A stretch of DNA of 64,000 nt, from contig NZ_FNCF01000001.1 of the NCBI RefSeq assembly GCF_900100695.1, positions 464,060 to 528,059 on the forward strand. Reading direction: 5' to 3'. Under the pieces are notes generated by a model, which was given only the letters and a program-made list of their open reading frames with translations, had not been told where the DNA came from and ran no database searches. Shown here one piece after another: positions 1 through 64,000 of this stretch. The translations under genes and the position numbers were made by a program. This DNA is from Klenkia brasiliensis. GTDB taxonomy: Bacteria; Actinomycetota; Actinomycetes; Mycobacteriales; Geodermatophilaceae. Numbering within the stretch: position 1 is the stretch's first letter; the number at the start of each line of letters is the position of its first letter.

Positions 1-382
1 CGGAGGCGCCGCCGGCGATCATCGCGAAGGCCCCGGTCACCCGGCTGACCCCGCGCTGCAGGGCCATCAGCCGGCCGGCCAGCACGCTGAGCAGCAACGT
101 CCCCACGGTCACCGCCAGGACCGGCAGCCAGTCGGCGGCGATGGTCTCCAGCGTCGACAGCGAGACCAGCGCGCCGATGGAGACCCCCACCACCGCCTGC
201 GCGACGGTCATGCCCTGCTTGGGCGGCACCGGCGGCCCGGCGACGAGCAGGGCGCGGCCCAGGCCCGCGACCAGCCCGGCGAACAGCGTCGCCGAGGGCA
301 CCGAGAGCAGCTCCAGCACGACCGACAGGACGACCGCGACGGCCAGCACGGCCAGCCAGTCCAGGAGCAGCCGCCGGTTCAT
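1..382 (-). CDS. AbrB-family membrane protein (N-terminal part, runs off the window)
   Basis: Reading the minus strand from an ATG at 382 gives 127 residues that stay open to the window edge. The protein is hydrophobic, with about four predicted membrane helices. Segments such as PSATLFAGLVAGL and GMTVAQAVVGVSIG resemble the AbrB duplication family (ammonia-monooxygenase-like putative transporters). The family's usual length is about 350 residues, so roughly a third is visible. Substrate and direction of transport are unknown. An AGGAG lies about 14 bases upstream of the ATG, rather far for a ribosome site. The plus-strand reading frame over the same bases is a shadow. Confidence 0.75.
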   Translation of the reverse strand, partial: MNRRLLLDWLAVLAVAVVLSVVLELLSVPSATLFAGLVAGLGRALLVAGPPVPPKQGMTVAQAVVGVSIGALVSLSTLETIAADWLPVLAVTVGTLLLSVLAGRLMALQRGVSRVTGAFAMIAGGAS

Positions 383-510
383 CGGGGCCCACTCTGCTCC
401 TGGGGCGCAGGTCACGCCGCCGGCGAGGGAGGACGACGCCGTGGAGCCGAGCCGCACCCGCCCCGCCGACGCGGCCCGGTCGCCCACCGCGCCGGGGTGG
501 CGGGCGCTGG

Positions 511-804
511 TCAGCCGCCGGTGATGCGGCGCAGCTCGGCGACGTGGGCGGTGAACGCCGCACGGCCGGCCCGGGTCAGCGACAGCGACGTGCGCTGCCG
601 GGACGCCACGGTGGCCTTGCTGACCCGCACGTAGCCGGCGTCCTCGAGCTGCTTGACGTGCTTGGACAGCACCGAGTCGCTGACCCCGACGGTGTCGCGG
701 ACGGCCGCGAAGTCCATCACGTCGACGGCCGCGAGCAGGCCGCAGACCTGCAGCCGCGGCGGGGCGTGCACGACCTGGTCGAACCGGGGCTCGACGGCGG
801 TCAC
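511..804 (-). CDS. Winged-helix transcriptional regulator (MarR/HTH_34-like)
   Basis: A 97-residue protein from a GTG whose first four bases overlap the stop of the upstream membrane-protein gene (GTGA). Residues 5-90 form one winged helix: LQVCGLLAAVDVMDFAAVRD, then VSDSVLSKHVKQLEDAGYV as recognition helix, then a wing of the type RQRTSLSLTRAGRAAF. This is the short regulator type commonly found next to small integral membrane proteins in actinobacteria. The overlap implies co-translation with the upstream gene. Target and ligand are unknown; autoregulation of the pair is an inference. The much longer open frame continuing upstream on this strand is a high-GC artefact. Confidence 0.85.
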   Translation of the reverse strand: MTAVEPRFDQVVHAPPRLQVCGLLAAVDVMDFAAVRDTVGVSDSVLSKHVKQLEDAGYVRVSKATVASRQRTSLSLTRAGRAAFTAHVAELRRITGG

Positions 805-1253
805 CGCCCTGCCCGGAGGTCGCGCTGGTAGGCCGTCGTCCAGCGGGAGCTGAGCACCGCGGCACCGACGCCCAGCAGGACGCCGGCCCCGACCATGGCG
901 TACCGGACGTCGAGCACCAGCTCGGCGACCAGGCCCACGGCCAGCACGACCGCGCAGGCCAGCGCCCACACCCGCACGAGCGGCCTGGTCGACGGGCTGC
1001 CGTGGAACCCGCTGACCCACATCCCCGTGTGCCGCCGGTAGGCCGCCGCCAGCAGGCCGGTGCCGATCGCGAAGACCGGCAGCGCGGCGAGGGTGGCCCA
1101 GGGGAAGGCGAAGGAGTACGTCGCGAGGAAGCCGCCCAGCAGCACGCCCAGCGCGGGGTCGTACCAGCGGGGCTGGCGGGCGCGGTCGGCGAGGGCCGCG
1201 CGGTCGGTGTCCAGCGCGGCCAGCGAGGCCGCGGCGTCGTCTCGACTTTCCAT
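801..1253 (-). CDS. Small integral membrane protein of unknown function
   Basis: 150 residues from an ATG at 1253. A charged N-terminal 25 residues is followed by four hydrophobic helices (about 33-52, 54-72, 95-113, 118-137) and a short basic tail. It is the first gene of a two-gene unit with the winged-helix regulator, whose GTG overlaps its stop. The arrangement recalls actinobacterial regulator plus membrane-protein pairs that respond to membrane or drug stress, but no motif identifies a function. It is divergent from the cobalamin operon, with the B12 riboswitch lying between them. Confidence 0.75.
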   Translation of the reverse strand: MESRDDAAASLAALDTDRAALADRARQPRWYDPALGVLLGGFLATYSFAFPWATLAALPVFAIGTGLLAAAYRRHTGMWVSGFHGSPSTRPLVRVWALACAVVLAVGLVAELVLDVRYAMVGAGVLLGVGAAVLSSRWTTAYQRDLRAGR

Positions 1254-1289
1254 GCCGGAAAGTCTGCCGGACGACTTTCCGGATCGTCA

Positions 1290-1412
1290 AGTCTGCGGCG
1301 TGGTGAGATGGACGCGAACTGCGACGGCAGTGCAGGAAGCCGGTGCGACTCCGGCGCGGTCCCGCCACTGTCAGCCCCCCGGGGTGAGCCAGGAACTGCC
1401 GCCGTCGCCACC
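1290..1412 (+). promoter_or_regulatory. Cobalamin (AdoCbl) riboswitch
   Basis: The sequence holds hallmark conserved blocks of the cobalamin riboswitch. A GCCGGTGCGACTCCGGCGCG segment at 1339-1358 leads into GGTCCCGCCACTG (1358-1370), and a B12-box-like AGCCAGGAACTGCC follows at 1387-1400. Boundaries are approximate. Downstream, CCGGG (about 1421) and CCCGG (about 1434) can pair next to the GGGGAGAGG ribosome site (about 1437-1445) that precedes the GTG at 1453. Control of translation initiation by sequestering this site is a reasonable inference. The element heads a cobalamin operon, as expected. Confidence 0.88.
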
Positions 1413-1452
1413 TGCCACCTCCGGGCGCGGACACCCGGGGAGAGGAACCCCC

Positions 1453-3480
1453 GTGGTCTACCCCTTCAGCGCCGTGGTCGGCATGGACGACATGCGCCTG
1501 GCCCTGCTGCTCAACGCCGTCTCCCCCGCCGTCGGCGGCGTGCTGGTGCGCGGGGAGAAGGGCACGGCGAAGTCCACCGCGGTCCGCGCGCTGGCCGCCG
1601 TCCTGCCCGCGGTGGACGTCGTCCCCGGCTGCCGGTTCGGCTGCGACCCCGCCGCCCCCGACCCGGCCTGCCCCGACGGCCCGCACCCGGCCGACGGCCC
1701 GGCGGCGCAGCGGCCGGCCCGCCTGGTGGAGCTGCCGGTCGGCGCCTCGGAGGACCGGCTGGTCGGCTCGCTGGACATCGAGCGGGCGCTCACCGAGGGC
1801 GTGAAGAGCTTCGAGCCCGGGCTGCTGGCCGCCGCGCACCGCGGCGTGCTCTACGTCGACGAGGTCAACCTGCTGCACGACCACCTGGTGGACCTGCTGC
1901 TGGACGCCGCCGCGCTGGGCCGGGCCTACGTCGAGCGCGAGGGCGTGTCGGTGCAGCACGCCGCCCGGTTCCTGCTGGTGGGCACGATGAACCCCGAGGA
2001 GGGCGAGCTGCGGCCGCAGCTGCTGGACCGCTTCGGCCTTACCGTGGAGGTCGCCGCCCCCCGCGACGCCGCGCTGCGCGCCGAGGTGGTGCGCCGCCGG
2101 TTCGCCGCCGACGCCGACCCCGCCGGCTTCGGGGCCCGCTGGTCGTCCGAGGAGCGGGAGCTCGCCGACCGGATCGCCGCGGCCCGGGCGCTGCTGCCCG
2201 ACGTCGTGCTCGGCGACGCCGCGCTGGCCCAGGTCACCGCGGTGTGCGCCGCGTTCGGCGTCGACGGGCTGCGCGCCGACATCGTCACCGCCCGCGCCGC
2301 GATCGCGCACGCCGCCTGGTCGGGCCGCGCGGAGGTGACCGAGGACGACGTCCGGGTCGCCGCCCGCCTGGCGCTGCCGCACCGCCGCCGCCGCAACCCC
2401 TTCGACGCCCCCGGCCTGGACGAGGAGACCCTCGAGCAGGCCCTGGACGACGCCCGCCCCGACCCCGAGGACGACCCCACCCCCCCGGAGGGCGGTCCGG
2501 GTGGCCCGGGCGGACCCACCGACACCGACGCCGACGCCCCGCCCCGCGAGGGCGAGGGAGCCCCTCCCCCACGGTCCGGGCCGCAGGGTGGTGCAGGGGA
2601 TCCCCTGCCCCCCACCGGCGGGACCGGGGAAGGCGAGGGCGACGTCGCCGGCCCGGCGCCCGAGCGGGCCGCCGTGGCGCCCGACGCGGCGTTCCGCGCC
2701 CGGCGCCTGGAGGTCCCCGGCATCGGCGCGGGCGTGGCCGGCCGGCGCTCCAAGGCGCGCAGCGAGCGCGGCCGGGTGGTCGGCTCCCGCCGTCCCGAGG
2801 GCACGGTGACCCGGCTGCACCTGGTCGACACCGTCGTGGCCGCCGCCCCGCACCAGCGCGAGCGCGGCCGCACCGGCCCCGGGCTGCGGCTGGAGCGCGC
2901 CGACCTGCGGCAGGCCGAGCTGGAGGGCCGCGAGGGCAACCTGGTGCTGTTCGTGCTCGACGCCTCGGGCTCGATGGGCTCCCGCAGCCGGGTGGCCGCG
3001 GTCAAGGGCGCCGTCCTCTCGCTGCTCACCGACGCCTACCAGCGGCGGGACAAGGTGGGCCTGGTGACCTTCCGCGGCGCCGGGGCCGAGCTGGCGCTGC
3101 CGCCCACGTGGTCGGTGGAGGCCGCCGCGGCCCGGCTGACCGACCTGCCCACCGGGGGCCGCTCGCCGGTCGCCGCCGGGTTGCTGCGGGCCCACGAGGT
3201 GCTGCGGGTGGAGCGGGTGCGCGACCCCCGCCGCCGTCCGCTGCTGGTCGTGGTGACCGACGGCCGGGCGACCGGCGAGCGCGGCACCGACCACCTGGGC
3301 CAGGCGCACCGCGCCGCCGGGCTGCTGCGGGCCGCGGGCACCGCGTCGGTGGTCGTGGACTGCGAGTCCGGCTTCGTGAAGCTCGGCCTGGCGCAGGTCC
3401 TGGGCGCGCACCTGGGCGGGCAGGTGCTCCGCATGGAGGACCTGGGCGCGCTGGTGCAGGACGTGAAGGACGCCGCCTGA
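1453..3480 (+). CDS. Magnesium/cobalto-chelatase ChlI-ChlD type fusion, cobalamin operon
   Basis: 675 residues. An N-terminal AAA+ ATPase domain carries Walker A GEKGTAKST (34-42) and Walker B VLYVDEVNLL (about 132-142). A Pro/Gly/acid-rich linker (about 316-410) leads to a C-terminal von Willebrand A domain with MIDAS motif DASGSMGS (about 502) and TDGRATG. This I/D fusion matches the putative chelatase (Rv2850c type) that precedes cobO, cobB and cysG in mycobacteria, so a role in cobalt insertion or metal trafficking for B12 is likely; the large CobN subunit is not in the window. The GTG at 1453 follows GGGGAGAGG and the riboswitch. The linker contains a perfect 16-bp palindrome (2593-2608). 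Confidence 0.88.
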   Translation: MVYPFSAVVGMDDMRLALLLNAVSPAVGGVLVRGEKGTAKSTAVRALAAVLPAVDVVPGCRFGCDPAAPDPACPDGPHPADGPAAQRPARLVELPVGASEDRLVGSLDIERALTEGVKSFEPGLLAAAHRGVLYVDEVNLLHDHLVDLLLDAAALGRAYVEREGVSVQHAARFLLVGTMNPEEGELRPQLLDRFGLTVEVAAPRDAALRAEVVRRRFAADADPAGFGARWSSEERELADRIAAARALLPDVVLGDAALAQVTAVCAAFGVDGLRADIVTARAAIAHAAWSGRAEVTEDDVRVAARLALPHRRRRNPFDAPGLDEETLEQALDDARPDPEDDPTPPEGGPGGPGGPTDTDADAPPREGEGAPPPRSGPQGGAGDPLPPTGGTGEGEGDVAGPAPERAAVAPDAAFRARRLEVPGIGAGVAGRRSKARSERGRVVGSRRPEGTVTRLHLVDTVVAAAPHQRERGRTGPGLRLERADLRQAELEGREGNLVLFVLDASGSMGSRSRVAAVKGAVLSLLTDAYQRRDKVGLVTFRGAGAELALPPTWSVEAAAARLTDLPTGGRSPVAAGLLRAHEVLRVERVRDPRRRPLLVVVTDGRATGERGTDHLGQAHRAAGLLRAAGTASVVVDCESGFVKLGLAQVLGAHLGGQVLRMEDLGALVQDVKDAA

Positions 3481-4094
3481 TGCCGCAGGGGCAGGTCACC
3501 GCGGTCCCGGTCGACGGGCTGACCACCAAGCAGCGCCGCAACCGGCCGCTGCTGGCGGTGCACACGGGGACGATGAAGGGCAAGTCCACCGCCGCCTTCG
3601 GCATGGCCCTGCGCGCGTGGAACCAGGGCTGGTCGATCGCGGTCTACCAGTTCGTCAAGAGCGCGAAGTGGAAGGTCGGCGAGGAGAACGTCATGACCAC
3701 CCTCGGCCGGCTCCACACCGAGACCGGCGAGGGCGGCCCGGTCGTCTGGCACAAGATGGGCTCGGGCTGGTCCTGGTCGCGCAAGCAGGGCGACGAGACC
3801 GACCACGCCGCCGACGCCGCCGAGGGGTGGGCGCAGATCAAGCGCGACCTGGCCGCCGAGGCGCACCGGTTCTACGTGCTCGACGAGTTCACCTACCCCA
3901 TGACGTGGGGCTGGGTGGACGTCGAGGACGTGGTGGAGACCATGCGCACCCGGCCGGGCAACCAGCACGTGGTGATCACCGGGCGCGACGCCCACCCGGC
4001 GCTCGTGGCGGCCGCGGACCTGGTCGTGGAGATGACCAAGGTCAAGCACCCGATGGACGCCGGCCAGAAGGGCCAGCGGGGCATCGAGTGGTGA
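3480..4094 (+). CDS. cobO: Cob(I)yrinic acid a,c-diamide adenosyltransferase
   Basis: 204 residues. The ATG shares one base with the preceding stop (TGATG). The P-loop-like HTGTMKGKST (about 28-37) replaces the commoner GNGKGKTT, and the body matches the CobA/CobO family (AFGMALRAWNQGW, VLDEFTYPMTWGWV, HVVITGRDAHPALVAAADLV). The enzyme transfers the adenosyl group of ATP to the cobalt of reduced corrinoids. Length is normal for the family. It is co-translated with the chelatase and cobB, giving the Rv2850c-cobO-cobB order known in mycobacteria. Confidence 0.95.
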   Translation: MPQGQVTAVPVDGLTTKQRRNRPLLAVHTGTMKGKSTAAFGMALRAWNQGWSIAVYQFVKSAKWKVGEENVMTTLGRLHTETGEGGPVVWHKMGSGWSWSRKQGDETDHAADAAEGWAQIKRDLAAEAHRFYVLDEFTYPMTWGWVDVEDVVETMRTRPGNQHVVITGRDAHPALVAAADLVVEMTKVKHPMDAGQKGQRGIEW

Positions 4095-5461
4095 CCATCC
4101 CCCGCGTCGTCCTCGCGGCACCGTCCTCCAGCGCGGGCAAGACGTCGATCGCCACCGGGCTGATCGCCGCGCTCACCGACCGCGGGCTCACCGTCTCCCC
4201 GCACAAGGTGGGCCCGGACTACATCGACCCCGGCTACCACTCGCTCGCCGCCGGGCGGCCGGGCCGCAACCTGGACAACTGGCTGGTCGGCGAGGAGCGG
4301 ATCGCGCCGCTGTTCCTGCACGGCGCCCGCGGGGCCGACGTCGCCGTCGTCGAGGGCGTGATGGGCCTGTTCGACGGCGCCAGCCACCCCTCGGTCGAGC
4401 CCGGCTTCGGGTCGACCGCGCACGTGGCCACCCAGCTGCGCGCCCCCGTCGTCCTCGTCGTGGACGCCTCCGCGCAGGCCCGCAGCGTGGCCGCCGTGGT
4501 GCACGGGTTCGCCACGTTCGACCCCACCGTGCGCCTGGGCGGGGTCATCCTCAACCGGGTCGGCTCCGACCGGCACGAGGCCATCCTGCGCGAGGCGCTG
4601 GGCTCGGCCGGGGTGCCGGTGCTGGGGGCGGTCCGCCGGATCGCCGACCTGGAGACGCCGTCCCGCCACCTGGGCCTGGTGCCCGCCGCCGAGCGGTCGG
4701 CCGAGGCGGTGCGCACCGTCCGCGCGCTGGGCGCCGTGGTCGGGTCGTCGGTCGACCTGGACGCCGTCCTGCGGCTGGCCCGCAGCGCCCCCGACCTGGA
4801 CGCCCGCCCGTGGGACCCCGCGGCCGAGGTCGAGCGGGTCGGGGGCCGGCCGGTGGTCGCCGTGGCCGGCGGTCCCGCGTTCACCTTCGGCTACGCCGAG
4901 ACCGCCGAGCTGCTCGCCGCGGCCGGCGCCGAGGTGGTCACCGTGGACCCGCTGCGGGACTCCGCGCTGCCGCCGGGCACCGCGGGCCTGGTGGTCGGCG
5001 GCGGCTTCCCCGAGGTGCACGCCTCCGCGCTGGCGGCCAACGTCGGCCTGCGGACGGCGATCGCCGAGCTGGCCGCCTCGGGCGCACCGGTCGCGGCCGA
5101 GTGCGCCGGGCTGCTGTACCTCGCCGGGTCCCTGGACGGCGAGCCGATGTGCGGGGTGCTCGACGCGCAGGCCGCGATGCACCCGCGGCTGACCCTGGGC
5201 TACCGCGCCGCGGTCGCGATGACCGACAGCGTGCTGGCCCCCGCGGGCACCCGGGTGCGCGGGCACGAGTTCCACCGCACGCGCACCTCCCCCGGCGCCG
5301 GGCCCTCGCCCGCGTGGCAGTGGAGCGCCGACGGGCCCGAGGGGTTCGTGCAGGGCGGGGTGCACGCCTCCTACCTGCACCTGAACTGGGCCGGGTCCCC
5401 GCAGCTGGCCTCGCGGTTCGTCGCGGCGGCCGCCCGAGCCCGGGCGGGGGCGCCGGCGTGA
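4091..5461 (+). CDS. cobB: Cobyrinic acid / hydrogenobyrinic acid a,c-diamide synthase
   Basis: 456 residues; the GTG overlaps the cobO stop as GTGA. The N-terminal ATP-binding domain has P-loop APSSSAGKTS (about 8-17), followed by the family motif VGPDYIDPGYH. The C-terminal class I glutamine amidotransferase-like domain has catalytic Cys338 in AECAGLLYLAG and a histidine in GVHASYLHLNWAG near residue 426. It amidates the a and c side chains of the corrin ring using glutamine and ATP. Length and motif order are typical of CobB/CbiA. The next gene again starts inside its stop codon. Confidence 0.96.
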   Translation: MTIPRVVLAAPSSSAGKTSIATGLIAALTDRGLTVSPHKVGPDYIDPGYHSLAAGRPGRNLDNWLVGEERIAPLFLHGARGADVAVVEGVMGLFDGASHPSVEPGFGSTAHVATQLRAPVVLVVDASAQARSVAAVVHGFATFDPTVRLGGVILNRVGSDRHEAILREALGSAGVPVLGAVRRIADLETPSRHLGLVPAAERSAEAVRTVRALGAVVGSSVDLDAVLRLARSAPDLDARPWDPAAEVERVGGRPVVAVAGGPAFTFGYAETAELLAAAGAEVVTVDPLRDSALPPGTAGLVVGGGFPEVHASALAANVGLRTAIAELAASGAPVAAECAGLLYLAGSLDGEPMCGVLDAQAAMHPRLTLGYRAAVAMTDSVLAPAGTRVRGHEFHRTRTSPGAGPSPAWQWSADGPEGFVQGGVHASYLHLNWAGSPQLASRFVAAAARARAGAPA

Positions 5462-5913
5462 CCGTCCAGCGTGGATCAGGGGAGCTGATCCAACTTCATC
5501 CTGGTGCACCAGATCTCGTGCAGGAGGACGGACGTCGATCAACCTCCCTGATCAACGCTGAGCAGGAGGTGGTCGTCGGGATCGGGGCGCGGCCGGGTGT
5601 CACCGCCGACGTCGTGCTCGCCGCCGTCGACGCCGTCCTGCCCGCCGGTTCCCGGGTGCGGGCCCTGGCCACCGTGGACCGGCGCGCCGCGGAGCCCGGC
5701 GTGCGCGGGGCCGCGGCCGCCCGGGGCTGGCCGCTGGTCGCGTTCCCGGTCGAGGCGCTGGCCGCCGTCCCCGTGCCGTCGGTCTCGGCCCGGGTCGCCG
5801 CCGCCCTCGGCACGCCGTCGGTGGCGGAGGCCGCCGCCCTCGCCGACGGCGGCCGGCTGGTGGTGCCCAAGACCGTCCGCGGCCCGGTGACCGTGGCCGT
5901 CGCGTCCCGGTGA
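5458..5913 (+). CDS. CbiG C-terminal/CobE-family cobalamin biosynthesis protein with repeat-derived N-terminus
   Basis: 151 residues if translation starts at the GTG overlapping the cobB stop. From about residue 38 (VVVGIGARPGV) it matches the CbiG_C/CobE fold: VTADVVLAAVDAVL, VRALATVDRRAAEPGV, and PSVAEAAALADGG near the end. The family acts around ring contraction and acetaldehyde extrusion in B12 synthesis, though CobE itself is poorly characterised. The first 37 codons are nearly all contributed by an 86-bp imperfect palindrome (5471-5556) with lower GC than its surroundings. An alternative GTG at 5569 would start exactly at the conserved core, but no spaced ribosome site precedes it (AGGAG abuts the codon). 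Confidence 0.8.
   Translation: MTVQRGSGELIQLHPGAPDLVQEDGRRSTSLINAEQEVVVGIGARPGVTADVVLAAVDAVLPAGSRVRALATVDRRAAEPGVRGAAAARGWPLVAFPVEALAAVPVPSVSARVAAALGTPSVAEAAALADGGRLVVPKTVRGPVTVAVASR
5471..5556. repeat. 86-bp near-perfect palindrome (MITE/REP-like) inside the CobE-like gene
   Basis: The left outer arm GTGGATCAGG and right outer arm CCTGATCAAC are inverted copies with one mismatch. The inverted relationship runs to the centre, AGATCT at 5511-5516, with 31 of 43 positions paired. The element is intragenic and keeps the reading frame open. Its base composition differs from the flanks. No transposase is nearby and I noticed no second copy by eye in this window. It looks like a small mobile or palindromic repeat; that it is dispersed elsewhere in the genome is an inference. 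Confidence 0.75.
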
Positions 5914-6911
5914 CCGACCTGCACCACCACGGGGACGTCGAGGCCACCCCCGGGCTGGTCGACCTGGCGGTCAACGTGCGCGCCGGCGCTCCCCCGGCCT
6001 GGCTGCGCGCGGTGCTGCGCGCCGCGGTCGACGACTGCGCCGCCTACCCCGACCCCGCCCGCGCCCGGGCCGCCGTCGCCGCCGCGCACGGCCGACCCGT
6101 CGAGGAGGTGCTGCTGACCGCCGGCGCCGCGGAGACGTTCACCCTGGTCGCGCGTGCCCTTCGGCCGCGCCGCGCGGTCGTGGTCCACCCGTCCTTCACC
6201 GAGCCCGAGGCGGCGCTGCGCGCGCACGGCCACCCGGTGCACCGGCACCTGCTCGCCCCGCCGTCCTACCGCCTCACCCCGCCGCCGGGGGACGCCGACC
6301 TGGTGGTGCTGGGCAACCCGACCAACCCCACCTCGGTGCTGCACCCCGCCGCCGACGTCGCCGCGCTGTGCCGGCCCGGCCGCACCGTGGTCCTCGACGA
6401 GGCCTTCGCCGACACCGACCCCGGCGAGCCGCAGTCGCTGGCCGCCCGCCGGGACCTGCCCGGGCTGCTGGTGGTGCGCAGCCTGACCAAGACCTGGGGG
6501 CTGGCGGGTCTGCGGGTCGGCTACGCCCTCGGCCCGGCCGACCTGGTGGCCGCGCTGGCCGCCGTCCAGCCGCACTGGCCGGTGTCCACCCCGGCGCTCG
6601 CCGCGCTGGAGGCCTGCGCCGGCGTCGACACCGACGGCTGGGCCCGGGAGCTCGCCGGTCACCGGGCAGCCCTGCTGGACCTGCTGCCGGACGGCGTCGA
6701 GGTGGTCGGCACCCCGGCGTCGTCGTTCGTGCTGCTGCGGGTCCCCGGCGCCGAGGCGGTGCGGCTGCGGCTGCGCGGGGCCGGGTTCGCCGTCCGCCGC
6801 GGCGACACCTTCCCCGGGCTCGACCCGGACCACCTGCGGGTCGCCGTGCGCGACCCGGCGACCTCCGCGGCGTTCGCCGCGGCCCTGGCTGCGATCCTGG
6901 AGCGACCATGA
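5910..6911 (+). CDS. cobC: Class I PLP aminotransferase of cobalamin synthesis (CobC/CobD-like threonine-phosphate decarboxylase family)
   Basis: 333 residues; GTG overlapping the previous stop. The fold-type I aminotransferase pattern is visible: NPTNPTSVLHP for cofactor and substrate binding, VVLDEAFAD with the pyridine-nitrogen Asp, and the Schiff-base Lys194 in RSLTKTWGLAGLRVGY. It resembles mycobacterial Rv2231c and Salmonella CobD, which provide the aminopropanol arm of cobalamin; whether this enzyme decarboxylates threonine phosphate or acts as a histidinol-phosphate-type aminotransferase cannot be settled from sequence. Its place between the CobE-like gene and cobT supports a corrinoid role. 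Confidence 0.85.
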   Translation: MTDLHHHGDVEATPGLVDLAVNVRAGAPPAWLRAVLRAAVDDCAAYPDPARARAAVAAAHGRPVEEVLLTAGAAETFTLVARALRPRRAVVVHPSFTEPEAALRAHGHPVHRHLLAPPSYRLTPPPGDADLVVLGNPTNPTSVLHPAADVAALCRPGRTVVLDEAFADTDPGEPQSLAARRDLPGLLVVRSLTKTWGLAGLRVGYALGPADLVAALAAVQPHWPVSTPALAALEACAGVDTDGWARELAGHRAALLDLLPDGVEVVGTPASSFVLLRVPGAEAVRLRLRGAGFAVRRGDTFPGLDPDHLRVAVRDPATSAAFAAALAAILERP

Positions 6912-7960
6912 GCCTGCTCGACGAGACCATCGCCGCCGTCGCACCCCGCGACCCCGCCGCCGAGCGGGCCGCCCGCGAGCGCCTGGACCGGATGACCAAG
7001 CCGCCGGGTTCCCTCGGCGTGCTGGAGGACGTCGCGGCGCAGCTGGCCGGCACCGCCGGGGCCTGCCCGCCGCCGCTGCCGGTCCCGGCCGCCGTCGCGG
7101 TCTTCGCCGGCGACCACGGCGTGCACGCCCAGGGCGTCACCCTGTGGCCGCAGGAGGTCACCGCGCAGATGGTGGCCAACTTCGCCGCCGGCGGCGCCGT
7201 CGTGAACGCCTTCGCCGCGCAGCTGGGCGCCGACGTGGTCGTGGTCGACGTGGGCGTCGCGGCGCCGTCGGGCCCCGCGCCCGGGCTCTGGGACCGCAAC
7301 GTCCGGCGCGGCACCGCCGACCTGGCCGAGGGCCCGGCCATGACGCCGGACGAGGCCCGCCGGGCCGTCGAGGTCGGCATCGAGGTGGCCACCGCGCTCG
7401 CCGCCGACCACGGCTGCCTGGTCACCGGCGACATGGGCATCACCAACACCACCGCCTCCGCCGCGCTGGTCTGCGCGTTCACCGGCGCGGCCCCCGCCGA
7501 GGCCACCGGTCGCGGCACCGGCGTCGACGACCCGACGCTGGCCCGCAAGGTCGCCGTCGTCGAGCGCGCCCTGGCCCGGCTGGACGGGGAGCGCGACCCG
7601 CTGACCGTGCTGGCCGAGGTCGGCGGGCTGGAGCACGCCGCGCTGGCCGGCTTCGTGCTGGGTGCGGCCGCCGCGCGGGTGCCGGTCGTGCTCGACGGCG
7701 TCATCGCCGGCTCGGCCGCCCTGGTCGCCGCGGCGCTGTGCCCGCCGGCGCTGGAGCACGCACTGGCCGGCCACGTGTCCGCCGAGCCCGGTCACGCGCT
7801 CGCGCTGCGCCACCTGGGTCTGCGCCCGCTGCTGGGCCTGGACCTGCGCCTGGGCGAGGGCACCGGCGCCCTGCTGGCCTCCCCGCTCGTCGCCAGCGCC
7901 GCCCGCGCACTGGCCGACGTCGCCACGTTCGACTCCGCCGGCGTCACCGAGAAGGCCTGA
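6908..7960 (+). CDS. cobT: Nicotinate-nucleotide-dimethylbenzimidazole phosphoribosyltransferase
   Basis: 350 residues from an ATG overlapping the aminotransferase stop (ATGA). Diagnostic CobT segments are RLDRMTKPPGSLG near the N-terminus, VFAGDHGVHAQGVTLWPQEV, GDMGITNTTASAA, EVGGLEHAALAGFVLGAAA, and LGEGTGALLA near the C-terminus with the probable catalytic Glu. The protein makes alpha-ribazole phosphate, the lower-ligand nucleotide. GDMGITNTT deviates slightly from the common GEMGIGNTT. Length is typical and the gene is embedded in the coupled cob operon. Confidence 0.96.
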   Translation: MSLLDETIAAVAPRDPAAERAARERLDRMTKPPGSLGVLEDVAAQLAGTAGACPPPLPVPAAVAVFAGDHGVHAQGVTLWPQEVTAQMVANFAAGGAVVNAFAAQLGADVVVVDVGVAAPSGPAPGLWDRNVRRGTADLAEGPAMTPDEARRAVEVGIEVATALAADHGCLVTGDMGITNTTASAALVCAFTGAAPAEATGRGTGVDDPTLARKVAVVERALARLDGERDPLTVLAEVGGLEHAALAGFVLGAAAARVPVVLDGVIAGSAALVAAALCPPALEHALAGHVSAEPGHALALRHLGLRPLLGLDLRLGEGTGALLASPLVASAARALADVATFDSAGVTEKA

Positions 7961-9195
7961 TGCCGGCCACCCCCGTCGACCCCGCCTCCGGGTCGGTCTA
8001 CCCGATTGGGCTGCGGCTGGCCGGCAAGCGGGTCGTCGTCGTCGGCGGCGGCCAGGTCGCCCACCGCCGGGTGGCCGGGCTGCTGGACGCCCACGCGGTG
8101 GTCACCGTGGTCAGCCCGGAGCTCACCCCGGCACTGGAGGCGCTGGTCGAGCCCGGCTCGGTCACCTGGGCGCGGCGGCCCTGGGCCGGGGGCGACCTCG
8201 CCGACGCCTGGTACGCCGTCGCCGCCACGGACGACCCCGAGGTCAACGAGGCGGTGGCCGACGAGGCCGAGGCGCGCCGGATCTTCTGTGCCCGGGCCGA
8301 CGACCGGTCCCGCTCCAGCGTCTGGACCCCGGCGGTCGGCCGGGTCGGGGACGTCGTGGTGAGCGTGCACGGGGGCGGCGACCCGCAGCGCGCCGTCGGC
8401 ATCCGGGACGCCGTGCTGGTCGGGCTGACCGACGGCACCGTGGCCGACACGGTCTCCCGCCCGCGCGACGGGCGGGGCAGCGTCGTGCTGGTCGGCGGCG
8501 GCCCCGGTGACCCCGGTCTGGTGACCGTGCGCGGCCGGCAGGCGCTGGCCACCGCCGACGTCGTGCTCGCCGACCACCTGGCGCCGCAGTCGCTGCTGGC
8601 GTCGCTGCCGCCGCACGTCGAGGTGGTCGACGCCTCGAAGCTGCCCCGCGGCCGCTCGATGGCGCAGGAGCAGATCAACGCGCTGCTGGTGGAGCACGCG
8701 CTGGCCGGCAAGCGGGTGGTGCGGCTCAAGGGCGGCGACCCGTTCGTCTTCGGCCGCGGCTACGAGGAGCTCGAGGCCTGCGCCGCCGCCGGGGTGCCCG
8801 TCGAGGTGGTGCCCGGGGTGACCAGCGCGATCGGCGTCCCCGGGCTGGCCGGCGTCCCGGTGACCCACCGCGGGATGACCCACGAGTTCGTGGTGGTCTC
8901 CGGGCACGTGCCGCCGGACCATCCGTCGTCCCTGGTCGACTGGGCCGCCCTGGGCCGGCTGCGCGGCACGCTGGTGGTGCTCATGGGCGTGGAGACCGCG
9001 CCGGCGATCGCCGCCGCCCTGGTCGAGCACGGCCGGGCCGCCGACACCCCGGTGGCCGTGGTCGTGGACGGCGCGGGCCCGGCGCAGCGGCTGTTCCGCA
9101 CCACGCTGGCCGGTCTCGGCGCCACCATCGCCGCCGAGGGCGTGCGCCCGCCCGCCGTCTGGGTGGTCGGCGACGTGGTCGGCCTGGGCGCCTGA
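7960..9195 (+). CDS. cysG: Siroheme synthase type fusion: precorrin-2 dehydrogenase plus uroporphyrinogen-III C-methyltransferase
   Basis: 411 residues; ATG shares one base with the cobT stop. The N-terminal half is a CysG/Met8-like NAD-binding domain (RVVVVGGGQVAHRR, VTVVSPELTPAL, YAVAATDDPEVNEAV). The C-terminal half is a SUMT: VLVGGGPGDPGLVTVRG, RLKGGDPFVFGRGYEE, VVPGVTSAIGVPGLAGVPVT. It makes precorrin-2, the branch-point precursor of cobalamin, and possibly sirohydrochlorin for siroheme. It is the last gene of the operon, 12 bases from the convergent sortase gene. Confidence 0.95.
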   Translation: MPATPVDPASGSVYPIGLRLAGKRVVVVGGGQVAHRRVAGLLDAHAVVTVVSPELTPALEALVEPGSVTWARRPWAGGDLADAWYAVAATDDPEVNEAVADEAEARRIFCARADDRSRSSVWTPAVGRVGDVVVSVHGGGDPQRAVGIRDAVLVGLTDGTVADTVSRPRDGRGSVVLVGGGPGDPGLVTVRGRQALATADVVLADHLAPQSLLASLPPHVEVVDASKLPRGRSMAQEQINALLVEHALAGKRVVRLKGGDPFVFGRGYEELEACAAAGVPVEVVPGVTSAIGVPGLAGVPVTHRGMTHEFVVVSGHVPPDHPSSLVDWAALGRLRGTLVVLMGVETAPAIAAALVEHGRAADTPVAVVVDGAGPAQRLFRTTLAGLGATIAAEGVRPPAVWVVGDVVGLGA

Positions 9196-9207
9196 CCCGC
9201 GGGGTGC

Positions 9208-9831
9208 TCAGACCACCGAGGCGAAGACGACCACGTTCTCCTCGCTGGCACCGGCCGACTCGTCGTAGGTGCCGCCGCAGGTGACCAGCGCGACGTCGGC
9301 GCCCTCGGGGTGGCCGTTGAGCGCGTCGGACAGGTCCGACGTCGACTTGTCCAGGCCCGTCAGCGGCGCCTCGATGACCTGCAGCTGCAGCTGGCTGCCG
9401 TCGGCCGAGGTGAGGACGACGGGGTCGCCCACCTGCAGCTCGCCGAGCCGGTCGAAGACGCCGGGCGCGTCACCGGGGACGTCGTGGCCGAGCACCACCG
9501 CCATCTGGCCCGAGCCCGGCTCGGGGCCGTCGGACCACCACGACGTCGACGCCATGTCCTCGGGCACGCCGTACCCGGCGACCTGCTGGCCGGTGAAGGG
9601 GTTGGTGTAGTCGACCGTGCCGCGCTGCTCCACCGGCGCCTGCACGCCGATGGAGGGCACGCTCAGCGCCGCCGGGACCAGGGGCACCTCGGCCGCCGAC
9701 GTGGCCGGCACCGCCGGGGTGGTGTCGCGGCCGTAGCCGTACCACCAGCCGCCGGCCAGCAGGGTGACCAGGACCAGCAGGACGACCAGGCCGGACGACG
9801 ACCCGGCGTCGCGGTCAGCCGGCGACGCCAC
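9208..9831 (-). CDS. Class F-like sortase
   Basis: A membrane-anchored transpeptidase: one helix near the N-terminus (GLVVLLVLVTLLAGGWWYGYG), an extracytoplasmic Ala/Pro stalk, then a sortase barrel. The putative catalytic His is in VVLGHDVPGDAPGVFDRLG and the Cys in ALVTCGGTYD, both class F signatures. The expected arginine just before the last strand is not obvious: the sequence reads SEENVVVFA where family members as I recall them tend to have a basic residue. Start is uncertain: GTG at 9831 gives 207 residues and a 17-base overlap with the upstream gene; GTG at 9855 gives 215. The gene pairs with the secreted protein upstream. Confidence 0.82.
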   Translation of the reverse strand: MASPADRDAGSSSGLVVLLVLVTLLAGGWWYGYGRDTTPAVPATSAAEVPLVPAALSVPSIGVQAPVEQRGTVDYTNPFTGQQVAGYGVPEDMASTSWWSDGPEPGSGQMAVVLGHDVPGDAPGVFDRLGELQVGDPVVLTSADGSQLQLQVIEAPLTGLDKSTSDLSDALNGHPEGADVALVTCGGTYDESAGASEENVVVFASVV

Positions 9832-10663
9832 GGCGGGCCCGCAGCCACAGCGCACCGCCCCCGCTCGCGGCGACCAGCGCGCCCAGGCCGAGGAGCCCGG
9901 CCGGGGAGGAGTCGTCGGAGGGGGCGCCGCCGGTCGGCGCGTAGCCGGGGTAGGCCACCGCCTGGGTCGGTGCGGCGCTGGTCGTGACGGCCGGCGCGGC
10001 GGACTCCACCGGTGCCGTGGTCGGCGGGGTGGTGGTCGTGGGCGCCGCGGGGGCCGGGGTCGGGATGAGCGCGGCCAGGCACTCGGCGAAGTCCAGGACC
10101 ACCTGCACCGTCCTGGTCACCCCGTCGACGACGACGTCGACGACCATGGTGAGCGACTCCTGGCCGTTCTCGAACAGGTCGGCGAGCTGGTCGGGGTCCA
10201 GGTCGAGCAGGCCCAGCAGCTGGTCCTGGGTGATCGGGATGGTCGTGGTGGCCTCGCCGCCCTCGACCGGGGCCGTCGTGCTGCCGCCGCCGAGCAGGCC
10301 GATGAGCGCCTCGGTCAGCCCGGTCGCCAGGCCGGTGACCGACACCTGGATGCCGGTGACGAGGCCCTGCACGCAGGCCGCACCGCCCGAGATGATCTCC
10401 GTCGGGTCCGGGGTGCCTGCGCCGCCGCCGGTCGGCAGACCGGGCAGGCCGGGCGCACCCGACGTCGGGAACGCCGGCACGACCGAGGTCGGGGCGGCCG
10501 CCCCGCCACCGCCGGCACCGGGGAGCTGCTCCAGCACGGAGCCGAGCGGGTCGCTGTCGTCGGCGGACGCGACGGCCGGGGCACCGAGGACGGCGACGGC
10601 GGCGATCGCGCCGGTGGCGAGCAGTCGCCGGCCGGTGCGGCGGGACAGGTGGAGCTGGGGCAC
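9815..10663 (-). CDS. Secreted protein with C-terminal membrane anchor, sortase-linked
   Basis: 282 residues from a GTG preceded by GGAGG with 8-base spacing, the best ribosome site nearby. A signal peptide (basic start, RRLLATGAIAAVAVLGAP, cleavage after AVASA) leads into a Gly/Pro-rich segment. A middle domain contains PITQDQLLGLLDLDPDQL and VDVVVDGVTRTVQVVLDF, plus two cysteines (one in GGAACVQG, one in FAECLAAL). A Thr/Pro-rich wall-spanning region and a C-terminal helix with basic tail (LWLRARRG) follow. No LPXTG or LAXTG is present; APTGG about 12 residues before the helix is the nearest thing. Function unknown. It is probably co-expressed with the sortase. Confidence 0.75.
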   Translation of the reverse strand: MPQLHLSRRTGRRLLATGAIAAVAVLGAPAVASADDSDPLGSVLEQLPGAGGGGAAAPTSVVPAFPTSGAPGLPGLPTGGGAGTPDPTEIISGGAACVQGLVTGIQVSVTGLATGLTEALIGLLGGGSTTAPVEGGEATTTIPITQDQLLGLLDLDPDQLADLFENGQESLTMVVDVVVDGVTRTVQVVLDFAECLAALIPTPAPAAPTTTTPPTTAPVESAAPAVTTSAAPTQAVAYPGYAPTGGAPSDDSSPAGLLGLGALVAASGGGALWLRARRGVAG

Positions 10664-10826
10664 GGCGGCGACCTCCGTTGGTCGTGCTGGCGGGAGCAGG
10701 TGACCGGACAACGACACCCGTGACGGGAGGTTACGGCTAGCTGTGACGGAACGTTCCGGACGACCTGGAGCAGCTATGGTCGACGGGGTACGCCGGTGCC
10801 GGGCGTGCTCGAGGCGGAGGTGCCCC
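10664..10826. promoter_or_regulatory. Divergent promoter region with a 12-bp palindrome
   Basis: The gap between the secreted-protein gene (minus) and a membrane-protein gene (plus) contains the perfect palindrome CGGAACGTTCCG at 10747-10758. On the minus strand GGAAC is followed 17 bases later by CGTAAC, resembling an ECF sigma -35/-10 pair. On the plus strand TATGGT at 10775-10780 could be a -10. All assignments are by inspection only. Confidence 0.35.
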
Positions 10827-11393
10827 GTGGAGTTCGTGCTCACCCTGGTCGTCGTGCTGGTGGTGCTGGCCGGCCTGGTCACCACGGCCCTGGTGCTGGC
10901 CACCCGGCGCGCCGTGCGCGCGGTGCAGGGCAGCCGGGCGGTGCGGCACGGCCGCGAGCTGTCCCAGCTCGCCGGCACCGCGGTCGCCGTCGTCCGCAAC
11001 CCGGCCCGGGCCGACCGCACCGCCGCCGCGCTGGCCGCCCGGGTGACCGGCGCGTCGATGACCCTGCACCGGGAGGTCGACGCCGCCCGCCGGGCCGGGG
11101 TGCACCTGGGCGAGGTGCCCGACGTGCTGCCCCGCCTCGTCGCCGAGGGGTCCGCGCTGTCCCGGGCGCTGCGCGCCGAGGTCGGCGCGCCGTCCGCGCA
11201 CGGCCCCCGGCTGGCCGACGCCGCCCGCGCCCACCTGGCCGCCGTCGGCGAGGTGACCGCCGCGGTGCGGGCCAGCGCCGCGCTCCCGGCCGCGCACGGG
11301 TCGGTCTCGGCCGAGGCGTCGCGGGTCGCCGCCGGCCTGCAGTGCTACAGCGACGCCTACCTGGAGCTCGTCGAGCGGGACCGCACCGCCTGA
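10827..11393 (+). CDS. Single-pass membrane protein of unknown function
   Basis: 188 residues from a GTG preceded by GCGGAGG with 6-base spacing, which decides against the longer upstream frame. The N-terminus is a hydrophobic helix (FVLTLVVVLVVLAGLVTTALVLA, about residues 3-25) followed by RRAVRAV and an Ala/Arg-rich helical cytoplasmic region of about 155 residues. The helical tail is reminiscent of coiled-coil septum or wall-associated proteins, but no family is recognised. It stands alone upstream of acsA, 128 bases away, divergent from the sortase locus. Confidence 0.72.
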   Translation: MEFVLTLVVVLVVLAGLVTTALVLATRRAVRAVQGSRAVRHGRELSQLAGTAVAVVRNPARADRTAAALAARVTGASMTLHREVDAARRAGVHLGEVPDVLPRLVAEGSALSRALRAEVGAPSAHGPRLADAARAHLAAVGEVTAAVRASAALPAAHGSVSAEASRVAAGLQCYSDAYLELVERDRTA

Positions 11394-11521
11394 GCCGGGG
11401 GTTGCGGCGGCGCTGCGCCCGGCGAGACGGGGGTCACGGCGGTCACTAGGGTCGTGCACGAGGCAGCGTCGCCGGACCTCCGCCGGCCGACGCCCGACCC
11501 GTCGACCGATGCGAGGTAGCG

Positions 11522-13483
11522 ATGAGCGAGGCCCACAGCCTGACCGACGAGATCCCCGCCGGCGGGGTGTTCGAGCCCCCCGCCGAGCTCGCGGCGCACG
11601 CCAACGTCACCGCCGACACCTACCGGCGCGCGGAGGAGGACCGGCTGGGCTTCTGGGCCGAGGCGGCGCAGCGCCTGGAGTGGACCAAGCCGTGGGACGA
11701 GGTCCTGGACTGGAGCAACCCGCCCTTCGCGAAGTGGTTCGTCGGCGGTGAGCTCAACGTCGCCGCCAACTGCGTGGACCGGCACGTCGCCGCCGGCAAC
11801 GGCGAGAAGGTGGCCTACCACTGGGTGGGCGAGCCCGGCGACACCCGCACCATCACCTACGCCCAGCTCAAGGACGAGGTCAGCAAGGCCGCCAACGCGC
11901 TGCTGTCCCTCGGCGTGCAGGCCGGCGACCGGGTGGCGATCTACCTGCCGATGATCCCCGAGGCGGTCATCTCCATGCTGGCCTGCGCCCGCATCGGCGC
12001 CGTCCACATGGTCGTGTTCGGCGGCTTCTCCCCCGACGCGCTGGCCTCCCGCATCGAGGACGCCGGCGCCAAGGTGGTCATCACCGCCGACGGCGGCTTC
12101 CGCCGCGGCGCCCCGTCGGCGCTCAAGCCCGCCGTCGACGAGGCGCTGACCAAGGTCGGCGGGGTCGAGCACGTCCTGGTGGTCAAGCGGACCGAGCAGG
12201 ACGTCGAGTGGACCGAGGGCCGCGACCAGTGGTGGCACGACCTGGTCGACGGCCAGTCGCCCGAGCACGAGGCGCAGCCCTTCGACGCCGAGCACCCGCT
12301 CTACATCATGTACACCTCGGGCACGACGGCGAAGCCCAAGGGCATCCTCCACACCTCCGGCGGCTACCTGACCCAGGTCTCCTTCACCCACTGGGGCACC
12401 TTCGACCTCAAGGCCGACACCGACGTCTTCTGGTGCGCCGCCGACGTGGCCTGGGTGACCGGCCACTCCTACATCGTCTACGGCCCGCTCTCCAACGGCG
12501 CCACCTCGGTGATGTACGAGGGCACCCCGGAGACCCCGCACCGCGGCCGCTGGTGGGAGATAGTGCAGCAGTACGGCGTGACCATCCTCTACGCCGCCCC
12601 GACCGTCGTCCGCACGTTCATGAAGTGGGGCGCCCAGGAGCTGGAGCCCTTCGACACCTCGACCCTGCGGGTGCTGGGCTCGGTCGGCGAGCCGATCAAC
12701 CCCGAGGCCTGGCTCTGGTACCGCAAGGTCGTGGGCGGCGGGACGGCGACGGTCGTGGACACCTGGTGGCAGACCGAGACCGGCGCGCACATGATCGCCC
12801 CGATGCCCGGCGTGGTGGCCACCAAGCCCGGCTCGGCCCAGCGCGCGGTGCCCGGCATCTCGGCGTCGGTGGTCGACGAGGAGGGCAAGCCGGTGCAGCC
12901 CGGCGCCACCGGCTACCTGGTGCTCACCGAGCCGTGGCCGTCGATGCTGCGCACCATCTGGGGCTCCGACGAGCGGTACGTGGACACCTACTGGTCCCGC
13001 TACGGCACCTCGGTGTACTTCGCCGGGGACGGCGCCAAGCTCGACGAGGACGGCGACATCTGGCTGCTCGGCCGGGTGGACGACGTGATGAACGTGTCCG
13101 GGCACCGCATCTCCACCACCGAGGTGGAGTCGGCGCTGGTCAGCCACCCGACGGTGGCCGAGGCCGCGGTCGTCGGCGCCACCGACCCCACCACCGGGCA
13201 GGGCATCGTCGCCTTCGTCATCCTGCGCGGCGGCGCGGAGGACTCCGGCGAGGACCTGGTGAAGGAGCTGCGCCAGCACGTGCGCAAGGAGATCGGCCCG
13301 ATCGCCAGCCCCCGGCAGATCATGGTCGTGGCCGAGCTGCCCAAGACCCGCTCGGGCAAGATCATGCGCCGCCTGCTGCGCGACGTCGCCGAGAACCGCG
13401 AGCTCGGCGACGTGTCCACGCTGACCGACTCCTCGGTGATGGACCTCATCGGGCAGCGGATGCCCGCCTCCTCGGAGGACTGA
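11522..13483 (+). CDS. acsA: Acetyl-CoA synthetase
   Basis: 653 residues, the usual size of AMP-forming acetate-CoA ligases. Adenylate-forming motifs in order: [11 protein letters not shown] (about 264-274), a WWQTETG block binding acetyl-AMP, [11 protein letters not shown] at the hinge, and Lys613 in [10 protein letters not shown], the residue whose acetylation silences the enzyme in other bacteria. It activates acetate to acetyl-CoA. GCGAGGTAGCG precedes the ATG. The gene corresponds to Rv3667 at the left edge of the conserved acs-to-ponA2 neighbourhood. A strong terminator follows. The crp regulator is 6 kb downstream; acs genes are often cAMP-CRP controlled, but I see no clear site here. 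Confidence 0.97.
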
Positions 13484-13489
13484 CCCGGG

Positions 13490-13522
13490 GTGCGCGGGGG
13501 CCGGGTCCCGGCCCCCGCGCAC
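13490..13522 (+). terminator. Hairpin terminator after acsA
   Basis: Arms 13490-13504 and 13508-13522 are perfectly complementary (15 bp) around a 3-base GTC loop, starting 6 bases after the acsA stop. There is no T-run, as is common for actinobacterial terminators. Confidence 0.8.
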
Positions 13523-13608
13523 TCCACGTCGGGCCGGTGGGGCCCGGATGAGGCACGATCATGGTTCGACAGCGCGGTCCCGCCGCGTCGCACCGCCGAG
13601 GAGAACCC

Positions 13609-14112
13609 GTGGCCCACAGCGCCCCCACCACTCGACTGTCCGGTCAGCCGGTCGGCCCCGAGGAGCCCTCCGTCGGCTCGCTGGTGCAGAGCGCCATGTC
13701 CGACGTCTCCACCCTGATCCGCAACGAGGTCGAGCTGGCCAAGGCCGAGATCGGCGGGTCGGTCAAGAAGGTAGGCCTCGGCGGCGGGCTCGTCGCCGTC
13801 GGCGGCGTGATGGCCCTGTACTGCTCGATCTTCCTGTTCATCGGCATCGCCGAGCTGCTCACCTGGCTGGGCCTGCCCCGCTTCGTGTCCTACTTCATCG
13901 TCTTCGGGGTCCTGCTCCTGCTGGCGGGGCTGCTGGTGCTGGTCGGCATCCGGACCACGAAGAAGTTCCGCAAGCCCGAGCGCACCATCGAGACGCTCAA
14001 GGACCTGCCCGACGTCATGCGGCGCGAGGCCCCGGGCCAGCGCCAGCACGACCTGCCGGTGGTCCGCGACGGCCACATCGAGCGCGCCGCCCCGCACGCC
14101 CGCCTGGGGTGA
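13609..14112 (+). CDS. Phage holin superfamily (PF07332-like) membrane protein
   Basis: 167 residues from a GTG with GAGGAG at 5-base spacing; an ATG 48 bases upstream is in frame but lacks a site. Polar N-terminus, amphipathic segment MSDVSTLIRNEVELAKAEI (about 35-53), two membrane helices (about 62-88 and 98-120), then a basic tail. This is the standing actinobacterial holin-like family, conserved at this locus (Rv3669) and not a sign of prophage. Role unknown; some membrane or cell-wall function is presumed. Its stop overlaps the start of the hydrolase gene. Confidence 0.85.
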   Translation: MAHSAPTTRLSGQPVGPEEPSVGSLVQSAMSDVSTLIRNEVELAKAEIGGSVKKVGLGGGLVAVGGVMALYCSIFLFIGIAELLTWLGLPRFVSYFIVFGVLLLLAGLLVLVGIRTTKKFRKPERTIETLKDLPDVMRREAPGQRQHDLPVVRDGHIERAAPHARLG

Positions 14113-15020
14113 GTGCACCCGACGCGACCAGCGCGCTGGTCCCGGGCCCCTGGCGGCACCGCGACATCTCCGCCAACGGCGTCCGGCTGCACGCCGCCGA
14201 GGCCGGCGATGGCCCGCTGGTCCTGCTGGTGCACGGCTACCCGCAGTTCTGGTGGGCCTGGCGGCACCAGCTCACCGCGCTGGCCGACGCCGGTTTCCGG
14301 GCGGTGGCGGTGGACCTGCGCGGCTACGGGGGCAGCGACAAGCCCCCGCGCGGCTACGATCTGCCCACCCTGGCGGCCGACGTGGCCGCGGTGGTGCGCG
14401 CCCTGGGCGAGCCCGACGCGGTGGTGGTCGGCCACGACTGGGGCGGGTTGGTGGCCTGGACGATGGCCGCGCTGCACCCCCGCACGGTGCGCGGGCTGGT
14501 GGTCGTCTCCTCGGCGCACCCCCGGGAGCTGCGGTCGGGCATGACCGACGCGGCCCAGCGGCACGCCTCGCGCTACGCGCTGCGCTACCAGCTGCCCCGG
14601 CTCCCCGAGCGCCGGCTGACCCGCGACGACGACGACCCGGTCGCCGACCTGCTGCGCCGGTGGGCCGGCCCGGGCTGGGTGCACACCGCCGACTTCGCCG
14701 ACGCGGTGGCCCGCTACCGGGACGCGGCCCGCATCCCGCAGGCCGCCTACGGGGCGATGGAGTTCCACCGCTGGGCCTTCCGCTCCCAGTTCCGCCCCGA
14801 CGGGCTGCGGTACGCCCGCCGGATGACCGCGCCGGTCACCGCGCCCACGCTGCAGCTGCACGGCACGCTGGACCCCTGCGTGCTGCCGCGCACCGCCGCC
14901 GGGTCGGGCCGCTACGTGGCCGGGGCCTACGAGTGGCGGGAGCTGGCCGGCGTGGGCCACTTCCCGCACGAGGAGACCCCCGACGTCGTCAGCGACGCGA
15001 TCGCGGCCTGGGCCCGCTGA
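14109..15020 (+). CDS. ephE: Alpha/beta hydrolase, epoxide hydrolase type (EphE-like)
   Basis: 303 residues; GTG overlaps the previous stop (GTGA). Oxyanion motif LVHGYPQFWWAW (about 40) and nucleophile elbow VVGHDWGG with Asp110. An Asp nucleophile indicates an epoxide hydrolase or haloalkane dehalogenase rather than an esterase. A late GHFPHEETP provides the catalytic His. The position between the holin-like gene and marP matches Rv3670 (ephE). The natural substrate is unknown. It ends flush against the convergent marP gene, with no intervening base. Confidence 0.88.
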   Translation: MSAPDATSALVPGPWRHRDISANGVRLHAAEAGDGPLVLLVHGYPQFWWAWRHQLTALADAGFRAVAVDLRGYGGSDKPPRGYDLPTLAADVAAVVRALGEPDAVVVGHDWGGLVAWTMAALHPRTVRGLVVVSSAHPRELRSGMTDAAQRHASRYALRYQLPRLPERRLTRDDDDPVADLLRRWAGPGWVHTADFADAVARYRDAARIPQAAYGAMEFHRWAFRSQFRPDGLRYARRMTAPVTAPTLQLHGTLDPCVLPRTAAGSGRYVAGAYEWRELAGVGHFPHEETPDVVSDAIAAWAR

Positions 15021-16202
15021 TCACTCGCAGGGCCCGGTGTCGACCGGGGTGGTGGCGGTGCTGCCCTGGGTGACGGCGTCGGCCACCTCGGCGTCGGTGA
15101 GCGCGTAGCCGGTGTTCGGGTCGTCGACGGCCGAGGCGAAGACCACCCCGAGCACCGACCCGTCGGCGGCCAGCAGCGGGCCGCCGGAGTTGCCCGCGCG
15201 GACCTGCCCGTAGAGGGCGTAGACGTCGCGGACCACCGTCTGCTGGGAACGGAAGTCCGGGCCGCTGATGGCCCCGCGGTCGCGCACCCGGGCGGCGCCG
15301 ACGTAGAGCCCGCCACCCCCGGGGTAGCCCATGATGATCGCGTCGGAGCCCGAGCCGACCGGGTCGGCCGCGAAGTCCAGCGGCACCTGCGGCAGCCCCG
15401 GGACGGCGAGGACGGCCACGTCGGTCTCCTCGTCGACGTAGACCGGGACGGCGTCGTAGGTCTCGCCCTCGGCGGTCACCACGGGGTCGGTGACGCCGGC
15501 CAGCACGTGGGCGTTGGTCATCACCCGCTCGTCGGCGAAGACGAAGCCCGAGCCGTCGATCTGCCGCGAGCACGAGGGCGCGACCCCGCTGATCTTGACC
15601 ACCGAGCCCTGCACCTGGCCGACGACGGCGCTCTGCGCCAGCGTCTGGTCCGGCACCGGCACGTCGCGCACCTGGGTGGGGGTGAGCGGGTCGAGGACGT
15701 CGGGCAGCCCGCGGCGGTCGATGGCCTCGCGCAGCGAGTCGTACAGCGACCGGACGCCGGAGGGCACGCCGCGGTCGACGGCCTGCACCAGCGTGGACTG
15801 CCGCACCTGGCTGGCCACGGCCGGGAAGGCGGAGTTGGCCAGCGGGGTGGCCACCATCCACGCGACCAGCAGCACCGCGACCGCGGAGATCAGCGCACCG
15901 GCCACCGAGTCGACGATCTTCGCCGGCTCCCAGGTGACCTTCTTCCGGATGGCCCGCCCGAGCCAGCCCGCCACCAGCTGGCCCAGCAGCGCCCCCGCGA
16001 GGACGACGACCAGGGCCACGAACACCCGCGACAGCGTCGACCCGCCCAGCTCGTCGGCCACCGGCCCGGACAGCTGCGCCCCGGCCACGGCGCCGCCGAA
16101 GAAGCCGATGAACGACGCCGCCGAGACGATCAGGCCCTGCCGGAAGCCCGAGAGGGCGAACAGCAGGGCCAGCGCGATGAGCACCAGGTCGACGAGGGAC
16201 AC
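15021..16202 (-). CDS. marP: Membrane-bound periplasmic serine protease, MarP family
   Basis: 393 residues. The N-terminal 120 residues form a CvpA/colicin-V-production-like domain with about four helices. The C-terminal half is a trypsin-like protease with His232 (TNAHVLAG), Asp261 (DEETDVAVLAV) and Ser339 (RAGNSGGPLL). Cysteines near the start of the protease domain (APSCSRQ) and at the C-terminus (TGPCE) may form the disulfide known in mycobacterial MarP. The family supports acid and oxidative stress survival by cleaving cell-envelope substrates. GTG start; it is the last gene of a minus-strand operon nth-tlpA-nudix-cupredoxin-marP. Confidence 0.92.
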   Translation of the reverse strand: MSLVDLVLIALALLFALSGFRQGLIVSAASFIGFFGGAVAGAQLSGPVADELGGSTLSRVFVALVVVLAGALLGQLVAGWLGRAIRKKVTWEPAKIVDSVAGALISAVAVLLVAWMVATPLANSAFPAVASQVRQSTLVQAVDRGVPSGVRSLYDSLREAIDRRGLPDVLDPLTPTQVRDVPVPDQTLAQSAVVGQVQGSVVKISGVAPSCSRQIDGSGFVFADERVMTNAHVLAGVTDPVVTAEGETYDAVPVYVDEETDVAVLAVPGLPQVPLDFAADPVGSGSDAIIMGYPGGGGLYVGAARVRDRGAISGPDFRSQQTVVRDVYALYGQVRAGNSGGPLLAADGSVLGVVFASAVDDPNTGYALTDAEVADAVTQGSTATTPVDTGPCE

Positions 16203-16205
16203 CGG

Positions 16206-16673
16206 TCAGCCGCTCGCCGAGGGCGACGCCGCCGCCCCGCTGACCGTCATGGTCCCGACCTGCCCGAGCGCGGTGTGGAAGGTGCACTCGAAGGGGTAGT
16301 CGCCCGGCTGGGTCACCGTGAACTCGATGGTCTCGCTCTGGCCGGGGGCCAGCAGCGGGATCTGCTCGGTGATGTCCGCCGGACCCGCCCCGGTGGTGAA
16401 CATGAAGTTGTGGGTCAGCTGCGTGGCGGTGTTGGTGACCGTCAGCCGCACCGTCCCGGGGGCGACGGTGAACGCGTCGGGGGTGAAGACGTAGTCGTCG
16501 CCGGTCTCGATGGTGACCTCCTGGACGCCCTCGGCGTCGGTGGTCACCTCGCCCACGCCCGCGTCGGGGGTGCGGGTCGCCTCGGGCGTGGCGGGGGTGC
16601 GGTTGCTGCAGCCCACAAGACCCAGGGCGAGCAGCACCGCGGCCACCAGCACGCGCGCTCGGTTCGACGTCAT
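16206..16673 (-). CDS. Cupredoxin-fold lipoprotein
   Basis: 155 residues from an ATG overlapping the upstream nudix stop (ATGA). The lipoprotein signal ends in LVGC (Cys22). A single beta-sandwich domain follows, with type I copper ligand candidates LTHNF (His) and FECTFHTALGQVGTM (Cys, His, Met). It is probably an exported, membrane-tethered copper-binding electron-transfer or copper-buffering protein. The M. tuberculosis order has no gene here between Rv3671c and Rv3672c, so this is a lineage-specific insertion into a conserved operon. Partner redox protein unknown; a TlpA-like thioredoxin lies two genes upstream in the same operon. Confidence 0.85.
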   Translation of the reverse strand: MTSNRARVLVAAVLLALGLVGCSNRTPATPEATRTPDAGVGEVTTDAEGVQEVTIETGDDYVFTPDAFTVAPGTVRLTVTNTATQLTHNFMFTTGAGPADITEQIPLLAPGQSETIEFTVTQPGDYPFECTFHTALGQVGTMTVSGAAASPSASG

Positions 16674-17419
16674 CGCCCGAGGACCGTACGCGGCGCAGCT
16701 GTGGAGCGCGGCTCGTCGGCGACCGTCGGCGCGGCGCGGTCGGCGGGCTCCTCGACGACGTCGCGGCGCCCGCGCACCCGCTCCTGCTCGGGGGCGAGGT
16801 CACGGACGTCGGCAGTGTCCCAGGGCCGGGCGACCCCGGCCGCGGTGAGGACGGCGTCCAGCACACCGGCGGTGAACCCCCACACCACCATCCCGGCGAC
16901 GTCGAAGGCCGGGCCGACGTAGCCCGAGGGGTGCCGCACCCGGAACCGGCGGGCCGGGTCGACCAGCTGGGCCAGCGGCACCCGGGCGACCTGCGCGACC
17001 TCGAAGGGGTCGCCGGTGACGGTCTCGCGGGGGTCGTCCCACCAGCCCACGACGGGGACGACGACGTTGTCGCTGGGCCCCAGGTACAGCTCGGGCAGCA
17101 CCCCCAGCACCCGCACCGACGCCGGGTCCACCCCGGCCTCCTCGTGCGCCTCGCGCAGCGCCGTCGCGACCGGGTAGTCCTCCCCCGCCTCGGCCCCACC
17201 CCCCGGGAAGGCCGGCTGGCCGGCGTGCGTGCGCAGCCGGTCGGACTTCTCGATGAGCAGCAGGTCGTCGCCACGGGGTGTCCGCCCGAAGAGGACCAGC
17301 ACCGCCGAGCGCCGGGCGGTGCCGCTCGCCCCGCCCGTGCGGTGCCGCAGCGGCAGCTCGTCGGCCGCGGCGAGCAGCGCCCGGACGTGCTCGGGGACCC
17401 CGGTCAGGTCCGGGCTCAC
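16670..17419 (-). CDS. NUDIX hydrolase, CoA pyrophosphatase (NudL-like)
   Basis: 249 residues; GTG overlaps the tlpA-like stop (GTGA). The CoA-specific signature LLIEKSDRLRTHAGQPAF precedes the Nudix box GGGAEAGEDYPVATALREAH followed by EEAGV. The predicted reaction is hydrolysis of CoA or acyl-CoA to phosphopantetheine and 3',5'-ADP. The C-terminal 35 residues are low-complexity and charged. It corresponds to Rv3672c. All neighbours in this operon overlap by four bases, so co-translation is likely. Confidence 0.9.
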   Translation of the reverse strand: MSPDLTGVPEHVRALLAAADELPLRHRTGGASGTARRSAVLVLFGRTPRGDDLLLIEKSDRLRTHAGQPAFPGGGAEAGEDYPVATALREAHEEAGVDPASVRVLGVLPELYLGPSDNVVVPVVGWWDDPRETVTGDPFEVAQVARVPLAQLVDPARRFRVRHPSGYVGPAFDVAGMVVWGFTAGVLDAVLTAAGVARPWDTADVRDLAPEQERVRGRRDVVEEPADRAAPTVADEPRSTAAPRTVLGR

Positions 17420-17994
17420 AGGGTGACGCCGAGGTGGTCGGCGACCAGCTGCTCGAACTCGGCCAGGTCCTGCACCGGCCCGATCTGGGTGTAGGCCAGG
17501 GTGCCGTCGGCGGCGACGAAGTAGGTGTAGGGCAGGTTGTTGATGCCCAGCTCGGCCATCAGGTCGCGGTACTTGTCGAAGGCGTTGGGGAAGGTGACGC
17601 CGGCGTCGGCGGCGAAGGAGTCGGCCGCGGTGAGCGAGTCGCCGCTGTTGACGCCCGCGACGAGCAACCGGGAGCCCGCCGCGTCGGCCAGCTGCTGCAC
17701 GACCGGCAGCTCCTCGCGGCACGGCCCGCACCAGGAACCCCAGAGGTTGAGCACCATCGGCGTGCCCGGCGCCCGGGACAGGTCCAGCGTGCCCCCGCCG
17801 ATGCAGTCGAAGGACATCGGCGGCAGCGCGTCGGTCGCCTCCACGGTGTCGCCGGTCTGCTCGGGGCAGGACTGCAGCGCGGTGTCGACGTCCTGCACCG
17901 CCGGGTCCGACGACGGGCCGGCCGCCGGGTCCGGGGAACCGGTGCAGCCGGCGAGCAGGACCAGCGCGGCCGCGGCCAGCAGCGCGCGCCTCAC
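17416..17994 (-). CDS. TlpA/ResA-like thioredoxin lipoprotein
   Basis: 192 residues; GTG overlaps the nth stop. Lipoprotein signal peptide [16 protein letters not shown], then a TlpA-like thioredoxin fold with active site WCGPC in [14 protein letters not shown] and cis-Pro region [13 protein letters not shown]. Two extra cysteines (SCPEQ, FDCIGG) lie before the active site. It probably reduces disulfides on the outer face of the membrane, for example in cytochrome c maturation or copper-protein assembly. It corresponds to Rv3673c. Sharing an operon with a copper-site protein and MarP suggests an envelope redox role, which is inference. Confidence 0.9.
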
Positions 17995-18770
17995 AGCGTG
18001 TCCGAGGCGGCCGGGCCCTTGACCAGCTTGGCCGCGGCCAGCGGGTCCAGCGGCCCGAGACCGAAGGACGGGCAGGAGCGGGCCAGCCCGCAGGCGCCGC
18101 AGGCCGGCTTCTTGGCGTGGCAGACCCGCCGCCCGTGGAAGATCACCCGGTGGGAGAAGTCGGTCCACTCCTTCTTCGGGACCAGGTCGGCGACCTGCGC
18201 CTCGACCTTGACCGGGTCCTCCTCGGCGGTCCAGCCGAACCGGCGGACCAGCCGGCCGAAGTGGGTGTCGACGGTCAGCCCCGGCACCCCGAAGGCGTTG
18301 CCGAGCACCACGTTGGCGGTCTTGCGGCCCACCCCGGGCAGGGTGACCAGGTCCTCGAGCCGCGCCGGCACCTCGCCGTCGAACTGCTCGACCAGCGCCC
18401 GGCCGAGGCCCAGCACCGAGTTGGCCTTGGCCCGGAAGAAGCCGGTCGGCTTGAGGATGGTCTCCAGCTCGGTGCGGTCGGCGGCGGCGTAGTCGGCGGC
18501 GGTGCGGTACCGGGCGAACAGCGTGGGCGTGACCGTGTTGACCGTGCGGTCGGTGGTCTGCGCGGACAGCACGGTGGCCACCAGCAGCTCCAGCGGCGTG
18601 GTGAAGTCCAGCTCGCAGTGCGCGTCGGGGTGGATCAGCGCCAGCTCCCGCGCCATCCGCCGGGCCCGCCGGGTGCGGCCCAGCGGGGTCTCCCCGTCGT
18701 CGAACGGGGGCAGGCCCAGCCGGACGGCGCGGGCCGGCCGGGACGGCACGGGAGGAGCGGGTGCGGACAC
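17991..18770 (-). CDS. nth: Endonuclease III
   Basis: 259 residues from GTG 18770 (267 from an in-frame GTG at 18794). Helix-hairpin-helix [18 protein letters not shown] contains the catalytic Lys, VDTHFGR the catalytic Asp, and the cysteine spacing C-x6-C-x2-C-x5-C in [18 protein letters not shown] binds the [4Fe-4S] cluster. It removes oxidised pyrimidines and cleaves at abasic sites. TACCCT lies seven bases before GTG 18770, suggesting a leaderless transcript from that codon; I prefer it for this reason. First gene of the marP operon (Rv3674c equivalent). Confidence 0.95.
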
Positions 18771-18883
18771 GCGATCGAGGGTAGGCGGGGGCACCGACGG
18801 CGGCGTTCTGTCATCCTGGTCCCACCTGGCCCTCCCGTCCCGCGGGGTGGCCGGGCCGCCGTCCCGAGCCGAGGAGGTGCTGG

Positions 18884-19141
18884 GTGGTCGCCCTCATCGT
18901 CATCCTGTTCCCGCCGCTGGTGATCGCGTTCCTGCTGGTCATGGAGCGGGTCGAGGAGCCGCTGCGGCGGCCCACGTCGCAGCGCCAGGTCGAGGAGTTC
19001 CTGGCCACCGCCACGCCCGGCGACGTCGACGCGCTGGCCACCTCGGGCATCCGGCGGGCGATGGACCGGTGGCGCGGACGGCGCCGTGGACGGGTGGTCC
19101 GCGGCACCGAGGCCGTCACCGCGCAGCGCTCGTCCGACTGA
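18884..19141 (+). CDS. Small single-pass membrane protein (Rv3675-like)
   Basis: 85 residues from GTG 18884, with GAGGAGG six bases upstream. Hydrophobic residues 2-20 ([19 protein letters not shown]) are followed by RVEEPLRRP and a basic, DNA- or membrane-surface-like tail ([11 protein letters not shown]). Position directly upstream of crp matches Rv3675. Function unknown. An inverted repeat (19148-19164, GCCCAC/GTGGGC with 5-base loop) just after the stop may end its transcript. Confidence 0.75.
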
Positions 19142-19184
19142 CCCCCGGCCCACCCGTCGTGGGCAGTCCGGTGACGCTCCGCAT

Positions 19185-19211
19185 TGTGGGTCTGCCCACA
19201 GGCCCTAGACT
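19185..19211 (+). promoter_or_regulatory. crp promoter with CRP/GlxR-like palindrome
   Basis: TGTGGGTCTGCCCACA at 19185-19200 is a perfect 16-bp dyad of the shape TGTGG-N6-CCACA, one base per half-site from the CRP/GlxR consensus TGTGA-N6-TCACA. TAGACT at 19206-19211 fits a -10 hexamer, so the dyad covers the spacer and -35 side, a position suited to repression or autoregulation of crp. Confidence 0.6.
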
Positions 19212-19267
19212 CGCCCCGGACGTGGGTGTCACTGCACCCGCCATGACGTCGTACGAGAGGTGCACTG

Positions 19268-19942
19268 GTGGACGAGGTCCTTGCCCAGTCCGGTCTGTTC
19301 CAGGGGCTGTCGGCCGAAGCCGCGGAGCCCACGGCGAGCGGCCTGGAGACCGTGAGCCTGCCCCGCGGGCGGGTGGTCTTCAACGAGGGCGAGCCCGGTG
19401 ACAGCCTGTACGTGGTGCTGGCGGGCAAGATCAAGCTGTCCCGTCGTTCCCCCGACGGCCGCGAGAACGTGCTGGCCGTGATGGGCCCCTCCGACCAGTT
19501 CGGCGAGCTGTCGGTGTTCGACCCCGGCCCGCGCACGGCGACCGCCACCGCGGTCACCGACGTGCGGCTGGCCAAGATGCCCCAGCAGATGCTGCGGCCC
19601 TGGATCGAGGCCCACCCCGAGGTCGGCGAGCGCCTCCTGCAGGTGCTGGCCCGTCGGCTGCGCCGCACCAACGACTCCCTCGGCGACCTGATCTTCACCG
19701 ACGTCCCCGGCCGCGTGGCCAAGGCGCTGCTGCAGATGGCCGACCGGTTCGGGTCGCGCGAGAACGAGGGCCTGCGGGTCAAGCACGACCTCACCCAGGA
19801 GGAGCTGGCCCAGCTGGTGGGTGCCTCCCGCGAGACGGTGAACAAGGCGCTGGCCGACTTCGTGCACCGCGGCTGGATCCAGCTGCAGGGCAAGTCCGTC
19901 GTCGTCCTCGACGAGGAGCGCCTGCGCCGCCGCGCGCGCTAG
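19268..19942 (+). CDS. crp: CRP/FNR-family cAMP-responsive regulator (GlxR/Rv3676 orthologue)
   Basis: 224 residues, the size of mycobacterial CRP. Cyclic-nucleotide domain at about 10-125 with phosphate-binding cassette [19 protein letters not shown], a long dimer helix, and a C-terminal winged helix whose HTH is [24 protein letters not shown] start with GAGAGG seven bases away. It is a global regulator of carbon, respiration and envelope genes in related bacteria. The upstream dyad suggests autoregulation. A 15-bp terminator hairpin follows the stop. Confidence 0.95.
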
Positions 19943-19962
19943 CCGTCCCGACTCCGCACGAC

Positions 19963-19995
19963 CGAGGCCCAGGACCCGTCGGGTCCTGGGCCTCG
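19963..19995. terminator. Bidirectional terminator between crp and a nudix gene
   Basis: Arms 19963-19977 and 19981-19995 pair perfectly (15 bp, CGAGGCCCAGGACCC and its complement) around a GTC loop. It lies between the convergent crp (ends 19942) and nudix gene (ends 20001) and can serve both. Confidence 0.85.
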
Positions 19996-20000
19996 CGCGT

Positions 20001-20807
20001 CTACAGCGGCACCACCATGCGGATGCGGGTGCCGTCGGGGAGCACGGCCCACGTCTGGCCGTCGGGGTCCTCGGCGAACGTCGGGCTGATCGGCTCCAGC
20101 GGCGCGGGCGGGCTGCCGGCCAGCACCGCGGCGACGTCGGGGAACCCGGCCAGCTGGCCCAGGGTGTGGATCGTCGGCGGCAGCATCGGCCGGGTCCCCG
20201 CCGCGTGCTCGGCCAGGGCCGCCGCGGGGGTCGACCAGCCCGCCTCGTCGGCCTCGCCGGAGACGTCCTGCGCCTCCTGGCCCGCCGGCAGCGCCGCGGC
20301 GAAGAACTTGGTGTCGTAGCGGCGGGGCTCCTCGGGCGGGGTGATCCAGTGCGCGAAGGGCCGCAGCAGGTCCGAGCGCAGCGCCAGACCGCGGGCGGCC
20401 AGCAGCTCCGAGAGCGCCAGCTCGCGGGTCAGCAGCGCCCGCCGCTGGGCCTCCCACCCGGCCCCCGACACGTCGGGCACGACCCCGCCGGACGCCGGCC
20501 CGGCCAGCAGCACGCCGGCCTCCTCGAAGGTCTCCCGCACCGCGGCGCAGACCAGCCCGCGGGCCGTCGCCTCGTCGCAGCCCCAGGTGCGGGCCCAGGC
20601 GGCCGGGCCCGGACCCACCCAGTCCAGGTCGGCCCCGCCGTCCCGCGGGTCGACGCCGCCGCCGATGTAGGCGGTCATCCCACCGGCGAACGGCATGCCC
20701 CGGGTGCGCCGCTGCAGGTGCACCTCGACGCCCGCCGGGCCGTCGCGCAGCAGCAGCACGGTCGCCGCCTGGCGCGGCTGCGCGGGGGTCTGCGCGGCCG
20801 GCGCCAC
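20001..20807 (-). CDS. NUDIX hydrolase with an insertion in the Nudix box (NUDT19/RP2-like)
   Basis: 268 residues from a GTG at 20807. The Nudix signature is split: GGMTAYIGGGVDPRD comes first, then about 35 residues, then VCAAVRETFEEAGVLL, the layout of the NUDT19 type. The C-terminal half is mostly helical (LALSELLAARGLALRSDLL, HWITPPEEPRRYDTKFF). In M. tuberculosis the equivalent slot holds Rv3677c, a metallo-beta-lactamase-fold protein, so this is a replacement at the locus. Substrate unknown; acyl-CoA or nucleoside diphosphate derivatives are possible. It lies five bases downstream of the RidA-family gene. Confidence 0.85.
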   Translation of the reverse strand: MAPAAQTPAQPRQAATVLLLRDGPAGVEVHLQRRTRGMPFAGGMTAYIGGGVDPRDGGADLDWVGPGPAAWARTWGCDEATARGLVCAAVRETFEEAGVLLAGPASGGVVPDVSGAGWEAQRRALLTRELALSELLAARGLALRSDLLRPFAHWITPPEEPRRYDTKFFAAALPAGQEAQDVSGEADEAGWSTPAAALAEHAAGTRPMLPPTIHTLGQLAGFPDVAAVLAGSPPAPLEPISPTFAEDPDGQTWAVLPDGTRIRMVVPL

Positions 20808-20812
20808 CGGGA

Positions 20813-21280
20813 TCAGCGCAGCTCGACGGTGAGCTCGACCTCGACCGGCGCGCCCAGGGGCAGCTCGGCGACGCCGACGGCGGACCGGGCGTGCTCCCCG
20901 TCCTTGCCGAACACCTTGCCGATCAGCTCGGAGGCGCCGTTGATCACCCGCGGCTGCCCGGTGAAGCCCTCGGCGGAGGCCACGTAGCCCACCACCCGGA
21001 CCACCCGGGCCACGGCGTCCAGACCGACCAGGTCGTCGACGGCGGCCAGCGCGTTCAGCGCGCACACCTTGGCGTCGTGGGCGGCGTCCTCGGCCTCCAC
21101 CGAGCCGCCGACCTTGCCGGTGCGGCGCAGGCCGCCGTCGACGAAGGGCAGCTGGCCGCTGGTCATCACCAGGTTGCCGGTGCGCACCGCCGGGACGTAG
21201 GAGGCCACCGGCGCGGCCACCGGCGGGAGCCGCAGGCCCAGCTCCGCCAGGCGGGCGTGCCAGCTCTGCGGCTCGCTCAC
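20813..21280 (-). CDS. RidA/YjgF/TdcF-family protein
   Basis: 155 residues; the GTG overlaps the stop of the DUF4177 gene (GTGA). RidA hallmarks: VRTGNLVMTSGQLPFVDG, ALAAVDDLVGLDAVARVVRV, QPRVINGASELIGKVFG, and ELPLGAPVEVELTVEL at the end. The canonical catalytic Arg segment (CxxR type) is altered, as in several RidA subfamilies, so imine deamination is not guaranteed. It corresponds to Rv3678c and is conserved beside the ArsA-like ATPases in actinobacteria. Confidence 0.88.
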   Translation of the reverse strand: MSEPQSWHARLAELGLRLPPVAAPVASYVPAVRTGNLVMTSGQLPFVDGGLRRTGKVGGSVEAEDAAHDAKVCALNALAAVDDLVGLDAVARVVRVVGYVASAEGFTGQPRVINGASELIGKVFGKDGEHARSAVGVAELPLGAPVEVELTVELR

Positions 21281-21444
21281 GCCGAGGGCCGCTTCAGGTA
21301 GGCGACCAGCTGGTCGCCGCCGCCGGGACCGGGCAGCACGGTGACCAGCTCCCAGCCGTCGACGCCCCAGGAGTCGAGGATGGCCTTGGTGTTGTGGGTC
21401 AGCAGCGGGATGGTGGCGTACTCCCACGTGGTCCGTTCGCTCAT
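21277..21444 (-). CDS. DUF4177-type small protein
   Basis: 55 residues, ATG at 21444. Start MSERTTWEYATIPLL and core AILDSWGVDGWELVTVLPG match the small DUF4177-like proteins (Rv3678A position) that sit between ridA and the ArsA-like pair. The TWEYATI strand and GWELV motif are diagnostic. TAGCGT at 21453-21458 lies eight bases before the ATG, suggesting a leaderless message. Function unknown; the tight GTGA overlap couples it to the RidA-family gene. Confidence 0.85.
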   Translation of the reverse strand: MSERTTWEYATIPLLTHNTKAILDSWGVDGWELVTVLPGPGGGDQLVAYLKRPSA

Positions 21445-21452
21445 GGCCCGGG

Positions 21453-21505
21453 ACGCTAGCCTCCCCGGCCGCGACGTGCCCGGACGGCCCCCGCGCTCGT
21501 AGGCT
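21453..21505. promoter_or_regulatory. Back-to-back -10 elements for the DUF4177/ridA and ArsA-like operons
   Basis: Minus strand: TAGCGT at 21453-21458, eight bases before ATG 21444. Plus strand: TAGGCT at 21500-21505, seven bases before GTG 21513. Both are TANNNT hexamers placed as for leaderless transcription. Clear -35 boxes are not evident. Confidence 0.5.
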
Positions 21506-21512
21506 CGTCCCC

Positions 21513-22484
21513 GTGACGACCGACCCGCCCGTGCGCTGCCACGTCGTCACCGGCAAGGGAGGCACGGGCAAGACCACGGTCGCCGCCGCGCTGGCCCTGG
21601 CCCTGGCCGCCGGGGGGCGGCACACCCTGCTGGTGGAGACCGAGGGGCGGCAGGGCATCGCCCAGCTGTTCGACACCCCGCCGCTGCCCTACGAGGAGCG
21701 CCGGGTCGCCGTCGCCCGCGGCGGGGGCGAGGTCAAGGCGCTGGCCATCGACCTGGACGAGGCTCTGCTGGAGTACCTGGAGCTCTTCTACTCCATGAAG
21801 CGCGCAGGCCGGGCGCTGCGGAGGATGGGTGCGATCGACTTCGCCACCACCATCGCCCCGGGCCTGCGCGACGTGCTCCTCACCGGGAAGATCAAGGAGG
21901 CCGTGACCCGCAAGGTCGACGGCCGCCGGGTCTACGACGCCGTCGTCGTCGACGCCCCGCCCACCGGCCGCATCACCCGCTTCCTCAACGTGACCGACGA
22001 GGTCGCCGGGTTGGCCCGCTCCGGGCCGATCAAGGCCCAGAGCGACGGCGTCATGGCGGTGCTGCGGTCGCCGCAGACGGCGGTCCACCTGGTGACGCTC
22101 CTGGAGGAGATGCCCGTGCAGGAGACCGCCGACGCCATCGCCGAGCTGACGGCCACCGGCCTGCCGGTCGGGTCGGTGCTGGTGAACATGGCCACCGAGC
22201 CGCTGCTGCCGGCCGCGAGCCTGGCCCGCGCCGCCGAGGGCCGCCTGACCGCCGCCGAGCTGGCCCCCGCGCTGGCCGCCGGCGGGCTGCCCGACGACCC
22301 GGCGGTCGCCGCGGGCCTGGCGGAGGAGGCGGTGGAGCACGCCCGCCGCTGGCAGTCCCAGGACGCGCTGCGCGGCCGGGTCGCCGAGCTCGGCCGCCCG
22401 GTCACCGAGCTGCCCCTGGTCACCGGCCCGGTCGACCTCGGCGCCCTGCAGGAGCTCGCCTCCCGGCTGGAGGTGCTCCGGTGA
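21513..22484 (+). CDS. ArsA/Get3-like ATPase, first of pair (Rv3679-like)
   Basis: 323 residues, single ATPase domain. Deviant Walker A VVTGKGGTGKTTVAAALALA (about 11-30), switch I VETEGRQGIAQLF, and Walker B/switch II VVVDAPPTGRITRFL, as in the ArsA/Get3/MinD family. Arsenite metal-site cysteines are lacking, so the historical label anion transporter is misleading. Works presumably with the second ATPase encoded by the overlapping downstream gene, as Rv3679/Rv3680 form a complex in mycobacteria. Probably a leaderless message from the GTG. Confidence 0.88.
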   Translation: MTTDPPVRCHVVTGKGGTGKTTVAAALALALAAGGRHTLLVETEGRQGIAQLFDTPPLPYEERRVAVARGGGEVKALAIDLDEALLEYLELFYSMKRAGRALRRMGAIDFATTIAPGLRDVLLTGKIKEAVTRKVDGRRVYDAVVVDAPPTGRITRFLNVTDEVAGLARSGPIKAQSDGVMAVLRSPQTAVHLVTLLEEMPVQETADAIAELTATGLPVGSVLVNMATEPLLPAASLARAAEGRLTAAELAPALAAGGLPDDPAVAAGLAEEAVEHARRWQSQDALRGRVAELGRPVTELPLVTGPVDLGALQELASRLEVLR

Positions 22485-23659
22485 GCGCCGGTCTCGAGCT
22501 CGACGCCGTGGTGCGCGACCCGGCCACCCGCATCATCGTGTGCTGCGGTGCCGGCGGGGTCGGCAAGACCACCACGTCGGCGGCCCTCGGCCTGGCCGCC
22601 GCGGCCGCCGGGCGCTCGGTCGTGGTGCTGACCATCGACCCGGCGCGGCGGCTCGCGCAGTCCCTCGGCCTGGCCGAGCTGGACAACGAACCCCGCCGGG
22701 TCGAGACCGGGGGCCCCGGCGAGCTGCACGCGATGATGCTGGACATGAAGCGGACCTTCGACGACGTCGTGGTCGCGCACTCCACCCCGGAGCGGGCCGA
22801 GCAGGTGCTGGCCAACCCCTTCTACCAGGCGCTGTCGTCCTCCTTCGGCGGGACGCAGGAGTACATGGCCATGGAGAAGCTGGGCCAGCTGCGGGCCCGC
22901 GACACCTGGGACCTGATCATCGTCGACACCCCGCCGTCCCGGTCGGCGCTGGACTTCCTCGACGCCCCCGACCGGCTCTCCCGCTTCCTCGACGGCACGA
23001 TGATCCGGGTGCTGACCGCCCCCGCGCGGGCCGGTGGCCGGGCCGGGCTGCGGATGGTCAGCGCCGGGTTCGGGCTGTTCAGCCGGGTCATCTCCAAGAT
23101 CCTCGGCGGTCAGCTGCTGGGCGACATCGCCACGTTCATCGCGGCGCTGGACTCGATGTTCGGCGGGTTCCGCGAGCGCGCCACGGCGACCTACGAGCTG
23201 CTCAAGCAGCCCGGGACGGCGTTCCTGGTGGTCGCCACCCCCGAGCCCGACGCGCTGCGCGAGGCCTCCTACTTCGTCGACCGGCTCTCCGCCGAGGGCA
23301 TGCCGCTGGCCGGCCTGGTGCTCAACCGCACCCACCCGCCGGCCACCACGGCGCTGTCGGCCACCCGCGCCGAGGCCGCGGCCGAGGCGGTCGCGGAGGC
23401 CGGCGGGAAGGGCGCCAAGCTGGCCGCCGGCGCGCTGCGGGTGCACGCCGACCGGATGGCGCAGGCCGCCCGGGAGCAGCGCCTGGCCGACCGGTTCGCC
23501 CGCGCGCACCCCGACGTCGCCGTCCGCGCGGTGCCCGCCGCCGCCGGGGACGTGCACGACCTGGACGACCTGGCGGTCATGGCCGCCGCGCTGACCGCCG
23601 CGGACGGCGACACCGGCACCGGCACCCCGCGCTCGCGGATCCTGCCCGCCCGGCCCTGA
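22481..23659 (+). CDS. ArsA/Get3-like ATPase, second of pair (Rv3680-like)
   Basis: 392 residues; GTG overlaps the first ATPase stop (GTGA). Walker A CCGAGGVGKTTTSAALGLAA, then TIDPARRLAQSLGL (switch I, Get3-like), and LIIVDTPPSRSALDFLDAPD. A hydrophobic helical stretch (FGLFSRVISKILGGQLLGDI) about residues 200-220 is reminiscent of the substrate-binding helices of Get3. Low-complexity C-terminus. With its partner it probably forms a heteromeric ATPase. In mycobacteria and Streptomyces a whiB4/wblA gene follows; here only 87 bases separate it from the PBP gene and none is present. Confidence 0.88.
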   Translation: MSAGLELDAVVRDPATRIIVCCGAGGVGKTTTSAALGLAAAAAGRSVVVLTIDPARRLAQSLGLAELDNEPRRVETGGPGELHAMMLDMKRTFDDVVVAHSTPERAEQVLANPFYQALSSSFGGTQEYMAMEKLGQLRARDTWDLIIVDTPPSRSALDFLDAPDRLSRFLDGTMIRVLTAPARAGGRAGLRMVSAGFGLFSRVISKILGGQLLGDIATFIAALDSMFGGFRERATATYELLKQPGTAFLVVATPEPDALREASYFVDRLSAEGMPLAGLVLNRTHPPATTALSATRAEAAAEAVAEAGGKGAKLAAGALRVHADRMAQAAREQRLADRFARAHPDVAVRAVPAAAGDVHDLDDLAVMAAALTAADGDTGTGTPRSRILPARP

Positions 23660-23732
23660 GCCGCCCGGGACGGGTGTGACCGCACGGTCCGCGCGTCCGC
23701 CTCGACACGCCCGATCGGGTGATCCCGGCAGG

Positions 23733-23738
23733 TACCTT
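23733..23738 (+). promoter_or_regulatory. -10 element of the ponA2-like gene
   Basis: TACCTT lies eight bases before the ATG at 23747, consistent with transcription starting at or very near the start codon. No ribosome site is seen between them. Confidence 0.5.
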
Positions 23739-23746
23739 GGCTGGCG

Positions 23747-26080
23747 ATGTCCGAGACCCGTGCACCCTCCAGAGCCGGCACGCTGGCCAAGCTCGCGGCG
23801 ACCATCGTGGTCGCCGGCGCGCTGGTCGCGGGCATGATGCTGCCCTTCGTCGGCGGGAGCGGGCTGGTCGCCCGCAACTCCGCCTCGCTTCTGGACGCGC
23901 TGCCGGTGGAGCTGACCGACCAGACGCCGAACGGCATGACGACGGTGCTCGCGGCCGACGGCACGGTCATCACGCACTTCTACGAGAACAACCGCACCCC
24001 GGTGACCGCCGACCAGATCTCGCCGATCATGAAGCAGGCCCTGGTCGACATCGAGGACAGCCGGTTCTACGAGCACAACGGCCTCGACGTGCAGGGCACC
24101 CTGCGCGCGCTGGTCACCAACCTCGCCGCCGGCGGCGTCGAGGAGGGCGGCTCGACGCTGACCCAGCAGCTGGTCAAGCAGACCCTGCTGCAGACCGCCG
24201 ACACCCCCGAGGAGCGCGAGGCCGCCGACGAGCAGACCGTCGGCCGCAAGCTGCGCGAGGCGCGGCTGGCGCTGGCCCTGGAGGAGACCTACTCCAAGGA
24301 CGAGATCCTCACCCGCTACCTCAACATCGCCTACTTCGGCGCCGGCGCCTACGGCATCCAGGCCGCCTCGCAGCGCTACTTCTCGGTCAACGCGGCCGAC
24401 CTGACCCTGCCGCAGGCCTCGGTGCTGGCCGGGCTGGTGCAGAGCCCGACCAACGACGACCCGCTGGCCAACCCGGAGAACGCGCAGACCCGCCGCGACC
24501 AGGTGCTCAACCGGATGCACACGCTGGGCCACATCAGCGACCAGGAGCTGGCCGACACCCTGGCCCAGCCGGTCGTCACCGCCGAGGGCCAGCCCCCGTC
24601 GAACGGCTGCGTCAACGCCAGCATCGGCGGCTTCTTCTGCGACTACCTCGAGGGCCACCTCATCAACGACCTGGGCATGACCCAGCAGCAGATCGACAAC
24701 GGCGGCTACACCATCCAGAGCACGCTGCGGCCGGACATGCAGGCCGCCGGCGAGCAGGGCATCCTCAACACCCTGCCCATGGGCGATGCACTGGTCGGCA
24801 CCTACACCGTGGTCGAGCCCGGCACCGGGCACCTGCTGGCGATGGCCAACAACCGGCAGTTCTGCTCGGACGCCAACAACCCGGCGTGCGAGTCGGTGAA
24901 CTTCAACGCGGTGGCCAGCAAGGGCGCCGGCTCCACCTACAAGGTGTTCACCGCCGCGGCCGCCCTGGAGCAGGGCTACTCGCAGTACTACACGATCACC
25001 ACCAGCGACCCCTACGTGTCCCGGGTCTACCGGGGTGGCTGCAACGCCACGGGGAACCGGAACGCCTCCTCCCCGTACTGCGTCGTCAACGCCGGCAACT
25101 ACCCCGGCACGCTCGACCTCGAGCAGGCGCTGGTGCGCTCGTCGAACACCTACTTCGTCGCGCTGGAGGACGCCCTCGGCTCCGTCGAGGCCCCGGTCCG
25201 GATGGCCGAGCGGATGGGCATGCACTTCGACCGGGCCAACCAGACCCCGGCCGACCAGATCATCGCCGAGAACCAGGGGTCGTTCACCCTGGGCCCGTAC
25301 GCGACCAGCCCGCTGGACCTGGCCTCGGCGTACTCCACGCTGGCCTCGGGCGGCACCCAGTGCGACCCGAACCCGGTCATCTCGATCACCGACCCCACCG
25401 GGGCCCCGGCCACCCTGGCCGACGGCACCGTGGTCAACACCGGCGACTCCTGCAACCAGGACGCCATCCCCTCCGGCGTCGCGTCGACGATGAACCAGAT
25501 GATGATCGGCGACACCGTGGCCTCCTACGGCACCGCCCGCCGGGCCGCCATCCCGGGCCACCAGATCGCCGGCAAGACGGGTACGTCGCAGGGCAACGTC
25601 TCGGTCAGCTTCATCGGCTCGACGCCGCGCTACACCGCCAGCGTGATGGTCTTCAACCCCATCGGGAACCAGAACGTCGGCGGCTTCGGCGGCAACAAGC
25701 CCGCGACGATCTTCAACGACGCGATGTCGCCGATCCTGGCGAACGAACCCGCCCAGGAGTTCCCCGCCGCCGACGCCACGGTGGCCAACGGCAACACCGT
25801 GCTGGTGCCGACCTGCGGCTCGTCCAGCGAGTGCCAGTCGGCGATCACCGGCGCGGGGCTGCGCTACGGCGGCCAGGTGAGCGTGGACTCCGACCAGCCG
25901 GCCGGCACCTTCCTCGGGGTCAGCCCGGCGCCGGGCACGCGGGTGCAGCGCGGCGGCTCGGTGCAGGTGCAGGTGAGCAACGGCTCCGCGGTGCCGCCGG
26001 CGGCACCCACGGAGGGCCAGCCGGCACCCCCGGTGGACCCGAACGCCCCGGACACCAACGGGGACGGCCAACCCGGCTGA
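23747..26080 (+). CDS. ponA2: Class A penicillin-binding protein with PASTA domain (PonA2-like)
   Basis: 777 residues. Cytoplasmic N-terminus, one membrane helix (about 16-38), glycosyltransferase 51 domain with IEDSRFYEHNGLD (catalytic Glu), GGSTLTQQLVKQ and KDEILTRYLN, then a transpeptidase domain with active-site Ser in GSTYK, SSN in VRSSNTYF, and KTGTS. A C-terminal PASTA repeat (about 690-745) and Pro-rich tail follow. It polymerises and cross-links peptidoglycan; PonA2 in mycobacteria helps survival under starvation and acid. The position after the ArsA-like pair matches Rv3682. Confidence 0.96.
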   Translation: MSETRAPSRAGTLAKLAATIVVAGALVAGMMLPFVGGSGLVARNSASLLDALPVELTDQTPNGMTTVLAADGTVITHFYENNRTPVTADQISPIMKQALVDIEDSRFYEHNGLDVQGTLRALVTNLAAGGVEEGGSTLTQQLVKQTLLQTADTPEEREAADEQTVGRKLREARLALALEETYSKDEILTRYLNIAYFGAGAYGIQAASQRYFSVNAADLTLPQASVLAGLVQSPTNDDPLANPENAQTRRDQVLNRMHTLGHISDQELADTLAQPVVTAEGQPPSNGCVNASIGGFFCDYLEGHLINDLGMTQQQIDNGGYTIQSTLRPDMQAAGEQGILNTLPMGDALVGTYTVVEPGTGHLLAMANNRQFCSDANNPACESVNFNAVASKGAGSTYKVFTAAAALEQGYSQYYTITTSDPYVSRVYRGGCNATGNRNASSPYCVVNAGNYPGTLDLEQALVRSSNTYFVALEDALGSVEAPVRMAERMGMHFDRANQTPADQIIAENQGSFTLGPYATSPLDLASAYSTLASGGTQCDPNPVISITDPTGAPATLADGTVVNTGDSCNQDAIPSGVASTMNQMMIGDTVASYGTARRAAIPGHQIAGKTGTSQGNVSVSFIGSTPRYTASVMVFNPIGNQNVGGFGGNKPATIFNDAMSPILANEPAQEFPAADATVANGNTVLVPTCGSSSECQSAITGAGLRYGGQVSVDSDQPAGTFLGVSPAPGTRVQRGGSVQVQVSNGSAVPPAAPTEGQPAPPVDPNAPDTNGDGQPG

Positions 26081-26096
26081 CACCCGACAGCACCGA

Positions 26097-26138
26097 CGAC
26101 GAGGGCCGGACGACCAGGAGGTCGTCCGGCCCTCGTCG
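26097..26138. terminator. Terminator between ponA2-like and YqeY-like genes
   Basis: Arms 26097-26114 and 26121-26138 are perfectly complementary (18 bp) with loop CAGGAG. The two flanking genes converge, so it may act in both directions. Confidence 0.85.
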
Positions 26139-26179
26139 CGTCCGGGTCAGCGCGTCCGGGATCAGCGCGTCCGGGTCAG
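26137..26179. repeat. Three short tandem repeats of CGCGTCCGGGTCAG
   Basis: Units at 26137-26150, 26151-26165 (one extra A) and 26166-26179. The last unit includes the stop codon of the YqeY-like gene and the first overlaps the terminator arm. Confidence 0.7.
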
Positions 26180-26631
26180 GCGGACAGCTGGCGGCGCACC
26201 TCCGCGGCCACCCGGCCGCCCTCGGCGCGCCCGGCGACCTGCCCGTTCGCCCGGCCCATCACCTTGCCCATGTCGCCCATGCCGCTGGCCCCGGTGGCGG
26301 CGACGACCTCGGCGACCAGCGCGGCCAGGTCCTCGTCGGACAGCTGGGCGGGCAGGTAGGCCGCGACGACGTCGCCCTCGGCCTGCTCGCGCGCGGCCTG
26401 CTCGGACCGCCCGGCGCCGGCGAACGCCTCGGCGGCCTCGCGGCGCTTCTTGGCCTCGCGCCGCAGCACCGCCTGCACCTCGTCGTCGGACAGCTCGCGG
26501 GCCTCCTTGCCGGCCACCTCCTCGGCGCTGACCGCGGCCAGCACCATGCGCAGGGTGGCGGTGGTCAGCTCGTCACGGGCCTTCATGGCCGTGGTGAGGT
26601 CGTCGCGCAGCTTGCTCTTGAGGTCGGGCAC
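26176..26631 (-). CDS. GatB/YqeY-domain protein
   Basis: 151 residues from GTG 26631, where the conserved start DLKSKLRDDLTTAMKARD begins; a GTG 39 bases upstream is in frame but adds a non-conserved extension. The family core continues with TTATLRMVLAAVSAEE, DDEVQAVLRREAKKRREAAE, and a C-terminal GDMGKVMGRANGQVAGRAEG. The domain resembles the tRNA-binding tail of the GatB amidotransferase subunit; its own role is unclear. It is convergent with ponA2 and divergent from the metallophosphoesterase gene. Confidence 0.88.
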   Translation of the reverse strand: MPDLKSKLRDDLTTAMKARDELTTATLRMVLAAVSAEEVAGKEARELSDDEVQAVLRREAKKRREAAEAFAGAGRSEQAAREQAEGDVVAAYLPAQLSDEDLAALVAEVVAATGASGMGDMGKVMGRANGQVAGRAEGGRVAAEVRRQLSA

Positions 26632-26671
26632 GACGACCAGCGTCCCACGGGCCGCCAACCGGGTTGGCACC

Positions 26672-26677
26672 TAAGCT
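26672..26677 (+). promoter_or_regulatory. -10 element of the metallophosphoesterase gene
   Basis: TAAGCT lies six bases before GTG 26684; spacing suggests a leaderless transcript. Confidence 0.5.
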
Positions 26678-26683
26678 CCCCGC

Positions 26684-27601
26684 GTGCGCCCCGCCCTCGC
26701 CGTCCCCGCCGCCCTCCTCGGCGCGGGTGCCGCCACCGTCGGCTACGCCAGCCTGGTCGAGCGGGTGCACTGGACGCTGCGCCGGTTCACCGTGCCCGTG
26801 CTGCCGGAGGGCCAGCGGCCGCTGACCGTGCTGCACCTGTCCGACCTGCACATGACCGCCGCGCAGACCGCCAAGCGGGACTGGGTGGCCGCGCTGGACG
26901 CCCTGGACCCCGACCTGGTGGTCAACACCGGCGACAACCTGGCCGGCCACGACACCGTGCCGATCGTGCTGGCCGCGCAGGAGCCGCTGCTGGACCGGCC
27001 GGGCCTGTTCTGCCTGGCCAGCAACGACTACTTCGCGCCCCGGCCGAAGAACCCGCTCAAGTACTTCAAGACCGACCACAAGCGGGTGCACGGAGACGAG
27101 CTGCCCTGGCGCGACCTGCGCGACGGGATGACCGCCCGCGGCTGGGCCGACGTCACCAACGCAGGCGTCACCGTCGAGGTCGACGGGCGCACGATCGCCG
27201 TCCGCGGGGTCGACGACCCGCACCTCGAGCGCGACGACTACGACGCCGTCGCCGGCCCGACCGACCCCGGTGCCGACCTCCGGCTGGGTCTGGTGCACTC
27301 CCCCGAGCCGCGGGTGCTCGACCGGTTCGCCGCCGACGGCCACGACCTGGTGCTGTCCGGGCACACCCACGGCGGGCAGCTGCGGGTGCCCTTCTACGGC
27401 GCGCTGGTGACCAACTGCGGCATCAGCCGGGACAAGGCGCGCTGGCTGCACCGGTGGACCGGTGACACCTGGCTGCACGTGTCCGCCGGCCTCGGGACCA
27501 GCCCCTACGCGCCCTACCGGTTCTGCTGCCCACCCGAGGCGACGCTGCTGACCCTGGTCGCCCGGGACACCCCCGTCGGGTCGCCGGAGACGGTGGGTTA
27601 G
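26684..27601 (+). CDS. Calcineurin-like metallophosphoesterase (Rv3683-like)
   Basis: 305 residues. An N-terminal hydrophobic stretch (AVPAALLGAGAATVGYASLV) may anchor or export it. Metal-site motifs in order: HLSDLHM, NTGDNLAGH, ASNDY (in place of the usual GNHD), LVHSP, and SGHTHGGQLRVP. The GNHD to SND change affects the position of the catalytic His-Asp pair and is worth noting, although this subgroup often carries it. Ends the conserved acs-to-Rv3683 stretch. Substrate unknown; envelope phospholipid or nucleotide phosphodiesters are possible. Confidence 0.88.
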   Translation: MRPALAVPAALLGAGAATVGYASLVERVHWTLRRFTVPVLPEGQRPLTVLHLSDLHMTAAQTAKRDWVAALDALDPDLVVNTGDNLAGHDTVPIVLAAQEPLLDRPGLFCLASNDYFAPRPKNPLKYFKTDHKRVHGDELPWRDLRDGMTARGWADVTNAGVTVEVDGRTIAVRGVDDPHLERDDYDAVAGPTDPGADLRLGLVHSPEPRVLDRFAADGHDLVLSGHTHGGQLRVPFYGALVTNCGISRDKARWLHRWTGDTWLHVSAGLGTSPYAPYRFCCPPEATLLTLVARDTPVGSPETVG

Positions 27602-27617
27602 GCTTCGGGACGGCTCT

Positions 27618-27694
27618 CGGGGTGTGGCGCAGCTTGGTAGCGCGCGTCGTTCGGGACGACGAGGCCGCAGGTTCAAATCCTGTCACCCCGACCA
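27618..27694 (+). tRNA. tRNA-Pro (anticodon CGG)
   Basis: Cloverleaf: acceptor CGGGGTG (27618-27624) pairs with CACCCCG (27684-27690); anticodon stem CGTCG/CGACG encloses loop TTCGGGA, giving anticodon CGG for codon CCG; T-loop GTTCAAATC. The discriminator A is followed by encoded CCA (27692-27694). 77 bases. Confidence 0.95.
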
Positions 27695-27699
27695 CCACC

Positions 27700-27732
27700 A
27701 GAAGGCCCGCTCCCCCGTGGAGCGGGCCTTCT
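27700..27732 (+). terminator. Terminator after tRNA-Pro
   Basis: Arms 27700-27713 (AGAAGGCCCGCTCC) and 27719-27732 pair perfectly around loop CCCGT, starting six bases after the CCA end of the tRNA. Confidence 0.85.
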
Positions 27733-27766
27733 GCGTTCCTCCGGCAGGCGAACCTGTGCCTGTGCC

Positions 27767-28183
27767 ATGATCCGCGCCGTGAACCGCGCCACCGGTCTCC
27801 GCCGGGTCCCCGCCCTCACCGCGGCCATGGTGCTGGCCTTCACCGCGTCGGGCTGCTCCAGCGGCGAGGACGAGGTCGCCTACTGCGTCGACCAGTCCAA
27901 CCAGGTCGTCGACGACGACTACTGCGACTCCGGCTACAGCGGCGGCGGGGGCTACTTCATCTGGCTGGGCTCCCCCGGCCGCTCCCTGTCCCGGGGCTCG
28001 GTGGTGCCCTCCGGCGGCACCACGATCAACCCGACCGACTCGACCGCCCGCGCCAACGCCGGCCTGCCCTCCTCGGGCAGCTACACCAGCGGCAGCGGGG
28101 GCAGCCGCTCCGGCGGGTTCGGCACCAGCATCGACGGCGGCGGCAGCAGCAGCCACGGCGGCTTCGGCTCCTCGGGGAGCTGA
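27767..28183 (+). CDS. Gly/Ser-rich lipoprotein, YgiB/YjfM (DUF1190)-like in layout
   Basis: 138 residues. A lipoprotein signal (RVPALTAAMVLAFTASGC) places it on the outer membrane face. The mature part has YCVDQSNQVVDDDYC, then Gly/Ser-rich sequence with RSGGFG and SHGGFGSSGS near the end, the type of tail seen in DUF1190 proteins YgiB and YjfM. It is one base upstream of a glutathionylspermidine-synthase-like gene, matching the E. coli ygiB-ygiC pairing. Start could be the GTG 12 bases downstream. Function unknown. Similarity to DUF1190 is by pattern, not alignment. Confidence 0.75.
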   Translation: MIRAVNRATGLRRVPALTAAMVLAFTASGCSSGEDEVAYCVDQSNQVVDDDYCDSGYSGGGGYFIWLGSPGRSLSRGSVVPSGGTTINPTDSTARANAGLPSSGSYTSGSGGSRSGGFGTSIDGGGSSSHGGFGSSGS

Positions 28184-28184
28184 G

Positions 28185-29501
28185 GTGCGCCGCGTCCACG
28201 ACGGCGTCGTCCGCCCCGGCTGGCAGGACACCGTCACCGCCCAGGGCCTGACCTACTGGGAGACCGTGCTGCCCGACGGCAGCAGCACCAGCTACTGGCG
28301 CGAGGGCGAGTTCTACGACTTCACCGCCGTCGAGATCGCCCAGCTCGAGCGGGACGCCGCCACCCTGTTCGAGATGTGCGTCGAGGCCGGCGACCACATG
28401 GTCGCCCACCCCGAGCTCATGCTGAGGATGGGCATCCCGGAGTACACCCACGCGCAGGTCATCGGCACCTGGAACGACGAGCCCTCCAAGCAGAGCGTCT
28501 TCGGCCGGTTCGACGTCCGCTACGGCGGGGACAGCCGGCAGTCCCTCACCGACCCCACCCTCCGCCGTCCGCAGCTGCTGGAGTTCAACGCCGACACCCC
28601 CACCTCCCTCCCGGAGTCGGCGTACGTGCAGTGGGAGTGGTTCCGCGACACCGGCCAGGGCACCGACCAGTGGAACTCCGTCTTCGAGCGGCTCACCCGC
28701 GCCTGGGAGCGCAACCTCGGGCTCATCGAGCGCGACCTGCGCAAGGACCCGGTCGTCTACTTCGCCTGCGACGGCGCCGACCGGTCCGGCGAGGACCTGT
28801 TCAACACGTTCCTGATGCGCGACGCCTGCACCCAGGTCCGCGACGCCGGGCGGCCGCGCTACGCCACCCGGTCGATCATGATGAACCAGATCACCCTGGA
28901 CGAGGCCACCGGCGGCTTCTTCGAGGGCGACCCCGCCGACGGCCGGCACATCGACGTCCTCTTCAAGCTCTACCCCTGGGAGTGGATCGTCCAGGAGGAG
29001 TTCGGCCGGGCCGCCTTCGCCGACATGGCCCGCCCCGGCGGCACCGTGTGGATCGAGGCCCCCTGGAAGATGCTCTGGAGCAACAAGGGCCTGCTCCCGG
29101 TGCTCTGGCAGCTGTTCGGCACCGACCCCGCCCGCAGCCCGCTGATCCTGCCCGCCTACTTCGCCGACGACGACGTCCCCGGGTGGATGCAGGAGTCGCA
29201 CGTGCGCAAGCCGCTGCTGTCCCGCGAGGGCGCCAACATCACCATCTACGAGGACGGCCGCACGCTGGCCTCGACCGGCGGCGGCTACGGCGAGGAGGGC
29301 TACGTCCTGCAGTCCTTCGCCCCGCTGCCGGACTTCCCCGGCCCGGACGGCTCCCACCACCCCGTGCTCGGCATCTGGATGGTCGACGGCGAGCCCGCCG
29401 GCCTCGGCATCCGGGAGAGCGCCGGCCTGATCACCGACAACCAGAGCCACTTCGTGCCGCACGTCGTCGGCCACGGCAGCCCCACCCAGCAGGGAGCCTG
29501 A
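28185..29501 (+). CDS. Glutathionylspermidine synthase-like ATP-grasp ligase (YgiC/YjfC type)
   Basis: 438 residues, the size of the synthetase-only YgiC/YjfC proteins (no amidase domain). Characteristic segments: LTYWETVLPDG, YGRFD-like QSVFGRFDVRYG, PQLLEFNADTPTSLPES with conserved Asn/Asp, EAPWKMLWSNKGLLPVLW for the ATP-grasp Lys region, and EGYVLQSFAPLP. Actinobacteria generally lack glutathione, so the true substrates are probably other peptides or amines. Coupled to the lipoprotein upstream (one base gap) and to the DUF350 gene downstream (TGATG), so the three likely act together at the envelope. Confidence 0.9.
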   Translation: MRRVHDGVVRPGWQDTVTAQGLTYWETVLPDGSSTSYWREGEFYDFTAVEIAQLERDAATLFEMCVEAGDHMVAHPELMLRMGIPEYTHAQVIGTWNDEPSKQSVFGRFDVRYGGDSRQSLTDPTLRRPQLLEFNADTPTSLPESAYVQWEWFRDTGQGTDQWNSVFERLTRAWERNLGLIERDLRKDPVVYFACDGADRSGEDLFNTFLMRDACTQVRDAGRPRYATRSIMMNQITLDEATGGFFEGDPADGRHIDVLFKLYPWEWIVQEEFGRAAFADMARPGGTVWIEAPWKMLWSNKGLLPVLWQLFGTDPARSPLILPAYFADDDVPGWMQESHVRKPLLSREGANITIYEDGRTLASTGGGYGEEGYVLQSFAPLPDFPGPDGSHHPVLGIWMVDGEPAGLGIRESAGLITDNQSHFVPHVVGHGSPTQQGA

Positions 29502-30379
29502 TGTTCCTCGACACCGCCCGCGACTACCTCGCCAACTGGCCGATCGCCGCCCTGCAGGTGGTGGTCGTCGCCGCGTTCGTGGCCGCGTTCTGGTACCTGG
29601 TCAACGCGCTGACCTCCTTCGACGACAACGCCGAGATCATCAGCCGCGGCAACACCGGCTACATGGTGCAGCGGCTCTCGCTGTCGGCCGCCCTGGTCGT
29701 CGGGATGCTCAACTCGCTGGAGTACCGGTTCGACGAGATCGGCTGGGGCGCCGTCACCAACCTGCTCGTCGAGGGCGCCTGGGTCTTCGTCGCGCTGCTG
29801 GTCGCCCGGGTCGTGGTGGACAAGATCGTGCTGCTGCGGGTGGACAACGTGCAGGCCATGCGCGAGGGCAACGTGGCCGTCGGGGTCGTGGAGGCCGGCT
29901 TCTACCTCGGTCTGGGGCTCATCCTCAACGGCTCGCTGATCGGCAGCTCGCCGTCCTGGCAGACCGGGCTGGCCAGCACCGTGGTGTTCGCCGTCCTGGG
30001 CCTGGCCGTGGTCATCGGGGTGTACTTCCTGCACGACGTCGTCACCCGCGGGGTCATCCGCCGCGGCATCGCGGCCGGCTCGCTGCCCGCGGCGTTCGAG
30101 ATCGCCGGCATCCTGGTCGCGGTGTCGCTGGTCGTGCGGGTCGGCGTGGCCGGGGACTTCACCGGCTGGGGGGCGGGGCTGGCCGCCTTCGCCGCCACCG
30201 TGCTCATCGCCGTCGTCACCCTGTACCTGTTCCGGTTCCTCATCGACCTGGTCGTGCTGCGCGGGGTCACCGTGGCCTCCATCCAGCGCGACGGGCAGGT
30301 CGTCGCCGCCGGGCTGATGTCCGGGCTGTTCGTCGTCGTGGCGCTGCCGGTCGCCACCGTCGTCGCGGCCCAGCTGTAG
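29501..30379 (+). CDS. DUF350-family membrane protein (YjfL-like, duplicated domain)
   Basis: 292 residues with about eight membrane helices arranged as two DUF350-like halves (about 1-145 and 150-292). Typical motifs: FDDNAEIISRGNTGYMVQRL, AAL-VVGMLNS, and ISRGN-type turns; the second half has FEIAGILVAVSLVVRVG. The ATG overlaps the ligase stop by one base, with AGGGAG upstream. DUF350 proteins occur with YgiC/YjfC ligases in many bacteria; function unknown, possibly a channel or scaffold. Confidence 0.88.
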   Translation: MFLDTARDYLANWPIAALQVVVVAAFVAAFWYLVNALTSFDDNAEIISRGNTGYMVQRLSLSAALVVGMLNSLEYRFDEIGWGAVTNLLVEGAWVFVALLVARVVVDKIVLLRVDNVQAMREGNVAVGVVEAGFYLGLGLILNGSLIGSSPSWQTGLASTVVFAVLGLAVVIGVYFLHDVVTRGVIRRGIAAGSLPAAFEIAGILVAVSLVVRVGVAGDFTGWGAGLAAFAATVLIAVVTLYLFRFLIDLVVLRGVTVASIQRDGQVVAAGLMSGLFVVVALPVATVVAAQL

Positions 30380-30383
30380 GGCC

Positions 30384-31745
30384 GTGGACCCCGTGAGCCG
30401 CACCGAGCGCCTCGACCTCGCCCGCGCCCGCACCGGTGGCACCGCCGCCGAGCAGCTGGCCGCGGCCGCCGCCCGGGCGCACGCCGTCGACGACCTCGGC
30501 GCCTTCCTCGCCGTCGTCGACCCCGGGCGAGCCGACCCCGACGCCGCCCCCGAGGGCCCGCTGGCCGGCATCCCGGTCGCGGTCAAGGACAACGTGGACG
30601 TCGCCGACCTGCCCACCAGCGGCGGGACGCCGGCCCTGCACGGCTCGCGGCCCGGCCGGGACCACCACGCCGTCGCCCGGCTGCGCGCCGCCGGGGCCCA
30701 GGTCGTCGGCAAGACCAACCTGCACGAGCTGGCGTTCGGCATCACCAGCAACAACGCCGCCTACGGCCCGGTCCGCAACCCGCACGACCCCACCCGCTCG
30801 GCCGGCGGCTCCTCCGGCGGCTCGGCCGTCGCGGTGGCCACCGGCGTCGTGCCGGTGGCCATCGGCACCGACACCGGGGGGTCGGTGCGGGTGCCCGCGG
30901 CGCACTGCGGCGTGGTGGGCTACCGACCCACCGTCGGCCGCTGGGGCGGGCTGGAGGGCGTCGTCGGGCTGTCCGGCACCCGCGACACCGTCGGTGCGCT
31001 GACCAGCACCGTGGCCGACCTCGTCCTGCTCGACCAGGTCGTGGCAGGGGCCACGCCGGCCACCGTGCCGCACGCCCGCGTGCTGCGCCTGGGCGTCCCG
31101 CTGCCCGGGTTCTTCGACGGCCTGGCCGCCGACGTCGCCGACGCGGTCGGCCGCGCCCTGGACCGGCTCGCCGACGCCGGGGTCGAGCTGGTCGAGGTCG
31201 ACGTCGACGCCGCGCACGAGCTCGACGCCCGCTGCGGCTTCCCCATCGTCTTCCACGAGGTCCTGCGCACCCTGCCCGCCTACCTGGGGTCGCTGCCGGC
31301 CGGGCCGTCCTTCGACGAGCTGGTGGCCGGGGTGGTCAGCCCCGACGTCCGCGGGGCGCTGGAGCACGCGGTCGGCGACCCGGTGCCCGGGTCGGTCTAC
31401 GCCGAGTGCCTGCAGCTGCGCGAGGAGCTGCGCGCGGCCTACGCGAGCGCCCACGAGCTGGACGGCGGCGGCCGGCTGGACGCGCTGGTCTACCCCACCG
31501 TGCCGCTGACCGCCCCGCCGCTGGGCGACGACGACACCACCGACCTCGGCGGCGAGCAGGTGCCGGTCTTCGGCACCACCATCCAGAACACCGGGCCCGG
31601 CTCCACCGCCGGCATGCCCGCGGTGTCCCTGCCCTGCGGTACCGGCCCCACCGGGCTGCCGGTCGGGTTGTCGCTGGAGACCCTGCCCGGCGAGGACGCC
31701 GCGCTGCTGGCCGTGGCCCGCCGGGTGGAGCAGCTGCTGTCCTGA
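30384..31745 (+). CDS. Amidase signature family enzyme
   Basis: 453 residues. Catalytic Lys68 in GIPVAVKDN, Gly/Ser-rich core SAGGSSGGSAVAVATG carrying the cis-Ser, and the nucleophile Ser in GTDTGGSVRVPAAHCG. The Ser-cisSer-Lys triad hydrolyses amides; the specific substrate is not predictable and GatA is unlikely because no gatB or gatC is adjacent. GTG start four bases after the DUF350 stop (a second GTG is nine bases further in). It may be an accessory to the preceding ligase operon, but that is inference. Confidence 0.88.
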   Translation: MDPVSRTERLDLARARTGGTAAEQLAAAAARAHAVDDLGAFLAVVDPGRADPDAAPEGPLAGIPVAVKDNVDVADLPTSGGTPALHGSRPGRDHHAVARLRAAGAQVVGKTNLHELAFGITSNNAAYGPVRNPHDPTRSAGGSSGGSAVAVATGVVPVAIGTDTGGSVRVPAAHCGVVGYRPTVGRWGGLEGVVGLSGTRDTVGALTSTVADLVLLDQVVAGATPATVPHARVLRLGVPLPGFFDGLAADVADAVGRALDRLADAGVELVEVDVDAAHELDARCGFPIVFHEVLRTLPAYLGSLPAGPSFDELVAGVVSPDVRGALEHAVGDPVPGSVYAECLQLREELRAAYASAHELDGGGRLDALVYPTVPLTAPPLGDDDTTDLGGEQVPVFGTTIQNTGPGSTAGMPAVSLPCGTGPTGLPVGLSLETLPGEDAALLAVARRVEQLLS

Positions 31746-31800
31746 AGGGCACACCGCGCCACCGCGCGCAGCCGGTGCACAGGCCCCACCCTGGCACCCG

Positions 31801-33135
31801 ATGTCCGAATGGTTGCTCCTGCTCGCCGCGGTGCTGCTCACCGTGCTCACCGGGTTCTTCGTCGCCGCCGAGTTCTCCTTCACCACCGTCGACCGCGGCC
31901 AGGCGCAGGAGGCCGCCGACGAGGGACGGCGGGGTGCGGGCGGCGTCGTCGAGGCGCTGAAGGGGCTGTCCACCCAGCTCTCGGCCGCGCAGCTGGGCAT
32001 CACGCTGACCACGCTGCTCGTGGGCTACCTCGCCGAGCCGGCCCTCGGCGGGCTCATCGACGGGCCGCTGGAGTCGCTGGGCCTGTCCCCCGCCGCGGCC
32101 ACCACGGTCGCCGTCGTCCTGGGCATCACCCTGGCCACCACGCTGCAGATGCTCATCGGCGAGCTCGGCCCCAAGAACCTGGCCATCGCCAGCCCGCTGA
32201 CCGTCGCCTCGGTCGTCGCCCCCGGCATGCGCGCGTTCACCGCCGTCTTCGGCGTGGTGGTGCGCGCCCTGCAGCGGCTGGCCAACGCCATCGTCCGCAA
32301 GCTCGGCTTCGAGCCCCGCGAGGAGCTCGACGACGCCCGCGGCGCCGGCGAGCTGGCCGCGGTCGCCCGGCGCAGCGCCGAGGAGGGCGACCTGTCCCCC
32401 ACCGCCGCCCGGCTGCTGGACCGCTCGCTGGGCCTGCGCGACAAGTACGCGACCGACGTGATGACCCCGCGCACCCGGCTGGTCACCCTGCCCGACACCG
32501 CCACCGCCCAGCAGGTCATCGACACCGCGATCGCCAGCGGCGCGAGCCGGTTCCCGGTCTGGCACGGCGACCTGGACGACGTCACCGGCCTGGTGCACGT
32601 CAAGCAGGCCGTCGCCGTCCCCGAGGACGACCGCGGCACGGTGACCGCCGGCGAGCTGGCGCGTCCGGTGCTCGCCGTGCCCAGCTCGCTGCACCTGGAC
32701 CCGCTGCTGGACCTGCTGCGCGACGAGGGCCTGCAGCTGGCCCTGGTGGTCGACGAGTGGGGCGCCACGCACGGCATCGTCACCCTGGAGGACATCGTCG
32801 AGGAGCTGGTCGGGGAGATCACCGACGAGACCGACCGGCCGCTGCGCCAGCTGCGCCGGCGCGGCGACGGCTGGGACGTCTCCGGCCTGCTGCGCCCCGA
32901 CGAGGTCCGCGAGCGCACCGGCGTCCCCGTCCCCGAGGGCCGGTGGGAGACCGTCGCCGGGTTCGTCGCCGCCCAGCTGGGCCGGCTCCCCGCCGAGGGC
33001 GACACCGTCGACGTCGAGGGCCACCGGCTCACCGTCACCCAGCTCGACGGCCGGCGGGTGGCCGGGCTGCGCACCGACCCCCTCCCGGACGCCGCCGAGC
33101 TCCCGGCCCGCCAGCACGAGGTGGCGCAGGCGTGA
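31801..33135 (+). CDS. CNNM/CorC (hemolysin C-like) transmembrane transporter, first of tandem pair
   Basis: 444 residues. N-terminal CNNM (DUF21) domain with helices starting EWLLLLAAVLLTVLTGFFVA and motif AEFSFTTVDR, ELGPKNLAIA; middle CBS pair (VMTPRTRLVTLP, RFPVWHGDLDDVTGLVHVK, and LVVDEWGATHGIVTLEDIVE); C-terminal CorC_HlyC domain (WDVSGLLRPDEV, GFVAAQLGRLPAEGD). The family is involved in magnesium or cobalt export. Its stop overlaps the start of a paralogue, so they probably form a heteromeric unit. Confidence 0.9.
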   Translation: MSEWLLLLAAVLLTVLTGFFVAAEFSFTTVDRGQAQEAADEGRRGAGGVVEALKGLSTQLSAAQLGITLTTLLVGYLAEPALGGLIDGPLESLGLSPAAATTVAVVLGITLATTLQMLIGELGPKNLAIASPLTVASVVAPGMRAFTAVFGVVVRALQRLANAIVRKLGFEPREELDDARGAGELAAVARRSAEEGDLSPTAARLLDRSLGLRDKYATDVMTPRTRLVTLPDTATAQQVIDTAIASGASRFPVWHGDLDDVTGLVHVKQAVAVPEDDRGTVTAGELARPVLAVPSSLHLDPLLDLLRDEGLQLALVVDEWGATHGIVTLEDIVEELVGEITDETDRPLRQLRRRGDGWDVSGLLRPDEVRERTGVPVPEGRWETVAGFVAAQLGRLPAEGDTVDVEGHRLTVTQLDGRRVAGLRTDPLPDAAELPARQHEVAQA

Positions 33136-34211
33136 ACGACGTCCTCGCCCTGGCGATCCTGGTCGCCCTGCTGCTCGGCAACGCCTTCTTCGTCGCGGCC
33201 GAGTTCGCGCTCGTGTCGGCCCGCGTCGACCAGATCGAGCCCCGCGCCGCCGCCGGCTCGGCCCGCGCGCAGCGGACGCTGGCCGCGATGCGCAACGTGT
33301 CGCAGATGATGGCCGGCGCGCAGCTGGGCATCACGCTGTGCTCGCTGGGCCTGGGCGCGGTCGGCGAGCCCGCCGTCGCCCACCTCATCGAGGTGCCGCT
33401 GGAGTCCGCCGGTGTCCCGGAGGGCCTGCTGCACCCCATCGCGCTGGTGGTGGCCCTGAGCCTGGTCACCGTGCTGCACATGGTGCTCGGCGAGATGGTG
33501 CCCAAGAACATCACCATCGCCGGCCCCGACCGCGCCGCGATCGCGCTCGGCCCGCCCATGGCCAAGGTCGTCACGGTCCTCAAGCCGCTGATCTGGTTCT
33601 TCAACGGCGCGGCGAACGGCTTCGTCCGGCTGTTCGGGGTCACCCCCACCGACGAGGTCGCGGCCAGCTTCGACAGCGACGAGATCCGCTCGATGATCAC
33701 CCAGTCGCGCAGCCAGGGCCTGCTCGGCGACGAGGTGTCCTCCCTCGCCGAGGGCGCGCTGTCCTTCGAGACCCACGACGCCCGGTCGGTGCTGCTGGCC
33801 GCCGACGACCTGGTCGCCGTCCCCCGGTCGGCCACCCCGCGCGACCTGGAGTCGGTGGTGGCCGCGCACGGGTTCAGCCGCTACCCGGTGGTGGAGCCCG
33901 ACGGCCGGTGGGCCGGCTACGTGCACGTCAAGGACGTCCTGGGCCTGGCCGCCCGCGACGAGCCGGTACCCGACGACGCGCTCGAGCAGTTCGTCGAGGT
34001 CGCCCCCGACGAGCCGCTGCCCGAGGTGCTGCAGGCCATGCGCAAGGCCGGCGTCCACCTGGGCACGGTCACCGAGGACGGCGCACTGCTGGGCGTCGTC
34101 GCGCTGGAGGACGTGCTGGAGCAGCTGATCGGCGACGTCCGCGACGCCGCCCTGCACACCCCCGCGGGCAGCGCGGCACCGTCGGTGGGCAGCGGCGCCG
34201 GGGGGCGGTAG
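33132..34211 (+). CDS. CNNM/CorC transmembrane transporter, second of tandem pair
   Basis: 359 residues from GTG in a GTGA overlap. DUF21 domain (AEFALVSARVDQIEPRA, GAQLGITLCSLGLGAVGEP, LGEMVPKNITIAGP), then a CBS pair (RYPVVEPDGRWAGYVHVKDVL, TEDGALLGVVALEDVLEQL). It lacks the C-terminal CorC_HlyC domain that the first paralogue has, a common division in such tandem pairs. Likely partner of the first protein in divalent metal transport. Confidence 0.9.
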   Translation: MNDVLALAILVALLLGNAFFVAAEFALVSARVDQIEPRAAAGSARAQRTLAAMRNVSQMMAGAQLGITLCSLGLGAVGEPAVAHLIEVPLESAGVPEGLLHPIALVVALSLVTVLHMVLGEMVPKNITIAGPDRAAIALGPPMAKVVTVLKPLIWFFNGAANGFVRLFGVTPTDEVAASFDSDEIRSMITQSRSQGLLGDEVSSLAEGALSFETHDARSVLLAADDLVAVPRSATPRDLESVVAAHGFSRYPVVEPDGRWAGYVHVKDVLGLAARDEPVPDDALEQFVEVAPDEPLPEVLQAMRKAGVHLGTVTEDGALLGVVALEDVLEQLIGDVRDAALHTPAGSAAPSVGSGAGGR

Positions 34212-34222
34212 AGGATGGGGGC

Positions 34223-36017
34223 GTGCTCCCCGACGACGTGACCGCCCGCTGGCAGGCCCGCTTCCGCGCTCCCCGCGTCTCGCTCCCGGACTGGGCCGAG
34301 GACGCCCCGCAGCGCTGCCTGTTCGCCTCCGACGTCAGCGGCGTGGTCGAGCAGTACACGTGGGACCGCGACACCGGGGAGCAGCGGCAGGTCACCGACC
34401 GCCCCAACGGCACGCTGGCGGCCACGCTGAGCCCCGACGGGGAGACCGTGTGGTGGTTCGCCGACACCGACGGCGACGAGTTCGGCGTCTGGCGGACCCA
34501 GCCCTTCGCCGGCGGCGAGGACGTCGTCGCCGTCCCCGAGGTGGCGGCGGCCTACCCCGCCGGCCTGGAGATCGGCCGCACCCTGGTCGTCATCGGCCGG
34601 TCCACCGACGACGGCAGCGAGCTGTGGCTGGCGCCGCGCGGCGGCGCGCCCCGGGTGTTCTACCGGACGCCGGACACCGCCTCGGTCGACGCGCTGTCCC
34701 GCGACGAGGACCGGCTGGTGCTCTCCCACTCCGAGCACGGCGACCCCCGCTACCCCGCCCTGCGGGTGCTCGACGTCGCCCGCATCCCCGAGGGCCACTC
34801 CCAGGCCGAGCCGGACAGCCCGTGGGTGGTCGCCGAGAAGTGGGACGGCGCGGAGCTGGGCCTGCACGCGCTGGGCTTCTCCCCCGTCCCCGGTGACCTC
34901 CGGTTGCTGGTCGGCCACGAACGCCGCGGCCGCGAGGAGCTGCTGGTGTGGGACCTGGCCACCGGCACCGAGACCGAGCTGGTGCTCGACCTGCCCGGCG
35001 ACGTGACCGCCGGCTGGTACCCCGACGGCTCCGCGCTGCTGGTCGGGCACGACCACGCCGCCCGCAGCGAGCTGTACCGCTACGAGCTGGCCAGTGGTGA
35101 GCTGACCCAGCTGGACACCCCGCCCGGCGTGGTCCGCGGTGCCACCGCCCGGCCCGACGGCACCGTGGAGCTGGCCTGGTCGTCCTCCGAGCGCCCGCCG
35201 GTGATCCGCCGGGCCGACGGACCGGTCGTGCTGGCCGCCCCCGGCGACGAGCCGCCGGCCGGTTACCCGGTCGAGGACCGCTGGGTGCCCGGGCCCGGCG
35301 GCGACGTGCACGCGCTGCTGGTCCGCCCCGCCGGCGAGGGTCCCTTCGCCACCGCGTTCCTGGTGCACGGTGGCCCCGAGGCCGCCGACGACGACTCCTA
35401 CCGCGCCCGCCGGGCCGCCTACGTGGACGCGGGCTACGCCGTGGTGCACGTGAACTACCGCGGCTCCTCCGGCTACGGGTCGGCCTGGCGCGACGCGCTC
35501 ACCGGTCGGCCGGGGCTCACCGAGCTCGAGGACGTCGCCGCGGTGCAGGACGCGCTGGTCGCCGAGGGCGTGGTCGACCCGGCCCGCTGCATCCTCTCCG
35601 GCGGCTCGTGGGGCGGGTTCCTCACCCTGCTGGGCCTGGGCACCCAGCCCGACCGCTGGGCCGCCGGCATCGCCGAGGTCCCCGTGGCGGACTACCTGGC
35701 CGCCTACGAGGACGAGATGGAGGGCCTGCGCGCCTACGACCGCGCGCTGTTCGGCGGCTCCCCGGACGAGGTGCCCGAGGTCTACCGGCGCTCCTCCCCG
35801 CTGACCTACGTCGACGCGGTCACCGCGCCGGTCCTGGTCGTCGCCGGCGCCAACGACCCGCGCTGCCCGATCCGGCAGATCGACAACTACCTGGCCGCGC
35901 TGACCGAGCGGGGTGCGCCGCACGAGGTGTACCGCTTCGACGCCGGCCACGGCTCGCTGGTGGTCGAGGAGACCATCCGGCAGGTCGAGACCGCGCTGGA
36001 CTTCGCGCTGCGGCACG

Positions 36018-36028
<11 letters not shown>
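34223..36028 (+). CDS. S9 family prolyl oligopeptidase-like peptidase
   Basis: 601 residues. The N-terminal 360 residues form a WD/PD40-type beta-propeller (repeats such as TLSPDGETVWWFADTDGDEF and YPDGSALLVGHDHAARSELY). The C-terminal alpha/beta hydrolase has Ser462 in SGGSWGGFLTLLG, an Asp in VAGANDPRCP and His in DAGHGSLV. No signal peptide, so cytosolic. It probably cleaves small peptides or acylated amino acids. GTG 34223 follows the CorC paralogue by 11 bases; GAGG lies eight bases upstream. The 3' end overlaps the convergent glycosyltransferase gene by 11 bases. Confidence 0.92.
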
Positions 36029-39586
<3,558 letters not shown>

Positions 39587-39594
39587 TCACGGGC

Positions 39595-41199
39595 GTGCCC
39601 GAGACCGAGGACGACGTCACCGCCTGGCTGCTGACCGGGGCCGAGCGGGACAACCCGTCCTCGGCCCTGCCCGCGTGGACGGAGGGCAACCTCGCCGAGG
39701 CGCTGGTGCACGGCGCCGTCTACTTCGACCGGCTGGTCGACGCGGTGCGCGACCTCGGCCCGGGCGACCACCTGTTCTTCACCGACTGGCGGGGCGACCC
39801 GGACCAGAAGCTGCGGCCCGACGGGCCCACGGTCGACGAGCTGTTCTCCGACGCCGCACGGCGCGGGGTGTGCGTGCGCGGGCTGGTCTGGCGCTCGCAC
39901 TGGGACGCGCTGAGCTTCTCCAAGGAGCAGAACGCCTCGCTGGACCGCGAGCTGGAGGAGGACGGCGCGGTCGTCGTGCGCGACCAGCGGGTGCGGCGGC
40001 TGGGCAGCCACCACCAGAAGATCGTCGTCTGCCGGCACCCCGACGACCCCGCGCGCGACGTGGCGTTCGCCGGCGGCATCGACCTGGGCCACACCCGGCG
40101 GGACGACGCCGAGCACCGGGGCGACCCCCAGCCGCAGCCGATGTCGTCGGCCTACGGGGACACCCCGCCCTGGCACGACGTGCAGCTGCAGGTGCGCGGG
40201 CCGGTGGTCGGGGTGCTCGACGACGCGTTCCGGGAGCGCTGGGACGACCCGACCAGCCCGGCGGTGGAGCACCCGCTGGCGTGGGTGCACGACAAGGCCG
40301 AGCAGGCGCTGGGCCGCAACCGGATGGACCCCGACGAGCTGCCCGCCCAGCCCCCGCCGCCCCCGCCGTGCGGCCCGCACGTGGTGCAGACGCTGCGCAC
40401 CTACCCGAAGATCTGGCCGGCCTACGACTTCGCGCCCGAGGGCGAGCGGTCCATCGCCCGGGGCTACACCAAGGCGCTGGAGCGGGCCCGCCGGTTGGTC
40501 TACCTGGAGGACCAGTACCTGTGGTCCTCCGACGTCGCCGACCACCTGGCCGCCTCGCTGCGGGAGCACCCCGGGCTGCAGCTGGTGGTCGTGGTGCCGA
40601 GGGTCCCCGACCAGGAGGGCGCGTTCTCCGAGCGGCCCCAGCAGCTGGGGCAGGCCCAGGCGATGACGCTGCTGCAGGAGGCCGCGCCGGGTCGGGTGCA
40701 CGTGTTCGACCTGGAGAACCACGAGGGCACGCCGGTCTACGTGCACGCCAAGGTGTGCGTGGTCGACGACGTGTGGGCGGAGGTCGGCAGCGACAACGTC
40801 AACCGCCGGTCCTGGACGCACGACAGCGAGCTGTCCAACGCCGTGCTCGACCCCACCCGGGACCCTCGCGAGCCGCAGGACCCCGCGGGCCTGGGCGACG
40901 GCGCGCGCACCTTCGCCCGCGACCTGCGGCTGCAGCTGGGGCGCGAGCACCTGGACGCGGCCGACGACACCGGCCTGCTCGACCCCGACGAGTTCGTGGC
41001 CGCCTGCGTCGCGTCCGCCGAGGCCCTGGACGCCTGGCACGCCGGCGGCCGGGTGGGCCCGCGTCCGCCGGGCCGGTTGCGGGTGCACCGCCGTCCGGAG
41101 CTGACCCGCCTGGAGCGCCTGTGGGCGACCCCGCTGTACCGGTTGGTCCACGACCCCGACGGCCGCCCCCTGCGCCTGCGCCTGCGCCGCACCTACTGA
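39595..41199 (+). CDS. Phospholipase D-like protein
   Basis: 534 residues from GTG 39595 (538 from GTG 39583; both lack a clear ribosome site, and TGTGAT seven bases before 39595 could be a -10). Two HKD-type motifs: SHHQKIVVC about residue 140 and [11 protein letters not shown] about residue 383, each followed by GGID and GSDN segments. These pair in one active site. [10 protein letters not shown] and RSWTHDSEL are also PLD-family markers. No signal peptide, so cytosolic or membrane-peripheral. Phosphatidyl transfer or hydrolysis is the family activity; the substrate here is unknown. It is divergent from lysC. Confidence 0.9.
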
Positions 41200-41520
41200 C
41201 CGGGCGTCCTCGGGCCCGCGAGGCGGCGAGCACGTCTTCCCACCCGATGTCGTGCCCTGCCCACACCCCGGGGGCAGGGCACGAGCACCTGCCCACCCCG
41301 GGTGGGCAAGCACCCCTTGCCCACCTCGGGTGGGCAGGCACCCCTTGCCCACCTCGGGTGGGCAGGCACCCCTTGCCCACCTCGGGTGGGCAGGGCACGA
41401 GGTCGCACGGGGAGACGTGTCGGCGGGCCGGGGAGCTCCGTCGTGTCCACAGGCCGGCGGCCCGTCCACACATCGGCCAGGGGTCTGGTGCCGACCTCGC
41501 CTCCGCGTGACGGTGGAGTC
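41200..41520. other. 321-bp non-coding region of nested hairpins and tandem repeats
   Basis: Between the PLD-like gene and the XRE regulator. It contains an inverted repeat CGTGCCCTGCCC / GGGCAGGGCACG (41251-41262 and 41273-41284), a degenerate repeat unit (about 41285-41309) and three perfect 28-bp units (41310-41393), each able to fold as TGCCCACC/GGTGGGCA. A second copy of GGGCAGGGCACGA closes the block at about 41388-41400. The unit length is not a multiple of three, so the overlapping open frames on both strands are not coding. Nothing further is recognised in 41401-41520. Confidence 0.8.
41310..41393. repeat. Three perfect 28-bp tandem repeats with internal hairpin
   Basis: Units 41310-41337, 41338-41365 and 41366-41393 are identical, beginning GCACCCCTTGCCCACC and ending GGGTGGGCAG. 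Each contains the dyad TGCCCACC-TCG-GGTGGGCA. A diverged copy precedes the block. No unique spacers, so not CRISPR. Confidence 0.92.
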
Positions 41521-42192
41521 GTGAGCGAGGCAGCGCAGGGACACCCACCCGCGGACTTCGACCTCTCGGGCACCGTGCGCCGCATCCGACGGACCGCCCG
41601 CCTCTCCCAGCGCGAGCTCGCCCTGGCCGCGGGGCTGTCGAAGTCGACGATCGCGCAGGTCGAGACCGGCCGCCGAGGCCTGTCGGCCGACGCCCTCGCC
41701 TCGCTGGCGACCATCGCCGGGCTCCGCCTGGCCCTCGTCGACGGCGACGGCGTCGAGGTGCTCCCGATGCGTGGGTCCGCCGCCCGCGACGACGGCGGTC
41801 GCCGGTACCCGGCGCACTGCGACGTCCGGCACGGCGACGAGGGCTGGTGGTACCTGCCGCACCGGGCCGCCCGTCCGGTGCCCTGGTTCACCTTCGACCT
41901 CCGTCGGTCCGAGCCGCTGGCCGACGACGACCACCCGGTGCAGGTACCCGAGGACGACCCCCGCTGGCGCGCGGAGCAGCGCCGGGTGGAGAGCCTGACG
42001 GCCTGGGCTGCGCGCCAGCAGCAGCTCAGGGAGGACTACCTGCGCCGGCTCGGGGCCGGCGAGGTCCCGCCGCTGCGCGACGACCCGTGCACCTGCCCAC
42101 CCGGCTGCGAGGAGCTGCTCGTGGGGGACGACCCGGCGGGCCAGGCCGACCCGCACGTCCCCGACTGCCCCTGCCGGTGCGACGTCCACTGA
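41521..42192 (+). CDS. XRE-family regulator with cysteine-rich C-terminus
   Basis: 223 residues from GTG 41521. HTH_3 domain at about 15-70 ([20 protein letters not shown], then [20 protein letters not shown]). The rest is not a known sensor fold: a Trp/acid-rich middle ([20 protein letters not shown]) and a coiled region ([20 protein letters not shown]), ending with six cysteines in two clusters, CTCPPGC and CPCRC. The clusters suggest metal or redox sensing. Alone between the hairpin-repeat block and the leuA leader; targets unknown. Confidence 0.82.
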
Positions 42193-42204
42193 CCCCGGCG
42201 CTGC

Positions 42205-42210
42205 TACGGT
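42205..42210 (+). promoter_or_regulatory. -10 element for the leuA leader transcript
   Basis: TACGGT lies six bases before the GTG of the leader peptide (42217), so the leader message is probably leaderless. Confidence 0.6.
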
Positions 42211-42216
42211 GGCCCC

Positions 42217-42242
42217 GTGCGCGGCAGCCTCCTCCTTATCCG

Positions 42243-42264
<22 letters not shown>
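42217..42264 (+). CDS. leuL: Leucine leader peptide of leuA
   Basis: A 15-residue open frame reads [15 protein letters not shown]. Three consecutive leucine codons (CTC CTC CTT) plus an isoleucine form the regulatory run, as in the leuA leader peptides described in Streptomyces and corynebacteria. It is followed by an 11-bp hairpin and leuA. Slow translation of the Leu run when leucyl-tRNA is scarce would alter folding of the downstream RNA and raise leuA expression (inference from the family). Confidence 0.85.
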
Positions 42265-44079
<1,815 letters not shown>

Positions 44080-44087
44080 CCCCCGGC

Positions 44088-44117
44088 GGCCCGTTCACCC
44101 GGCCGGGTGAACGGGCC
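44088..44117 (+). terminator. Terminator after leuA
   Basis: Bases 44088-44117 form a perfect 30-bp palindrome (GGCCCGTTCACCCGG and its complement), eight bases after the leuA stop. It separates leuA from the SOS promoter of imuA'. Confidence 0.85.
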
Positions 44118-44136
44118 CCGCCCCCGGCGTGCCGGT

Positions 44137-44166
44137 TTGACATCGATCGAACACGTGTTCGATCCT
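44137..44166 (+). promoter_or_regulatory. SOS promoter: LexA box upstream of imuA'-imuB-dnaE2
   Basis: TCGAACACGTGTTCGA (44147-44162) exactly matches the actinobacterial LexA consensus TCGAAC-N4-GTTCGA. It lies between a -35 TTGACA (44137-44142) and a -10-like GATCCT (44161-44166) with 18-base spacing. LexA bound here would block RNA polymerase. The GTG at 44173 starts six bases after the -10, so the message is probably leaderless. Confidence 0.92.
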
Positions 44167-44172
44167 TGCCCG

Positions 44173-44877
44173 GTGACCGTCCTGCCGCCCGAGCTCGCCG
44201 AGCGGCTGGCGGCCGCCCGGTCGGCGGCGGCGCGGGCCGACCGGCGCTTCGGCACCACCACCGCCCGGCGGGCGCTGGAGACGCTGCCGGCCCTGGCCGC
44301 GCTGCTGCCCGGCGGGGCGCTGCACACCGGCTCGGTCTACTCCGTGCAGGGGTCGGTCGCGCTGGCCACCGCGCTGCTGGCCGGGCCCTCGGCGGCCGGC
44401 GAGTGGTGCGGCGTGGTCGGGGTGCCCGGGTTCGGCGCCGAGGCCGCGGCGGGCATGGGCGTCGACCTGTCCCGCACCGTGCTCGTGCCCGACCCCGGCG
44501 CCGAGCCGGTGGCCGTCGTCGACGCGCTGGTCGGCGCGCTGACCGTGGTGCTGGTCGGGCCGGTCGGCCGGGTCGGCGGCGCCGCGGCCGAGCGGCTCAC
44601 CGCCCGGCTGCGGCAGCGCGGCACCGCACTGGTGGCGTGCACCCCCCTCGGCTCCCCGAGCTGGCCGCAGAGCACCGCCGAGCTCGCCGTGACCGGCAGC
44701 GACTGGCAGGGCCTCGGCGACGGCCACGGCCACCTGACCGGGCGGGTCGCCGAGGTCGTCGTGCAGTCCCGCCGGTCGGCCCGGCCGCAGCGGGCGCGGC
44801 TGTGGCTGCCCGACCACGAGGGCCGGGTCGCCCCGGTGACCACGCCGGTCGAGCAGGTCGTCCGGGCCGCCGGGTGA
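44173..44877 (+). CDS. imuA': ImuA' SOS mutagenesis protein (RecA-like)
   Basis: 234 residues from GTG 44173. A RecA/SulA-like fold lacking a full Walker A: LHTGSVYSVQGSVALATALL, WCGVVGVPGFGAEAAAGMGV, VDALVGALTVVLVGPVGRVG. ImuA' connects ImuB with DnaE2 in mycobacteria and is needed for damage-induced mutagenesis. An upstream frame start would run across the LexA box and is rejected. The stop overlaps imuB (GTGA). Confidence 0.9.
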   Translation: MTVLPPELAERLAAARSAAARADRRFGTTTARRALETLPALAALLPGGALHTGSVYSVQGSVALATALLAGPSAAGEWCGVVGVPGFGAEAAAGMGVDLSRTVLVPDPGAEPVAVVDALVGALTVVLVGPVGRVGGAAAERLTARLRQRGTALVACTPLGSPSWPQSTAELAVTGSDWQGLGDGHGHLTGRVAEVVVQSRRSARPQRARLWLPDHEGRVAPVTTPVEQVVRAAG

Positions 44878-46487
44878 GCACCCGCCGGACCCTCGTGCTG
44901 TGGTGCCCCGACTGGCCGGTCACCGCTGCGGTCCTCGGCGGCCAGGGCGCCGGCCCGGGCGGTCCCGGCGGGCCGGGCCGGCGGCCGGTGGCCGTCGTCG
45001 ACCGCGGCCAGGTGCTGGCCGTCTCCCCCGCCGCCCGGGCGGCGGGCGTGCGCCGGGGGCTGCGGGTGCGCGAGGCGCAGTCCCGGTGCGCCGAGCTGGT
45101 GGTGCTGCGGCATGACCCGGGCGCCGAGGCGCGCGCCTTCGAGCCGGTGCTGCGCGCGGTCGAGGCGGTCGCCCCCGGGGTGCAGGTGCTCCGGCCGGGC
45201 ACCTGCGCGGTGCCCGCCCGCGGGGCGGCGAGCTACCTCGGCGGGGAGACCGCGGCCGCGGCCGTGCTGCTCGACGTGCTCGAGCAGGCCGGCGTCCCCG
45301 ACGCCCGGGTGGGCGTGGCCGACGGCCCGTTCAGCGCCGAGCAGGCCGCCCGCACCGCCGAGCGGCTGCCCGGCTACCAGGTGGTGCCCACCGGCGGTGA
45401 CCGGCCGTTCCTGGCCGGGCTGCCGGTCGAGGTGCTGGCGCCGGTCCTGGACCCCGACGCCCCCGACCTGCTGCGCCGGCTCGGCCTGCGCACCGTGGGC
45501 GCGTTCGCCGACCTGGCGCCCGGCGACGTGCTGGCCCGCTTCGGCAGCTCCGGCGGCCGGGCGCACCGGCTGGCCCGCGGCGACGACGTGGCCGCCGCGG
45601 GCGGGCGCGCGCCGCTGCCCGAGCTGGGCCGCACCGTCGAGCTCGACCCCCCGCTGGACCGCGCCGACCAGGTCGTGGCCACCCTGCGACCGGCCGCCGA
45701 GCAGCTGGTCGCCGGGCTGGCCGGCCAGGTGCTGGTCTGCACCGGGCTGCGGGTCGAGCTCACCGACGACCTCGGCGGGGCGGTGTCCCGCCGCTGGCTG
45801 CACCCCCGCTTCTTCACCGCCGCCGACGTGCTGGACCGGGTGCGCTGGCAGCTGGCCGGCGGCGGCCTGGGCGCACCGGTCGCCCGGGTCGACCTGCTGC
45901 CCGAGGACGTCGAGCCGCAGGGCGCGCACACCGAGGGTCTGTGGGGCGGCGGCCCCGACGACCACGTGCACCAGGCGCTGACCCGGGTGCAGAGCCGGCT
46001 GGGCCACCGCGCGGTGGGCACCAGCGTCGTCGGCGGCGGGCGCGGCCCGGCCGACCGCACCACCTTCGTGCCCTGGGGCGACCGGCCGCTGCCCACCCGG
46101 CCCGGCGAACCGCCGTGGCCGGGCCGGCTGCCGCCCCCGCTGCCCTCCACGGTGCTCACCCGCCCCGCGCAGGCCACCGTCGTCGGGGCCGCGGGCTCCC
46201 CCGCCGTCCTCGACGACCGGGGCACGCTGTCGGTCCCGCCGGCCCGGTTCCGGGTCGACGAGGGCGGCCGCCCGGCCGCGGGCTGGCCGGTGGGCTGGCA
46301 GCCGGTGCAGGCGTGGGCGGGTCCGTGGCCGGCCGACGAGCGCTGGTGGACCGACGACACCCGCGGCCACCCCACCGGCGGCCCCACCGGCTTCCTCGCC
46401 CGGCTGCAGGTGGTCGGCGTCGACGGCAGCGCCTGGCTGCTGCTGGTGTCGGCCGGCCACTGGTGGGTCGAGGCGCGCTATGACTGA
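44874..46487 (+). CDS. imuB: ImuB, Y-family polymerase-like mutasome adaptor
   Basis: 537 residues; GTG in a GTGA overlap. N-terminal RTLVLWCPDWPVTAAV replaces the DxD of active Y-family polymerases, so catalysis is not expected. It keeps the Y-family fold (RPVAVVDRGQVLAVSPAARA, RVGVADGPFSAEQAAR, LRRLGLRTVGAFADLAPGDV). The C-terminal region (about 380-537, Trp/Gly/Pro-rich) corresponds to the part of ImuB that contacts the beta clamp and DnaE2. The second member of the SOS mutasome; an in-frame link by co-translation with imuA'. Confidence 0.93.
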   Translation: MSTRRTLVLWCPDWPVTAAVLGGQGAGPGGPGGPGRRPVAVVDRGQVLAVSPAARAAGVRRGLRVREAQSRCAELVVLRHDPGAEARAFEPVLRAVEAVAPGVQVLRPGTCAVPARGAASYLGGETAAAAVLLDVLEQAGVPDARVGVADGPFSAEQAARTAERLPGYQVVPTGGDRPFLAGLPVEVLAPVLDPDAPDLLRRLGLRTVGAFADLAPGDVLARFGSSGGRAHRLARGDDVAAAGGRAPLPELGRTVELDPPLDRADQVVATLRPAAEQLVAGLAGQVLVCTGLRVELTDDLGGAVSRRWLHPRFFTAADVLDRVRWQLAGGGLGAPVARVDLLPEDVEPQGAHTEGLWGGGPDDHVHQALTRVQSRLGHRAVGTSVVGGGRGPADRTTFVPWGDRPLPTRPGEPPWPGRLPPPLPSTVLTRPAQATVVGAAGSPAVLDDRGTLSVPPARFRVDEGGRPAAGWPVGWQPVQAWAGPWPADERWWTDDTRGHPTGGPTGFLARLQVVGVDGSAWLLLVSAGHWWVEARYD

Positions 46488-46511
46488 GACCTGCTGGGCA
46501 GAGGAGTCCTG

Positions 46512-49500
46512 ATGGGCTGGCAGAACCCACCCATCCCGTGGTCGGAGCTCGAGCGCAAGCTCTCCGACCGGCACCGGCCCGGCCGGCCCGAGCAGGGCGA
46601 CGGCGGCGACAGCCCGGCGTGGTCGCGCAAGCGGCAGCCCTACGTCCCGCCGGCCGACCTGCTGCCCCAGCCCCCGGTGCAGCCGGTCGTGCCCTACGCC
46701 GAGCTGCACTGCCACACCAACTTCAGCTTCCTCGACGGCGCCAGCCACCCCGAGGACCTGGTCGCCGAGGCGGTGCGGCTGGGGCTGTCGGCGCTGGCGG
46801 TCACCGACCACGACGGGTTCTACGGCGTGGTGCGCGCCGCCGAGGCCGCCCGCGCGCACGGGCTGCGCACCGTGGTGGGCGCCGAGCTGTCGCTGGGGCT
46901 GACCGGGCCGCAGAACGGCGTCGCCGACCCCGAGGGCACCCACCTGCTGGTGCTGGCCCGCGGCACCGCCGGCTACCACCGGCTGGCCGCGGCGATCACC
47001 CGGGCCCAGCTGCGCGGGGCGGAGAAGGGCCGCCCGGTCTACGACCTCGAGGAGCTAGCCGCCGACGCCGACGGCGACTGGCTGGTGCTCACCGGCTGCC
47101 GCAAGGGCACCGTGCGCAGCGCGCTGGCCACCGGCGGGCCGGACGCCGCGGCCGCCGAGCTCGACCGGCTCACCGCCCTGTTCGGCCGCGACAACGTGGT
47201 CGCCGAGCTCATCGACCACGGCCACCCCACCGACTCCCGGACCAACGACGCCCTGGCCGAGCTCGCCGCGCGGGCCGGGCTGCCGGTGGTGGCCACCGGC
47301 AACGTGCACGTGGCCACCCCCGACGGGCGCCGGCTGGCCGGGGCGCTGGCCGCCGTCCGGGCGCGGCGGGACCTGACCGGCATCGACGGCTGGCTGCCCG
47401 CCACGGGTGCGGCGCACCTGCGGTCGGGGGCGGAGATGGCCGCCCGGTTCGCCCGCTACCCGGGTGCGGTGGCCCGGTCGGTGCAGATCGCCGACGCGCT
47501 GGCCTTCCCGCTGGAGCTGGCCCGCCCGAAGCTGCCCCGGATGGACCTCCCGCCGGGGCACACCCCGATGAGCTGGCTGCGCGAGCTGGTGGCCCGGGGC
47601 GCGGCCGCGCGGTTCGGGCCGCCGGGCACCTGGTCGGCGGCGTTCGAGCGCGACTACGCCCGGCGGGTCGACCGCGAGCTCGACGTGATCGAGGAGAAGG
47701 ACTTCCCCGGCTACTTCCTCATCGTCCACGACCTGGTCGCCTACGCCCGGCAGCGCGGCATCCTCTGCCAGGGCCGCGGGTCGGCGGCGAACTCGCTGGT
47801 CTGCTACCTGCTGGAGATCACCGCGGTCGACCCGGTGCGCTTCGGGCTGCCCTTCGAGCGGTTCCTGTCCACCACCCGCGACGAGGAGCCCGACATCGAC
47901 GTCGACTTCGACTCCGACCGCCGCGAGGAGGTCATCCAGTACGTCTACGGCCGCTACGGCCGGCGCAACGCCGCGCAGGTGGCCAACGTGATCACCTACC
48001 GGCCCAAGCTGGCGGTGCGCGACGTGGCCAAGGCGCTGGGCTACAGCACCGGCCAGCAGGACGCCTGGTCCAAGCAGGTCGAGACGTGGGGGTCGGTGGC
48101 CACCACCGACGAGCACGACATCCCGCCGGCGGTGGTGGAGATGGCCGAGCAGCTGCTGGGCTTCCCGCGGCACCTGGGCATCCACTCCGGCGGCATGGTG
48201 CTCACCGACCGTCCGGTGGGCGAGGTGTGCCCGATCGAGCACGCCCGCAAGGAGCAGCGCACCGTCCTGCAGTGGGACAAGGACGACTGCGCGGCGATGG
48301 GGCTGGTCAAGTTCGACCTGCTGGGGCTGGGCATGCTGGCCGCGCTGCAGTACTGCTTCGACCTGGTCGCCGACCACACCGGCGAGCGCTGGACGCTGGA
48401 CTCGGTGCCCAAGGAGGAGCCCGGGGTCTACGACATGCTCTGCCGGGCCGACTCCGTCGGGGTGTTCCAGGTCGAGAGCCGGGCGCAGATGGGCACCCTG
48501 CCCCGGCTGCAGCCGCGCGAGTTCTACCACCTGGTCATCGACATCGCGCTGATCCGGCCCGGGCCCATCCAGGGCGGGGCGGTGCACCCCTTCATCCGGC
48601 GCAAGCTGGGCCAGGAACCGGTCACCTACCCGCACCCGCTGCTGGAGCCGGTGCTGGCCCGCACGCTGGGCGTCCCGCTGTTCCAGGAGCAGCTCATGCA
48701 GATCGCGGTCGCGGTCGGCGGGTGCACCGGCGACGACGCCGACCTGCTGCGCCGGGCGATGGGGTCCAAGCGGGGCAAGGAGCGGATCGGGTCGCTGCGG
48801 GCGACGCTGTTCGCCGGGATGGCCTCGCACGGCATCACCGGGGAGCTGGCCGAGAGCATCTACGCCAAGATCGAGGCGTTCGCGAACTTCGGGTTCGCCG
48901 AGAGCCACTCGATCAGCTTCGCGCTGCTGGTCTACACCTCCAGCTGGTTCAAGCTGCACTACCCGGCGGCGTTCCTGGCCGCGCTGCTGCGCGCCCAGCC
49001 GATGGGCTTCTACTCCCCGCAGACCCTGGTCGCCGACGCCCGCCGGCACGGCGTGCAGGTGCTCACCCCCGACGTCCTGCGGTCCGGGGTGCACGCCGAC
49101 CTGGAACGCACCGACGACGACCCCCGGCCGACCGGGTCCGCCGCCTGCCGGGCACCCGACCAGCCGCCGACCGGCGAGTTCGACCCGCACGCCCCCTTCG
49201 ACACCGCCGACCACCGCCTCGACGACGGGTTCGCCGTCCGGCTGGGGCTGGCCGGGGTGCGGTCGATCGGCGAGGCCGACGCCGAGCGCGTCGTGGCCGC
49301 CCGCGACGAGGGCGGGCCGTTCACCTCGCTGGCCGACCTGGTGCTGCGCACCGGGCTGACCGCTCCCCAGCTGGAGGCGCTGGCCACCGCGGGTGCCTTC
49401 GACGGGCTGGGGCTCACCCGCCGGCAGGCGCTGTGGGAGGCCGGCCGGGCGGCGCAGGAGCGGGCCGACCGGCTGCCGGGGTCGGGGGTGGTGGAGCCGC

Positions 49501-49931
49501 CGCCGATGTTGCCGGGCATGAGCCCCGCCGAGGAGACGATGGCCGACCTGTGGGCCACCGCGATCTCCCCGGCCAGCCACCCGGTGCAGCACGTGCGCGC
49601 CCAGCTGGACGCCGCCGGGGTGCTGCCGGCGTCCGGGCTGCTGACCGCGACCTCGGGGACCCGGGTGCGGGTGGGCGGGGTGGTGACCCACCGGCAGCGG
49701 CCGGCGACGGCCGGGGGCACCACGTTCCTCAACCTGGAGGACGAGACCGGGCTGGTCAACGTCATCGTGTCCACCGGGGTGTGGGCCCGGCACCGGCGGG
49801 TCGCGCGGGAGTCCTCGGCGCTGGTGGTGCACGGCCGGCTGGAGCGGAACGAGGGCGTGGTGAACCTGGTCGCCGAGCGGCTGGAGACGCTGGCGATCAC
49901 CGCCCGGACGACGTCGCGCGACTTCCGCTGA
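46512..49931 (+). CDS. dnaE2: Error-prone DNA polymerase III alpha subunit
   Basis: 1139 residues, typical for DnaE2 (DnaE1 is longer). N-terminal PHP domain (VPYAELHCHTNFSFLDGASH), polymerase core with metal-binding Asp cluster PDIDVDFDSDRREEV, QGRGSAANSLVCYLL, finger region RAMGSKRGKER, HhH domain (VRSIGEADAERVVAARD), and an OB fold (VRVGGVVTHRQRPATAGGTT). Together with ImuA' and ImuB it performs mutagenic lesion bypass. GGAG lies six bases before ATG 46512. Same operon, 24 bases after imuB, under the LexA box. Confidence 0.96.
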   Translation: MGWQNPPIPWSELERKLSDRHRPGRPEQGDGGDSPAWSRKRQPYVPPADLLPQPPVQPVVPYAELHCHTNFSFLDGASHPEDLVAEAVRLGLSALAVTDHDGFYGVVRAAEAARAHGLRTVVGAELSLGLTGPQNGVADPEGTHLLVLARGTAGYHRLAAAITRAQLRGAEKGRPVYDLEELAADADGDWLVLTGCRKGTVRSALATGGPDAAAAELDRLTALFGRDNVVAELIDHGHPTDSRTNDALAELAARAGLPVVATGNVHVATPDGRRLAGALAAVRARRDLTGIDGWLPATGAAHLRSGAEMAARFARYPGAVARSVQIADALAFPLELARPKLPRMDLPPGHTPMSWLRELVARGAAARFGPPGTWSAAFERDYARRVDRELDVIEEKDFPGYFLIVHDLVAYARQRGILCQGRGSAANSLVCYLLEITAVDPVRFGLPFERFLSTTRDEEPDIDVDFDSDRREEVIQYVYGRYGRRNAAQVANVITYRPKLAVRDVAKALGYSTGQQDAWSKQVETWGSVATTDEHDIPPAVVEMAEQLLGFPRHLGIHSGGMVLTDRPVGEVCPIEHARKEQRTVLQWDKDDCAAMGLVKFDLLGLGMLAALQYCFDLVADHTGERWTLDSVPKEEPGVYDMLCRADSVGVFQVESRAQMGTLPRLQPREFYHLVIDIALIRPGPIQGGAVHPFIRRKLGQEPVTYPHPLLEPVLARTLGVPLFQEQLMQIAVAVGGCTGDDADLLRRAMGSKRGKERIGSLRATLFAGMASHGITGELAESIYAKIEAFANFGFAESHSISFALLVYTSSWFKLHYPAAFLAALLRAQPMGFYSPQTLVADARRHGVQVLTPDVLRSGVHADLERTDDDPRPTGSAACRAPDQPPTGEFDPHAPFDTADHRLDDGFAVRLGLAGVRSIGEADAERVVAARDEGGPFTSLADLVLRTGLTAPQLEALATAGAFDGLGLTRRQALWEAGRAAQERADRLPGSGVVEPPPMLPGMSPAEETMADLWATAISPASHPVQHVRAQLDAAGVLPASGLLTATSGTRVRVGGVVTHRQRPATAGGTTFLNLEDETGLVNVIVSTGVWARHRRVARESSALVVHGRLERNEGVVNLVAERLETLAITARTTSRDFR

Positions 49932-49935
49932 CGCC

Positions 49936-50343
49936 TCAGCGGCCGGTGCGCTCCGGGCCGTCGGCGGGCTCGTCGGCCCGGGTGTCGGCGGCGGTGGACC
50001 CCGCCGGGCCGGGCGTCCCGGGCACCCCGAGCTCGTCGACCAGCAGCAGGTCGCGGCGCACGTGCCGGCGCCGGTAGGCCACCCGGCTGACCAGGTGTGC
50101 GCTGACCGGTGCGGTGAGCAGCTGGAAGACCCCGACCAGCACCAGCATCCAGACGACCGGCTGGCCGGTGAGCCGGATGACCGCGCCGGTCATCACCAGC
50201 AGCACCCCGAGCACCTGCGGCTTGGTGGCCGCGTGCATCCGGTTGAGCACGTCGGGGAAGCGGACCAGACCGAGCCCGGCGGTCAGGCACAGGAAGCTGC
50301 CGGCGACCAGGCAGACCGAGGCGACGACGTCGGCGGCGCTCAT
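49936..50343 (-). CDS. mrpG: Mrp Na+/H+ antiporter subunit G
   Basis: 135 residues; ATG overlaps the mrpF stop (ATGA). Three membrane helices (about 6-27, 42-60, 64-84) with the MrpG signature RFPDVLNRMHAATKPQVLG, followed by a hydrophilic tail rich in Pro, Asp and Glu that is longer than in the Bacillus protein. The small subunit is required for assembly of the hetero-oligomeric antiporter. Last gene of the mrp operon, convergent with dnaE2 at a 4-base gap. Confidence 0.93.
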   Translation of the reverse strand: MSAADVVASVCLVAGSFLCLTAGLGLVRFPDVLNRMHAATKPQVLGVLLVMTGAVIRLTGQPVVWMLVLVGVFQLLTAPVSAHLVSRVAYRRRHVRRDLLLVDELGVPGTPGPAGSTAADTRADEPADGPERTGR

Positions 50344-50630
50344 CGGCGCTCCTCCGGTGTGGTGTCGGCCTTGACCAGCATCCCGCCGATGTAGCGGGCC
50401 ACCGACACCGAGCCGACGAAGGCCAGCAGCGCCACGACCAGCAGCACCGGTTCCAGCGAGATGTCCCGGTAGACCGCGCAGTAGACGGCGATGCCGCAGG
50501 CGATGGTGACCAGCAGGGCGTCGGTGGACACGACCCGGTCCAGCAGCGACGGGCCCAGGGCCAGCCGGGTGAGGATCAGCACCGCGGCCGCGCCCAGCAG
50601 TGCGAAGCAGACGATCGCGACGACGGTCAT
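50340..50630 (-). CDS. mrpF: Mrp Na+/H+ antiporter subunit F
   Basis: 96 residues, three helices. MrpF markers: RLALGPSLLDRVVSTDALLV and VARYIGGMLV. ATG at 50630 overlaps the mrpE stop. Small membrane subunit of the Mrp complex. Confidence 0.92.
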   Translation of the reverse strand: MTVVAIVCFALLGAAAVLILTRLALGPSLLDRVVSTDALLVTIACGIAVYCAVYRDISLEPVLLVVALLAFVGSVSVARYIGGMLVKADTTPEERR

Positions 50631-51186
50631 CGCCGGCCCACCCCCTCGGTCTCGGGCGTCTCGGTGCTGGGGTCGTCCAGGCGCGCGATGTCCTCGGCCG
50701 ACCCGAACGCCCGCACCACGCGGTCCTCCATGGCCAGCACGTTCGCCCGCTGCCGCTCCACGTGCGCGGCGTCGCGGACCTGCACCAGGTGGAGGGCCAT
50801 CACCCGGCGCTCGCGGTCCAGGTCGAGCACCAGCGACCCGGGCACCAGCGACAGCGCCTCGGCGATGACGGTGAGCAGCAGGTCGGAGTCGGTACGCAGC
50901 TGCACGGTGATGATCGCCGAGCGGTGCCGCCCGGGCCGGAACGCCAGCCAGGACACCTCGGCGCTGGACACCAGCAGGTCGACGACGAACGTGCCCAGGA
51001 ACCGGAGCGCGGGCAGCGGCCGGAACCGCCCGCTGGTGGGCACCGACGGCAGCGGCAGCAGCGTGGTGACGACGACGGCCAGCACGACCCCGCTGATCAG
51101 GTTGGCCCAGGAGAAGGTGCCCCAGAGCAGGTTCCACACCACCACGAGCCAGACGAGCAGGAGCGCCTGCTGCCGCAGCCGGGCCC

Positions 51187-51190
<4 letters not shown>
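50627..51190 (-). CDS. mrpE: Mrp Na+/H+ antiporter subunit E
   Basis: 187 residues from GTG 51190 in a GTGA overlap with mrpD. Two N-terminal helices (LLLVWLVVVWNLLWGTFSWA, GVVLAVVVTTLLPLP), then a cytoplasmic ferredoxin-like domain with SPGS-type turn LSLVPGSLVLDLDRERRVMA, diagnostic of MrpE. The longer frame upstream is a shadow of mrpD. Confidence 0.92.
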
Positions 51191-52766
<1,576 letters not shown>

Positions 52767-52767
<1 letters not shown>

Positions 52768-53363
52768 CAGTGCTCCTCCCGCCGGTCGACGGGGCGGCCG
52801 CCCGGGGGCGTGCGGCCGGGGTCACCGGCCGCGCGGGCCTCCGCGGACTCGTTCTCCGCCGCCTCCGCGCGCGCCAGCTCGAGGTCGACGTCGTCCGAGG
52901 GCGGGACGACCTCACCGGCCAGGGGTTCGCGCTCGACGGTGAACCCGTCGCCGGGCCCGCGGTCGGCCAGCGGCATGTCCTCGGGGTCGCGCTCGTCGGC
53001 GTCGACCTCCTCGCGGGTGGCCACCCGCAGGTCCTCGGCGTCGTCCTGCACGACCTCGTCGCGGACCAGCCGCCAGGAGCGGTAGATCATCGCCAGCACG
53101 AAGGCGGAGATGCCGAAGGTGATCACGATGGCGGTGAGCACCAGGGCCTGCGGCAGCGGGTCATTGATGTCGCCGACGTCGTCGACCGGGAGGATCGGGG
53201 CCAGCCCGGCCACCCCGCCGGCGGACAGGATCAGCACGTTGGTGGCGTTGCCCAGCAGCAGGAAGCCCAGCAGCACCCGGGTCAGGCTGCGGTCCAGCAG
53301 CAGGTAGACGCCGGCGGCGTAGAGGCCGCCGACGATGACCGGCAGGACGACGGTGGGGATCAC
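52767..53363 (-). CDS. mrpC: Mrp Na+/H+ antiporter subunit C
   Basis: 198 residues. The first 105 residues are a NuoK-like three-helix unit (LLDRSLTRVLLGFLLLGNAT, NDPLPQALVLTAIVITFGIS). It is followed by an acidic hydrophilic extension of about 95 residues, unusually long compared with the roughly 110-residue Bacillus MrpC but seen in actinobacterial versions. GTG start overlapping the mrpA stop. Confidence 0.93.
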
Positions 53364-56266
53364 CGGTCACCTCCCGCGGTGGTGGCCAGCGCCTGGCCCT
53401 CGGCCGGGTCGGGGTCCTCGTCGTGCTCGTCGTCGGCGTCGATCTGCGCGCCGAGGCTGCGCAGCACGTCGAGCACCAGGCCGACGACGATGAGGTAGAC
53501 GCCCATGTCGAAGAACAGGGAGGTCACCAGCTTGACGTCACCCAGGACCGGCACGGTGCGCTCGAGGATGGTGGTCTGCAGCGCATCGACGCCCAGCAGC
53601 AGGCCGGCGATGCCGGTGGTGCCGGCCAGCAGCAGGCCCGACCCGAGCAGCTTGCCGGGGTCGACCGGCGCGGCCTCGCCGAGCTCGTAGCGCCCGCCGG
53701 CCAGGTAGCGCAGCACGAGGGCGAGCCCGGCCACCAGGCCGCCGGCGAACCCGCCGCCGGGCACGTTGTGGCCGCTGAACAGCAGGTAGACGCTCAGCAC
53801 GACGATGGTGTGGAACAGCACCCGGGTGACCACCTCGAGGATCACCGAGCGGCGCTGCGGGGAGAGGGTGGCGCTGGCGGCCAGCCAGCGGTCCCGCGGC
53901 GCACGCCGACCGCGGGCCGACCGGGTGTCGCCGGTGGCCCGGGCCACCGCACCGGTGCGCTGCCGGATGAACACCAGGCTGGCCACACCGGTGGCCACCA
54001 CCACCAGCAGCGAGATCTCCAGCAGGGTGTCCCAGGCCCGGATGTCGACCAGGGTGACGTTGACGATGTTCTCGCCGCCGCCGAAGGAGTAGGCCTGCTC
54101 GGGGAAGTCGACCGACACCGGCGTCGCCGTGCGGGCGCCGAGCGCGACCACGCCGACCCCGGCCATCAGGGCGCCGACGGCGAGGGCGATGACCCCGCGG
54201 GCGGTGCGCTCCTTGGCGCGGTGCCGCTCGGAGATGTCCTTGGGCAGCTTGCGCAGCACCAGCACGAAGGTGACCAGGGTGAGCGTCTCGACGAGGAACT
54301 GGGTGAGCGCCAGGTCGGGGGCGCCCTGCAGGGCGAACAGCACGCCGACGCCGTAGCCGGTGACGCCGACGACCAGCACCGCGGACAGCCGCTGCCGGAT
54401 GCGGACCGCCAGCGCGGCCGACCCCAGGACGACCACGCCCACCAGTGCCTGCACGGGGGTGTCCCACGGCCGGACGGCGTCCGGCCACGGCGCATGCAGC
54501 ACCAGCACCGAGCCCGGCAGCAGGACCAGCACGGTCAGGATGACGCCGAGGTAGGTGGGCAGCGAGCCCCGCTGCGTGCTGCGGGTGCTGGTCTGGGCGA
54601 CCCGGTCCAGCCCGCGCATGGTGTGCCAGTAGCCCTCGTCGGCGGAGGCGTCGACGGCGATCCGGCGCTGCAGGCGGGCGACGGCGTCCCTGCCGGTGAA
54701 CAGCGCGAGGCCGCCGAGGACGGTGACCAGCGAGAGCAGCAGGGCCGGCTGCAGGCCGTGCCAGAGCTTGAGCTCCTCGGCCTCCTCGGCGACCAGCGGG
54801 AGGGTGTCGGCGTAGGGCGCGACCAGCGGCTCGAGCAGGGAGGAGAACGGGCCGGCGAGCAGACCCAGGGCGGCGAGCAGCACCGGCGCGGCGAGGAACG
54901 CCGGGCCGGGCCGGTGCAGGTGGGCCGGCTTCGGCTCGCCGGCGGCGCAGCGGCGGACCGCTCCCCCGCTGCCGAAGGCGCCCCAGAGGAAACGCGCGGT
55001 GTAGGCGACGGTGAGCACCGACCCGAGGACCAGGCCCAGCAGCGTGAGCAGCGCCCAGGTGCGCGACTCCAGGCCGCCGTCCAGGAAGGCGGTGAACGCC
55101 GCCTCCTTGCCCACGAAGCCCAGCAGCGGCGGCAGCCCGGCCATCGAGGCGGCGGCCAGCCCGGCGGTGACGGCCAGCACGGGCAGCCGCCGGCCCAGCC
55201 CGGAGATCTCGCGCAGGTCGCGGGTGCCGCAGGCGTGGTCGACGACGCCGACGCAGAGGAACAGGGTGGACTTGAACAACCCGTGCGCCAGCAGCATGGC
55301 CACGCCGGCGGCCGCGGCCTCCCGGCTGCCGGTGCCGAGCAGGACCATGAGGAAGCCCAGCTGGCTGACGGTGCCGAAGGCGAGCAGCAGCTTGAGGTCG
55401 TACTGGCGCAGCGCGCGGTAGCCGCCCAGCAGCATGGTCGCCAGGCCCAGGCCGATGAGCACCGGCCGCCAGCCCGGGGTGTCGGCGAAGCCGGGGGCCA
55501 GCCGGGCGACCAGGTAGATGCCGGCCTTCACCATCGCCGCGGCGTGCAGGTAGGCGCTGGTCGGGGTGGGTGCCTCCATGGCGGCGGGCAACCAGAAGTG
55601 GAAGGGCACCATCGCCGACTTGGTGACCGCGCCGGCGAGCACCAGCAGGATGCCGACGGTGACCTGCGGGCCGCTGCCGGGGTTCGCCACGACCTCGCTG
55701 AGCAGGTAGCTGCCGCTGGCCTGGCCGACCATGACCAGGCCGACGAGCATCGCCAGCCCGCCCGCGGTGGTGACGACGAGGGCCTGCTGGGCGGCGCGGC
55801 GGCCGGCGACCTTGGCGCCGCTGCCGCCGATCAGCAGGAAGGAGAAGACGGTGGTGAGCTCCCAGAACACGTAGAGCAGGAGCATGTCGTCGGCGACGAC
55901 CAGGCCGAGCATCGAGCCGGCGAAGGCCATGAGGACGCCGGCGAACCGGCCCAGGCCCTCGTCCCCGGGCTCGAAGTACCGGGCGCAGTAGACGAACACC
56001 AGGGCGCCGACCCCGGTGACCAGCGCGGCGACCGACAGCGCCAGGACGTCCAGGCGCAGGGTGACGTCCAGGTCGAGCGCGGGGATCCACGTCGTCCGCT
56101 CGTCCACGGTGCCGCCGTCGAGCACCGTGGACAGCTGCGCCAGCAGCCAGCCGAACCCGGCCGCGGGGACCAGCGCCAGGGCGTAGTACGCCGAGCGGCC
56201 CCACCAGCGCACCAGGACGGGCGCCAGCACGGCGGCCACCAGGTGTGCGAGGAGGAGCAGGCCCAC
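53360..56266 (-). CDS. mrpA: Mrp Na+/H+ antiporter subunit A with fused MrpB domain
   Basis: 968 residues. N-terminal NuoL-like part with LLLYVFWELTTVFSFLLIG (key Glu), GAVTKSAMVPFHFWLPAAM (key Lys), PTPTSAYLHAAAMVKAGIYL and LLAHGLFKSTLFL; then NuoJ-like QGAPDLALTQFLVETLTLVT; from about residue 820 an MrpB domain (LFHTIVVLSVYLLFSGHNVP, GGGFAGGLVAGLALVLRYLA). The A/B fusion explains why the operon lacks a separate mrpB. The GTG at 56266 has GGAG five bases upstream. First gene of mrpA/B-C-D-E-F-G; likely roles are sodium/pH homeostasis. Confidence 0.96.
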   Translation of the reverse strand: MGLLLLAHLVAAVLAPVLVRWWGRSAYYALALVPAAGFGWLLAQLSTVLDGGTVDERTTWIPALDLDVTLRLDVLALSVAALVTGVGALVFVYCARYFEPGDEGLGRFAGVLMAFAGSMLGLVVADDMLLLYVFWELTTVFSFLLIGGSGAKVAGRRAAQQALVVTTAGGLAMLVGLVMVGQASGSYLLSEVVANPGSGPQVTVGILLVLAGAVTKSAMVPFHFWLPAAMEAPTPTSAYLHAAAMVKAGIYLVARLAPGFADTPGWRPVLIGLGLATMLLGGYRALRQYDLKLLLAFGTVSQLGFLMVLLGTGSREAAAAGVAMLLAHGLFKSTLFLCVGVVDHACGTRDLREISGLGRRLPVLAVTAGLAAASMAGLPPLLGFVGKEAAFTAFLDGGLESRTWALLTLLGLVLGSVLTVAYTARFLWGAFGSGGAVRRCAAGEPKPAHLHRPGPAFLAAPVLLAALGLLAGPFSSLLEPLVAPYADTLPLVAEEAEELKLWHGLQPALLLSLVTVLGGLALFTGRDAVARLQRRIAVDASADEGYWHTMRGLDRVAQTSTRSTQRGSLPTYLGVILTVLVLLPGSVLVLHAPWPDAVRPWDTPVQALVGVVVLGSAALAVRIRQRLSAVLVVGVTGYGVGVLFALQGAPDLALTQFLVETLTLVTFVLVLRKLPKDISERHRAKERTARGVIALAVGALMAGVGVVALGARTATPVSVDFPEQAYSFGGGENIVNVTLVDIRAWDTLLEISLLVVVATGVASLVFIRQRTGAVARATGDTRSARGRRAPRDRWLAASATLSPQRRSVILEVVTRVLFHTIVVLSVYLLFSGHNVPGGGFAGGLVAGLALVLRYLAGGRYELGEAAPVDPGKLLGSGLLLAGTTGIAGLLLGVDALQTTILERTVPVLGDVKLVTSLFFDMGVYLIVVGLVLDVLRSLGAQIDADDEHDEDPDPAEGQALATTAGGDR

Positions 56267-56322
56267 GGGTCTCCATAGGGGTCGGGGACGCCGATCGGCG
56301 CGCGCGTTCGTTTCGTTCGATT

Positions 56323-56328
56323 TACAGT
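56323..56328 (+). promoter_or_regulatory. -10 element of the HTH gene
   Basis: TACAGT six bases before GTG 56335; a TTCGTTTCGTTCGATT stretch lies just upstream in the mrpA/HTH divergent region. Leaderless spacing. Confidence 0.5.
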
Positions 56329-56334
56329 CTGCCG

Positions 56335-56703
56335 GTGGATTCCCGGGGGCGCGAGTCGACGGTGCACCCGCCGGCCTCGCTGCCGGTGCTGCCGCCGGGT
56401 CCGTGGCAGCTGTGCGGGTCCGACGGGAGGGCGGTGGCCCTGCCCCCCGAGGTGGCCGAGGTGCTGGTCACGGCGCTGGAGGCCTTCGCCCACGGCGCCG
56501 CGGTGACGCTCGTGCCGCACGAGCGCACGCTGACCACCCAGGAGGCGGCCGACCTGCTCGGGGTGAGCAGGCCCACCGTCGTCCGGCTGCTGGAGCACGG
56601 CGCGATCCCCTACGACCAGCCGGGCAGGCACCGCCGGATCAGGCTGGCCGACGTGCTGGAGCACCAGCGCCGCTGCCACCACGAGGAACCCGCAGCCGAC
56701 TGA
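56335..56703 (+). CDS. Antitoxin-like excisionase-type HTH protein (orphan)
   Basis: 122 residues from GTG 56335. N-terminal 70 residues hold VALPPEVAEVLVTALEAFAHG and AAVTLVPHERTLTTQEAA; then a MerR/excisionase HTH (ADLLGVSRPTVVRLLEHGAI) and a basic wing PYDQPGRHRRIRLADVLEHQ. In actinobacteria this architecture is usually the antitoxin of a PIN-domain toxin gene directly downstream. Here the next gene is on the other strand and the C-terminus is short (ends HHEEPAAD), so the toxin and the toxin-binding tail appear to be missing. It may now be a lone regulator. Confidence 0.82.
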   Translation: MDSRGRESTVHPPASLPVLPPGPWQLCGSDGRAVALPPEVAEVLVTALEAFAHGAAVTLVPHERTLTTQEAADLLGVSRPTVVRLLEHGAIPYDQPGRHRRIRLADVLEHQRRCHHEEPAAD

Positions 56704-56720
56704 CGCGGGCAGGGGGAGGG

Positions 56721-58520
<1,800 letters not shown>

Positions 58521-58616
58521 GAGGTCCCCGAGTGTTCCAGGCCGGGTCGGCCGCACGTCGGCGGAGGGCTGTCCGGCCCGTGACCAGCTGATCGGTACCG
58601 ACCGGGTCGTGCACTG

Positions 58617-58625
58617 CCGATAGGC
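58617..58625 (+). promoter_or_regulatory. Shared upstream motif CCGATAGGC, copy 1
   Basis: CCGATAGGC ends six bases before the GTG of the first LAXTG gene. The same nine bases occur at the same distance before the paralogue at 60785, so it is likely a common -10-type promoter element. Confidence 0.55.
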
Positions 58626-58630
58626 GCGCC

Positions 58631-60067
58631 GTGACCTCCCGCCTGCTCGCCCGCCGCCCCCTCCAGCTGGGCGGCCTGCTCCTCGCCGCCACGACCCTCG
58701 GCATGGCCACCGCACCCGCCGCCCTGGCCGAGGAGACCCCGGCGCCGCAGACCGACCCGTCGGCCACGACCTCGGCCCCGGAGGTGCTGCCCCCGGCGGC
58801 CACGACCACCGCGACCGGCACCGACGGCCCCGCGAGCACCACCGACGGCACGGCGGCCACCACCACGGCGCCGTCGTCGGCCACCTCCACGTCCGCGGCA
58901 CCGTCGACGGCGGCCGCCGCCACGGAGACCGGGCCCGACGTGGTGGCCGGCACGACCACCCCGACCGGCGCGCACTTCGGCACCGGCAAGCTGAACCTCT
59001 ACCTGGACACCTCCGAGGACGAGCTGCCCGACGGGGTCGACCTCGACGTCACCGGTGCGCAGCTGGAGCTGCGCTTCAGCCAGGTGGACGGAGCCCCCTC
59101 GACCGCCCACGGCATCTGCGACGTGGACGCCGGCCTCGTCAACTTCCCCTTCGGGAGTTCGTGCGAGTTCCAGCCGGGCAGCACGGTCCCGACCGAGAAC
59201 TACTACGGGCTCGCACAGGTCCCGTCGCTGCCCGCGGACTCCGTCTTCACGCTCACGCTCGTGACCCCGCCCTCCTCGGGCCAGCTGCTGGACGCACCCA
59301 TGTCCATCCAGGGCTACACCGACAGCAGTCCCGCCCCCGTCGGCGACTCCAGCGACCTGGGTCTGCCGGTCCTGCACGGCTACCGCACCCTCGGCGTGTC
59401 CGTGGTGGACGGTGCCCCGGCCGGCACCCAGGTGCAGCTGTGCCCGGAGGTGGCCGGCGCCTGCGCGACCGGGTCGACCCCGGTCGTCGCGACCACGGAC
59501 GCCGCCGGGCGGGCCACGTTCGACGGCCGCTACCTGCCCGGTGACTACCTGGTGACCCGCGGCGGCACCAGCACCGCGTTCGCCGTGCCCGCCGCCACCA
59601 GCACCACCGAGCGGGACGCCGTGCTGCGCGCCACCGTCGGCGTCCCCGTCGCGCCGCCCACCACCGCCCCCCGCACCACCGGGACCGCCACCGCCGCGGC
59701 CCCCACGGTGGCCGCCGGCCGTCAGCAGACGATCACCGCCGGCGGGTTCACGCCCGGCGAGACCGCGCGGGGCACGCTGTACTCGACCCCCGTCGACCTC
59801 GGCACCGCGGTGGCCGACGCCCAGGGCATGGCCACGTTCACCTTCACCCTGCCCGCCGGGTTTGAGCCCGGCACCCACACCGTCACCGCGGTGGGGCTGA
59901 CCAGCGGCGCGACCAGCAGCGTGACCTTCACCGTGACGTCCGGGAGCACGCCCGCGCTGGCGCAGACCGGTGTCGAGGTCGCCCCGCTGCTCGGCCTGGG
60001 CGCCCTGGCCCTGGGCGGCGGCGCGGCGCTCACCGTCGCCGGCACCCGGCGGCGGCGCACCGCGTGA
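58631..60067 (+). CDS. LAXTG-anchored surface protein, module copy 1
   Basis: 478 residues from GTG 58631. Signal peptide (RRPLQLGGLLLAATTLGMAT, cleavage after ALA). A Thr/Ala/Ser-rich spacer (about 35-105), then a domain starting FGTGKLNLYLDTSEDELPDG with a cysteine pair (GICDVD, SSCEF) and ending LVTPPSSGQLLDAP. Two further Ig/prealbumin-like repeats follow (GAPAGTQVQLCPEVAGACAT; GFTPGETARGTLYSTPVDLG). C-terminal sorting signal: LAQTG, a helix (LLGLGALALGGGAALTVAG) and RRRR. LAXTG is the class E sortase motif. Function unknown; SpaA-like stalk or adhesin is plausible. Stop overlaps the next gene. Confidence 0.85.
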   Translation: MTSRLLARRPLQLGGLLLAATTLGMATAPAALAEETPAPQTDPSATTSAPEVLPPAATTTATGTDGPASTTDGTAATTTAPSSATSTSAAPSTAAAATETGPDVVAGTTTPTGAHFGTGKLNLYLDTSEDELPDGVDLDVTGAQLELRFSQVDGAPSTAHGICDVDAGLVNFPFGSSCEFQPGSTVPTENYYGLAQVPSLPADSVFTLTLVTPPSSGQLLDAPMSIQGYTDSSPAPVGDSSDLGLPVLHGYRTLGVSVVDGAPAGTQVQLCPEVAGACATGSTPVVATTDAAGRATFDGRYLPGDYLVTRGGTSTAFAVPAATSTTERDAVLRATVGVPVAPPTTAPRTTGTATAAAPTVAAGRQQTITAGGFTPGETARGTLYSTPVDLGTAVADAQGMATFTFTLPAGFEPGTHTVTAVGLTSGATSSVTFTVTSGSTPALAQTGVEVAPLLGLGALALGGGAALTVAGTRRRRTA

Positions 60068-60741
60068 GCTCCCCGGTCGGGACGGCGGTCTGGTACGCCC
60101 GGCACGCCGTCCCGGCGGGCGGGGTCGTGCTGGTGTCCGTCGCCGGCCCCGGCTTCCCCGACGGCACCGTCGTCGACCTGCCCGGCCCGCCGGCCCACCC
60201 GGCGGGCTGGCTGGCGCAGGCGCACGTGCGCGACGCCGGCCACGTACCGGTGACGGTGCAGGTCTCGCCCGAGCTCGCCGCGGGCTCCCCGCACCTGTGG
60301 TTCGTGCTCGGTCCCGCCGGGGACGGGGACGCCGTCGACCTGGTCGCGTTCTCCACCGCCGCGCTGGCCGACGGCCGGGTGGTGGGCGCCGGGACCCTGG
60401 CCACCGCGGGCGTGACCTGGGCCGACCAGGTCGCCGCGGTGCGCTGGTCGCCGTCGACCGGCCTGGTGTCGCAGGTGTACGTCTCCCCGCGGGCCCGGCG
60501 ACGGCGGATCGGCACCCGCGTCGTGGTGACGGCCGACGCCGTCCGGTCCGCGCTCGGGTGGGCACCCCTGGTCAGCGACGGCCGGGTCACCGACCTGGGC
60601 GATGCCTGGTTGTCGGCGCAGTCGCCGGCGTGGCGGGCCCGGGTCCCCGCGGGCGGCGAGCGGCCGCCGCCGATGACGCCCGCGGACGAGGCCGTCGGCG
60701 TCCCGGCCCGCCAGCTCGTCCCCGACCCGCCCCGGTCCTGA
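60064..60741 (+). CDS. GNAT-like protein, module copy 1
   Basis: 225 residues; GTG overlaps the LAQTG protein's stop (GTGA). No signal peptide or helix, so cytosolic. The C-terminal half has QVYVSPRARRRRIGTRVVVT and ALGWAPLVSDGRVTDLGDAWL, which looks like the acetyl-CoA-binding part of a GNAT acetyltransferase. The N-terminal half (VWYARHAV, FPDGTVVDLPGPPAHPAGW, DLVAFSTAALADGR) is specific to this family and its paralogue. A substrate in co-translated surface-protein synthesis is unknown. Confidence 0.75.
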   Translation: MSSPVGTAVWYARHAVPAGGVVLVSVAGPGFPDGTVVDLPGPPAHPAGWLAQAHVRDAGHVPVTVQVSPELAAGSPHLWFVLGPAGDGDAVDLVAFSTAALADGRVVGAGTLATAGVTWADQVAAVRWSPSTGLVSQVYVSPRARRRRIGTRVVVTADAVRSALGWAPLVSDGRVTDLGDAWLSAQSPAWRARVPAGGERPPPMTPADEAVGVPARQLVPDPPRS

Positions 60742-60770
60742 CCCGGTGGTCACGACCCGGCCCGGGCCCG

Positions 60771-60779
60771 CCGATAGGC
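60771..60779 (+). promoter_or_regulatory. Shared upstream motif CCGATAGGC, copy 2
   Basis: Identical to the motif at 58617-58625 and again six bases before a GTG that begins GTGACCTCCCG in both genes. Confidence 0.55.
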
Positions 60780-60784
60780 CGGGC

Positions 60785-61708
60785 GTGACCTCCCGCGCCC
60801 GCCTGTCCCGCCGTCCGCTCCAGGTCGGCGGGCTGCTGCTCGCCACCGTCGCCCTGGGCACGGTGACCGCGCCGGCCGCCTCGGCGATGGTCGACCCGTC
60901 CGCCCCGGCCGACCAGACCCCCGAGCAGGCCCCCGCGGTCGCGCCGCAGGTGCTCACCAACGGCCCGGCCTCCTACCTGGGCACCCCCGACCAGCCGGTC
61001 GACTTCGGCCTGGGCAAGCTGCAACTCTCGGTCGCCCCCGAGCCCGGCGTCGACGCGCCCGAGGACGAGGACATGTCCGGCGCCGTCGTGGAGGTCGCCT
61101 TCCCGGACGACCTCGACGACGAGGGCACGCCCGTCACGATCTCCTGCACCACCGACGCGGCCGGGGAGTGCTCGTTCCCCGAGGGCAGCGACTACGTCGA
61201 CCCCGACACCGGCCTGCTGCGCGTGTGGGGGAACCAGGCCTTCACCATCACGCAGGTGCAGCCGCCGTCGTCGGGCCTGTTCGCCCTGCCGGCGGGCGAC
61301 GACGCGGTGGTCCACGGCATCGGCACGTGGCCGCGGTTCGAGCTGCCCGTCCTGGAGGACACCGGCCCGGACCAGGTGCTGGACGTCGCACCGACCGTGA
61401 CCCCGGCCGCCGACGGGATGGACGCCGAGGGCGCCACCGGGTCGGTCGTGCTCTTCGACCCGCTGGCCCAGGTCGCCGGCGACGTGCCCGTCGACCCGAC
61501 GGTCGCGCCGAGTGCCCCCGCACCGGACTCGACCGCGCCGGCCGCACCCGTCGTCCCCGTGGAGCCCGCGGCCGCGACCCCGGCCACCGCCGCGCCGACC
61601 CTGGCGACCACCGGGTTCGACGCCGTCCCGGCCGCGCTCGTCGGCGGCGGGCTGCTGGTCGCCGGCGCCGGTGCAGTCGTCGTCGGGCGTCGCCGGGCGG
61701 TCCGCTGA
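60785..61708 (+). CDS. LAXTG-anchored surface protein, module copy 2
   Basis: 307 residues from GTG 60785. Signal peptide RRPLQVGGLLLATVALGTVT with cleavage after ASA. One N-terminal domain, starting FGLGKLQLSVAPEPG and ending VQPPSSGLFALPAGDD, with two close cysteines (ISCTT, GECSF) equivalent to those in copy 1. Then an Ala/Pro stalk (about 215-275) and sorting signal LATTG, helix (LVGGGLLVAGAGAVVVG) and RRR. Shorter than copy 1, lacking its later Ig-like repeats. Its TGA overlaps CTG of the following gene. Confidence 0.85.
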   Translation: MTSRARLSRRPLQVGGLLLATVALGTVTAPAASAMVDPSAPADQTPEQAPAVAPQVLTNGPASYLGTPDQPVDFGLGKLQLSVAPEPGVDAPEDEDMSGAVVEVAFPDDLDDEGTPVTISCTTDAAGECSFPEGSDYVDPDTGLLRVWGNQAFTITQVQPPSSGLFALPAGDDAVVHGIGTWPRFELPVLEDTGPDQVLDVAPTVTPAADGMDAEGATGSVVLFDPLAQVAGDVPVDPTVAPSAPAPDSTAPAAPVVPVEPAAATPATAAPTLATTGFDAVPAALVGGGLLVAGAGAVVVGRRRAVR

Positions 61709-62346
61709 CCTCGCTCTGGTACGCCCGGCACGCCGTCGGCACCGGGCACGTCCTGGTCGGCACGGCGTCCGACGCCTTCCCCGACGGCGCCGTCGTCGAC
61801 CTCCCCGGCCCCCCGACCCGCTCGGCGGGGTGGCAGGTCGAGGCGCACGTGCCGCAGCCGGGGCGGGCGCCGTCCCGGGTGCTGGTCTCCCCCGACGTCG
61901 CGCCGCGGGCCCCGCACCTGTGGTGCGTGCTGCGCGCCGCCGGGCCCGGCGCCCCCGGCGGTGACGTGGACCTGGTCGCCTTCTCCACCGCGCACCTGGA
62001 CGACGGCGCGGTGGTCGCCGCGGACGCGCTGTCCTGGCTCGACGTCGGCTGGGCCAACCAGGTCGGCGCGGTGCGCTGGACGGCGGCCACCGGGGTGGTC
62101 GGCCAGGTGTTCGTCGCCCCGGAGCACCGCCGGCTGCGGGTGGCCGCCAAGCTGCTGATGGTGGCGGCCGGGGTCCGGGTGGCCCTCGGCTGGGCGTCGC
62201 TGCGCAGCGACGGCCGGCTCACCGACCTCGGCGACAGCTGGCTCACCGCGGCCCCGGAGTGGTGGCGGCACCGGGTGCCGGGGCGGGCGGCCCACCTGCC
62301 CCCGATGGACCGCCCACCCACCGACGACCTCAGGCCAGGCGGGTGA
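61705..62346 (+). CDS. GNAT-like protein, module copy 2 (apparent CTG start)
   Basis: 213 residues if the CTG that overlaps the LATTG gene stop (CTGA) is the start. Aligns with copy 1 from the first residues: SLWYARHAV against AVWYARHAV, then FPDGAVVDLPGPP, DLVAFSTAHLDDG, QVFVAPEHRRLRVAAKLLMV and ALGWASLRSDGRLTDLGDSW. There is no ATG, GTG or TTG in frame near the conserved start, and upstream in-frame sequence is merely a shadow of the surface-protein gene. The 3' end overlaps the convergent transglutaminase gene by 17 bases. Confidence 0.78.
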   Translation: MTSLWYARHAVGTGHVLVGTASDAFPDGAVVDLPGPPTRSAGWQVEAHVPQPGRAPSRVLVSPDVAPRAPHLWCVLRAAGPGAPGGDVDLVAFSTAHLDDGAVVAADALSWLDVGWANQVGAVRWTAATGVVGQVFVAPEHRRLRVAAKLLMVAAGVRVALGWASLRSDGRLTDLGDSWLTAAPEWWRHRVPGRAAHLPPMDRPPTDDLRPGG

Positions 62347-63286
62347 CCTCGACGACGACCGAGTGCCCCTCGCTGCGCGGGCCGGAGAAGATGCCCTTCA
62401 ACGGCGGCACGTCCTTGTAGTCGCGGCCGCGGCCCAGCGTCACGTGCCGGGTGGCAACCTCGACGACGTTGGTCGGGTCGTAGCCGGTCCAGGAGCCGTC
62501 CCACCACTCCACCCACGCGTGGCTCTCGCCCTTGACCGGCTCGCCGATCGCCGCGCCCGGGCGGGGATGCAGGTAGCCCGAGACGTAGCGGGCCGGGATG
62601 CCCAGCGCCCGCAGCAGGCCGACGGACACGTGCGCCATGTCCTGGCAGACCCCGCGGCCCGAGGTCCAGGCCTGCATCGCCGTGGTCTTCACGTGCGTGG
62701 ACCCCGACAGGTACTGCATGTGGTCGTGCACGAACCGGCAGACCCGGTACCCGGCCTCGCGCGGGTCGGCGTCGCCGACGGCCTCGCGCACCGCCCGGAC
62801 GACCGGGGGGTCCATGGCGGTGAGCCGGGTGGGCGCCAGCATCTCGCCGAACCGGTCGAGGACGTCGGGGGTGGCGAGCTCGGCCCAGTCGACGACGGGG
62901 GCCTGCTCGGGCTCCGGGCCGGCCTCGACCACCGAGGTGGCCACCAGGGACAGCTCGCGGTGCGGGCCGTGCAGGTCGAACGCGGTGACCGTGGAGCCCC
63001 AGTAGTCGCGGTAGGCCTGCATCGTCGCGGCCGGCTCCACCTCGACGCGGGAGCGCAGCGTGGTCTGGCGGGTCGAGTTCTCCGGGGTCATCCGGGCCTC
63101 GTTGTAGGAGCTGCGCACCGGGCCGGCGTAGGAGAACTTCGTCCGGTGCACGACCTGCAGCCGCCACCGCTCGACACCGGCCGGGGCCGAGGCGGGCTGC
63201 GCGGTCTGCGGCACCGCGGCGCGGGGCAGCGGACCGGTGACCGGCTCGGGCACGCGCTGGGACTGCGACTGGGTCATCGCGCTCAC
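62330..63286 (-). CDS. Transglutaminase-like protein
   Basis: 318 residues; GTG overlaps the alpha-E gene stop (GTGA), with an ATG three codons in. After a polar leader it has a bacterial transglutaminase-like N domain (VVHRTKFSYAGPVRSSYNEA) and a transglutaminase core: Cys in SGRGVCQDMAHV, His in GESHAWVEWW, Asp in TGYDPTN. Usually found with alpha-E and circularly permuted ATP-grasp proteins in a peptide-synthesis or cleavage cluster of unknown product. Probably a cysteine protease or amidase. Confidence 0.9.
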   Translation of the reverse strand: MSAMTQSQSQRVPEPVTGPLPRAAVPQTAQPASAPAGVERWRLQVVHRTKFSYAGPVRSSYNEARMTPENSTRQTTLRSRVEVEPAATMQAYRDYWGSTVTAFDLHGPHRELSLVATSVVEAGPEPEQAPVVDWAELATPDVLDRFGEMLAPTRLTAMDPPVVRAVREAVGDADPREAGYRVCRFVHDHMQYLSGSTHVKTTAMQAWTSGRGVCQDMAHVSVGLLRALGIPARYVSGYLHPRPGAAIGEPVKGESHAWVEWWDGSWTGYDPTNVVEVATRHVTLGRGRDYKDVPPLKGIFSGPRSEGHSVVVEVTRLA

Positions 63287-64000
63287 CCCACGGCTTCCGG
63301 CACCCAGACCTGGGGCGCCTGCTCGGTGAAGAACCTGCTGGTCACGGCCTCGCTGGCGGCCGAGCAGGTGCGCTGCAGCTCGTCCAGGCGGGTGGGCAGC
63401 CGATCGAGGATCTCGTCGGTGCCCATGAACTCCAGCATCGTGCGCGCGCGGCCGACGATGCGGTGCGCCTCCCCGGCCACGCCGATGCGGTGGCCGTCGC
63501 GCACGTTGGAGCGCTCCAGCTCGGCCAGGCAGCCCTCGGCCTGCTCCAGCGCGGCGAACACCGAGCGCGGGAACAGCCGGTCCAGCAGCAGGAACTCCGC
63601 CGCCCGGCTGGAGTTCACCGCCCCCCGGTAGGTGCGCAGGTAGGGCTCGTAGGCACCGGTCGAGCGCAGCACCAGGGTCCAGGACGGCGCGGCGTCCCCG
63701 GCGAGCACGCGGGTGGACAGCATCCGGCTGGTCATGTCGACCCGCTCCAGCGACCGCCCCAGGATGAGGAACAGCCAGCTCTCGTCGCGGCTCATCGTGG
63801 CGTCGGCCAGCCCGAACACCATCGCCGACCGCTCGCGGACGAAGCGGAACAGCGAGTGCGGGCCGTACCGGCGGGCCATCGTGCGCTGCTGCGGCAGCGC
63901 GTTGTGGGTGACGTTGAGCGACTCCCAGATCTCCGCCGACAGCACCTCGCGGGCGCCACGGGCGTTCTCCCGGGCGGCGCTGAGGGCACCGACGATGGAG
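63283..64000 (-). CDS. Alpha-E (DUF403) domain protein, 5' end outside window
   Basis: About 239 residues visible, open to the window edge; the family is about 310. Helical sequence with signature segments SIVGALSAARENARGAREVL, LSAEIWESLNVTHNAL, LGRSLERVDMTSRMLSTR and FLLLDRLFPRSVFAALEQAE. Alpha-E proteins are encoded between a circularly permuted ATP-grasp gene (expected just beyond 64000) and a transglutaminase gene, as here. The internal ATG at 63945 is not the start. Confidence 0.9.
   Translation of the reverse strand, partial: SIVGALSAARENARGAREVLSAEIWESLNVTHNALPQQRTMARRYGPHSLFRFVRERSAMVFGLADATMSRDESWLFLILGRSLERVDMTSRMLSTRVLAGDAAPSWTLVLRSTGAYEPYLRTYRGAVNSSRAAEFLLLDRLFPRSVFAALEQAEGCLAELERSNVRDGHRIGVAGEAHRIVGRARTMLEFMGTDEILDRLPTRLDELQRTCSAASEAVTSRFFTEQAPQVWVPEAVG

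Follow-up and report, generated by a model that had tools for sequence, protein, structure and literature searches.

The window, a 64,000-nucleotide stretch of the Klenkia brasiliensis genome, contains two adjacent units, each pairing a gene for an LAXTG surface protein (S) with a gene for a GNAT-like protein (G). In both units the two genes overlap by 4 bases. The units and the genes on either side are as follows:

56721..58520, minus strand: gene with two ABC ATPase domains, divergent neighbour; marks the locus in relatives
58631..60067, plus strand: S1, surface protein of 478 aa with signal peptide, one lysine, LAQTG, membrane stretch and RRRR tail
58988..58990, plus strand: lysine codon within FGTGK; S1 has no other lysine
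59957..59971, plus strand: S1 sorting motif LAQTG, read directly
60064..60741, plus strand: G1, soluble GNAT-like protein of 225 aa; its GTG start overlaps the stop of S1 (GTGA)
60785..61708, plus strand: S2, surface protein of 307 aa with signal peptide, one lysine and LATTG; predicted start
61016..61018, plus strand: lysine codon within FGLGK; S2 has no other lysine
61601..61615, plus strand: S2 sorting motif LATTG, read directly
61705..62346, plus strand: G2, soluble GNAT-like protein of 213 aa; its probable start, a CTG, overlaps the stop of S2 (CTGA)
62330..63286, minus strand: transglutaminase-like gene, convergent neighbour; marks the locus

The signal peptide, LAXTG motif, membrane stretch and basic tail of S1 and S2 were read directly from the sequence. 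The start of S2 was placed at the GTG at 60785 by its signal peptide (the mechanical open reading frame begins at 60746). No ATG, GTG or TTG lies near the overlap of G2 with S2; what is found in frame there is a CTG, and three relatives share this CTGA arrangement. G1 and G2 are 56% identical over their matched part. An earlier note had described the duplicated arrangement and proposed looking for a class E sortase. Both units are present, a third S–G unit lies ~78 kb beyond the window (so that the genome has three units, not two), and the genome encodes a class E sortase (L001, 253.3 bits vs a cut-off of 160) and four class F-like sortases; none of these five matches exceeds the class C cut-off. 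Tails of the LPXTG type are scarce, with 15 matches above cut-off in the 4.45 Mb genome, as counted by a profile model that undercounts LAXTG tails, since it detected S2 and missed S1 and the third S.

We searched for G in 96 genomes of the host family (Geodermatophilaceae) and in 6 of 16 added genomes; rows L006 and L007, on the same contigs as L056 and L041, were dropped before counting. Within the family, an S-type gene lies immediately upstream of coupled-clade G in 30/30 rows, which, given how few LPXTG-type tails the genome holds, is beyond chance. Outside the family, S directly precedes G in 18 of 23 rows (one of the 23 is cut by a contig end), and no tailed S lies upstream in four (L095, L100, L111 and L194). 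Among the 96 family genomes, S occurs in all 25 that have coupled G and in 3 of the 71 others. The start and stop overlap in 28 of 42 measured pairs, a gap of ≤20 nt separates the genes in 10, and a CTG sits in a 4-nt overlap in 4. A programmed frameshift fusing S and G was ruled out, as the frame relation varies (overlaps of 4, 8, 14 and 20, and gaps). The earlier note had named rare adjacency in related genomes as fatal to its proposal; this is clearly not what is seen, and S and G form a conserved two-gene module. No paper on the pair was listed in our literature searches.

That S and G are mere chance neighbours carried by synteny is extremely improbable. Such a reading could draw on the position of family clade A between two conserved genes: the gene with two ABC ATPase domains, which we take to be of the ABC-F type, adjoins 14/15 clade A rows and 15/15 solitary clade C rows, and the transglutaminase-like gene adjoins 13/15 and 5/15, respectively. 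However, S and G are also paired at another locus, following an acyl-CoA dehydrogenase gene in 9/15 clade B rows, and its spread across other families, orders and classes already contradicts this explanation.

S evolves fast, yet it retains one short motif, [FY]GxxK. The motif is found in 49 of the 51 G-adjacent S proteins with a complete N-terminus; the other two have variants with one extra residue (FGPFPK and FGDFLK), and all 51 have lysine at the motif, never another basic residue. This count excludes L048, L091, L169 and L171, which are cut by contig ends, and L095 and L111, which have no tailed S. The outside rows were retrieved via G alone, and 17 of 18 carry the motif in its exact form. 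A profile of the S domain from which the motif had been removed still located 36 of the 46 S proteins next to G, and in 35 of them the exact motif comes immediately before the domain; S1 is among the 10 that it missed. Other lysines are few. In 21 of the 49 motif-bearing proteins there is no other lysine from 60 residues before the motif lysine to the end, although three of these (L047, L066 and L107) carry lysines further upstream. S1, S2 and the third S have one lysine each, against 7.4, 4.5 and 7.5 expected. This depletion is suggestive only, because the yardstick consists of 14 open reading frames chosen by composition, S2 among them. Proteins of such low complexity are also expected, in part, to be poor in lysine.

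The motif also varies with the presence of G. It is absent from 5/5 S proteins of the family that lack G, three of which have arginine in place of the lysine. These proteins comprise one clade of four (support 99/97) and one further row, so the correlated absence may reflect only one or two events. One of the five, from genome G699, keeps a lysine (VGSTK). Outside the family, in genome G421, a draft that is 91% complete, S has YGTQK and no G was found. The class-wide S search also gave 11 genomes with weaker matches that start after the motif (model position ≥10), which were left uncounted.

The earlier note had suggested that the pairing reflects either modification of the surface protein or intracellular signalling. 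Modification stands as the best reading, with the conserved lysine as a concrete target; no evidence bearing on signalling was found. Wall anchoring does not hold up as the link: in sub-clade B, 12/15 rows have no exact LPXTG or LAXTG, yet S there retains its membrane tail and is still paired with G, so anchoring to the wall is non-essential to the pairing.

Alternatively, the lysine might be a cross-linking residue, either a pilin-type sortase acceptor or one end of an intramolecular isopeptide bond, with G capping it, protecting it or being unrelated. In sortase-assembled pilins a class C sortase polymerises on a lysine, and S does carry a sorting signal at its other end. The SpaA prealbumin-like fold, known for isopeptide bonds, is matched in 1 of 28 S domains (E 0.0014) and exceeds the cut-off elsewhere in the protein in L094 and L108 (2/9 proteins; none in S1). 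However, the motif persists in sub-clade B despite the decayed sorting motif and is absent from family S proteins without G, and in the window's genome no class C sortase match exceeds its cut-off. We consider cross-linking improbable. When the S domain was compared with PDB sequences, the matches were mostly weak and of the immunoglobulin type among the 60 of 108 listed (best E 0.01), and they carry no weight here. Twin-arginine export was rejected as a common feature of S, with a loose pattern in just 12 of 37 script-found signal peptides.

The soluble partner had been described as GNAT-like from its sequence, and by profile it does belong with the GNAT superfamily (PF00583, PF13508). The window copies themselves fall under the Pfam cut-offs (G1 20.1 vs 20.7 bits, G2 16.3 vs 27). 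Of 10 distant relatives scanned, six exceed a Pfam GNAT cut-off (L088, L092, L100, L107, L108 and L110), one equals such a cut-off as printed (L111, 20.7) and three fall below (L094, L112 and L113). The motif A region of G also aligns with the superfamily. A structural match to the putative GNAT fold was not obtained: the AlphaFold2 model of G1, built from a shallow alignment of five sequences, has a mean pLDDT of 47, and Foldseek with this model gave no match at E <0.001, with GNATs only among the weak matches. What sets G apart within the superfamily is an N-terminal part of ~100 residues that no Pfam family matches, erosion of the CoA motif in many members, and a partner gene that is conserved.

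A signature separates the coupled G proteins from their solitary relatives: Q122 (45/46), A125 (45/46), Q137 (46/46), Y/F139 (46/46) and M204 (44/46). The solitary clade lacks this Gln/Gln/aromatic/Met signature, with these residues in 0/15 of its rows. This bears on a further possibility, that G acts on a small molecule or wall precursor in the S pathway, the lysine being structural and co-expression the only link. Many GNATs act on small molecules, and the top PDB sequence match of G is an aminoglycoside acetyltransferase (E 0.012, not significant). Such an activity would leave unexplained both the signature and the absence of the motif in the G-less S lineage, and we think it unlikely, with little to set it above cross-linking.

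Motif A (R/Q-x-x-G-x-G/A) is unevenly preserved. Its last position is Gly or Ala in 45/46 coupled rows, but the first Gly is present in only 24/46, with Arg there in G1 and G2. By clade, this Gly of RxxGxG/A is kept in 4/15 clade A, 15/15 clade B, 5/16 other and 15/15 solitary rows. Among the 46 coupled rows, conservation stays below 70% in every His and Cys column and below 85% in every Ser column, so no acyl-carrying residue stands out. The loss of the CoA-binding glycine in 11/15 clade A and 11/16 outside rows, and the lack of an obvious acyl carrier, would both suit a G that is a non-catalytic GNAT-fold escort. Such a G would hold on to the [FY]GxxK region through contacts that include the lysine while S is cytosolic, and would thereby slow its folding or direct its export. 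The tight coupling of the genes fits too, as is often seen for chaperone–client pairs. Against this, the glycine is intact throughout clade B and in the remaining outside rows, 6 of 10 distant members pass a GNAT cut-off, and all 51 G-adjacent S proteins have a lysine there and never another basic residue. An escort rather than a transferase is the less likely role, though it deserves some weight.

Our preferred reading, which we hold with about even confidence, is that in the cytosol G serves as a GNAT-fold transferase dedicated to S, acting on the lysine of S before export. S would be a secreted, membrane- or wall-anchored protein forming one module with G, and translational coupling would ensure that cytosolic G is synthesised where and when S is. 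G would bind the [FY]GxxK segment while S is still cytosolic and transfer an acetyl, other acyl or aminoacyl group to the motif lysine; modified S would then be exported, with a sortase (class E here) attaching the LAXTG/LPXTG versions to the wall. We infer the action of G on S, the catalysis, the site of action and the transferred group. The reading is favoured by what the sequences show: S and G are paired, and widely so; their genes overlap; the lysine is conserved; one G-less lineage has no motif; and coupled G has a signature. The GNAT profile matches count for it too; against it stand the eroded CoA-binding motif in many coupled G proteins, YGTQK without G in G421 and the lysine in G-less G699.

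If correct, this would be a site-specific lysine modification system for actinobacterial surface proteins, and a reason to seek pre-export lysine marks on sortase substrates. It is directly testable, because a target residue, a candidate enzyme and natural lineages lacking the system are all named.

Transferases dedicated to an exported partner have precedents. RtxC/HlyC toxin-activating acyltransferases, whose genes adjoin those of their exported substrates, modify one or two specific lysines of the partner, HlyC using acyl-ACP, and ApxIC has structural homology to GNATs without the elements that contact CoA (PMC8339906); CdiC is a lysyl acyltransferase encoded beside its exported substrate CdiA (PMC8510554). 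The proposed role of G resembles these in the dedicated enzyme and specific lysine. However, their substrates are toxins or CdiA of Gram-negative bacteria, whereas S is a surface protein of the sortase type or anchored by its tail; G also lacks a conserved His (<70% in any column of the coupled rows), and when G1, G2 and 22 others were scanned against Pfam (E up to 5 or 0.01), no RtxC family was matched. Tentatively, the RtxC/CdiC principle might have a counterpart in S–G across the actinobacterial phylum: before export, a dedicated transferase of GNAT fold, in many cases independent of CoA by now, would mark a single conserved lysine of an S that is often lysine-depleted; the mark may be fatty acyl or aminoacyl rather than acetyl.

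Among Gram-positive bacteria, Asp2 is an accessory Sec acetyltransferase of serine-rich repeat adhesins that is coordinated with export (PMC5578698). It would share with G a dedicated acetylation of a surface protein coupled to export, but it modifies adhesin sugars as part of the export machine, whereas G, a short protein of the GNAT type, forms a pair with S. Class E sortases prefer LAXTG (PMC5148588), and S resembles their substrates in its signal peptide, LAXTG, membrane stretch and basic tail, with a class E sortase present. It differs from other LAXTG proteins in its partner gene, in [FY]GxxK and in a sub-clade mostly without the sorting motif; the S–G pair can persist where that motif has decayed.

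The Klenkia genome (G000) carries tandem and separate units in which a gene for a signal-peptide surface protein with a C-terminal tail (S) adjoins a gene for a soluble protein (G):

58631-62346 of the window (+), two S-G units, S1-G1 and S2-G2
G000:C3 605867-606472 (-), third S-G unit, with a LATTG gene in front

On direct reading of the sequence, S1 and S2 share one architecture: signal peptide, low-complexity part, cysteine-pair domain, LAXTG motif, membrane stretch and arginine tail. G1 (225 aa) and G2 (213 aa) both look soluble and are 56% identical. Klenkia marina and Modestobacter sp. Leaf380 were the nearest relatives with a name, in keeping with a place in the Geodermatophilaceae. The earlier description of G as GNAT-like agrees with Pfam, where GNAT families are the best matches of both proteins, at scores below the cut-offs. 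In an alignment of 14 G members, PF00583 was matched by 11 and PF13508 by 10 (E up to 0.01), and 6 of 10 more distant members passed a Pfam cut-off. A profile search of PDB sequences with G returned 30 weak matches (best E 0.012), named as N-acetyltransferases or mycothiol synthase save two labelled merely 'hypothetical protein'. An NCBIfam scan of G1 and G2 gave no match, and the predicted structure of G was a poor-quality model.

The S-G module is widespread yet sparse, as seen from counts of G and upstream S in order, class and phylum samples of genomes, each drawn evenly from larger groups. At order level, G was found in 28/298 genomes, 7 of them outside the Geodermatophilaceae (hereafter the family); the eight rows from outside had an S-type gene upstream in six (two LASTG, one LAATG, and L090, L092 and L093 without an exact motif), one row being cut and one lacking S. 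The class sample had G in 7/394 genomes and the phylum sample in 6/396, the window's included in each; an LPXTG or LAXTG tail lay upstream in six of eight class rows (6 other genomes), and an LPXTG-type tail, once VPVTG, in six of seven phylum rows (5 other genomes). Adjacency in other actinobacteria, which the earlier note suggested checking, was seen in the neighbourhood search: S was upstream in every row of the family's clades A and B and in 18/23 rows outside the family, where no more than 110 nt separated its stop from the point at which the G match begins. In two exceptions, L111 and L194, a small anchorless protein takes the place of S and is possibly a second partner type; it has about 170-180 aa and ends LYRTK or LFRSK in these distant genomes.

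Across 42 S/G junctions (30 family, 12 outside), 28 overlap and 10 have gaps of up to 20 nt; the other four, in four genomes, are of the G2 type, with a CTGA overlap and solely a CTG start available. In G2 this probable start, a rare codon, lies inside the overlap at 61705-61708, and L040, L041 and L053 have the same site.

Within the family, G was present in 36/96 genomes, and a tree of 45 G rows (2 from the window) resolved three groups of 15. Every clade A row has an LAXTG gene directly upstream, and every clade B row a gene whose product ends in a membrane stretch followed by a basic tail; the latter retain an exact LATTG in 3/15, with LETTG in L066 and LTTVSS- or LQTESS-like forms in the rest. 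We read this decay of the sorting motif to LxTxS-like forms, with membrane stretch and basic tail kept (e.g. L044, L046, L049, L050), as a wall protein turned membrane protein. Clade C (support 100/100) is solitary. An ABC-F gene adjoins clade A in 14/15 rows and clade C in 15/15, and an acyl-CoA dehydrogenase gene precedes clade B in 9/15. In other genera, a solitary G with an intact CoA-motif glycine and without S occupies the same ABC-F locus (clade C rows among L042-L079), and genome G023 has a solitary and a coupled-type G in tandem. The unrooted G tree alone cannot decide whether clade C lost its partner or never had one; since the pairing occurs outside the family, we favour loss. Solitary G gives the impression of a former partner freed for another role.

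The S sequences have diverged (mean column identity 22% over 28 domains), and the domain alignment is invariant at one glycine, one lysine and one cysteine. Its rows had been selected by the pattern [FY]G..?K, and conservation of the motif, [FY]GxxK, was therefore cross-checked independently. S proteins outside the family were located through G alone. An S profile stripped of its first nine columns placed 36/46 G-adjacent S proteins (S1 was missed), with the exact motif directly before the match in 35 and FGPFPK in the remaining one. Among G-adjacent S with a full N-terminus, 49/51 have the exact motif; these comprise 29 from the initial family collection (exact in 28, FGPFPK in L046), 4 added from the family and 18 from outside (17 exact; L193 has FGDFLK). 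In 21 of the 49, the stretch that starts 60 residues ahead of the motif and runs to the C-terminus has no second lysine; three of these 21 have lysines further upstream. S1 and S2 contain one lysine each in the whole protein.

Natural tests come from S proteins without G. The S profile was positive in 28/96 family genomes (all 25 with coupled G, plus G028, G048 and G093) and in 0/11 with clade C G only; in an enlarged family set, S was found in 34/112. The motif site reads LGSVR in G028 and G093, VGAVR in G048 and VGSTK in G699, genomes in which G gave just weak matches to short parts of its profile (best E 9e-6). A further genome, G700, has one S lacking both the motif and a G, and another with FGWGK and a neighbouring G. 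Because four of these five S without G form one clade (99/97) among clade B S, with the fifth nearby on weak support, the absence of the motif may represent one or two losses. Motif and G presence were associated by Fisher's test on rows, which are not independent (p 3e-5). However, S of G421 retains YGTQK without G.

Coupled G has a signature of its own in a 61-row alignment. Q122, A125, Q137, Y/F139, R146 and M204 are each found in 44 to 46 of 46 coupled-type rows, which include L091, L095, L100 and L111, without a tailed S in view; at the first five of these positions the 15 solitary rows have, in order, Arg; Glu/Gln; Asp/Thr/Ala; Thr in most; and Gly or Arg, and none has Met at the sixth. 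Such a pattern would be expected of positions serving the partner. The first glycine of the CoA motif is present in all clade B and C rows, 4/15 of clade A and 5/16 outside rows. A PPMTP-like C-terminus of coupled G is common across orders, its Met occurring in 44/46 coupled and 0/15 solitary rows.

In the simplest account, G would be a transferase that marks the S lysine before S is exported; the main rival is that G acts as an escort. For the marking of a lysine by a transferase, RtxC and CdiC are the known parallel. ApxIC is described as GNAT-like but lacking the typical contacts to CoA, and HlyC as using acyl-ACP as donor (PMC8339906); CdiC is described as attaching a fatty acid to a single CdiA lysine (PMC8510554). 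On the tests made here, G falls outside the RtxC family. Asp2 offers a parallel for a Gram-positive surface protein (PMC5578698). The S-G pairing was not described in titles or abstract openings among the matches listed in the open-access literature, a corpus that leaves most subscription journals and preprints outside.

The class E sortase that the earlier note proposed looking for is present, as the one class E protein over cut-off among five sortase matches in the genome; none of the five is over the class C cut-off. The other four are nearest class F, two being over that cut-off. A class F-like sortase gene lies in the window at 9214-9666 (-), scoring 85.8 against the class F cut-off of 166.
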